Shown: piece after piece, positions 1-31,824 of the stretch
Position numbering within the stretch: the stretch's first letter is position 1
How the letters are laid out: each line of letters begins with the position of its first letter
IMG/VR virus record: IMGVR_UViG_3300035438_000054
Coordinates: 1-31,824 of that record
Direction: 5' to 3' (one strand)
DNA length: 31,824 nt
Source of the DNA: a virus
Program-made: the position numbers and the translations under genes
Notes under the pieces: model-generated
Seen by the model: the letters and a program-made list of their open reading frames with translations, nothing else
What the model was told of the DNA's origin: nothing
Database searches by the model: none

Positions 1-1
1 A

Positions 2-103
2 AAGCCTACCCGACTTTTACTTTCTCTTAGAGCTTGGGGCGCAACGTCCAAGGAAGACGCTAAAGCTAAGGCTAAAGCGATCTCTAAGAGGAATATGAAG
101 TGA
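2..103 (+). CDS. 3' end of an unidentified late gene (partial)
   Basis: An open frame enters from the left edge and ends at TGA 101-103, giving 33 visible residues ending in a lysine/alanine-rich tail (KEDAKAKAKAISKRNMK). The frame was chosen because its stop overlaps the GTG start of the next gene (GTGA), the spacing seen at many junctions here. From its place upstream of the adaptor genes it should be a head or head-tail gene, but too little is visible to name a family. Another frame reads only nine codons before a stop. Confidence 0.5.
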   Translation, partial: KPTRLLLSLRAWGATSKEDAKAKAKAISKRNMK

Positions 104-435
104 GACCAGTATCAGTCGGAGTTAACCCAACAGCCAATACGCTGACAACTGTTTATACAGTTCCTACGGGTTATTACGCCAAGTTTACTGTGATGTACAT
201 TCACAACACTGGCGGTTCGACTAAGCACATTACTGTTCAATGGTATGACGCAAGTTCGGCTACAACATTGGATATTCTTACTAACTACGACTTGACTTCA
301 AAGCAATACCTTCAGTTTGATGGCAATGCTTATATCGTTTTAGAAGAAGGCGATAGGATTCAAATTACTACTCAAAGTGCAAGTTCCTTCAGTTTTATTG
401 CCACATTTGAGGTTCAGGGAGCACAAAGAACATGA
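100..435 (+). CDS. small virion structural protein (probable)
   Basis: 111-residue protein with a GTG start that overlaps the upstream stop and has AAGAGGAA seven bases before it. The sequence is rich in beta-branched residues and Thr/Ser (TVYTVPTGYYAKFTVMYIHN, then alternating strands), as in small beta-sandwich virion decoration or head-tail proteins. There is no signal peptide or membrane segment. It sits directly before the adaptor gene, overlapping it by four bases (ATGA), so it is probably made with the head-tail joining proteins. Similar short proteins occur at this place in uncultured podoviruses as far as I recall. The exact role is unknown; the structural assignment rests on composition and position. 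Confidence 0.6.
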   Translation: MRPVSVGVNPTANTLTTVYTVPTGYYAKFTVMYIHNTGGSTKHITVQWYDASSATTLDILTNYDLTSKQYLQFDGNAYIVLEEGDRIQITTQSASSFSFIATFEVQGAQRT

Positions 436-1076
436 CCTACTTAGAACTTGTTAACGATGTTCTCATTCGATTGCGTGAGACAACTGTTTCTACAGTATCA
501 GAAACAACTTATTCCGCATTGATTGGCAAGTTTGTCAATGATGCTAAACGTCAGATTGAAGATTCCTATAATTGGAATGTCTTAGGACAAACAATTACAG
601 TTACCACTACCAGTAGTACAAGTTCTTACGCTTTGACAGGTGCGGGTCAGAAGTTTCGTATCAATGACGCTATCAACACTACCAGTGTTATAACTTTGGA
701 TAACACGACTGTTGCGGATATGAACCGCAAACTCAACTTTGGCACACCTTCACAGTCTATTCCCAGTGAGTTTTGCTTTAGTGGTGTAGATGGCAGTGGC
801 GACACAAAGATTGACCTGTTTCCCGTTCCTGATGGTGTTTATACACTCAAGTTTGATTTAACCATCCCACAGGCTAATCTGTCTGCTGATGGCACTTCAG
901 TCAAGGTATTGGACTATTTGGTGACTCAGAGTGCCTATGCTCGTGGTTTGATTGAGCGTGGTGAGGACGGAGGCACTGCTTCTAATGAGGCTTATGCTTT
1001 GTTCCGTGGAATGCTATCTGACGCTATTGCATTGGAAAGCACTCGTTACCCTGAAGATAACTTTGTGGCGGTCTAA
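432..1076 (+). CDS. head-tail adaptor-like protein
   Basis: 214 residues. The N-terminus (MTYLELVNDVLIRLRETTV, then a helix with FVNDAKRQIEDSYNWNVL) is typical of phage adaptor proteins of the gp11/gp4-like type that ring the portal and start the short tail: 'L..vN.vL.RL.E..v' and 'in.A...i...~~W..L' patterns. The middle is beta-rich and the C-terminus helical (YARGLIERGEDGG...AYALFRGMLSDAIALE). The start overlaps the preceding stop (ATGA), and the stop overlaps the next ATG by one base (TAATG). The following gene is a nozzle-like protein, matching the adaptor-nozzle order of T7-like and P22-like tails. The family is inferred by pattern, not by search. Confidence 0.75.
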   Translation: MTYLELVNDVLIRLRETTVSTVSETTYSALIGKFVNDAKRQIEDSYNWNVLGQTITVTTTSSTSSYALTGAGQKFRINDAINTTSVITLDNTTVADMNRKLNFGTPSQSIPSEFCFSGVDGSGDTKIDLFPVPDGVYTLKFDLTIPQANLSADGTSVKVLDYLVTQSAYARGLIERGEDGGTASNEAYALFRGMLSDAIALESTRYPEDNFVAV

Positions 1077-2620
1077 TGGCAGCTCCTCTACAAAGTCAAA
1101 GCATTAGCGCACCAGGCTTTTTCGGCCTGAACACGCAAGATTCGCCATTAGATTTGGCATCTGGCTTTGCTTTGGTCGCCAATAATTGTGTGATTGACCA
1201 ATATGGTCGTGTTGGTTCTCGCAAGGGCTACACAAGGGTTAATCCATCATCGGGTAATCTAGGTGCTAATGACGTTACTGTTATTCACGAATTAGTCCAA
1301 ACTGATGGCACTTTGACTGTTCTGTTCGCAGGGAATCTCAAGTTATTCAAACTTGGTACTTCTAACGCAGTGACTGAGTTAACTTATGGTGGGGGCGGTT
1401 CTGCTCCTACTATCACAGCTAATAACTGGCATTGTGCTTCTCTGAATGGGATTACTTACTTCTTCCAATCTGGACACGATCCTCTTATCTTTGATCCCGC
1501 AGTAAGTACAACTACTTATCGCAGAGTTTCTGAGAAGACAGGATATGTAGCTACTGTTCCGCAAGCCAATATCTGTATCTCAGCATTTGGTCGTTTGTGG
1601 GTAGCTAATACATCCACAGATAAAGTTACGATTACCTTCTCTGATTTGATTGCAGGTCATGTATGGGGTGGTGGTACTTCAGGAACATTGGACGTATCTC
1701 GTGTATGGCCTAATGGTGCAGATGAGATCATGGGTCTAGCGGCTCACAATGACTTTTTATTTATCTTTGGTAAACGACAGATTCTTGTTTACTCAGGTGC
1801 TACTACACCCGCTACGCTTCAGTTAAGCGACACAGTAGGTTCTATTGGTTGCATTGCAAGAGATTCTATTCAGAGTATTGGTACAGACGTAATCTTCTTA
1901 TCTGATTCAGGTGTTCGTTCATTGATGAGGACTATTCAAGAGAAGTCTGCTCCTTTGAGAGACCTATCTAAGAATGTTCGTTCCGATTTGATAGGCTCTT
2001 TGGCAGTAGAGACTCTGGCTAATCTGAAGTCTGTTTACTCAGAGAAGAATGCCTTTTACTTGTTGACTCTTCCAGTAACAGCACAGGTCTTCTGCTTCGA
2101 TACAAAGATGCAATTGCAAGATGGTGCATCTAGGGTCACTAAGTGGGATTCAATCGCTCCTACGGCTCTCTATTCGCTTCGCAATGGTGATTTATACATT
2201 GGTAAGAGTGGATACATTGGTAAGTATGCAAGTTTCTTAGACCACACATCAACTTATCGATTTTCTTACTTTACGAATCATGCAGATTTAGGTAATCAGA
2301 ATCAAATTTCCATCTTGAAAAGAATCAAGACAATTGTGATTGGTGGCTCTGACCAGTTCGTCACGATTAAGTGGGGATTTGACTTTGCTGCCAACTATTT
2401 GTCGGGTAATGCTTACATTCCTGAGCAGAAGAACTATGAATATGGTCTTGCTGAATATGGTGTGGCAGAATACTCTGGTGGTGTGCTTATCAAGACACTA
2501 GATGTGAATGCTTCTGGTGCGGGAAAGATTGTTCAAACTGGTTACGAAACCACCATTAACGGCACACAGTTGTCAATTCAGAAGATTGAGATTCAATCTA
2601 AGAACGGGAAAATATCATGA
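1076..2620 (+). CDS. tail nozzle / tubular protein B-like
   Basis: 514 residues. The N-terminus (PGFFGLNTQDSPLDLASGFA, then ANNCVIDQYGRVGSRKGY) is characteristic of podoviral nozzle proteins: 'GlNt.dsP..l..g.a..a.N...d..G.l..R.G'. Repeated blade-like segments follow (LFAGNLKLFKL, GITYFFQSGHDPLIFD, GRLWVANTSTDKVTITFSD, NDFLFIFGKRQILVYSG, DVIFLSDSGVRSL), consistent with a beta-propeller. In T7-like tails this protein forms the distal tube below the adaptor and gates DNA release. It starts one base inside the adaptor stop, and its stop overlaps the fibre start (ATGA). No truncation is visible. I am fairly sure of the class, less so of the exact family. Confidence 0.8.
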   Translation: MAAPLQSQSISAPGFFGLNTQDSPLDLASGFALVANNCVIDQYGRVGSRKGYTRVNPSSGNLGANDVTVIHELVQTDGTLTVLFAGNLKLFKLGTSNAVTELTYGGGGSAPTITANNWHCASLNGITYFFQSGHDPLIFDPAVSTTTYRRVSEKTGYVATVPQANICISAFGRLWVANTSTDKVTITFSDLIAGHVWGGGTSGTLDVSRVWPNGADEIMGLAAHNDFLFIFGKRQILVYSGATTPATLQLSDTVGSIGCIARDSIQSIGTDVIFLSDSGVRSLMRTIQEKSAPLRDLSKNVRSDLIGSLAVETLANLKSVYSEKNAFYLLTLPVTAQVFCFDTKMQLQDGASRVTKWDSIAPTALYSLRNGDLYIGKSGYIGKYASFLDHTSTYRFSYFTNHADLGNQNQISILKRIKTIVIGGSDQFVTIKWGFDFAANYLSGNAYIPEQKNYEYGLAEYGVAEYSGGVLIKTLDVNASGAGKIVQTGYETTINGTQLSIQKIEIQSKNGKIS

Positions 2621-5157
2621 GTAACTACACAAAAAGTACCAACTTTGCGACTAAAGACAACCTTAGTCCTGGTGATCCGTTAAAGATCGTCCGTGGTACT
2701 GAGATTGACACAGAGTTCAATAACATCTCTACTGCCATCTCTACGAAGACAGATAACTCTGCTGCCGCAATTACTGGTGGTTCAATTACTGGTATCACAG
2801 ACTTAGCAGTTGCTGATGGAGGTACAGGAGCTTCTACGGCTACTGCGGCTTTAAATAACCTCTTGCCTAGCCAATCAGGTAACTCTAGCAAGTATCTTCA
2901 GACGGATGGAACTAACGCTACTTGGGATGCAATCAGTATCAATACTGGCGACATCACAGGTACTTTAGGTGTTACCAATGGTGGTACTGGTGTAACTACC
3001 TCAACAGGTACAGGCAATGTAGTGTTGTCAAACTCGCCAACACTGGTGACTCCCGCATTGGGAACTCCTGCTTCTGGTACTTTGACAAACGCCACAGGCC
3101 TGCCAATCTCTACGGGTGTGAGTGGTTTAGGTACAGGTGTAGCTACATTCTTGGGTACTCCATCATCTGCCAACCTAGCCTCCGCAGTATCAGATGAAAC
3201 AGGTTCTGGTGCTTTGGTGTTTGCCAACTCACCTACCTTAGTAACTCCTGCTTTGGGTACTCCATCTGCTTTGGTAGGCACAAACATCACAGGCACTGCC
3301 TCTGGCTTAACAGCGGGTAACGTCACTACTAACGCTAACTTAACAGGTGCAGTCACTTCTGTTGGCAATGCAACATCTTTGGGTTCATTTAGTTCTGCTA
3401 ACCTTTTAGGTGCTTTGACAGACGAGACAGGCACAGGATCAGCAGTATTTGCTACTTCTCCTACCCTAGTAACACCTATCCTTGGAACACCCACTAGCGC
3501 AACCTTAACAAACGCTACAGGTCTTCCTATCGCTACAGGTGTATCAGGTCTAGGAACAGGTGTGGCAACGGCTCTAGCGGTCAATGTAGGCTCTTCTGGC
3601 GCACCTTTGGTCAATGGTGGTGTGCTTGGTACGCCATCTAGCGGTACTGCAACCAACTTAACTGGTTTGCCTTTGACAACTGGAGTGACAGGAACACTAC
3701 CTACTGCCAATGGCGGTACAAACTTAGGTGGTGCTACTCCATTCACATCAGGCGGTGTGGTTTACGCTTCTAGTTCTAGTGCATTGGCTACTGGCTCTGC
3801 GCTGACTTGGAATGGAACAGTTTTAAATGCTGTTGGAAAAGTTCAATCAACCAATTCTACAAATACTGTAGGCCAGACTGCTAATTTTGTATTAAACACA
3901 TTCAATACAAATTTTGGAGCAACAGATTCCGCAACTTTGCAATCAGTATTGAACAATACGACTACTGGTGCAAATGACTTTTTCATTAAACAATTTAATC
4001 ACAACCAAGGCACAACTTCCGACATAGTTTTAAAAGCAAGTTCAGGAGATAGCGGGTTTGTCAGTTTATATGCGGCAAATACTGAAGGACTACGCCTCAC
4101 ACCCTCAAGCCTTTACACGGCTAGTGGAATCAATGTAGGGTTTGGACTGAGTAATCCTGCTTATAAGTTGGATGTAAATGGTGACATTAACTTAGCAGAC
4201 ACTCAATCATTGCGTGGTGGTGGTCAGCTTCTTTTGAGAAGAACTGCATCTACAAATGAGATAAGGATTGGTTCTGGTGATGCTTCTGATTATATAGCGT
4301 TGTATTCGGGTGCGGCTCTTAAAGCAACACTTAACACCGCAGGCAATCTAGGCTTGGGAGTTCCTCCGAGTGCTTGGAATACAACCTATGCAAAAGCAAT
4401 TCAACTTTCAGGGGGTTCACTTTGGTCTTATGATAATTCTCTAATTGCAATGCAACAGAATTCATATTACAACGCATCAGCAGGATTTACTTACATTGCA
4501 AATGGATTATCGTCTGAATACTATCAATTTGATGGTAAACATATTTGGCGTACAGCCCCATCAGGCACAGCAGGAAACCCTGTTACTTTTACCGATGTAA
4601 TGACGCTAGATGCGTCTGGGAATTTGCTAGTGGGGGCTACTACATCTGGAGTGGCAAATGGAGGCATACATTTATTACCAGCAGGTTTTGGGGCTGGAAT
4701 TCCATTTATTGGTACTGGTGGGAATACTTCAAGTGATAGCCAATTTTCAATGGCTGTTTATTCAACATCTGCCTCACAGTATCAGTTTTATGTTGGTTAT
4801 GGTGGAACAGTCTTTGCCCGTTCAATTGTAATTAGTTCGCTTTCTGACCAGCGTTTAAAAGAAAACATTGTTGATTTAGATGTTGGCCTTGACAAAATCA
4901 TGGCACTCAAGCCTCGCAAGTTTGATTGGAAAGAAGGCAAAGGCACAAACAAAAAGAATGTTCGTGGATTTATTGCCCAAGAACTTGAACAAGTTTTTCC
5001 TGACCTAATTGATGAATGGGCAGACCCTGCACCAGAAGGTGAAGACCCTTATAAATCTGTGCGTCAAGATTTAATGCCTGTATTGGTCAAAGCCATTCAA
5101 GAACAACAAGCAATCATTGAATCACTCAAGGCACGACTTGATGCCGCTAATCTTTAA
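2617..5157 (+). CDS. tail fibre with C-terminal S74 intramolecular chaperone
   Basis: 846 residues. The N-terminal ~60 residues should attach to the tail. Residues ~60-390 are Gly/Thr/Ser-rich repeats (ADGGTGAST, SPTLVTPALGTP, TNATGLPISTGVSGLGTGVA, LGTPSS) typical of trimeric fibre shafts. A variable knob follows (~400-740). The C-terminus is a peptidase S74/endosialidase-type chaperone: SDQRLKENI with candidate catalytic Ser743 and Lys748, then LDKIMALKPRKFDW and GFIAQELEQVFPDLI, ending in a coiled coil (LVKAIQEQQAIIESLKARLD). In this family the chaperone drives trimerisation and then cuts itself off before the Ser. The protein should bind the host receptor. Shaft repeats and knob are likely recombination-prone. 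Confidence 0.92.
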   Translation: MSNYTKSTNFATKDNLSPGDPLKIVRGTEIDTEFNNISTAISTKTDNSAAAITGGSITGITDLAVADGGTGASTATAALNNLLPSQSGNSSKYLQTDGTNATWDAISINTGDITGTLGVTNGGTGVTTSTGTGNVVLSNSPTLVTPALGTPASGTLTNATGLPISTGVSGLGTGVATFLGTPSSANLASAVSDETGSGALVFANSPTLVTPALGTPSALVGTNITGTASGLTAGNVTTNANLTGAVTSVGNATSLGSFSSANLLGALTDETGTGSAVFATSPTLVTPILGTPTSATLTNATGLPIATGVSGLGTGVATALAVNVGSSGAPLVNGGVLGTPSSGTATNLTGLPLTTGVTGTLPTANGGTNLGGATPFTSGGVVYASSSSALATGSALTWNGTVLNAVGKVQSTNSTNTVGQTANFVLNTFNTNFGATDSATLQSVLNNTTTGANDFFIKQFNHNQGTTSDIVLKASSGDSGFVSLYAANTEGLRLTPSSLYTASGINVGFGLSNPAYKLDVNGDINLADTQSLRGGGQLLLRRTASTNEIRIGSGDASDYIALYSGAALKATLNTAGNLGLGVPPSAWNTTYAKAIQLSGGSLWSYDNSLIAMQQNSYYNASAGFTYIANGLSSEYYQFDGKHIWRTAPSGTAGNPVTFTDVMTLDASGNLLVGATTSGVANGGIHLLPAGFGAGIPFIGTGGNTSSDSQFSMAVYSTSASQYQFYVGYGGTVFARSIVISSLSDQRLKENIVDLDVGLDKIMALKPRKFDWKEGKGTNKKNVRGFIAQELEQVFPDLIDEWADPAPEGEDPYKSVRQDLMPVLVKAIQEQQAIIESLKARLDAANL

Positions 5158-5168
5158 AAGGAAATAAC

Positions 5169-5474
5169 ATGACTACATCTTACAACTGGCTAATAACCCA
5201 AACTGACTACGAAACCGCCAATGGTTTCATCACTACAGCGCACTGGACTTGCCGTGCAGTAGATGGCGACAACATGGCTTCAATCTACTCAACTTGCTCA
5301 TGGGCTTCTGGTACACCAACAATCCCCTATGCCCAAGTCACTATGGCTGAAGTATTAGATTGGGTTTGGGCTAATGGTGTTGATAAACAAGCCACAGAAG
5401 ATGCTCTGGCGGCTAATATTGCTTTGCAGAAGAATCCTGTTACTGCTACTGGCACACCTTGGAGTGCAGCATGA
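5169..5474 (+). CDS. conserved phage protein next to the fibre gene
   Basis: 101 residues, starting 11 bases after the fibre stop with AAAGGAAATAAC as ribosome-binding site. The sequence opens with short beta strands (YNWLITQTDYET, GFITTAHWTCRAVDG) and ends in a helical part (MAEVLDWVWANGVDKQATEDALAANI) followed by KNPVTATGTPW. Small proteins of this layout, with a conserved 'W.. ....d...eea l...i..q..P...g.pW' end, are common after fibre genes and may be fibre accessory or virion proteins; this comes from memory of similar phage proteins (perhaps the DUF7936 group). There is no signal peptide. The stop overlaps the next start (ATGA). Function unknown. Confidence 0.7.
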   Translation: MTTSYNWLITQTDYETANGFITTAHWTCRAVDGDNMASIYSTCSWASGTPTIPYAQVTMAEVLDWVWANGVDKQATEDALAANIALQKNPVTATGTPWSAA

Positions 5475-5611
5475 AATTAGAGTTAGACGTTAACGAGATT
5501 AACTTTGTATTACAAACTTTGGGGCAGTTGCCCTCGAGTAGTGGCGTGTGGCCTCTTATCGTAAAGATTAAAGAACAGGCTGAAGCGCAAGTTCCTAAAG
5601 AAGCGGAGTAA
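5471..5611 (+). CDS. 46-residue hypothetical protein
   Basis: Short gene starting at ATG 5471 inside the stop of the previous gene (ATGA) and ending at TAA 5609-5611, five bases before the next start. The product is amphipathic and helical: MKLELDVNEINFVLQTLGQ, then WPLIVKIKEQAEAQVPKEAE. Proteins of this size with 'L.v.evn.iL..L...P...v..li.kI..Qa..Q' occur in many tailed phages near tail genes; the Gln/Glu-rich end suggests an oligomerising helix. No known role. Support comes from tight packing between two genes and the coupled start. Confidence 0.65.
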   Translation: MKLELDVNEINFVLQTLGQLPSSSGVWPLIVKIKEQAEAQVPKEAE

Positions 5612-5616
5612 ACATC

Positions 5617-7833
5617 ATGGCTGTAAACGCACAAGCATACTTTTCTGCTAACCCAGACGTTGCGGCATCTTATGCAGAAAATGCCTATGGAATGACCCCT
5701 CAGCAATTTGCTGATTTCCACTATGAAAATTATGGTCGAAATGAACAGCGGTCGCCAACTGGAAGCGTTAGCAGCCAACAGATTTTAGATTTCTTAACTG
5801 CAAATCCTAATTTGACAGATGCTCAGATCGTTTCTGCTATGGAAACTTATGGGGTATCTCCTGCTCAAATGGCTCAAGCTGTTGGCTTGCCAGAGGGTCA
5901 GGTTGTTTCTAGGGTGGCGGCAGTTATCCCAGAAGGTAATGCAAAACTCCTTGGTGACACTTGGGTTCAACCTGTTTACCAAGTAACTGGTAGCGGAGAA
6001 GATCGTCAAGTTGGTGGGATTGAGAGTGTCTCAGTTTATAAAACTACTGGTGGTGTAAATGATAAGGCTACTGTTGGTACTCCAGTACAAAACTACACAT
6101 CTACTGGCGAACTTACTGGTACTTCTCAAATAACATCAAGTGGAGATACTTCATTCTTTGGTGGACTTGTAGATGCTTTGAAAGACCCAGTAGTTTTAGC
6201 CGCTTTAGGTGGTGCTGCTGCGGGTGGTCTATTAGGTGGTGCAGGTGCTGCAGGTGCGGCAGGAACTGCGGCAGGTACAGGATTGGGTACTGGTCTAACA
6301 GCAGGTGCTGGTGGTTTAGGCTTATCTACTACTGGTGCAGGTCTTGGTGCTTTGGGTACAGGTGCGGGTATTACTGCGGGAACTGGTCTTGGAACTGGTG
6401 TTTTAACTGGTTCTACATTAGGTACTTCACTTTTAGGAGCAGGTGCATTGACAGGAGCAGGAGTTCTTGGCGGCACAACTCTTGGAACGACAGGTGCGGG
6501 TGCTTCAGGTCTTGGAGCAGGTTCATCATTGGGTACTGGAATAACGGCAGGTGCTGGCGGTCTAGGTCTTAGCACCACGGGTGCGGGTTTGGGAACTTTA
6601 GGTACAGGCGCAGGAATCACAGCGGGTACAGGATTAACTGGCACTGGTGTTTTAACAGGATCGGGTCTTGGCTCTACTTTGCTTGGAACTGGTGCGGGTG
6701 CTTTGACGGGAACTGGAGTTCTTACAGGTTCTGGACTTGGTACAACTTTATTAGGCACAGGTGCAGGAACGGGTGTAACTGGCGGTGTAACCGGTTTAGG
6801 CGCAGGAACATTAGGAACAGGTGCATTGACAACACTTCCTACAGCAATTCCTCCAACAATACCAACAGGTCTTACTGCGGCTCAATTAGCTTCTTTGTTT
6901 TCTTCTGGTTTGACTACTGGTGCGGGTCTTCTGCAACAACAAACATCTCGTGAAGCGGCTCAACGTGCGCAACAGATGATTGATGCTGAGACTGCTGCGG
7001 CTAAACAAGCGGCTCAGTTCCGTCCTATTGGCATGACAACTCGATTTGGTACTTCACAATTCCAAGTTGATCCTAGAACTGGTCAGTTGATTAGCGCAGG
7101 TTACACACTAGACCCACAAGCAAAGAATGCTCAAGATAGATTTGTTGCTTTGGCTGAACAAGGTCTACAGCAAGCTGAAGGCGCACAAGCACAGTTTGCT
7201 CCTCTTCAAACAGGCGCACAGAACTTGTTTAACCTTGGAAACCAGTATATTGCTCAAAGTCCTCAAGATGTCGCTCAGAACTATCTCAATCAACAGATGG
7301 CTTTGTTGCAACCTGGTCGTGAATTAGAGTTGGCTAATCTGCAAAACAGACTCCAACAACAAGGTCGTGGCGGTCTTTCTGTTGCTCAAGGTGGCACTAT
7401 GGGTGCAACTACTCCTGAGTTACAGGCTTTGTTTAATGCTCGTGCTCAACAAGAGGCAGTATTAGCGGCACAAGCTCAACAAGCTGGTCAACAACAGGTT
7501 GCCTTTGGTGCAGGATTGCTTGGTCAAGGTGCTGGCGCAATGGGTCAATACTATGGTGGTCAACAAGCGGCTTATCAGCCTTACACGACTGCTTTGGGAC
7601 AAGTTCAAGGTTTGGAGCAATTAGCACAACAACCATTGCAAATGGGTGCGGCTCTTGGTCAACAAGCGGCTACAGCGGGTGCTAACGTAGGTCGTTTAGG
7701 CTTATCAGGCGCTGAGTTCAGTACTCGATTAGCTACTGGTAATGCGGCAACCACTAATCCCTATTCAACACTATTGAGTGGACTAGGTGCTTCTCCCGCA
7801 TTTGGGCAAGCATTTGGTGGCTTATTTTCTTAA
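5617..7833 (+). CDS. glycine-rich internal virion / ejection-type protein
   Basis: 738 residues. Residues 1-50 hold a 'NPDVAASYAENAYGMTPQQFADFHYENYGRNEQR' type module (seen as YFSANPDVAASY and FADFHYENYGRNEQR), found in various phage and surface proteins. After a linker, residues ~190-430 are a long Gly/Thr/Ala/Leu tract built from GTGAG and LGTG units, with one ~40-residue block present twice. Residues ~430-738 are Gln/Ala-rich helices (AAQRAQQMIDAETAAAKQAAQF, ELELANLQNRLQQQGRGG) as in podoviral internal core proteins. It is the first of three large genes in the place of T7/P22 ejection proteins. The glycine-rich hydrophobic tract could enter a membrane. The class is inferred from position and composition. 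Confidence 0.65.
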   Translation: MAVNAQAYFSANPDVAASYAENAYGMTPQQFADFHYENYGRNEQRSPTGSVSSQQILDFLTANPNLTDAQIVSAMETYGVSPAQMAQAVGLPEGQVVSRVAAVIPEGNAKLLGDTWVQPVYQVTGSGEDRQVGGIESVSVYKTTGGVNDKATVGTPVQNYTSTGELTGTSQITSSGDTSFFGGLVDALKDPVVLAALGGAAAGGLLGGAGAAGAAGTAAGTGLGTGLTAGAGGLGLSTTGAGLGALGTGAGITAGTGLGTGVLTGSTLGTSLLGAGALTGAGVLGGTTLGTTGAGASGLGAGSSLGTGITAGAGGLGLSTTGAGLGTLGTGAGITAGTGLTGTGVLTGSGLGSTLLGTGAGALTGTGVLTGSGLGTTLLGTGAGTGVTGGVTGLGAGTLGTGALTTLPTAIPPTIPTGLTAAQLASLFSSGLTTGAGLLQQQTSREAAQRAQQMIDAETAAAKQAAQFRPIGMTTRFGTSQFQVDPRTGQLISAGYTLDPQAKNAQDRFVALAEQGLQQAEGAQAQFAPLQTGAQNLFNLGNQYIAQSPQDVAQNYLNQQMALLQPGRELELANLQNRLQQQGRGGLSVAQGGTMGATTPELQALFNARAQQEAVLAAQAQQAGQQQVAFGAGLLGQGAGAMGQYYGGQQAAYQPYTTALGQVQGLEQLAQQPLQMGAALGQQAATAGANVGRLGLSGAEFSTRLATGNAATTNPYSTLLSGLGASPAFGQAFGGLFS

Positions 7834-7842
7834 GGATTCATC

Positions 7843-9144
7843 ATGGCAGAAAATATCGTAGCGGGTTTGTTTGGGCTAACCCCTGAAATGTATGGTGAGC
7901 GTCAGAGAACAAGTGCTTTGCAAGAAGGCATTACCCTTGCCCAACTAGACCCTGCGGCTCGTGGTGCGGCAATGACGTATGCGGGTGCTAGAGGGCTTGG
8001 TAATGCTATTGGTGGTGCTTTTGGCATAGAAGACCCACAACTGAAGATGATTAGTGCTAGGAATAGTATTGCCCAACAGATAGACCAGAACAATCCTGAG
8101 TCGATTATGAAGGGTGCTCAGATGTTGTCGCAGATAGGAGATCAACAAGGTGCTATGGCTTTGGCTCAGTATGCCCGTCAAGCACAAGAGAGTATGGCTC
8201 AAACACAACAGCGTTTAGCGTCAGCAAAAGCGTCTGAAGCTCAGGCTACTCGTGAGCGCCAACAAGCAGTCCCCAAAGAAATTGTGATTGCCAATGAGAA
8301 AGCTCGGATTACAGATCAGCTTGACCAACTTCGTTTGCAAGAGACTACACCAGAGAACACTCGTGCAAGTCGCATACTTACAACACAATTAGTTGAGTTG
8401 GAAAAGTTAGATGATAAATCTAAGAAGACTGTTGTTGTTGGAAATTCTTTGGTGGATGCAACTACTGGTGTAGAAATCTATAAAGGCCCAGATACACAGA
8501 AGTATTCTGAGTTTGCTAAAACATTGATTGATGCGGGTCTGAAACCAGGCACTGAACCTTTCCAAAAACGTATGCTTGAATACGCAACTAAAAAAGTTGA
8601 GGGAGCTGGCAAAGGCACTGGTAACGTCACCATTGGTGGTATCAATGTTGATACAGGCGTTGCTTCTAAAGAGGCAAGCAAAATTATTGGTCAAAATGTA
8701 GCAAATATTGAAACTCAATTTTCATTAAAGACTGCTTTTGATGACGCTATTAAATTGGTTAATCAAGGCATTTATGGCGGTGCTTATGGGCCAGAGAAAC
8801 AGTTTTTAGCTAAATTTACAGGTATTGGTAGCCCTCAAAAGGTTGAAAATACTGAAGTATTTATGGCAAACATTGGTGAGATTGTTATTCCTCGCTTGCA
8901 ACAGTTTGGTGGTAATGACTCTAATGAAGAGTTGAAATACTTGCAAAAAGTTGTTGCTGGTGAATTACGAATGGAGCCAAAAGCAATGTTGCGAGTTCTT
9001 GAGAGTGCAGAGCGAAAAACAAGAAACAATATTGAGCGTCTTCAGAAGCAAACATCTGGCAAGCCAGGAGAAGCATTGCCAACAACACCAATGAATGCGC
9101 CTCTAGGTTCGCCACAAAACCCAATCAAGCTGAAGGACAAATAA
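7843..9144 (+). CDS. internal virion protein (probable)
   Basis: 433 residues with a start nine bases after the previous stop (AAGGATTCATCATGG). The N-terminus (NIVAGLFGLTPEMYGERQ, LDPAARGAAMTYAGARGLG, then IGGAFGIEDPQL) is an Ala/Gly-rich helical region. Residues ~75-190 are strongly helical and Gln/Ala/Glu-rich (ALAQYARQAQESMAQTQQRL), likely coiled coil. The second half has KTAFDDAIKLVNQGIYGGAYGP and NIGEIVIPRLQQFGGNDSNEE, a pattern I associate with phage proteins found beside ejection proteins. Position between two other large internal-protein candidates supports a virion core or DNA-ejection role. No enzyme motif is visible. Name inferred. Confidence 0.65.
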   Translation: MAENIVAGLFGLTPEMYGERQRTSALQEGITLAQLDPAARGAAMTYAGARGLGNAIGGAFGIEDPQLKMISARNSIAQQIDQNNPESIMKGAQMLSQIGDQQGAMALAQYARQAQESMAQTQQRLASAKASEAQATRERQQAVPKEIVIANEKARITDQLDQLRLQETTPENTRASRILTTQLVELEKLDDKSKKTVVVGNSLVDATTGVEIYKGPDTQKYSEFAKTLIDAGLKPGTEPFQKRMLEYATKKVEGAGKGTGNVTIGGINVDTGVASKEASKIIGQNVANIETQFSLKTAFDDAIKLVNQGIYGGAYGPEKQFLAKFTGIGSPQKVENTEVFMANIGEIVIPRLQQFGGNDSNEELKYLQKVVAGELRMEPKAMLRVLESAERKTRNNIERLQKQTSGKPGEALPTTPMNAPLGSPQNPIKLKDK

Positions 9145-9146
9145 TC

Positions 9147-10823
9147 ATGGCTACCATTTATGAATACAAAGGTGTGTCTTATGAGTTGCCTGATGGTTTG
9201 AGTCAAGATGATGCGTTGGCAAGAATTAAAAGTTCTTTGCAACCTGAACAGACTCAACCAGAAGCCAAAGCACCTTCCTCTGGTTTTATGATGGGTTTAA
9301 AAGACCCTATCACCGCAGGCGCACAGATGATTCCTCGTGCTTTAGGTGCAGTAGCCAGTTTAGGTGGAACTAAGCCTAATGCTTTGAGTGATATGCTTTA
9401 CAGAGAAGCAAAACGTGTAGATGAGATGGCTAAAGCTGAAGAGCAAAGTTATCAAGCACAGCGTGAAAAAGAAGGTGAATCTGGCTTTGATGTGGCTCGT
9501 TTGGGTGGCAATATCCTCAATCCCGCTAGTCTTGTGCCTGCGGCTCGTGTAGCTCAATTGGCTAGGGCTAGAGGTTTATCTAATGTTGGTCAAGCAGTGG
9601 CTGGCGGTGCTGTTGGCGGTGCTATGCAACCTGTTGTTGGTGAAGGCACATTTGAAGAGCAAAAGACTGAACAAGTTGTTTTAGGTGGAGTTACTGGCCC
9701 TATTGGTGAGAAGGTTGTTGCGGGTGCGGGTCGTGTTCTTAACCCATTAGTCTCCAAAGCAGAGCAAACAATGCGAAGCCTTGGCGTTACACCTACTACT
9801 GGTCAAACCCTTGGTGGACAATTTAAAACCATTGAAGAGTTTGCTCAGAACTTGCCTTTGATTGGCTCAAGTATTGAGAATGCTAGACAACGAGTCTTAT
9901 TTGATTTTAACAAAGGCGTAATCAACAAAGCACTACAGAAGGTTGATGACAAGTTGCCTGCTGAAGTTGTTGGTCGTGATGCCATTGCTTATGCTTCTGA
10001 TGAAGTATCTAAGAAATACGATGATGTTTTATCCAAAATGTCGTTTGATTTAGATTTTGCAACAACAAGCAATATTCTTGGTGCTTTGAGTAAATCTAAA
10101 AGTTTGTCTTCAGATCAACGACAGCAAGTTAGTGAAACATTAAATGACATTGTGTTTGGCAAGTTTTCTGGACAAAAGATTGATGGTCAGACCTACAAGG
10201 GTATTGAGTCTGATTTACGCAAGAAAGCAAGTAACTATGCCAACAGTGCTACTGCATCTGAGCGTGAGGTTGGAGACGCTTTAACTGAAGTCCTTGGTGC
10301 TATCAAGAAAGAACTTTACTTCCAGAATCCTAAACAAACATCTAAGTTGCGTAGGATTGATAGTGCTTATAGTGATTTGTCTGTCATCAATGTAGCTGCG
10401 GCTAATTCTGGTGCTGACAATGGTGTGTTTACGCCAAAACAGTTTTCTACTGCTGTTCGACAACAAGACCAGACAAGACGCAAAACATCGTTTGCCAAGG
10501 GTCGTGCTAAAGGACAGGAAATATCCGATGCGGCAGTTCAAGTTCTTGGCGACACTGCTAGATCAACCTTAGAGGGTCGTATTGCGGCTTCTGCTGTTGG
10601 TGGATTTGGATTGTTATCTCAGCCTCAAGTTGCTATTCCAGCGGTTGGTATTATTCCACCCGCCTATAGCCCTAGTGGACAGGCGGCAATTGATATGTTG
10701 TTGCGTCAACGTCCAGAATTACTACAGCGTGTAGGCGGTATGCTTTCTCAACAATCTGCCCCACTTGGATCAGTAATTGCACCAAGTGCTGTTGGACAGT
10801 ACAACCTATCTGAAAGAAGGTAA
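9147..10823 (+). CDS. DNA ejection / transfer-type virion protein
   Basis: 558 residues, starting two bases after the previous stop. The first 35 residues (YEYKGVSYELPDGLSQDDAL followed by ARIKSSL) match a short module found at the N-terminus of many virion proteins ('y.y.g..y.lP.g.s...a..~i'). Next come MGLKDPITAGAQMIPRALGAV and a Gly/Ala-rich hydrophobic part (AVAGGAVGGAMQPVVGE), then RSLGVTPTTGQTLGGQFKTIEE and helical segments with many charged residues. This order recalls phage 'DNA transfer protein' genes of podoviruses, which leave the capsid and cross the cell envelope. The stop overlaps the next ATG (TAATG). The assignment rests on layout and partial family memory. Confidence 0.65.
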   Translation: MATIYEYKGVSYELPDGLSQDDALARIKSSLQPEQTQPEAKAPSSGFMMGLKDPITAGAQMIPRALGAVASLGGTKPNALSDMLYREAKRVDEMAKAEEQSYQAQREKEGESGFDVARLGGNILNPASLVPAARVAQLARARGLSNVGQAVAGGAVGGAMQPVVGEGTFEEQKTEQVVLGGVTGPIGEKVVAGAGRVLNPLVSKAEQTMRSLGVTPTTGQTLGGQFKTIEEFAQNLPLIGSSIENARQRVLFDFNKGVINKALQKVDDKLPAEVVGRDAIAYASDEVSKKYDDVLSKMSFDLDFATTSNILGALSKSKSLSSDQRQQVSETLNDIVFGKFSGQKIDGQTYKGIESDLRKKASNYANSATASEREVGDALTEVLGAIKKELYFQNPKQTSKLRRIDSAYSDLSVINVAAANSGADNGVFTPKQFSTAVRQQDQTRRKTSFAKGRAKGQEISDAAVQVLGDTARSTLEGRIAASAVGGFGLLSQPQVAIPAVGIIPPAYSPSGQAAIDMLLRQRPELLQRVGGMLSQQSAPLGSVIAPSAVGQYNLSERR

Positions 10824-10915
10824 TGAAAGACGGACTGTTCGCTACTTCGGTGGCAGTCCTGATTCTTTTCTTTGTAATTTTTTGTAGTTATATTATTGTT
10901 TGGGCATTTCCGTGA
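10823..10915 (+). CDS. 30-residue membrane peptide
   Basis: ATG at 10823 shares its A with the stop of the ejection-type gene (TAATG); TGA lies at 10913-10915. The product is almost entirely one hydrophobic helix (VAVLILFFVIFCSYIIVWAF) after a charged MKDG. The stop overlaps the GTG of the next gene (GTGA). Spacing on both sides argues that it is translated. A small single-pass inner-membrane peptide; it could be a holin accessory or a membrane toxin-like early peptide, but nothing identifies it. Confidence 0.55.
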   Translation: MKDGLFATSVAVLILFFVIFCSYIIVWAFP

Positions 10916-11055
10916 TCGCCTTTCTCTTGGCGGCAACCATAGAGTACCGATGTATTAAATGGACTTGGACTGGTGATGTTTACAACCGAAGGGTTGTGTG
11001 CATTAAGTGGGAGAGAAAGAATGATTCCGTTAGACCCGTTGAGCGCCCTAAATAG
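10912..11055 (+). CDS. small conserved phage protein with membrane-type N-terminus
   Basis: 47 residues from GTG 10912, overlapping the upstream stop by GTGA. It has a short hydrophobic start (MIAFLLAATIEY) and a basic, Trp/Cys-containing body (CIKWTWTGDVYNRRVVCIKW), then a charged tail. I recall the core 'YRCI.WTWTGDVYNR.VVCIKW' from many other phages in a similar place, so this is a real gene although it overlaps the next one by 35 bases. Two cysteines about 16 residues apart could pair if exported. Function unknown; its neighbours are small membrane or coiled-coil proteins before the lysis cassette. Confidence 0.72.
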   Translation: MIAFLLAATIEYRCIKWTWTGDVYNRRVVCIKWERKNDSVRPVERPK

Positions 11056-11521
11056 CCTTCAAAGCGCTATTTCGATGGTGAAAAAGGCTAGTAAGGTAGC
11101 CAATGATTTAGGTTCTCTTGCCCCGATGATAGGCAAGATGTTTGATGCCAAAGGTGCTGCTACCAAGGCCTTAATTGAGTCAAAGAAGAACAAAGGCTCA
11201 AACATGGGTCAGGCTCTTCAGATTGAGATGGCTTTAGAGCAAGCTAGGGCATTCGAGGAAGAGTTAAAGATGCTCTTCATGACCACAGGTAAGGTTGACG
11301 TTTGGAACAAGATTAAAGCTCGTCAAGACCAGATGGACATTGACGATGCTAGAGAACTTAGGGCTTTAGAAAGAGCAGATAAGAAGGCTAAACAAGAAGA
11401 AGAAGAGATGCAAGAGTTAGCCATGATTATTGGCGGTGTGGCTTTTGTTTTGTTCCTGGTCGGAATTGGTATCTATGAACTCATGGAGTTTTGTGATACC
11501 ACTAAAAGGTGTGGTCGGTGA
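11021..11521 (+). CDS. coiled-coil protein with a C-terminal membrane segment
   Basis: 166 residues. I chose ATG 11021 (MIPLDPLSALNSLQSA), preceded by GGGAGAGAAAG, over an ATG 48 bases upstream that would overlap the previous gene further. Residues 5-45 form a helix-rich part (ISMVKKASKVANDLGSLAP); residues 50-125 are long charged helices (QIEMALEQARAFEEELKML, then a Lys/Glu/Asp-rich stretch); residues ~130-155 are one transmembrane helix (MIIGGVAFVLFLVGIGIYEL); a short Cys-containing tail follows. The family is familiar from many phages of proteobacteria as a conserved hypothetical. It could be a membrane-anchored virion or lysis-related factor. Its stop overlaps the next start (GTGA). Confidence 0.75.
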   Translation: MIPLDPLSALNSLQSAISMVKKASKVANDLGSLAPMIGKMFDAKGAATKALIESKKNKGSNMGQALQIEMALEQARAFEEELKMLFMTTGKVDVWNKIKARQDQMDIDDARELRALERADKKAKQEEEEMQELAMIIGGVAFVLFLVGIGIYELMEFCDTTKRCGR

Positions 11522-11673
11522 ATGAGTATCAGAAGACCTTTGACCTATGCCTCAAGATATTCGTTTACGGGTGTGTGGCGTTATGGTTTCTTGGCTTCTT
11601 AAAGTTCTTGCCTGATGATTTGTCGGACAAGATTGTTAATCTTCTACTTGGAAGGGTTGGGTTAGGGAAATGA
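11518..11673 (+). CDS. 51-residue single-pass membrane protein
   Basis: GTG at 11518 overlaps the preceding TGA; TGA at 11671-11673 overlaps the next ATG. The product has a short polar start (MNEYQKTFDLCL), a transmembrane helix (IFVYGCVALWFLGFLKFL) and an amphipathic end (PDDLSDKIVNLLLGRVGLG). Coupled starts on both sides support translation. No family name is known to me; it belongs to the string of tiny membrane-associated genes upstream of the holin-like gene. Confidence 0.62.
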   Translation: MNEYQKTFDLCLKIFVYGCVALWFLGFLKFLPDDLSDKIVNLLLGRVGLGK

Positions 11674-11840
11674 GAATTACCACTTACCAACAGAATGCTC
11701 AAATGTTGTCAGAGGCTCACCGAGTGATCCACCAACAGAATATGAAGCGTTTGGCAGAGCTAACCAGACAAGCTGAACAACAACAGAGAGTTCAAGAGAT
11801 TAAGACTCAATGGGCTAAGTCTGTGGACATCAAAGCATGA
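11670..11840 (+). CDS. 56-residue helical protein
   Basis: ATG at 11670 overlaps the upstream stop (ATGA), and TGA 11838-11840 overlaps the next ATG. The product is a Gln/Arg/Glu-rich helix (LSEAHRVIHQQNMKRLAELT, then RQAEQQQRVQEIKTQW) with no membrane segment, probably a coiled coil. Position and spacing are the evidence that it is a gene; no function can be assigned. Confidence 0.6.
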   Translation: MRITTYQQNAQMLSEAHRVIHQQNMKRLAELTRQAEQQQRVQEIKTQWAKSVDIKA

Positions 11841-12034
11841 GATATCTATTGATTTTTGTAGCTTTTATGCTACATGGCTGTGACGAAAAGTATCGCTATT
11901 TTTGTCAGAACCCAGATAACTTTCATGCCGAGCCTTGTCAAAAACCTAGATGCCAATTCACTCAGACTTGCCCTGAATACTTAGTAGCACCAATATTGGA
12001 GAAAAAGATTGACGAAGTTAAACCTAACAACTGA
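11837..12034 (+). CDS. small putative lipoprotein, cysteine-rich
   Basis: 65 residues. The hydrophobic start (MRYLLIFVAFMLHGC) resembles a lipoprotein signal with Cys15 as the modified residue, although His at -2 is unusual for a lipobox. The mature part is Cys-rich (CDEKYRYFCQNPDNF, then CQKPRCQFTQTCPEYL), so disulfides in the periplasm are likely. I recall the motif 'CDEKYRYFCQ.P..w....C..P.C..T.tCPEYL' from other phages near spanin genes. It starts inside the previous stop (ATGA) and overlaps the following holin-like gene by 26 bases. Possible roles are an envelope-modifying or superinfection-exclusion lipoprotein; neither is shown. Confidence 0.7.
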   Translation: MRYLLIFVAFMLHGCDEKYRYFCQNPDNFHAEPCQKPRCQFTQTCPEYLVAPILEKKIDEVKPNN

Positions 12035-12518
12035 AGAGATAGAAGTAAGAATTTGGGGGTTTGTTGTGGTTGCGGTCACACTTATCCTCATGTTTATTGT
12101 TGGTGCTTTGCTCTACTCAGTGACTTTTGTCACTCAGCCTATTAAAAGTATGGCTCCGATTGACCAAGCCTACACCAAGATGCTGAACGACATTGTTCTG
12201 CTGATCGTGGGCGGTATCGGTGGAGTTATTGGCAAACGGGCTATGTCTAGTGCTTCTAGAGCGTTTAATCCTCCAACGCAACCAATGTGTCAACCAATGG
12301 GCTATGGAGGCTCTCAGGGCGGTTTTAACTCGTCCTATGCACCTCCGCAATCTGCGTATGGTTTGCCTAGTCAACCTTTTGGTGCTATGCCTGTTTGGAA
12401 GAACCCTGAGTTGGATGAGAGTTGGACACCTGGCCCACCACCAACTACCCCTCCTGACCATTTAGAAGATGACCAAGAGCGTGAAGAATTAGCACAAGCT
12501 AGAAAAGAGGCTGAATAA
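12009..12518 (+). CDS. holin-like two-TM protein
   Basis: 169 residues from TTG 12009, which keeps the conserved-looking start KLNLTTEEIEVRIWGF; the first in-frame ATG is much further in. Transmembrane helices are visible at ~16-40 (VVVAVTLILMFIVGALLYSV) and ~62-76 (IVLLIVGGIGGVIG). The C-terminal half is polar, Pro/Gly/Gln-rich and acidic (PPPTTPPDHLEDDQEREE). Two TM helices directly upstream of Rz/Rz1 and the endolysin make it the best holin candidate, though no holin family was confirmed; the long polar tail is unusual. The stop overlaps the Rz start (TAATG). Confidence 0.6.
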   Translation: MTKLNLTTEEIEVRIWGFVVVAVTLILMFIVGALLYSVTFVTQPIKSMAPIDQAYTKMLNDIVLLIVGGIGGVIGKRAMSSASRAFNPPTQPMCQPMGYGGSQGGFNSSYAPPQSAYGLPSQPFGAMPVWKNPELDESWTPGPPPTTPPDHLEDDQEREELAQARKEAE

Positions 12519-13015
12519 TGTTCGGAATACCACTGCCTTATCTATTGTTAGGCTTATCAATTGCCCTTTTTGGTACATATCGAGGTGGATACCATTACGG
12601 ATGGGCAGATCGAGACCATGACATGAAGATTGCCATTGCCAAAAAGAATGATGAAGCTCGTCTAATCGAGCAAAACATGGGTGAGAAACTTAATCAACAA
12701 TCTTTGAAACTACAGGAAGCTAATGATGCTATCAACAAGAAAACTACTGCCCTTGCTGTTGCCAATCGTGCTGGCAAGTTGCGCCTCTGCCCCCCAAGTA
12801 ACGTACAAACCACCACAAATACCTCCTTTGCCAGCGCAGATTCAAAAGCAACCAGTGAACCTGACAGACCGACTAATGAACCTTCTGATGCCGAAAGAGC
12901 AACAATCGATGCCATCGCAGAAATAGTTGCCCAAGGGGATAAGAATACTGTTGCTTTGAACGCTTGCGTAGACTCGTATAACCAGATGAGAGACCTGTTG
13001 AATGATAAACGCTGA
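12518..13015 (+). CDS. Rz: inner-membrane spanin (Rz-like)
   Basis: 165 residues with an N-terminal transmembrane anchor (LPYLLLGLSIALFGTYRGGY), then a long charged helix (KIAIAKKNDEARLIEQNMGE, LQEANDAINKKTTALAVA) and a Thr/Ser/Pro-rich part. The end has ERATIDAIAEIVAQGDKNTV and a single Cys (LNACVDSYNQMRDLLNDKR), as in many Rz proteins. Rz spans the periplasm and pairs with the outer-membrane Rz1 to fuse the two membranes in the last step of lysis. A +1-frame Rz1 lies wholly inside this gene, the lambda-like arrangement. The gene overlaps the endolysin start by 14 bases. Confidence 0.85.
   Translation: MFGIPLPYLLLGLSIALFGTYRGGYHYGWADRDHDMKIAIAKKNDEARLIEQNMGEKLNQQSLKLQEANDAINKKTTALAVANRAGKLRLCPPSNVQTTTNTSFASADSKATSEPDRPTNEPSDAERATIDAIAEIVAQGDKNTVALNACVDSYNQMRDLLNDKR
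12723..12926 (+). CDS. Rz1: outer-membrane spanin lipoprotein (Rz1-like), nested in Rz
   Basis: 67 residues in the frame one base after Rz. It has an N-terminal signal (MMLSTRKLLPLLLPIVLASC) with lipobox LASC and modified Cys20 (Cys19 if the second ATG is used), followed by the proline-rich stretch typical of Rz1 (YKPPQIPPLPAQIQKQP). After lipidation it would sit in the inner leaflet of the outer membrane and bind Rz. The embedded location, lipobox and proline content together make this a confident call. It ends 89 bases before Rz ends. Confidence 0.88.
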   Translation: MMLSTRKLLPLLLPIVLASCASAPQVTYKPPQIPPLPAQIQKQPVNLTDRLMNLLMPKEQQSMPSQK

Positions 13016-13598
13016 ACAACTTAAACAACTTCACATTGGTGCGGAGTGGGTAGATGCCCTGAATGCCACTTTTGAGCGTTTTGACATTATGAATCCGCTA
13101 AGAAAGGCGGCTTTCATTGGTCAATGTGGGCATGAATGTGGGAACTTTAGGATTCTTGAAGAGAATTTGAACTATCGTGCAGAGGCTTTGCAGAAGTTAT
13201 GGCCCAAAAGGTTTGATGCTGCCAAGGCACAGATGTGCGCTAGAAACCCTAAGTTGATTGCCAATACTGTTTACTCGAATCGTATGGGCAACAGGGATGA
13301 GGCTTCTGGTGATGGGTGGCGTTTCAAGGGAAGAGGATGTATCCAATTGACAGGCCACGCAAACTATTTCCATGCAGGTCAGGCTCTAGGGGTTGATTTT
13401 GTGATGCAACCTGAATTGGTAGCTACTCCTATGTATGCGGCTCTCACTGCGGGTTGGTTTTGGGATGTCCAAAAGCTAAACCAATATGCTGATTCCAAAG
13501 ATTACAAAACTTTAACAAAGAAGATAAATGGCGGTTTTATAGGGCTAGAAGACCGCATCAAGCACATAAACCATGCGCTTGAAGTGTTGGCATCTTAA
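13002..13598 (+). CDS. GH19-family endolysin
   Basis: 198 residues. Glycoside hydrolase family 19 (chitinase/lysozyme-like) features: FIGQCGHECGNFRILEENLN with candidate catalytic Glu45 and a second Glu at 53/54, NYRAEALQKLWPKRF, NTVYSNRMGNRDE, and the signature GDGWRFKGRGCIQLTGHANY. Length fits single-domain phage lysozymes of this family. It would cleave the glycan strands of peptidoglycan. There is no signal peptide or SAR helix, so export should need a holin, consistent with the holin-like gene upstream. It overlaps Rz by 14 bases; Cys replaces the more usual Ser after Glu45. Confidence 0.92.
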   Translation: MINAEQLKQLHIGAEWVDALNATFERFDIMNPLRKAAFIGQCGHECGNFRILEENLNYRAEALQKLWPKRFDAAKAQMCARNPKLIANTVYSNRMGNRDEASGDGWRFKGRGCIQLTGHANYFHAGQALGVDFVMQPELVATPMYAALTAGWFWDVQKLNQYADSKDYKTLTKKINGGFIGLEDRIKHINHALEVLAS

Positions 13599-13633
13599 AT
13601 TAAATTGTCATAAATACTGTATAAGGTGTTGAA

Positions 13634-14008
13634 ATGCCTAACATTCCTACACCAGAAGATGCAAAACTGTTCGCACAAAGTGTCAGAAAGTGGCAACAAG
13701 TGCTTAGTCTTGGGGATTGGAGAATAGAAAAGGGAAGTAAACCTGCCAAGCAAGCAATGGCTTCTGTTGAGTTTACGCCTAACGCTAGATTGGCTGTGTA
13801 TCGCATAGGAGACTTTGGGGCTGAAAAGATAACTCCAGAGAGCTTAGATAGGACTGCTTTGCATGAGTTGTTGCATATCTTTCTGCACGATCTGATGGTT
13901 GTTGCTCAAGACCCTAAGTCCTCTGATGACGATAGGGAAATGCAGGAGCACCGCATAATCAATTTGCTAGAAAAGTTACTTTCTAAGGATTCAAATGGCG
14001 GCTGTTAA
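13634..14008 (+). CDS. small HExxH putative metallopeptidase
   Basis: 124 residues, starting after AAGGTGTTGAA. Residues 77-81 are HELLH within ALHELLHIFLHDLM, a zinc-metallopeptidase signature, with a further acidic/His segment (REMQEHRIINLLEKLL) that could give the third ligand (Glu/His). The N-terminal part (WQQVLSLGDWRIEKG...ARLAVYRIG) resembles small phage proteins that pair an 'lgL.dW.i.v' start with HEl.H. No signal peptide is present, so it acts in the cytoplasm. It overlaps the downstream phosphoesterase gene by 14 bases, implying co-expression. Substrate unknown; a host-takeover or virion-processing role would be guesswork. Confidence 0.7.
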   Translation: MPNIPTPEDAKLFAQSVRKWQQVLSLGDWRIEKGSKPAKQAMASVEFTPNARLAVYRIGDFGAEKITPESLDRTALHELLHIFLHDLMVVAQDPKSSDDDREMQEHRIINLLEKLLSKDSNGGC

Positions 14009-14981
14009 TCATAGTGAGGCTTGTTCCGATGAGGAGTTTATTGCTCTTTGGGACAAACACCAGTCTGCTGAAAAACTAGCAAAGATACTTGGTGTCAATA
14101 TAAGAAATATCCATTCAAGAAGACGCAACATGGAGAAGTTTCATAACATCAAGTTAAATGCTTCTAACCATAGAGGTGCTTTGTATGATGCTAGGAAACA
14201 GTCGTTTTCTCCATTAAAACAGATTGACCTTGGCATACTGGATGGGACTGTGATTGTGTTCTCAGATGCCCACTTCATTGGACAACGTACAACAGCGTTT
14301 AAAGGGCTTCTATGGGCTATACAAGAGTTCAAACCAAAGGCAGTAATATGTAACGGGGATGCGTTTGATGGAGCGTCTATATCGAGGCACGATGTAACTG
14401 ACCAACCTCAGACTTCTGTCATTCAAGAGTTAAAAGCTACGCAATTTGCGTTGGAAGAGATTGAGGAAACCGCTAAAGAAGCTCGTCACAATGTAAAGCT
14501 AGTGTTTACATGGGGCAACCATGATATTCGGTTTGGGAATCGTTTAGCGCAACACGCACCACAATTTAAAGAAGTGTTTGGATTCAAGTTGACAGACCAT
14601 ATCCCAAATTGGGACTTCTGTTGGGCAGTATGGCCTACTTCTAAAGTGATTGTTAAGCACAGATATAAGAATGGTGTTCACGCTGCCCACAACAACACTG
14701 TCAATGCGGGTGTGTCCATCATCACAGGACATCTACATTCTTTGAAAGTAACACCTTTTTCTGACTACAACGGGAATCGTTTTGGTGTTGATACGGGTAC
14801 TTTGGCTGAAACAGATGGCCCACAATTTACTTATGCTGAGATAAACCCAAGCAACCACAGATCGGGGTTTGCAGTGTTAAACTTCTTCAATGGTCAGCTT
14901 TTATGGCCTGAACTCGTCCATCGTTTTAGTGAAGACCATATTGAATTCAGGGGCGAGGTAATTGATGTAGGTGCATTTTGA
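13995..14981 (+). CDS. calcineurin-like metallophosphoesterase with HTH-like N-terminus
   Basis: 328 residues. The metal-binding motifs of the calcineurin-like family are in order: DAH (Asp91, His93), GD (Asp122), GNHD (residues 174-177), a His-containing segment (GVHAAHNN, ~228-234) and GHLH (245-248). Residues ~10-55 (EEFIALWDKHQSAEKLAKIL, then NIRNIHSRRRNME) look like a helix-turn-helix of the kind used to bind DNA. Many aquatic phages carry such genes; substrates may be cyclic nucleotides, nucleic-acid ends or phosphoproteins. AAGGA precedes the ATG. The stop overlaps the TTG of the next gene. Confidence 0.85.
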   Translation: MAAVNHSEACSDEEFIALWDKHQSAEKLAKILGVNIRNIHSRRRNMEKFHNIKLNASNHRGALYDARKQSFSPLKQIDLGILDGTVIVFSDAHFIGQRTTAFKGLLWAIQEFKPKAVICNGDAFDGASISRHDVTDQPQTSVIQELKATQFALEEIEETAKEARHNVKLVFTWGNHDIRFGNRLAQHAPQFKEVFGFKLTDHIPNWDFCWAVWPTSKVIVKHRYKNGVHAAHNNTVNAGVSIITGHLHSLKVTPFSDYNGNRFGVDTGTLAETDGPQFTYAEINPSNHRSGFAVLNFFNGQLLWPELVHRFSEDHIEFRGEVIDVGAF

Positions 14982-15121
14982 GTGCCTGGTTGATTGCTTT
15001 GACAGGCTTAATCTACGCTTACATTGCGGGTGAACAGTTTATGAAGGGTAACCCACACATGGCAATTGTTTATGCGGGTTACGCTGCTTCAAACGTAGGA
15101 CTTTACCTATTAGCAAAGTAG
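14978..15121 (+). CDS. 47-residue membrane protein
   Basis: TTG at 14978 overlaps the phosphoesterase stop (TTGA); TAG at 15119-15121. The product has two hydrophobic segments (LIALTGLIYAYIAGEQF and MAIVYAGYAASNVGLYLLA) separated by MKGNPH. I recall small phage proteins of the same two-helix design ('L.a.tGliY.yi....l.kGn...ai.~.gYa.sNvgl~~'), so the non-ATG start looks right. It is the last gene of block A, and its stop codon lies in the terminator hairpin. Function unknown. Confidence 0.65.
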   Translation: MSAWLIALTGLIYAYIAGEQFMKGNPHMAIVYAGYAASNVGLYLLAK

Positions 15122-15140
15122 CTTATAAGCTACAGTTTTT
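15118..15140. terminator. bidirectional terminator between convergent blocks
   Basis: A perfect 16-base palindrome (GTAGCTTATAAGCTAC, 15118-15133) can form a 6-base stem with a TATA loop, followed on the + strand by AGTTTTTG. It contains the TAG of the + strand gene and the TAA of the - strand gene, whose ends are one base apart, so it would stop both transcripts. On the - strand the following T-run is short (TTTG), so it works best for the + strand. Confidence 0.65.
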
Positions 15141-15563
15141 GCTCCTTAGTTTGGCTTCTATGGCTTGGGCAATATTGACTGCTCGTAATCCTGCGACCAT
15201 ATAGGCATTGCCGTTGTCAACCATGACTGAATTTGTTTTAAACGCATGTTCAATCTCCTCATCCGTCAGCCCAACCCATGTGCGCTGTGGTTGAATCTTG
15301 TGTCCTTCTGAAGCGCACACGCCTACCCGCAAACAATTACCAGTGCGTACCTTTGGTTGCTCTGGCTCATAGTCCAACCCCAACTCTCTGGCGTTCTCTG
15401 CCATCTTGTCGAGGGCTTCGTTGGCTAAGGCTTCTTTGATGGCGGTGATAGCTAATTCAATTTCTGGCAAATGTGTCTTTCCTTTCGGGATGTAGTAGCC
15501 GTCAACGCAACTGTTTGCCACTTCCAACGCCTCCAATGCCAAATTCAATGCTTCTTTAGTCAT
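15123..15563 (-). CDS. conserved hypothetical phage protein
   Basis: 146 residues. The N-terminus (MTKEALNLALEALEVANSC) and the internal TWVGLTDEEIEHAF are recurrent modules in phages of proteobacteria, where the 'al..ALeAle' helix and the 'W.gLtdeEi' motif appear in many otherwise different small early proteins. In between is a helical AITAIKEALANEALDKMAEN. It is the last gene of the - strand block B, with the start overlapping the upstream stop by four bases. No catalytic motif is visible. Function unknown; the modular helices suggest protein-protein contact. Confidence 0.7.
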   Translation of the reverse strand: MTKEALNLALEALEVANSCVDGYYIPKGKTHLPEIELAITAIKEALANEALDKMAENARELGLDYEPEQPKVRTGNCLRVGVCASEGHKIQPQRTWVGLTDEEIEHAFKTNSVMVDNGNAYMVAGLRAVNIAQAIEAKLRSKNCSL

Positions 15564-15790
15564 TGCTTCATCCCCCTGACAAAAGCAGCAAAACTATGTG
15601 CTGTGTCACCAAAAGGCATCTTGTCAAACTCTAAAGCCACTTCCTCAAGAACTTGGTTTCTCTGTGAAGGTGAGACATAGGTATCAAAGTGGTATGGCTG
15701 ACCTTGTATTTCTTGTCCTAATCGTTGAACTTCGTACATAGCGTTTTCTCGTTTTATTCTGTCAAACTCATCATCTTCATCTGTTTTCAT
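15560..15790 (-). CDS. conserved hypothetical phage protein
   Basis: 76 residues, acidic at the start (MKTDEDDEFDRIKRENAMY), then QPYHFDTYVSPSQRNQVLEE and a C-terminal FGDTAHSFAAFVRGMKQ. I recall 'F..fG.Dt.~sfa.fir.mk' endings in small phage proteins located in early regions. It overlaps its neighbours on both sides by four bases (ATGA junctions), so it is part of the translationally coupled block B. No known domain. Confidence 0.68.
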   Translation of the reverse strand: MKTDEDDEFDRIKRENAMYEVQRLGQEIQGQPYHFDTYVSPSQRNQVLEEVALEFDKMPFGDTAHSFAAFVRGMKQ

Positions 15791-15972
15791 CTAACCCTCC
15801 TTAGTGGAAACTCTTGAGGCTTCTCAGGTGGTGGTGGCAACATCTTCTCTGAAGGTGGAGTCCATCCATGCTTTCTCCATAGTGCCTGGACATCCGATCC
15901 TGATTCCCACTTGAAGTCTTCTGTTGGCACTGAAGGGTAGCTAATCTTGGAATGCGGTGGTAGTTCAATCAT
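15787..15972 (-). CDS. proline-rich small hypothetical protein
   Basis: 61 residues. The start is set at ATG 15972 (MIELPPHSKISYP), where ATGA overlaps the upstream stop; a GTG three codons earlier is possible. The body has EDFKWESGSDVQALWRKHGW, then TPPSEKMLPPPPEKP. The pattern 'f.W..g.dVQa.wRk.GWtPPSE' is recurrent in phage proteins of this kind. It looks like a short peptide-like adaptor without a folded domain of known type. Confidence 0.65.
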   Translation of the reverse strand: MIELPPHSKISYPSVPTEDFKWESGSDVQALWRKHGWTPPSEKMLPPPPEKPQEFPLRRVR

Positions 15973-16277
15973 GCTGACCACTCCCTTTCGTTGCGTCCTG
16001 AGTTGGACTTAACTGTCTTACCAGTAAGATGGATAAGACCAATCTTCTGCATCTCGTTTAAACGCCTTGCAACCTGATTGTTCTCTAGTTTGGTCAGAGA
16101 TGAGATGCCATCCTTTCCAAGCGCACCATAGGCCTGTAAACACTCCAGAATGATGTCATAGTGTTTGTTGACTACTGGCTTGATTGACTCTGCTGCTTCA
16201 AACGAAGTGAGAGGGTCTGTAGTCCTAACTCGTGGAAAGTTAGGAAATATCCTATCGAAAGCACTTTTAATATCCAT
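15969..16277 (-). CDS. winged-helix DNA-binding protein (probable)
   Basis: 102 residues. Residues ~22-95 read as a winged helix: TSFEAAESIKPVVNKHYDII, LECLQAYGALGKDGISSLTK, NNQVARRLNEMQKIGLIHLT, then a Lys/Arg-rich wing (GKTVKSNSGRNEREW). The 'dp.TS..AA.......~~..Il..L...g..g.~...ia........v.rRl.eL...Gli' pattern is common in phage early genes. It could regulate early transcription or assist replication. It has a strong ribosome-binding site (AATAGGAGTCAATA before ATG) and a potential hairpin leader upstream. Start at 16277 is the only good one. Confidence 0.75.
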   Translation of the reverse strand: MDIKSAFDRIFPNFPRVRTTDPLTSFEAAESIKPVVNKHYDIILECLQAYGALGKDGISSLTKLENNQVARRLNEMQKIGLIHLTGKTVKSNSGRNEREWSA

Positions 16278-16295
16278 TATTGACTCCTATTGGGT

Positions 16296-16351
16296 GAGGG
16301 GAAAACTGCTCGTCTGCAAGCTAGGAAAATCCTTTGCACAGCTCTCCCCTC
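16296..16351 (-). promoter_or_regulatory. nested stem-loop in the leader of the winged-helix gene
   Basis: The 88-base gap between two - strand genes can fold into nested stems: GAGGGGA (16296-16302) with TCCCCTC (16345-16351), TGCAA (16315-16319) with TTGCA (16334-16338), and AGGA (16323-16326) with TCCT (16330-16333). All arms are perfect. The helix ends about 18 bases upstream of the start codon at 16277. There is no T-run beside it, so an intrinsic terminator is unlikely; a leader RNA structure or protein-binding site is more plausible. Confidence 0.45.
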
Positions 16352-16365
16352 GGGTTTATATTAAC

Positions 16366-16608
16366 TTAAAAGGGCATTGATTCGTCATCAAAGCCAGTAG
16401 CCTTAGACCTCTCAGAAGGCTTGGCTTTATATTCTTCTTTAGGAGATACTGCTAACCCCATGAATTTGCCTGACTTTCCTTCTTTTACCCATGCTGATAG
16501 CCAATAGTCTTTGCCATCAACAGTTATGTTCCCTTTGTAATTTGGAGACCTTTCGTTTTCAATTTTATCATTCTTGAACAAAACGCCAGAATTATCTTTT
16601 TTTTCCAT
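16366..16608 (-). CDS. small protein with SSB-like acidic C-terminal tip
   Basis: 80 residues: a charged start (MEKKDNSGVLFKN), a compact beta-type core (SPNYKGNITVDGKDYWLSAW, VKEGKSGKFMGLAVSPKEEY), a flexible linker and the tail TGFDDESMPF. The core resembles short OB-type phage proteins in which 'y.G.i.idGkeywl.aW.k..k.G.~~l.l' recurs; the tail resembles the acidic tip of single-stranded DNA-binding proteins (DDDIPF). It lies directly after an annealing protein gene, with one base between them, as SSBs often do. The ribosome-binding site is TAAGGAGCTGTAA. SSB function is an inference from the tail and context. Confidence 0.6.
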   Translation of the reverse strand: MEKKDNSGVLFKNDKIENERSPNYKGNITVDGKDYWLSAWVKEGKSGKFMGLAVSPKEEYKAKPSERSKATGFDDESMPF

Positions 16609-17217
16609 TTACAGCTCCTTAGCCTTTTTTAATGATGAACGCACTTTGCTTGGCAGAAGTGTCCAGAGGGCAATTTTTTGTTCCCCGTCTAGGTTCTGCT
16701 CTTCCAATTTTACCCAAGCTGCCTTGGGATCACCCTGTTCGCAAGTAGCAATGAGTTCCATTGCTAATTCCTCTAGGTATCGTAATTCCTCGATGGGAAT
16801 GTTATCTTGTGCGCCTTGAGTAGGTGTAATCACTACTGATCTGCCCTCTTCAGGCAAGTCTTCACCCGCAAAAATGTATAGCCCGAGTCCATGTAGTGCC
16901 AAGGCTTTGGTCATACAACGCATGATGGCTGTGTTTACCGCAAAAGCATCGGGAGTAGGGATGGCCTTGTTTCTGTAGTCCATCACAGGCAATTGACAGG
17001 TCATTGGTTTGCCAAACATGGTAGCAGTAACGAACACCATTGCCGTGCCGTTGATGTCCATGAAACACTTGTCGCCAAACATCTCTACTTTGTAGGTGGC
17101 AGTAGGATCAGCTTTAAGAGCCTCTGCCCATGCCCATGCCCATGATAGGTAGGTCAGGTTGTTTTTCTTCTCTGTATGAGAATTGACATCTTTTTTAAGT
17201 AATGCTTCTATTGACAT
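16609..17217 (-). CDS. single-strand annealing protein, DUF1071/Sak-like
   Basis: 202 residues. The N-terminal part (NLTYLSWAWAWAEALKADPT, ATYKVEMFGDKCFMDINGTA) is characteristic of the DUF1071 family of phage annealing proteins, followed by FVTATMFGKPMTCQLPVMD and NTAIMRCMTKALALHGLGLY, also family-typical. The C-terminus is charged and helical. Such proteins bind single-stranded DNA ends and drive annealing-type recombination during replication. The ribosome-binding site is AAAGGAGTTAAT. The small SSB-like gene follows immediately. A nuclease partner is not obvious in block B; RusA and HNH genes are in block C. Confidence 0.85.
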   Translation of the reverse strand: MSIEALLKKDVNSHTEKKNNLTYLSWAWAWAEALKADPTATYKVEMFGDKCFMDINGTAMVFVTATMFGKPMTCQLPVMDYRNKAIPTPDAFAVNTAIMRCMTKALALHGLGLYIFAGEDLPEEGRSVVITPTQGAQDNIPIEELRYLEELAMELIATCEQGDPKAAWVKLEEQNLDGEQKIALWTLLPSKVRSSLKKAKEL

Positions 17218-17218
17218 A

Positions 17219-17407
17219 TTAACTCCTTTGATTTTCGTTTAACTCTTGTTGAATAATCTCTTTTTGTTGTTCAGGATATAAATCCTTGAACTCGATAAAG
17301 TCTGCTTCTTGGCAGCAAACTATTTTATCCCCTTTGATTGTCAAACAATAGGGGCAGTAGTGTATGTCTGAGAACTCTGACACATAGGTTTGGAATAGTG
17401 TCTTCAT
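17219..17407 (-). CDS. small Cys-motif hypothetical protein
   Basis: 62 residues. It has CPYC early (IHYCPYCLTIKGDKIVCCQE), which with the CC pair could bind one zinc ion, and a Gln/Glu-rich amphipathic end (KDLYPEQQKEIIQQELNEN). ATG 17407 overlaps the upstream stop by one base (TAATG), so it is translationally coupled. The next start is two bases after its stop. No family is known to me; a small zinc-finger adaptor or DNA-binding role is possible. Confidence 0.6.
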   Translation of the reverse strand: MKTLFQTYVSEFSDIHYCPYCLTIKGDKIVCCQEADFIEFKDLYPEQQKEIIQQELNENQRS

Positions 17408-17610
17408 TAGTGGAAACTTTCATAAGCCATTGTCCACAGAACATCACCCGCCAGATCGGTGAGCTTATTCAACTCATCTTCTGTCAATGGTGTTCCATCT
17501 TCGTAGCATCCACCTGAAAAGTAGGCATCAGAGAAGTCTGGGAAGTCTCTGCTATCTACTCCATCTACTTCTAGGTCTACAACCTTTTTTCCATTAAGAA
17601 TCGGCATCAT
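17407..17610 (-). CDS. conserved acidic phage protein
   Basis: 67 residues, very acidic: GKKVVDLEVDGVDSRDFPDF, then SDAYFSGGCYEDGTPLTEDE and LNKLTDLAGDVLWTMAYESF. The pattern 'V.dlev.gId..DyPDf.DAy...a.~.dGt.Lt..El..l' is recurrent in many phages, so the gene is real even though its role is unknown. ATG 17610 overlaps the preceding stop (ATGA). The strong negative charge is reminiscent of DNA-mimic or adaptor proteins, but that is only a suggestion. Confidence 0.68.
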   Translation of the reverse strand: MMPILNGKKVVDLEVDGVDSRDFPDFSDAYFSGGCYEDGTPLTEDELNKLTDLAGDVLWTMAYESFH

Positions 17611-17810
17611 TCGCCCCTTGCTTTGAGCATTGCATCTGCCATTAAGTAGGCTTGCGCTGACACAAGTTCAGGGGTATTGCCATCAGAAATGCTTTTAAAC
17701 ACATGACCTGATGACACAAAAGATGCCGCAAAGTAGTCACGCAAGGTCATGCCTTTAAATGGTTCACCCCATCCATTAAAGCCTTCATTGGGAAATGCTG
17801 GTTCGTTCAT
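17607..17810 (-). CDS. first gene of block B: small conserved phage protein
   Basis: 67 residues. I place the start at ATG 17810 (MNEPAFPNEGFNGWGEPFKG), preceded by AATAGGAGTGAAT; an earlier start at 17858 would add 16 residues without a ribosome-binding site. The core MTLRDYFAASFVSSGH and the end AQAYLMADAMLKARGE match a frequent small-protein pattern in phages of proteobacteria ('GmtlRDyfAa.al......~~...a..aY..ADaML.aR'). It is the promoter-proximal gene of the - strand operon. Function unknown. Confidence 0.72.
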   Translation of the reverse strand: MNEPAFPNEGFNGWGEPFKGMTLRDYFAASFVSSGHVFKSISDGNTPELVSAQAYLMADAMLKARGE

Positions 17811-17942
17811 ATTCACTCCTATTGGTTTATTAAAATGTGGGTTTTTTGTTGCCCACACCCATAATGTGCCACAGGTTTTATAGGAAATCTCTAGGGATAA
17901 ACCCTAATAGACAAGCATAAAAACAACAGTAGTATTCTGAGT
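17811..17942. promoter_or_regulatory. divergent promoter region with a TAGGG/CCCTA dyad
   Basis: 132 bases separate the - strand block B and the + strand block C. In the middle is a perfect dyad, TAGGGATAAACCCTA (17892-17906). On the + strand the A-rich CATAAA near 17915 could be a -10 element; on the - strand TATAAA near 17880 could be another. In both directions the dyad falls about where a -35 element would be, so it could be a shared operator or activator site. The promoter elements are weak matches; the dyad itself is clear. Confidence 0.5.
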
Positions 17943-18122
17943 ATGAAAACTGAAATACTTGAAAAAAGATGCGCTGAAGCCTTGCTTGGGTACTCTCAAA
18001 CAATGGCAGATGCTTACACAACCGAACCAGAGGACTTTGATGCGGCTGTTACTGCTTTGCTTGCTAGAACATTAGAACTTCATCTCAACCGAACAATCAA
18101 CCTGGAAAACCTTTACAAATGA
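17943..18122 (+). CDS. 59-residue helical protein, first gene of block C
   Basis: ATG 17943 to TGA 18120-18122, the stop overlapping the next ATG (ATGA). The product is mostly helical (MKTEILEKRCAEALLGYSQT, then DFDAAVTALLARTLELHLNR), with no membrane segment. No good Shine-Dalgarno lies before the start, so it may be read from a near-leaderless message off the divergent promoter. The coupling to the next gene supports translation. No known family. Confidence 0.55.
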   Translation: MKTEILEKRCAEALLGYSQTMADAYTTEPEDFDAAVTALLARTLELHLNRTINLENLYK

Positions 18123-18481
18123 CCCAAGAAGCAGTTATCAGAGCATTGCAAAATGGCCCACTTACTTCCTATCAAATAGAGGATTTGACGGGCATACCAA
18201 GATTGTCTATTGCAGCTTGTTGCACAAAGATGAGCTATAAAAAGAAACTAAAAATCGGAAAAGTTAAGATGGGTAGGTCTTGGGTTTCTCAGTACACCCT
18301 AGCACCGCATATGATTGAGGCTGAAAAGGTAGAAGAACCTCGTGATCTGCTAAACCCGTTTGACATCAGAAACGCTAAAGGTATCTTCACTAAGGCTGAA
18401 TATGCTTCTATGAACAACCAAGCTGTTCGTTTGTTTGGCAGAAAACCAACAAATGAAATAACCAACAATCAATTTATTTGA
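18119..18481 (+). CDS. winged-helix regulator-like protein
   Basis: 120 residues. Residues ~1-60 fit a winged helix: TQEAVIRALQNGPLTSYQIE, DLTGIPRLSIAACCTKMSYK, KKLKIGKVKMGRSWVSQYTL. The 'v..aL..gp.ts.qi.~.tgi....v......m...~~l~i....~g~~.~.~y.l' arrangement is common for phage early regulators. A short C-terminal part (KGIFTKAEYASMNNQAVRLF) may mediate contacts. It lies just upstream of the replication protein gene and could act on that gene or on the divergent promoter. Confidence 0.7.
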   Translation: MTQEAVIRALQNGPLTSYQIEDLTGIPRLSIAACCTKMSYKKKLKIGKVKMGRSWVSQYTLAPHMIEAEKVEEPRDLLNPFDIRNAKGIFTKAEYASMNNQAVRLFGRKPTNEITNNQFI

Positions 18482-18591
18482 TACAATGTTTTGAAACACG
18501 GCTAGGCAGGGAGTAATTATCCTGCCGAAAAGAGTTATCCCTTCTCCTGCCGCAGTTTCTTCTTTAAGGGTGTTTAAAAAGCGGAAAATTT
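18482..18591 (+). repeat. non-coding gap with repeated CCTGCC/TTATCC elements before the replication gene
   Basis: The 110-base gap holds GGCAGG (18505-18510) that can pair with either of two direct repeats of TCCTGCCG (18520-18527 and 18545-18552), and two TTATCC hexamers (18517-18522, 18535-18540) in direct orientation 18 bases apart. TTATCC is the first part of a DnaA box (TTATCCACA), but the rest does not match. The layout could be a switchable leader hairpin or a replication-related site. No gene is seen in it. Confidence 0.4.
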
Positions 18592-19434
18592 ATGCACTTT
18601 TACAAGTTTCACATTGGTGACTACATGAGTCACACTCGCCATCTTTCTTTACTGGAAGACCTGGCATACAGAAGACTTTTAGACTTCTATTTTCTCCATG
18701 AACAACCCATAAAACATCGAGATGCTGCTCGTCAGATCGGCATGAGGGAGCATGAAGAGGATGTTTTAACAGTACTTAATGAGTTCTTTTTGTCCACAGA
18801 TAATGGTTTTGTAAACCCAAGGGCAAACAAGGAAATTGAAGAATATAAGGCTCATCAGGGTACTTCTGCTTATGGTGCGTTCATCAGGGACAACCAAAGT
18901 CTTAAGTCTGTTGTTCAAAAAGATGTTTATATTCAACACTTTACGAATGGAACACTAGACACATACATCAATACACTGAGGACACAAGATGTACCCATCA
19001 TGTCCACATCATCGATACACGATGCAACCAATAACCATAAACCACTAACCACTAACCATAAACCAAAGAGAGAGAACGCAACTATCGTTGCTTGTCCTTC
19101 AGATGTTTCTCAGCAAGTTTGGGATGATTGGGTTACTTTGCGTAAGTCCAAGAAAGCCCCGATTACTAAAACAGTTCTTGATGGGGCAATAGTTGAAGCC
19201 AAAAAACTAGGCTGGACACTTGAGCAGTTTTTGATTGAATGGTGCAATCGTAGCAGCCAAGGTCTAAAAGCAGAGTGGATTGTTAAACCAAACCCTGCCG
19301 ACAAAGTAAGGCTCACTGTTGCGCCAAGTAATGAGCCTGACCCTCAACTTTTGAAAATAATAGAAGATGCAAAGAAGGCTGCACCAATGCCAGACTTTGT
19401 TCGTCAGTTTGCTAAACAAGTGAAAAAAGCATGA
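18592..19434 (+). CDS. replication initiation protein, DUF1376-type
   Basis: 280 residues. The N-terminus (MHFYKFHIGDYMSHTRHLSL, LEDLAYRRLLDFYFLHEQPI) is the DUF1376/YdaU-type domain found in phage replication proteins. Residues ~130-165 are a low-complexity linker (ATNNHKPLTTNHKP) whose DNA is a run of iteron-like repeats. The C-terminal part (VWDDWVTLRKSKKAPITKTV, GWTLEQFLIEWCNRSSQGLK, AEWI) is a typical helical partner-binding domain. By analogy with lambda O, the protein may bind repeats inside its own gene and recruit the host helicase. No helicase or primase gene is seen in the window. Confidence 0.82.
   Translation: MHFYKFHIGDYMSHTRHLSLLEDLAYRRLLDFYFLHEQPIKHRDAARQIGMREHEEDVLTVLNEFFLSTDNGFVNPRANKEIEEYKAHQGTSAYGAFIRDNQSLKSVVQKDVYIQHFTNGTLDTYINTLRTQDVPIMSTSSIHDATNNHKPLTTNHKPKRENATIVACPSDVSQQVWDDWVTLRKSKKAPITKTVLDGAIVEAKKLGWTLEQFLIEWCNRSSQGLKAEWIVKPNPADKVRLTVAPSNEPDPQLLKIIEDAKKAAPMPDFVRQFAKQVKKA
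19032..19065 (+). repeat. iteron-like direct repeats inside the replication gene
   Basis: The 13-base sequence TAACCATAAACCA occurs at 19032-19044 and again at 19053-19065, a 21-base period. Between them CTAACCA is repeated in tandem (19045-19051, 19052-19058). The stretch encodes the hydrophilic linker of the replication protein. This matches the lambda-like design in which the origin sits in the linker part of the initiator gene. Confidence 0.6.
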
Positions 19435-19538
19435 ACTACTTTGAAGCCATGAGACTGCTAGACAAGGTGCGTGAAGGCGTACCTTACCCACTTCACCTGA
19501 TAAACCAAGCCCTAGAGCTTACTGGTGACTTGGACTAG
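19431..19538 (+). CDS. 35-residue conserved phage peptide
   Basis: ATG 19431 overlaps the stop of the replication gene (ATGA); TAG at 19536-19538. The product is MNYFEAMRLLDKVREGVPYP followed by LHLINQALELTGDLD. I recall the same short protein ('MNY.EA.rLLd.vk.g.p.....IN.ALelTGD') in many phages, typically beside replication genes, so it is likely real despite its size. Helical, no motif. The stop codon lies in a TAGGG-type dyad. Confidence 0.7.
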   Translation: MNYFEAMRLLDKVREGVPYPLHLINQALELTGDLD

Positions 19539-19550
19539 GGTATATACCTA
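19536..19550. promoter_or_regulatory. imperfect TAGGG dyad at a gene border
   Basis: TAGGGTATATACCTA (19536-19550) is a near-palindrome around GTATATAC. It overlaps the stop of the 35-residue gene and reaches the first base of the next start codon. Its shape matches the dyads at 17892 and 22018. Possible operator or leader element. Confidence 0.35.
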
Positions 19551-19762
19551 TGGCATACAGTAGAAAAAACATCTCTAATGCAGGAGACAGAGTTGTCCTA
19601 GAGAAAGCCGAAGCAAGGGAGATATACCGAACTTGGCAATCTCTGAGAGACAATGATTTTGTTCGTGCCAGGCTTGAGCGTTGCGAAAAGGTCTATGGAT
19701 CAGGAGCAAGAGATCGAGTCAGGTTTTATATGCGTCAAATGAAAGAAGGACAAATTGAATGA
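19550..19762 (+). CDS. 70-residue basic hypothetical protein
   Basis: ATG 19550; the product is charged and helical (AYSRKNISNAGDRVVLEKAE, AREIYRTWQSLRDNDFVRAR, then GSGARDRVRFYMRQMKEGQ). The 'l....g.~.r......m' end recurs in small phage proteins near DNA-modification genes. Its TGA (19760-19762) overlaps the ATG of the +1 frame at 19759, not the methyltransferase start, which matters for interpreting that locus. AGGG about nine bases before the start is the only ribosome-binding candidate. Function unknown. Confidence 0.62.
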   Translation: MAYSRKNISNAGDRVVLEKAEAREIYRTWQSLRDNDFVRARLERCEKVYGSGARDRVRFYMRQMKEGQIE

Positions 19763-20783
19763 GTTGGCTTTATTCGCAGGTGCTGGTGGAGGCATTCTTG
19801 GAGGACATCTCCTTGGATGGAGAACAGTCTGTGCAGTCGAGTGGGAGCAATACCCCGCAAGCGTACTGTGCGCCCGACAAAATGACGGGCTTCTCCCGCC
19901 TTTCCCGATTTGGGATGACGTTCAAACCTTTGACGGAAAGCCGTGGAGAGGAATTGTTGACGTTGTATCTGGCGGCTTTCCATGCCAAGACATCTCAGCC
20001 GCAGGGCGAGGCGCAGGGATTGATGGAGAACGAAGCGGAATGTGGGGAGAAATGGCGAGGATCATTCACGAAGTACGACCAGGTTTCGTGTTCGTGGAAA
20101 ACTCACCAATGCTCACTTCTCGGGGACTTGGACGAGTTCTCGGAGACTTGGCCGCAATGGGGTTTGATGCGAAATGGGGAGTGTTGGGAGCAGCAGACGT
20201 TGGCGCAAACCATCAGAGGGACAGAATTTGGATTGTCGCCAAACAACGAAACATTCTTTCACACGCCTTGCACAACGGGGTTGGACGGTGGCAGCAACAG
20301 CAGAAAAGCACTCAAAAAACGTCTTTTGCCAACACCAGATGCCAGTCAGAGAGGCCCTACAAAGGATTACAACCCACAAGCCAAATCTCAATCGGGGAGG
20401 ACGCTTCAATCGTTTGCGGCAAAGTTTCCGACTCCAACAACAATGGACACAATTACAAGAAGTCGAGAGAGTTATTTGCGAGTACAGAACAGACCGAGAC
20501 AAGGGAAGATGTTAACAAAATTAGCAGACATAATTCATTGGCCAACACCTCAAGCCTCGGACAATCGGGACAGGGGCAACATGAGCAACCCGTCAGTCCA
20601 GAGGCGTGTGGCAATTGGCAAGCAAATATCATTGAGTCAATCGGTTCATCCGACTTCTGGACAACTGAACCCAACGTGGGTCGAGTGGTTGATGGGATGG
20701 CCTCTAGAGTGGACAGACTTAAAGCCATTGGTAATGGACAAGTCCCCTTGTGTGCAGCAACCGCATGGAGAATCCTAAAATGA
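19755..20783 (+). CDS. DNA (cytosine-5) methyltransferase
   Basis: 342 residues from TTG 19755. C5-methyltransferase motifs are in order: motif I LFAGAGGGILGG (residues 6-17), motif IV GGFPCQ with catalytic Cys77, motif VI ENS (115-117, ENV in most families), motif VIII QRDRIWIV (154-161), and motifs IX/X ending in VDRLKAIGNGQVP (319-331). The region ~165-300 is polar and low in family signal, with ANT/SDS repeats, and would hold the target-recognition part. It would methylate phage DNA to evade host restriction; the target is unknown. No cognate restriction nuclease is obvious. A second long frame covers almost the whole gene. AAGGA lies four bases before the TTG. Confidence 0.88.
   Translation: MNELALFAGAGGGILGGHLLGWRTVCAVEWEQYPASVLCARQNDGLLPPFPIWDDVQTFDGKPWRGIVDVVSGGFPCQDISAAGRGAGIDGERSGMWGEMARIIHEVRPGFVFVENSPMLTSRGLGRVLGDLAAMGFDAKWGVLGAADVGANHQRDRIWIVAKQRNILSHALHNGVGRWQQQQKSTQKTSFANTRCQSERPYKGLQPTSQISIGEDASIVCGKVSDSNNNGHNYKKSRELFASTEQTETREDVNKISRHNSLANTSSLGQSGQGQHEQPVSPEACGNWQANIIESIGSSDFWTTEPNVGRVVDGMASRVDRLKAIGNGQVPLCAATAWRILK
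19759..20778 (+). CDS. overprinted PTP-repeat protein, +1 frame of the methyltransferase gene
   Basis: 339 codons without a stop, one base out of phase with the methyltransferase and ending five bases before it. ATG 19759 sits in ATGA with the upstream stop and has AAGGA eight bases before it, a better start than the methyltransferase's TTG. The product contains SRFGMTFKPLTESRGEELLT (49-68), SETWPQWGLMRNGECW (128-143), three aromatic/Leu-PTP motifs (LPTPDAS 190-196, FPTPTTMD 223-230, WPTPQASD 261-268) and LNPTWVEWLMGWPLEWTDL (303-321). I recall separate phage proteins with these same landmarks, usually beside or overlapping such methyltransferases and without known function. It could be a partner or specificity factor. 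Confidence 0.65.
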   Translation: MSWLYSQVLVEAFLEDISLDGEQSVQSSGSNTPQAYCAPDKMTGFSRLSRFGMTFKPLTESRGEELLTLYLAAFHAKTSQPQGEAQGLMENEAECGEKWRGSFTKYDQVSCSWKTHQCSLLGDLDEFSETWPQWGLMRNGECWEQQTLAQTIRGTEFGLSPNNETFFHTPCTTGLDGGSNSRKALKKRLLPTPDASQRGPTKDYNPQAKSQSGRTLQSFAAKFPTPTTMDTITRSRESYLRVQNRPRQGKMLTKLADIIHWPTPQASDNRDRGNMSNPSVQRRVAIGKQISLSQSVHPTSGQLNPTWVEWLMGWPLEWTDLKPLVMDKSPCVQQPHGES

Positions 20784-21208
20784 CATTTATGGTGAATTTC
20801 AAAGTAGACGCTAACCCTGTTGGAAAACAAAGGGCTAGATACGTCAAGAGGGGAAACTTTGTGCAAACTTACACCCCTGAAAAGACAAGAACCTATGAGA
20901 CTTTAATCAGGGATTCTGCAATCGAGGCAATGGGTAGCTCAGAAGCCCTAGAAACCCCTGTTAGCCTTTATCTTTATATTCGAGTGCCAATCCCCAAGTC
21001 ATGCACTAAAAAGCGGTTAGAAGCCATTGATAACGGGTCAGAGAAGCCAACAAAGAAGCCTGACGCAAGCAATATCCTCAAGAGCGTAGAAGATGGCATG
21101 AACGGGGTTGTTTACCATGACGACTCGCAGATCATAAACATCCACGTTACGAAGGTTTATTCGAGTCTGCCAGGTGTTGATATTTGCGTTAAGGAGTGTT
21201 TGGAATGA
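20780..21208 (+). CDS. RusA-like Holliday junction resolvase
   Basis: 142 residues from ATG 20780, which overlaps the methyltransferase stop (ATGA) and follows GGAGAA; an ATG 30 bases upstream is inside the previous gene. RusA-family features: ANPVGKQRARYVKRG, then KPDASNILKSVEDGMNGVVY followed by HDDSQI. In E. coli RusA the pattern is DxDN...DA...DD; here Asp95 and the later acidic residues are kept, but the second Asp of the first pair is Ser97. RusA resolves four-way junctions from recombination or replication. It sits between DNA-modification and PP-loop genes in the replication block. Confidence 0.85.
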   Translation: MTFMVNFKVDANPVGKQRARYVKRGNFVQTYTPEKTRTYETLIRDSAIEAMGSSEALETPVSLYLYIRVPIPKSCTKKRLEAIDNGSEKPTKKPDASNILKSVEDGMNGVVYHDDSQIINIHVTKVYSSLPGVDICVKECLE

Positions 21209-22020
21209 GCAACCCATTTGAAATTATTGAGCCAACTTGCATCAGCTTCTCAGGAGGCAGAACATCGGCTTATATGCTTTACCGCATTCTACAGGCTCAC
21301 GACATGAGCCTACCGCCCGAAGCAATCGTATGCTTTGCCAATACAGGCAAGGAAGACCCAGCGACTCTAAAGTTTGTCCATGATTGCGAAACCCATTGGG
21401 GTGTGCCAATAACTTGGATTGAATACGATGGTGTAGACGAGGTCAAAGATCGATGGAAAATCGTCAATTACCAAACCGCAAGCAGAGAGGGAGAGCCTTT
21501 TGAGGCAATGGTAGAGCGCAAAAAGTATTTGCCAAACACTTTTGCTAGGTTTTGCACCCAAGAACTCAAGATTTTGCCTATCGACAAGTACATGAAAAGC
21601 CTTGGACATGAGGAATATGTGACTTTTGTCGGCATCAGAGCAGACGAGCAAAGGCGTGTTGCCAAGATGAAAAACAACAAAGACATCAAAGAAACACCAC
21701 TTGCGACCGCAGGGATTGGCGTTAACGATGTTTTAGACTTTTGGTCTAAGCAGCCATTTGACCTTGATACTGTAACTGTTAATGGGAACTCATTGTTGAG
21801 CAATTGTGATCTTTGCTTCTTGAAAAAGGCAGATCATTTGATGGGGCTGATTATCGACAAACCTGAACGGGCTATTTGGTGGGCAAACATGGAGAAAAAG
21901 GTTGGTGCTAGGTTTAACCAGGCACACCCAAGTTATGTTGACATGATGCACTTCAATGCCAAACAACATGGATTGTTTGATCCCGATGAGGAATCAATAG
22001 CGTGTTTTTGCGGAGATTAG
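21205..22020 (+). CDS. PP-loop protein, PAPS reductase-like
   Basis: 271 residues from ATG 21205, coupled to the RusA stop (ATGA) with AAGGAG before it. The PP-loop is SFSGGRTSAYML (14-24), the nucleotide-binding signature of the phosphoadenosine phosphosulfate reductase/N-type ATP pyrophosphatase group. FANTGKEDPATLKFVHDC (residues 44-61) and GIRADEQRR (143-151) are family-typical. Cysteines at 117 (FCTQELK), 201 and 204 (CDLC), and 267 and 269 (CFC) could bind an Fe-S cluster or zinc. Phage members are common, but their reaction is unsettled: sulfur metabolism, or nucleic-acid modification through adenylation or thiolation. Its place beside a DNA methyltransferase fits the latter loosely. 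Confidence 0.82.
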   Translation: MSNPFEIIEPTCISFSGGRTSAYMLYRILQAHDMSLPPEAIVCFANTGKEDPATLKFVHDCETHWGVPITWIEYDGVDEVKDRWKIVNYQTASREGEPFEAMVERKKYLPNTFARFCTQELKILPIDKYMKSLGHEEYVTFVGIRADEQRRVAKMKNNKDIKETPLATAGIGVNDVLDFWSKQPFDLDTVTVNGNSLLSNCDLCFLKKADHLMGLIIDKPERAIWWANMEKKVGARFNQAHPSYVDMMHFNAKQHGLFDPDEESIACFCGD

Positions 22021-22032
22021 GGTAAATCCCTA
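22018..22032. promoter_or_regulatory. perfect TAGGG-n5-CCCTA dyad
   Basis: TAGGGTAAATCCCTA lies at 22018-22032 and includes the TAG stop of the PP-loop gene, 52 bases upstream of the next start. It has the same arms and spacing as the dyad in the divergent promoter at 17892. A regulatory protein site or small hairpin is possible. Confidence 0.45.
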
Positions 22033-22083
22033 TGGCAACCAACCAATAACTAGCTAACATTTAATTTTTAACAGGAGTGAATC

Positions 22084-22320
22084 ATGGAAAAAACTTGGGA
22101 ATTTGACACTACAACAGGTGCAGGTAGCGAGATTGTTACTGTCGTTTATGAGTATGAAAACGATGGTGAGACAACCTATAACGAGTCCATCAAAGAGGTT
22201 TGGTTTGAGGGCAGAAACGTCATTGGGCTATTCTCTGATGAGCAATTCAAAGAATTAGACATTGAGGCTTCTATGCGGTTTCAGAATCACAAACTCAACT
22301 ATAAGTTGGAGGATGTATGA
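22084..22320 (+). CDS. small acidic hypothetical protein
   Basis: 78 residues, acidic and beta-rich: TWEFDTTTGAGSEIVTVVYE, then YNESIKEVWFEGRNVIGLF and SDEQFKELDIEASMRFQNHK. A clear ribosome-binding site precedes it (TTAACAGGAGTGAATC). It recurs in related phages as a small conserved protein, from memory. Its stop overlaps the next ATG (ATGA). No motif suggests a function. Confidence 0.65.
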   Translation: MEKTWEFDTTTGAGSEIVTVVYEYENDGETTYNESIKEVWFEGRNVIGLFSDEQFKELDIEASMRFQNHKLNYKLEDV

Positions 22321-22640
22321 ACGAACCCACTAAAGCCATCCAATACTTAATTGACACCGCCCCTTTGTATGCAAAAGCAAAAGCGGATCGGATGTATTTA
22401 GAAGAATTTAGAAAATCCCGCAAAGCTCAGTTAATGAGTCAAGCGGGAACAGAGGTTTTAGGCAAACAAGAGGTTTATGCCTATGCTCACGCTGATTATG
22501 TCGGGATATTAGAGGGCATTAGAGAAGCGGTAACCCTTGAGGAGGAATATCGGTTTTTAATGAGGGCAGCAGAAGCAAGAATTGAGGTGTGGAGAACAAA
22601 CCAATACTCAGCTCGAATGGAATTAAAGGCAACAACTTGA
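22317..22640 (+). CDS. helical conserved phage protein
   Basis: 107 residues, almost wholly helical and charged: TKAIQYLIDTAPLYAKAKAD, RMYLEEFRKSRKAQLMSQAG, then the conserved-looking EVYAYAHADYVGILEGIREA and EEYRFLMRAAEARIEVWRT. I recall proteins with the same end ('Y..ll...~.A...~e.lr~ll.aA...iE.WR..~') just upstream of Ref/DUF968-like nucleases in many phages. It is coupled on both sides (ATGA, TTGA). A coiled-coil accessory of the adjacent nuclease is possible. Confidence 0.72.
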   Translation: MNEPTKAIQYLIDTAPLYAKAKADRMYLEEFRKSRKAQLMSQAGTEVLGKQEVYAYAHADYVGILEGIREAVTLEEEYRFLMRAAEARIEVWRTNQYSARMELKATT

Positions 22641-22927
22641 ATAATAAACTGAACGCCAAAGAGAGATTGCACCTTGCAAGGGTTAAATCCCTCCCATGTT
22701 CAGTATGCCAGGCATCACCTCCAACAGAAGCTCACCATTACAAACAGGGCTTGCAATATACTTGCATTGCTTTATGTGTCGATTGCCACCGCAACCCTGT
22801 TCTTGGATGGCATGGGCAACGAAGGGCGTGGGCCATAAGTAAGATGCTGGAAATTGATGCACTTAATGAGACCATTCGCAGATTGTGCGAAGAAATGCCC
22901 ACCAAAGGGTCTAAAAGCCCTTTCTAG
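22637..22927 (+). CDS. Ref-like RecA-dependent nuclease family protein
   Basis: 96 residues from TTG 22637 (MNNKLNAKERLHLARVKSLP), chosen because it overlaps the upstream stop (TTGA). The zinc/HNH-type layout is CSVC (21-24), EAHHY (31-35), CVDCHR (47-52) and LGWHG (56-60), as in the phage P1 Ref-like family that cuts DNA at RecA filaments. It lacks the long N-terminal region of P1 Ref, as most phage members do. It probably acts with the recombination genes nearby. The start codon choice is the main uncertainty. Confidence 0.75.
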   Translation: MNNKLNAKERLHLARVKSLPCSVCQASPPTEAHHYKQGLQYTCIALCVDCHRNPVLGWHGQRRAWAISKMLEIDALNETIRRLCEEMPTKGSKSPF

Positions 22928-22974
22928 GCGTTTTTAAGCATGGGTGAATGGGGTAATCGGGTAAAATGCCTTAA

Positions 22975-23436
22975 ATGGCAATTAAACGCACTTCAAAAGC
23001 ACATAGAAATGAACTGCTCAAACTATATGGGCATAGGTATGAACGCCATTGGAGTGGTCGGGCTGGCTGCTTTTATTGTGGTGATAAATGGTCAGAATTA
23101 GATCATTGCCCGCCATTATCTTGGTGCGACGCAAAAGAGCTTAAATGGTTCAAAGAGAGAAAAATAGGGTTTTACCTTGCCAACTCATGCAAAGACTGCA
23201 ACCGAGCATTGGACAATAAGCCGTTTTTTACCCTTCAAGAACGTGCCGATTACATACGAAAACGCCTAGAAGCAAAATCAGAAAAAATTGTTTTGTGGAA
23301 CAAGCAAGAAATTGCAGAAATGAGCGATCGATTTCAAAAGACCATAGAAGCACGACAAGCCCTGCAAACTATCATGCTAGAACGCCTCTGGTTCGCTCAG
23401 GAACTGCAATTCAGGGCTGAGGATTTCCCTGAGTAG
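22975..23436 (+). CDS. HNH-type nuclease-like protein
   Basis: 153 residues. Metal-site features are CFYC (32-35), LDHCPPLSW (42-50), and SCKDCNRAL (71-79), giving C-x2-C ... D-H ... C-x2-C-N as in HNH nucleases with a zinc ribbon. The C-terminal half is a long charged helix (IRKRLEAKSEKIVLWNKQEI). It starts 47 bases after the Ref-like gene, with no strong ribosome-binding site, and is the last gene of block C. It could be a homing-type enzyme or a DNA-processing nuclease. Confidence 0.72.
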   Translation: MAIKRTSKAHRNELLKLYGHRYERHWSGRAGCFYCGDKWSELDHCPPLSWCDAKELKWFKERKIGFYLANSCKDCNRALDNKPFFTLQERADYIRKRLEAKSEKIVLWNKQEIAEMSDRFQKTIEARQALQTIMLERLWFAQELQFRAEDFPE

Positions 23437-23445
23437 CATAGACGT

Positions 23446-23466
23446 AAAAAAACCCTCCTAAGAGGG
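23446..23466 (-). terminator. intrinsic terminator of block D
   Basis: CCCTC (23453-23457) pairs with GAGGG (23462-23466) around a 4-base loop. On the - strand the stem is followed by a run of seven T (complement of A 23446-23452), a good intrinsic terminator for the leftward operon. It lies between convergent blocks C and D and may also stop rightward transcripts, where the following CTTAAATTT is a poorer T-run. Confidence 0.75.
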
Positions 23467-23488
23467 CTTAAATTTAGATTGAAATTAG

Positions 23489-23698
23489 TTATTGTGTAAT
23501 CTCTTCCCACTCCTTGATCCATGCCAAACATTCGGCTTTGGTGTCAAACATTGCAATTTGACCATCCCCGAGGTATTGCACCCACCAATGAGCTTGAAAC
23601 GGGTGCATTGTGCCGTACATATCTTTTTGAGTGCGAATATATCCATATTCAAAACCATTTAGATAATAGATTTTGGATTTTATTTTTGTAATGGTCAT
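23489..23698 (-). CDS. hypothetical protein, last gene of block D
   Basis: 69 residues, aromatic-rich: KSKIYYLNGFEYGYIRTQKD, FQAHWWVQYLGDGQIAMFDT and KAECLAWIKEWEEIT. The pattern of alternating strands and a final helix suggests a compact alpha/beta fold, but no family comes to mind. AAAGGTTTATT precedes the ATG. The gene ends 23 bases before the terminator stem. Confidence 0.6.
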   Translation of the reverse strand: MTITKIKSKIYYLNGFEYGYIRTQKDMYGTMHPFQAHWWVQYLGDGQIAMFDTKAECLAWIKEWEEITQ

Positions 23699-23758
23699 AA
23701 TAAACCTTTCATTTTTTACCAGTTAAAATTTTAAGAATTAATGCCAGGCAAGCATAAA

Positions 23759-23986
23759 TCATAAAATCCCCAATATTGCTTCATTATCACGATAACAACC
23801 ATCAAAGCCAACTTCAATTGTGTAAATATCATTTACATATTCTTTCCACCAATCCCTTTCAATGCCATAATCTCTAGAGTGCTGGATTAATCCTAGTTTT
23901 AATGTCATTATTGCTTTGGCTTCGGTTTTACCAAATGCGGTGAATTGAAAATTAATAGAATCAAATTTTGCTTGATAAAAGGTCAT
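23759..23986 (-). CDS. small conserved phage protein
   Basis: 75 residues: TFYQAKFDSINFQFTAFGKT, EAKAIMTLKLGLIQHSRDYG, IERDWWKEYVNDIYTIEVGF, then GCYRDNEAILG. A '..fge.e.a....l..gL..H......~....ww......i...ei..G..YRD.e...' layout is familiar from phage genomes. It has a TTAACAGGTGGCAGC leader before ATG, similar to other starts in this block. No motif tells its role. Confidence 0.65.
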   Translation of the reverse strand: MTFYQAKFDSINFQFTAFGKTEAKAIMTLKLGLIQHSRDYGIERDWWKEYVNDIYTIEVGFDGCYRDNEAILGIL

Positions 23987-23997
23987 GCTGCCACCTG

Positions 23998-24330
23998 TTA
24001 AAACTGTTGAAACACAAAAGAGCCATTGTCGGTTCTGCCAACGAAGAGGGCGTTTTCCTGAATGTATTCCGAAATAAACTTTTCAAATTGGTCATCTGTC
24101 ATGCCATCAATTTCCTTTTCTAGGCGGTATTGATGCACAAATTCATGGGCAGATAATTCTAAATATTCGCAACAAATTGCAATCGGATCAAATTCGATTT
24201 CCTCGCCACTATCACGCTCGTACTCCTCAAAATACTCGAACATCATAATCAAAGCGTCACGAGAGAAATTATTTGGACGCAAGGAATCGAATTGGTTAAT
24301 AAATTCGTGGCAGTTAATTGTCTGTTTCAT
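23998..24330 (-). CDS. acidic hypothetical phage protein
   Basis: 110 residues. The segment NNFSRDALIMMFEYFEEYER followed by DSGEEIEFDPIAICCEYLEL matches a recurring phage protein with 'fsy.gl.aLf.yle.~e...ge.ield.iaic~e~.Ey' as its core; the rest (HEFVHQYRLEKEIDGMTDDQ, then SEYIQENALFVGRTDNGSFV) ends in a beta-hairpin-like 'v....~gs~i~q.F'. Net charge is strongly negative. A structured leader precedes the gene. Such proteins have no known function as far as I recall. Confidence 0.7.
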   Translation of the reverse strand: MKQTINCHEFINQFDSLRPNNFSRDALIMMFEYFEEYERDSGEEIEFDPIAICCEYLELSAHEFVHQYRLEKEIDGMTDDQFEKFISEYIQENALFVGRTDNGSFVFQQF

Positions 24331-24353
24331 GTTGAAGCCTGTTAAGTTAAAAA

Positions 24354-24397
24354 CCTAGGAAAACACCTAGGCCAATAACCCCCAATTTGAGGGTTAT
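24354..24397 (-). ncRNA. structured intergenic leader, copy A
   Basis: In the - strand message between the clamp-like gene and the next gene, a 7-base hairpin (arms 24375-24381 and 24391-24397, 9-base loop) is followed by CCTAGG (24366-24371), a 6-base spacer and CCTAGG (24354-24359), which form a second hairpin. The start codon follows about 24 bases later. A close relative with compensating stem changes lies at 25055-25097. A weak T-run after the second hairpin leaves a terminator role open. Confidence 0.55.
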
Positions 24398-24408
24398 CAG
24401 TCTAAGAA

Positions 24409-25029
24409 TTAAGCCACCTTTTGCTGCACTTGCATAAAATCAGGGTTTAAACCTTGATACGTTCCGGCATCATTACGCATTGGCATAACGACAACAACGG
24501 CATTGTTTTGATTGTCATGAATAGCCCCTGAACCATCACCACGTTGCGACAACGGGAAAATCTTACCCTTTTTAGCCCCGTAATACATTGCCAATGCCTC
24601 ATTGCCCCTGACAAGCAAATCAGGTTCAAAATAGCTGGCTTTAATCTCTGAAAAAGCATCACGGGCAGGAACAACACGGGAAATATCGGGGTAACGTGCA
24701 TCGATGGCTTGAAAACGGGCATTACCTAAAAGATAATAATCTTTTGCACCGCCTTCAATTGTTTCCAAATCGATAAATTCTGACTTTTTATCAATGGCTT
24801 TAATGGTGTCAGATGGAATAATTATTTGAAACCCGTATTCTGTTGGTGCATCGATAACGACAATTGGGCATTGTCCCGCAAATAAAATGTGACCATCCGT
24901 CCCGTAAACCATTGCCACTTCTGGGTGATTGATTGAAATGCAAACCCCTTGCAAATAGTAACGAATATCTTTTTTTGCTGCACAAATTAAAGCAGAACGA
25001 AGAACCGAAGTTTTGAGAGTGATTTTCAT
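24409..25029 (-). CDS. sliding-clamp-like protein (DNA polymerase III beta fold)
   Basis: 206 residues. Features that recall beta clamps are YLQGVCISINHPEVAMVYGT followed by DGHILF (compare ATDGHRL of DnaN), EYGFQIIIPSDTIKAI, and ARFQAIDARYPDISRVVPAR (compare 'F.....~yPd...v~P'). The end, NNAVVVVMPMR, resembles the clamp's last strands. Bacterial clamps have about 366 residues in three domains; this one holds roughly two, so a different ring stoichiometry would be needed. It may serve the host polymerase, since no phage polymerase is seen. Preceded by a structured leader and AAAGGCTTCAAC. Confidence 0.72.
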   Translation of the reverse strand: MKITLKTSVLRSALICAAKKDIRYYLQGVCISINHPEVAMVYGTDGHILFAGQCPIVVIDAPTEYGFQIIIPSDTIKAIDKKSEFIDLETIEGGAKDYYLLGNARFQAIDARYPDISRVVPARDAFSEIKASYFEPDLLVRGNEALAMYYGAKKGKIFPLSQRGDGSGAIHDNQNNAVVVVMPMRNDAGTYQGLNPDFMQVQQKVA

Positions 25030-25054
25030 GTTGAAGCCTTTTGAAAGTTGAAAC

Positions 25055-25097
25055 CCTAGGCAATTCCTAGGCCATTGACCCCTAATCTAAGGGTCAA
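25055..25097 (-). ncRNA. structured intergenic leader, copy B
   Basis: Upstream of the clamp-like gene on the - strand: a 7-base hairpin (arms 25075-25081 and 25091-25097, 9-base loop), then CCTAGG (25066-25071), a 5-base spacer and CCTAGG (25055-25060). Layout and flanks (GGCCA, CAGTCTAAG) match copy A at 24354-24397, and two stem pairs differ with both partners changed. This suggests selection for the RNA fold. Confidence 0.55.
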
Positions 25098-25108
25098 CAG
25101 TCTAAGGT

Positions 25109-25204
25109 TTAAGCGAATAAAACATCAAAGTAAGCAAGCAGACCCACGCAAAGCATAAGACCCAAACCAATGGCCGTCAGAATGTCCAAAATTGTGTTTT
25201 TCAT
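25109..25204 (-). CDS. 31-residue membrane peptide
   Basis: ATG 25204 overlaps the stop of the upstream gene (ATGA on the - strand); stop TAA at 25109-25111. The product is MKNTILDILTAIGLGLMLCV followed by GLLAYFDVLFA, a single transmembrane helix. Its coupling to the upstream gene and its position just before structured leader B support translation. No function can be assigned. Confidence 0.55.
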   Translation of the reverse strand: MKNTILDILTAIGLGLMLCVGLLAYFDVLFA

Positions 25205-25458
25205 AATTTCACTTTCCAAATGTCAACAACAGTATCTGGGGCAAACCATCTTTGCTTAGAGTCGGGTGCATCTTTATGGGACAAATAAACTGTTTTCTCA
25301 GACCTTTCCCGCCATGCAGACCCAACTTCGTCATAAAGGGTTTTACCTTTCCAGAGTGTAAATTTCCAATCATCGGGGATTGATCCATTCATTTCGAGGT
25401 CTGCAAGGTCTGTGATAGCCATTGAACAAACCAAATATTTCCAAACATAGGTTTTCAT
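25201..25458 (-). CDS. hypothetical protein of block D
   Basis: 85 residues: KTYVWKYLVCSMAITDLADL, GSIPDDWKFTLWKGKTLYDE, and later KTVYLSHKDAPDSKQRWFAP with DTVVDIWKVKL at the end. It looks like a compact mixed fold with several Trp. The start overlaps the preceding stop (ATGA), and its own stop overlaps the 31-residue gene. No family recognised. Confidence 0.6.
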   Translation of the reverse strand: MKTYVWKYLVCSMAITDLADLEMNGSIPDDWKFTLWKGKTLYDEVGSAWRERSEKTVYLSHKDAPDSKQRWFAPDTVVDIWKVKL

Positions 25459-25661
25459 TGTGCCGCCCCGTCAAATGTTGGCTTGATACTTTTAACATTT
25501 GCAACCTTGTCAAAAATCCCCTCAAATGCTTTAAAGAGGATTTCCCTGTTGCCGGTATCTGCGACTAAGAAAGCATCGCCTATGTGGCTTGCAAATGACC
25601 CGTATGCACCCAAAGCCATTGAGTTGGCGATCTTGTTCAGTTGATCGTAAGAATATTTCAT
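25455..25661 (-). CDS. first gene of block D: hypothetical protein
   Basis: 68 residues from ATG 25661 (MKYSYDQLNKIANSMALGAY); a GTG three codons upstream is an alternative. AACAGGTGTCAATT precedes it, the leader type seen at other starts of this block. It has a helical start and GSFASHIGDAFLVADTGNRE, then ILFKAFEGIFDKVANV. No motif is clear. It is promoter-proximal in the leftward operon and overlaps the next gene by four bases. Confidence 0.6.
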   Translation of the reverse strand: MKYSYDQLNKIANSMALGAYGSFASHIGDAFLVADTGNREILFKAFEGIFDKVANVKSIKPTFDGAAQ

Positions 25662-25845
25662 AATTGACACCTGTTGAGTTAATGAAAGAGAGAGCTAAAA
25701 ATCTACCCTCTCACTATATAAGCATAAAAGAATCGTGCCAGTTGCTGTAAGTTGTTGATTTATAACACCCCTCCAAAACCCTATCAGTACTTACCCTTAG
25801 AATTAAAGTATGCAATAATTAAATAAATCAATTTTCAGGCAAAAA
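25662..25845. promoter_or_regulatory. divergent intergenic region, blocks D and E
   Basis: 184 AT-rich bases without a gene. On the - strand TATATA (25715-25720) is a possible -10 for block D, and GAGAG/CTCTC arms around 25690-25713 could form a hairpin in the leader. On the + strand TTACCC with AATAAT 17 bases later (near 25792-25820) is a weak promoter candidate for the gene at 25846. Nothing stronger is visible. Confidence 0.4.
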
Positions 25846-26109
25846 ATGGGAAGACCCTCAAACCCTCAGACCCGATACTTTCAAAGAACATTGTCAGACC
25901 CTCAAAGAATGATCTTGCTTGCTGCAGGTAATGGCAATCTATGTAGAGGATTCGAGAACGTGCTAGACCTCTACCTGGAGGCGCACAATCAAGGTTTCAG
26001 ACCTAACATGCCATTGAGTTTTTTAAATATAGGGCGGGCAACAACTAACAACCCCAACTCAGAGGAATTAGTAGGAGATAAGGTAAGGGAAGATCGAAGG
26101 AACGAATAG
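25846..26109 (+). CDS. unknown 87-residue protein, first gene of block E
   Basis: MGRPSNPQTRYFQRTLSDPQ opens the protein, followed by RMILLAAGNGNLCRGFENVL and DLYLEAHNQGFRPNMPLSFL. The basic start and the following helices ('l...q...l...GnGn...Gf...l.ly...~~~G~rp') suggest a small DNA-binding or regulatory protein, in the style of ribbon-helix-helix proteins, but I cannot name a family. CAGGC ten bases before ATG is a weak ribosome-binding site. The C-terminus is charged and probably disordered. It could control the packaging operon. Confidence 0.55.
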   Translation: MGRPSNPQTRYFQRTLSDPQRMILLAAGNGNLCRGFENVLDLYLEAHNQGFRPNMPLSFLNIGRATTNNPNSEELVGDKVREDRRNE

Positions 26110-26177
26110 GCAAACACAATGACAAGCAATTCAAGTACATCGAAAAAGGTGCATCCGCTTCTTACACTTTCCTAATT

Positions 26178-26196
26178 GCAAATAAGAATCATTCGC
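26178..26196. promoter_or_regulatory. Fur-box-like sequence
   Basis: GCAAATAAGAATCATTCGC matches the 19-base Fur consensus GATAATGATAATCATTATC at 13 positions by hand count, including the central AATCATT. Such boxes are common before iron-uptake genes of proteobacteria. Here it is about 180 bases before terS. Chance cannot be excluded. Confidence 0.35.
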
Positions 26197-26237
26197 ATCT
26201 AGACAAGGTAAGGGTAAACCCTATAAGGGTAAGTACC

Positions 26238-26265
26238 TAGGTAGAAACCCTTAGGTAGAAACCCT
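26238..26265 (+). repeat. 14-base perfect tandem repeat
   Basis: TAGGTAGAAACCCT occurs twice in direct tandem (26238-26251, 26252-26265), followed by TAGGTGG, the start of a third unit. CCTAGG is formed at 26236-26241 and 26263-26268. The unit resembles the TAGGG dyads elsewhere. It could be a protein-binding array, for example for the small terminase or a regulator. Confidence 0.6.
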
Positions 26266-26281
26266 AGGTGGTGAGATGTAT

Positions 26282-26304
26282 GGGGGGGGAGGGGGTAGGT
26301 TGGG
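26282..26304 (+). repeat. G-run with quadruplex potential
   Basis: Eight G (26282-26289), A, five G (26291-26295), then TAGGTTGGG. Four runs of three or more G on one strand could form a G-quadruplex. No other G-run of this length was seen in this AT-leaning window. It could also be a site of sequencing or assembly slippage. Confidence 0.5.
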
Positions 26305-26377
26305 TTGATAGATATTTGTGTACCCGCCCCTATACCGAAAAAGCTAAAATGAACTAATCCATTCCAAGGAGGACAAA

Positions 26378-26743
26378 ATGGAAAAAAGAGGAAGAGGAAG
26401 ACCAAAGGGAAGCGTTAAGATGACCATACAGAGGTTTACTGACAATCCACCCCTAGTACTACCTAAGACAGACCATCAACGTCTGAAGGAGCTTAAAGAG
26501 CTGATGATTAGGAGTGGAGGTAAGGATGTGGCTCAGAAGGTTATTGAGATAGCCCTTAATGATGACCATCCCCATCAATTGGTAGCTCTTAAGATGTGTC
26601 TTGATAGGACTCTTCCTGTTTCTTTGTTTGAAAAGGACAAGAGTCAGAGAAGTGCCGTAACCATCAATATCACTGGTTTGGGACAAGAGCCACTGGTAGT
26701 AGATACTGAACAACCTGAAGATGTAGAGGCTAAATATGGCTGA
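26378..26743 (+). CDS. terS: terminase small subunit
   Basis: 121 residues with a very strong ribosome-binding site. It has a basic start (MEKRGRGRPKGSVKMT), a helical middle (HQRLKELKELMIRSGGKDVA, QKVIEIALNDDHPHQLVALK, MCLDRTLPVSLFEK) and an acidic tail ending next to the large subunit. The 'A...m~~i...D.hp.q~~AlK~~~dr~lP~s.fek.....~~i.I.I.G' pattern is that of small terminases of podovirus type. The protein should recognise the packaging site, probably in the adjacent gap, and hand DNA to TerL. It overlaps terL by eight bases. Confidence 0.85.
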   Translation: MEKRGRGRPKGSVKMTIQRFTDNPPLVLPKTDHQRLKELKELMIRSGGKDVAQKVIEIALNDDHPHQLVALKMCLDRTLPVSLFEKDKSQRSAVTINITGLGQEPLVVDTEQPEDVEAKYG

Positions 26744-27995
26744 TTTGAACTTCTCTCTACTTCCTTGGCAACAAGAAGTCTTCAAAGATTCCACGAGATT
26801 CAAGGTTGTGGCTGCTGGGCGTAGGTGCGGTAAGTCTCGTATGGCGGCAGTTACCCTACTGATTGAGGGACTCAAGTGTCCACAAGGCTCTGCGGTTCTT
26901 TACGTTAGTCCCACTATGGGACAATCAAGACAGATTATCTGGGACTTGTTGCTAGACCTTGGCAGAGAGGTTATTCAGAGCAGTCATGTGAACAACCTAG
27001 ACATTACCCTGATAAACGGGGCTAGGATATACGTTCGTGGTGCGGATAGACCTGATACCTTGCGTGGTGTTAGTCTGACCTATGCCGTTCTCGATGAGGT
27101 TGCGGACATTAAGCCTGAAGCATGGGAACAGGTCATTCGTGCCAGTTTGAGTGATAAACGGGGGAGAGCACTCTTTATCGGCACTCCAAAGGGACGCAAT
27201 TGGTTCTACGATACCTTCAAACTAGGCGAGTCAGAAGATGACCCTGATTGGAAGAGTTGGCACTTCACCACTGCTGATAACCCCTTGATTGACCAAGCAG
27301 AGATAGATTCCGCTAAAAAGACTCTGAGTTCTTTCGCTTTCAAGCAAGAGTTTATGGCGAGTTTCACCAATGCGGGGTCGGACATCTTTAAGGAAGAGTG
27401 GATCAAATACGGGGTTAAACCTGAACATGGAAGCTATTACATCGCTGTTGACCTTGCGGGATTCGAGGAAGTTGCCAAACAAGCAGCCAACTCTAAGAAG
27501 CGTCTGGACGAGTCTGCTATATCCATAGTGAAGGTCACAGACGATGGTAAGTGGTTTGTTGAGAAGATTGAACACGGAAGATGGGACATCCGTGAGACTG
27601 CTTCTAAGATACTGATTGCTATTCGGGACTATCGCCCTTTAAGTGTGGGAATAGAGAGGGGGGCGTTAAAGAACGCTGTTTTGCCCTACTTGTCAGACTT
27701 GATGCGTAAGAACAACACTTATGCTCACATCATAGATTTGACCCACGGGAATAGAAAAAAAGCGGACAGAATCATCTGGGCTTTACAAGGTAGGTTCGAG
27801 CATGGCAGAATTGTGTTAAATTCGGAAGAAGATTGGGATGAGTTTGTAGACCAGTTAATCCTGTTCCCTGCTCAAGGAGTCCATGATGACTTGCCTGACT
27901 CCCTCAGTTACATTGACCAACTGGCTGTTACATCTTACATGGAAGAAGATGACAGTGAGGAATGGCAACCAGTAGATATTATTTCAGGAGTATAA
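26736..27995 (+). CDS. terL: terminase large subunit
   Basis: 419 residues. ATPase half: Walker A AAGRRCGKSR (26-35), Walker B YAVLDE (116-121), and coupling motif IGTPKGRNWF (148-157). RNase H-like nuclease half: Asp239 in YYIAVDLAG, Glu307 in GIERGALKN and Asp384/385 in HDDLPDSL are the probable metal ligands. Length is typical of compact podoviral TerL proteins. It pumps DNA into the prohead through the portal and cuts it at the start and end of packaging. The start overlaps terS. No damage is visible. Confidence 0.95.
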   Translation: MADLNFSLLPWQQEVFKDSTRFKVVAAGRRCGKSRMAAVTLLIEGLKCPQGSAVLYVSPTMGQSRQIIWDLLLDLGREVIQSSHVNNLDITLINGARIYVRGADRPDTLRGVSLTYAVLDEVADIKPEAWEQVIRASLSDKRGRALFIGTPKGRNWFYDTFKLGESEDDPDWKSWHFTTADNPLIDQAEIDSAKKTLSSFAFKQEFMASFTNAGSDIFKEEWIKYGVKPEHGSYYIAVDLAGFEEVAKQAANSKKRLDESAISIVKVTDDGKWFVEKIEHGRWDIRETASKILIAIRDYRPLSVGIERGALKNAVLPYLSDLMRKNNTYAHIIDLTHGNRKKADRIIWALQGRFEHGRIVLNSEEDWDEFVDQLILFPAQGVHDDLPDSLSYIDQLAVTSYMEEDDSEEWQPVDIISGV

Positions 27996-27997
27996 AA

Positions 27998-28276
27998 ATG
28001 GGTAAACGTATTGACTATGTAACTGAAAAGTTCAAAACTGCTGACACTCTTAGTGGGATGTATAGCGGTGGTGGAGCACCCGAGAATGTAAAGCAGGGCT
28101 ATCAGAAGGCATATAAAGAAGCCTTTAATGCTCAGTCTACTGCTGAAAAGGTAGGTGCTGGTCGTGGAATGGTTAATCCTCCATTGGCAAACAGCCGTGA
28201 GCAATATGAGAATGAGCGTGAGGCTGGCGATCCAAATGCCCTAAGGCTCTCTTTTGCCGAGTGGAAAAAACTTTAA
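27998..28276 (+). CDS. small protein between terL and portal
   Basis: 92 residues from ATG 27998 (MGKRIDYVTEKFKTADTLSG), preceded by CAGGAGTATAAAA; a farther upstream start would lie inside terL. It has a Gly-rich and helical middle (MYSGGGAPENVKQGYQKAYK, EAFNAQSTAEKVGAGRGMVN) and ends in NALRLSFAEWKKL. Short genes at this place are frequent between terminase and portal in podoviruses and may encode head-completion or portal-associated proteins. I do not recognise a family. Confidence 0.65.
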   Translation: MGKRIDYVTEKFKTADTLSGMYSGGGAPENVKQGYQKAYKEAFNAQSTAEKVGAGRGMVNPPLANSREQYENEREAGDPNALRLSFAEWKKL

Positions 28277-28285
28277 AGGTCAATC

Positions 28286-30259
28286 ATGGAATTCCAAGAA
28301 CCTAGCGACTCAGACAAAGAGATAGTTAACTTTGTTGTCAACCATTGTGATAGATGGAGGGATTGGAGAGATGTCAATTGCCTTGATGATTGGCTAGAGT
28401 ACGAGCGTATCTTCAATGGTGAGTGGGATGCCCAAGACAAAACCCGTGAGTCAGAGCGTTCAAGAATCGTTACTCCCGCTACCCAACAAGCCGTAGAGAC
28501 ACGCCATGCCGAGATCATGGAAGCCATCTTTGGTCAGGGTGAGTTCTTTGACATTCAAGACGATATTCGTGATGTTAATGGAAGCCCTCTAGATGTTGCT
28601 GCCATCAAAGCACAACTGATGGAAGACTTCAAGGTCGATAAGATTCGCAAGTCCATTGACCAGATTGAGCTACTTGCTGAAATCTATGGTACGGGCATCG
28701 GTGAGATTGTTGTAAAAACAGAGAAAGTCTTTGTCCCCGCTACTCAGGCAATACCTGGTCAAATGGGGCAAGCCGCTATCGGTGTCGTAGAACAAGACCG
28801 CATTGCAGTCAAGATTGTTCCTGTTAACCCCCGTAACTTCTTGTTTGACCCCAATGGAACATCTATTGATGACTGTATGGGTGTGGCTATCGAGAAGTAT
28901 GTCTCTATCCACAAGATCGTTAAAGGTCAAGAAGAAGGCATCTACCGCAAGGTAAAGGTCGGCACTGACTCGATGGATACCGACTTAGAGCCTACACAAG
29001 AAGTCTCCCAGTACGAAGACGATAAAGTTAAACTTTTGACTTACTATGGTTTAGTTCCTAGAGAGTATCTTGAGCAACTAGAGAACGAAGAAGATGGCGA
29101 AGTAGAAGACTTATTCCCTGAAGACAGTATTCAGGATGAGTATTCCGATCTGGTTGAGGCTATTGTCGTTATCGCCAATGATGGTGTTCTTCTGAAAGCA
29201 GAAAAGAACCCATACATGATGAAGGATCGCCCAATCCTTGCTTATCAGGACGATACAGTTCCTAATCGCTTGTTGGGTCGTGGTACTGTTGAGAAGGCTT
29301 ACAACTCACAGAAGGCTATTGATGCCCAAGTTCGTTCACACTTAGATTCATTAGCTCTAACTACTAGCCCAATGATGGCTATGGATGCTACCCGTTTACC
29401 AAGGGGTGCTAAGTTTGAAGTAAAGCCAGGTAAAGCAATCCTGACAAACGGCAATCCCAATGAGATTCTGTTCCCGTTCAAGTTTGGCAATACAGATGGT
29501 TCTAACCTGACAACTGCCAAAGAGTTTGAACGTATGCTTTTGATGGCAACAGGCACTTTAGACTCTCAGGGAATGGTTACTGCTGTCTCCAGAGATGCGG
29601 GTCAGGGCGGTATTTCGATGGCTACTGCCTCGATTATCAAGAAATACAAGCGTACCTTGGTGAACTTCCAAGAGGATTTTATGATCCCCTTCATCACCAA
29701 AGCCGCCTACCGCTATATGCAGTTTGACCCAGAGCGTTATCCTACTGTGGACATGAAGTTCATTCCTACGGCAGCACTCGGAATCATTGCTAGAGAGCAT
29801 GAGCAACAACAATTTATCGCTTTGTTGCAGACTCTTGGCCCTAATACACCTGTTTTGCCTATCATTTTGAAGGGCATCATGGCTAATTCTTCTCTGTCAA
29901 ACAGATTTGAGTTGATTGAGATGCTAGACAAGATGGCTACAGCTGATCCACAGGCTCAACAAGCGGCTCAGATGCAACAACAATTGGCTATGCAACTGGC
30001 TCAAGCACAGATTGCTGTCCAAACTACACAGGCAGAGCAGAACAAGGCTGAAGCGCAAAAGTTATTGACTGAAGCGCAATTGATGCCTATTGAGTTGCAA
30101 GCAAAGAGTATGGCGGCTAATACCAAGAATCTACCTTCTGATGACGCTTTGGCTTCAAAAGAGTTTGATAAGCGTGTCAAAGTTGCTGAATTGATGCTTA
30201 AAGAAGCTGATATTCAGAATAAGGCTAAGATTGTTGAAAAGCAGATGACTAGACAATGA
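28286..30259 (+). CDS. portal protein
   Basis: 657 residues. The N-terminal ~120 residues carry the podoviral portal pattern: EYERIFNGEWDAQDKTRESE, then SRIVTPATQQAVETRHAEIM, EAIFGQGEFFDIQDD. The middle has VNPRNFLFDPNGTSIDDCMG and PILAYQDDTVPNRLLGRGTV followed by EKAYNSQKAIDAQVRS, typical of dodecameric portal cores. The C-terminal ~110 residues are Gln/Ala/Lys-rich coiled coil (MQQQLAMQLAQAQIAVQTTQ), likely the barrel that projects into the capsid. It forms the vertex where TerL docks and the tail adaptor attaches. The stop overlaps the start of the HNH gene (ATGA). Confidence 0.93.
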   Translation: MEFQEPSDSDKEIVNFVVNHCDRWRDWRDVNCLDDWLEYERIFNGEWDAQDKTRESERSRIVTPATQQAVETRHAEIMEAIFGQGEFFDIQDDIRDVNGSPLDVAAIKAQLMEDFKVDKIRKSIDQIELLAEIYGTGIGEIVVKTEKVFVPATQAIPGQMGQAAIGVVEQDRIAVKIVPVNPRNFLFDPNGTSIDDCMGVAIEKYVSIHKIVKGQEEGIYRKVKVGTDSMDTDLEPTQEVSQYEDDKVKLLTYYGLVPREYLEQLENEEDGEVEDLFPEDSIQDEYSDLVEAIVVIANDGVLLKAEKNPYMMKDRPILAYQDDTVPNRLLGRGTVEKAYNSQKAIDAQVRSHLDSLALTTSPMMAMDATRLPRGAKFEVKPGKAILTNGNPNEILFPFKFGNTDGSNLTTAKEFERMLLMATGTLDSQGMVTAVSRDAGQGGISMATASIIKKYKRTLVNFQEDFMIPFITKAAYRYMQFDPERYPTVDMKFIPTAALGIIAREHEQQQFIALLQTLGPNTPVLPIILKGIMANSSLSNRFELIEMLDKMATADPQAQQAAQMQQQLAMQLAQAQIAVQTTQAEQNKAEAQKLLTEAQLMPIELQAKSMAANTKNLPSDDALASKEFDKRVKVAELMLKEADIQNKAKIVEKQMTRQ

Positions 30260-30678
30260 ATCCAGAAGATTTAGCCAAACAAAAGCGTAAAGAATCTTCT
30301 AAAAAGTACTATGAAGAGAATAAAGAGGCGTGTAAACAAAGGACTAAAGAGCATCCATCCTGTATAGCTGCGAGAGAAAAATATAGGAATAAGCCTGAAA
30401 CAAAAGATAAGATCAGGAATTGGAAACTTTTGCAGAATTATGGGATAACAAACCAAGATTATGAGCAAATGCTTGAAAATCAGGGATTTTGTTGTGCTGG
30501 ATGCGGTTTACACCAAAATATCTTAGAAAAAAAGTTACATGTTGATCATGACCATGTAACGGGAAAAGTAAGAGGTCTTCTTTGCGGTAATTGCAATAGG
30601 GCTTTAGGATTGGTCAAAGATAATTTAGAAACATTGGTTAGACTACACGAATATTTGGAAAAATCTAATGCAACTTGA
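30256..30678 (+). CDS. endonuclease VII-type HNH nuclease inserted after portal
   Basis: 140 residues. The N-terminal half is Lys/Glu-rich with repeats seen in homing-type enzymes (KRKESSKKYYEENKEACKQR, REKYRNKPETKDKIRNWKLL). The C-terminal half is the recombination endonuclease VII fold: CAGC (80-83), LHVDHDHVTGKVRGLLC (94-110) and CNRALGL (113-119), with His/Asp 95-100 as the active site and C80/C83/C110/C113 binding zinc. Such genes often sit alone between structural genes as free-standing homing endonucleases. It is coupled to portal (ATGA) and overlaps the next gene by 11 bases. Confidence 0.88.
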   Translation: MNPEDLAKQKRKESSKKYYEENKEACKQRTKEHPSCIAAREKYRNKPETKDKIRNWKLLQNYGITNQDYEQMLENQGFCCAGCGLHQNILEKKLHVDHDHVTGKVRGLLCGNCNRALGLVKDNLETLVRLHEYLEKSNAT

Positions 30679-30913
30679 GCCATCACTTCAGAAGTACTAT
30701 GACGAGAGATTTTCCATGATGTCCACTCAAGGGTGGATAGATTTAATGGAAGATGTTGACAAAATGATAGAGCCTTTGAATAATATCTCAACAATTGCAG
30801 ACGAAAAAAGTCTACAATTCAGAAAAGGCGAGTATTCAATACTAATTTGGCTGAAAAACTTGAAACAAGTCAGCGAAAGAGCATTTGAGGACTTAAATGA
30901 GAAGAATGTATGA
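30668..30913 (+). CDS. small helical protein downstream of the HNH gene
   Basis: 81 residues: QLEPSLQKYYDERFSMMSTQ, GWIDLMEDVDKMIEPLNNIS, TIADEKSLQFRKGEYSILIW, then KNLKQVSERAFEDLNEK. The '.yy.erf.mf.s.GW..l.ed~....~~l.....~.~~..L.~.kG.~~il.~l~nl' pattern is one I recall between portal and scaffold genes of podoviruses, so it was probably portal's next neighbour before the HNH gene came in. It overlaps the HNH gene by 11 bases and the next by 17. Function unknown, likely morphogenetic. Confidence 0.72.
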   Translation: MQLEPSLQKYYDERFSMMSTQGWIDLMEDVDKMIEPLNNISTIADEKSLQFRKGEYSILIWLKNLKQVSERAFEDLNEKNV

Positions 30914-31124
30914 ATTTGCCTGTATAAACGGGCATAAGACAGAGAGATTTGTTGATTATGAGTCAACAAGTCTTGTGTGTGATTGTGGTGAGGAAACTCA
31001 TCGCATTTTATCTGCACCAGCTTTTAAGCTAGAAGGGTGGTCTGGAGCGTTTCCATCATCGCATGGAAGGTTCGAGAAAAGTCACTTAGATAGATTAAAG
31101 GCCGAGCAGAAACTCAACTCATAA
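30897..31124 (+). CDS. FmdB-like zinc-ribbon protein
   Basis: 75 residues. MRRMYEFACINGHKTERFVD, then SLVCDCGEETHRILSAPAFK, with Cys9, Cys29 and Cys31 and His13 as possible zinc ligands, in the style of FmdB regulatory zinc ribbons ('YeF.C..gH..E.f......v.C..Cg....rilsap...l'). The next segment LEGWSGAFPSSHGRFEKSHL is typical of the phage branch. I keep the first ATG (MRR) because phage relatives I recall start this way. It lies between portal and scaffold and may be a morphogenesis or regulatory factor. Confidence 0.75.
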   Translation: MRRMYEFACINGHKTERFVDYESTSLVCDCGEETHRILSAPAFKLEGWSGAFPSSHGRFEKSHLDRLKAEQKLNS

Positions 31125-31182
31125 GCAATTATGCCGAGTTGAATCTCCTACAACCGATTGACGGCAGGAAAAGGAAATAAGT

Positions 31183-31824
31183 ATGTTGATTGATGATGAA
31201 AAAGAAGAGTTTGGCGAGTTAGAGATTGAACAGCAGAAGATCGAGCAAAAGGCTGAACTTCCTGAGAAATACAGGGATAAAAGTTTAGACGAGATTGTGC
31301 GGATGCACCAAGAGGCTGAAAAGCTAATTGGAAAGCAAGCACAGGAAGTAGGCGAGGTCAGAAAGTTAGCCGATGAACTTATCAAACAGAACCTTGGTTC
31401 ACGACAGCAACAGACTAGGCAGGAAGAGCCTGAAGTAGATTTCTTTGAGAATCCACAGAAGGCAGTTCAAAGGACTGTTGATAATCACCCTGACATCCTA
31501 GCGGCACGACAAGTTACGTTAGAAATGAAAAGGGCGCAAATTCAGCAAAGGTTAGCGCAAGAACATCCCGACTTTGGAGACATCGCCAGAGATCAGGACT
31601 TTGCAAATTGGGTGAAGTCTAGCCCTGTTCGCATCAAGATTTTTGAGCAAGCCGATTCTGGATATGATTTCGACTCAGCTAATGAATTGCTATCTACCTA
31701 TAAACAGCTACGCACTGTAAAAAGTAAGCAAGTAAGTGATGAGGGTGAGGTAACTCGCAAGCAGAACTTAAAGGCAGTAGGTGTTGATGTAGGTGGTTCT
31801 GGTGAATCATCAAAGAAAGTATAT
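31183..31824 (+). CDS. scaffolding protein (5' part, runs off the window)
   Basis: 214 residues visible, still open at the right edge. AGGAAAAGGAAATAAGT precedes the ATG. The product is acidic and coiled-coil-like: MLIDDEKEEFGELEIEQQKI, KYRDKSLDEIVRMHQEAEKL, then RKLADELIKQNL, with HPDFGDIARDQDFANWVKSS and later GYDFDSANELLSTYK. 'p.ky.gKs..eii.m~.~~e~~~G~~~.Ev..lR.l.d~li' is the standard opening of podoviral scaffold proteins. It guides capsid assembly and leaves before or during packaging. The capsid gene expected next is outside the window. Confidence 0.85.
   Translation, partial: MLIDDEKEEFGELEIEQQKIEQKAELPEKYRDKSLDEIVRMHQEAEKLIGKQAQEVGEVRKLADELIKQNLGSRQQQTRQEEPEVDFFENPQKAVQRTVDNHPDILAARQVTLEMKRAQIQQRLAQEHPDFGDIARDQDFANWVKSSPVRIKIFEQADSGYDFDSANELLSTYKQLRTVKSKQVSDEGEVTRKQNLKAVGVDVGGSGESSKKVY

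Follow-up and report, generated by a model that had tools for sequence, protein, structure and literature searches.

The 31,824-nt stretch of viral DNA analysed here, referred to as the window, carries a C5-cytosine methyltransferase gene (frame M) whose +1 reading frame (frame P) appears to be a second gene that supplies part of the same enzyme (Table 1). Comparison of homologous sequences indicates that both frames are conserved, that constraint is partitioned between them, that methyltransferase motif IX lies in P and motif X in M, and that modules of P have been swapped between loci. The locus very probably encodes a two-polypeptide C5-methyltransferase in which M is the catalytic chain and P the specificity subunit, both being required. 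M would contribute the catalytic core (motifs I–VIII) together with motif X, and its middle part would be a spacer kept open merely to let ribosomes get to motif X; P, whose start codon lies 4 nt past that of M and opens the +1 frame, would contribute the target-recognition modules and motif IX in trans as the predicted small DNA-reading domain of the enzyme. Assembly of M and P would be required for DNA methylation, which would probably shield the phage genome from host restriction, and specificity could be altered through the exchange of P-frame modules. The translation of both chains, their assembly, the methylated sequence, and the protective role are what we infer from these comparisons.

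The window is a fragment of a tailed phage genome, to judge from its terminase, portal, tail, and lysis genes and from its virus record. A primosomal-protein gene and a 70-aa orphan lie upstream of M, and genes for a RusA resolvase and a PAPS-reductase-like protein lie downstream. The orphan had no match in a PHROG search, and the ATGA overlap of its end with the start of P suggests that translation of the two may be coupled. No restriction enzyme adjoining the M/P pair was recognised. Elsewhere in the window (5617–10823), three big ORFs (738, 433, and 558 aa) with tail genes and lysis genes on either side had no PHROG match.

Table 1. Features of the overlapping M and P frames (positions in the window).
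Feature	Position	Strand	Remark
Upstream ORF, 70 aa	19550..19762	+	TGA overlaps P ATG (ATGA)
AAGGA, Shine-Dalgarno-like	19746..19750	+	8 nt upstream of P ATG, 4 nt upstream of M TTG
Frame M, putative catalytic (alpha-like) polypeptide of C5-cytosine methyltransferase, 342 aa	19755..20783	+	TTG start
Frame P (+1 of M), putative specificity (beta-like) polypeptide, 339 aa	19759..20778	+	ATG start
M catalytic core	19755..20240	+	Invariant columns in 51-sequence alignment; M constrained
Motif I, LFAGAGGG, in M	19770-19793	+	
Motif IV, GGFPCQD, in M	19971-19991	+	
Motif VI, ENS, in M	20097-20105	+	
P segment under strong constraint (about codons 120-322), spanning the recognition region and motif IX	20116..20724	+	From 20-codon windows
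Motif VIII, QRDRIWIVA, in M	20214-20240	+	
M linker, motif VIII to X	20250..20639	+	Frame-M amino-acid constraint not detectable
PTP module 1, LLPTPDASQRG, in P	20329..20337	+	
PTP module 2, FPTPTTMD, in P	20428..20436	+	
PTP module 3, WPTPQASDNRDRGNMSNPSVQRRVAIGKQISLSQSV, in P	20539..20652	+	Common to P frame of distant methyltransferase loci
Motif IX, LNPTWVEWLMGWP, in P	20665..20703	+	Aligns with IX as read in frame in single-frame methyltransferases
Motif X, GNGQVP, in M	20730..20747	+	Invariant column block; M tightly constrained at 321-340

A sequence-only reading of this DNA had taken M for a cytosine methyltransferase, and this is borne out by matches to PF00145 (DNA_methylase; 2.9e-31, residues 4–259 only) and phrog_363 (1.4e-65), by the match of the M family profile to M.HhaI across the catalytic part (6.6e-17), and by the C5-methyltransferase motifs I, IV (PCQ), VI (ENV/ENS), VIII, and X, every one of which is present and conserved in M. 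Motif IX is absent from M. The start of M varies among loci: the codon may be ATG, TTG, or GTG, or the start may be shifted in either direction. The ATG of P is kept.

The +1 frame had also been described correctly as open for 339 codons and nearly co-terminal with M, the two ends being 5 nt apart. Its openness is indeed beyond chance, but less extreme than the figure of about 1e-7, given before allowing for codon bias, once the coding of M is considered: when the M protein was fixed and its codons were resampled, P was open in 9–20 of 14,000 trials (0.06–0.14%; mean 5.7 stops), and P codons 1–100 alone were open in 23% of such recodings. Stops in the +1 frame of close relatives, which had been named as evidence against a second gene, are absent from 78 of 80 viral contigs selected solely by similarity to M, a set in which the +2 frame contains 20.5 stops on average. 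The exceptions are a near-identical pair (L240 and L244) whose P frame is interrupted once, at codon 33, and for which a conserved Met at P codon 42 (97% of loci) could be an internal start. The P ATG was found in all 79 testable contigs of the set, and an SD-like tetramer lies 4–13 nt 5′ of it in 132 of 140 homologous loci. A search with P as the query returned at least 598 related viral contigs; the best 80 of them match M as well as P, in almost every case along the full length. P matches phrog_1008, “DNA methyltransferase” (1e-29), and has no family in Pfam; its profile found nothing credible in the PDB (best E 0.037). When each chain was modelled alone with AlphaFold, the models were poor (pLDDT 52.9 and 47.5).

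The +1 product had been regarded as a partner of unknown function, with the methyltransferase motif IX within it unrecognised. When the P sequence LNPTWVEWLMGWPLEWTDL was aligned to motif IX of phage methyltransferases that have it in their single frame, hhalign gave a probability of 97.1% and an E value of 4.9e-11, and in frame M the same bases as motif IX read ...EPNVGRVVDGMA. Because P carries motif IX, the partner would belong to the methyltransferase itself, an arrangement for which M.EcoHK31I provides a precedent. One to several modules initiated by PTPxAxD precede motif IX in P, comparable to the recognition region of single-frame enzymes. The third module of the window is matched in Sulfitobacter phage phiGT1 (78.8%) and in a Paenibacillus plasmid (75.8%), both times in the P frame, and the methyltransferases of these two loci are only distantly related to M of the window. 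Among 4,491 pairs of loci whose catalytic domains share 90% identity or more, the P recognition segments are less than 30% identical in 3,464. Modules of P are thus exchanged between near-identical M, behaving like swappable target-recognition domains (TRDs).

Rates of substitution in each frame, the comparison of which had been advised, show that P is constrained too and not the methyltransferase frame alone. Substitutions were classed by their effect in both frames, using 60 independent locus pairs and 140 different M sequences in which neither frame is broken. In these tests, which are pairwise approximations on loci with shared ancestry, the catalytic part (M codons 6–165) gave a dNN/dSN of 0.05 for M and a dNN/dNS of 0.43 for P; the middle part, containing the TRD (166–292), gave 0.056 (dNN/dNS) and 0.088 (dSN/dSS) for P and 0.91 (dNN/dSN; 0.63–1.33) and 1.42 (dNS/dSS; 0.86–2.6) for M; and the C-terminal part (293–335) gave about 0.05 for each. 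Codon positions in the middle part follow the pattern of a frame-P gene, the third position of P standing at 0.54 versus 0.35 and 0.37. As controls, neighbour genes with a virtual +1 frame gave 0.53–1.05 and 0.66–1.40, and the +1 frame of RitaG-type single-frame methyltransferases gave 0.59–0.80 and 1.27–1.66, the TRD of the latter enzymes being constrained in its own frame (0.135). M between motifs VIII and X drifts neutrally, and the target-recognition region is selected in P. At the resolution of 20-codon windows, constraint on M is strong to codon 160, loosens from there until about 300, and is tight at 321–340. P is already constrained at 121–160, where the constraint on M persists, and outside its strongly constrained part shows moderate constraint at 41–60 and 101–120 and otherwise weak constraint. 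Strong selection over the whole N-terminal half of P was therefore dropped as an interpretation, since constraint in that half is concentrated at codons 41–60 and 101–160. The proposal of a dual-coded pair of about 1 kb is strongly supported by these rate tests together with the open P frame of the relatives.

Relatives with an altered frame topology bear on the role of the middle part of M. Motif X is in the P frame in loci from Paraburkholderia (L286), a Spirochaetia MAG (L305), and a Kiritimatiellae MAG (L329), in which stops fill the M frame past motif VIII and P is open through the recognition region, IX, and X. The stops in M where X is in the P frame imply that the middle of M is kept open elsewhere solely for reaching motif X, and the openness of P at the same places implies that P is independent of the M middle. 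In two viral contigs (L035, 3001–4494; L038, 3001–4290), an HNH endonuclease frame inserted between motifs IX and X shifts motif X into the P frame, turning an EcoHK31I-like layout into an AquI-like one. In Arthrobacter phage Chickaboom (L002), the methyltransferase is annotated as two genes, 41 and 42, the second being in the P frame with the recognition region, IX, and X; its reading frame continues upstream over gene 41, so the annotated start may be too late. A frameshift in a Gallionella MAG (L304) disrupts both frames in the catalytic region, which would be due to either a pseudogene or an assembly error.

If P were untranslated, its open frame would be a by-product of the codon use of M or of shared ancestry. 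The recoding result lends something to this idea because, given the coding of M, openness at a single locus is weaker evidence than 1e-7 had implied, but the P-frame constraint seen in dN/dS-type tests against neutral controls and the loci where P is open and M has stops make it extremely improbable. P could instead be overprinted on M without being related to its function, for example as a methyltransferase inhibitor or an anti-restriction protein, with M a complete enzyme by itself, and the empty Pfam search and the absence of any P homologue with an assigned tested function would agree with that. This reading is, however, very unlikely, because motif IX, missing from M, sits in P, the recognition region of M is without selection, the recognition modules of P differ between near-identical M, and a C5-methyltransferase accompanies every judgeable P. 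Among the roles previously suggested for P, that of a specificity factor is thus the favoured one, and those of inhibitor and anti-restriction protein are without support.

Programmed frameshifting is another conceivable explanation: ribosomes would translate M as far as codon 160 or so, move by +1 into P for the recognition part and motif IX, and then shift back for motif X to yield one chimaeric chain, and the selected frames in the order M, P, M do spell a complete canonical methyltransferase. We nevertheless consider it unlikely because a conserved ATG preceded by SD-like sequences belongs to P itself, the constraint on P at 121–160 begins before that on M ends, and the window would need two shifts per protein, the second of which is needless in relatives where motif X is already in the P frame. 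The model of two separate chains also has points counted against it: P codons 1–40 and 61–100 are weakly constrained despite the position of the P start beside that of M, and the literature places the predicted TRD of M.EcoHK31I on the large subunit, opposite to the selection observed here.

The landmarks of P had been taken for those of free-standing phage proteins, and homologues encoded apart from a methyltransferase had been suggested as a check. No free-standing P was found among 334 fetched loci bearing P motif IX, a number that includes overlapping fetches of the same contigs and gives prevalence as an “at least” figure. The catalytic domain lies in the −1 frame in 326 of them, and the other 8, which are not judgeable, are hits within ~420 nt of the start of contigs that are truncated and so lack the upstream catalytic part. 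This attribution is therefore not upheld, as every judgeable P homologue overlaps a methyltransferase. In phage and plasmid records L248, L252, and L257, only P is annotated, as “hypothetical protein,” and the overlapping catalytic methyltransferase has been missed; P would appear free-standing in such records. Culturable phages with the pair include Pseudomonas phPA-G, Vibrio 1.236.O, and Acinetobacter ABMM1. All 80 relatives listed from bacterial and archaeal assemblies, mostly of Gammaproteobacteria, have the catalytic domain over P in the −1 frame. Two distant families likewise have PTP modules and motif IX in +1, the phage C72C1 type and the Lacticaseibacillus phage R9.1 type, for which the +1 frame of the TRD gave 0.095/0.17 and 0.137/0.107, respectively, the latter with M relaxed; in both, +1 constraint sets in part of the way along the frame, which for the C72C1 type is near codon 100. 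Among ordinary methyltransferases sampled from 40 of these genomes, motif IX is in frame at the 13 loci where the motif pattern could find it and in +1 at none, and the 3 dual-type loci fetched in the same sampling have it solely in +1. Two Pseudomonas genomes (L589 and L591) carry another clade (QVELNP...NAQYFGVPQ) whose +1 frame contains, as judged by eye, a motif-IX-like stretch, SERLKMMGFASDW, and dual coding may thus have arisen independently in this clade too.

Split, complementing C5-methyltransferases are established (PMC3404938). M.EcoHK31I (YGGCCR) has motifs I–VIII and X on its large chain, where its TRD is also predicted to lie, and motif IX on its small chain, and M.AquI (CYCGRG) is split in the variable region ahead of motif IX, so that one chain carries I–VIII and the other the distal recognition region and IX (PMC3404938). 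Likened by motif layout alone, the window corresponds to M.EcoHK31I, with I–VIII and X in M and IX in P. The small chain of M.EcoHK31I has 176 aa and is encoded within the large-chain gene in a different frame; P is likewise in the +1 frame inside the M gene, and its constrained part of ~200 residues is near that length. P differs, however, in beginning beside the M start and covering the whole gene (339 aa), and selection on the recognition region of the window acts in P, with M neutral there; that of M.EcoHK31I is predicted on the large chain. The window type is, in addition, phage-borne and modular, occurs in hundreds of contigs, and has no restriction enzyme recognised alongside. Because the large-chain TRD of M.EcoHK31I is a prediction in the literature, the window is classed as a variant of that system and not as a plain member. 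M.EcoHK31I is the closest precedent; the scale, the phage setting, the adjoining starts, and the placing of recognition in P opposite a neutral linker of M appear to be new, and literature searches found no description of a phage overlap of this kind. The five relatives described above with motif X on the P side (L286, L305, L329, L035, and L038) share the topology of M.AquI, in contrast with the window, in which motif X is in M and the frames overlap along their entire length. Single-frame phage C5-methyltransferases of the Mycobacterium phage RitaG type resemble the window in their PTP modules and motif IX (EWMMGWPxGW), but have all motifs in one frame, a neutral +1 frame, and a recognition region constrained in its own frame. 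The multispecific methyltransferases of Bacillus phages SPR and phi3T contain several recognition modules per enzyme, which are exchanged between phages. The repeated PTP modules suggest that the window type also has several exchangeable modules, which would lie in a second reading frame and on a separate chain, unlike those of the Bacillus phage enzymes.

To our knowledge, long same-strand overlaps with demonstrable selection on both frames are rare in DNA phages. Here at least three methyltransferase families distant from one another show dual coding, and constraint passes between frames at known domain borders. It is probable that many C5-methyltransferases of phages, prophages, and plasmids, forming a large class, carry their specificity in an overlooked +1 frame, as a swappable array on a second protein, and that their annotated variable region is a neutral spacer. 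If so, the class would be recognisable as annotated methyltransferases that lack motif IX and end in ...VGRVADGV...RVDRLKALGN, a signature because GRVADG is the frame-shadow of motif IX. Specificity prediction for such methyltransferases and their expression from a single gene would fail for want of the recognition subunit, and one of the two proteins alone is annotated in many records. Single-frame, overlapped, and AquI-like loci would together form a natural series for the splitting of an enzyme across frames. In Rhodococcus phage ReT1v-2 (L247, 2465–3139) and several RitaG-type loci, PTP modules are in +1 and motifs IX and X in the M frame, and the recognition region of actinophage enzymes may be shared by both frames.
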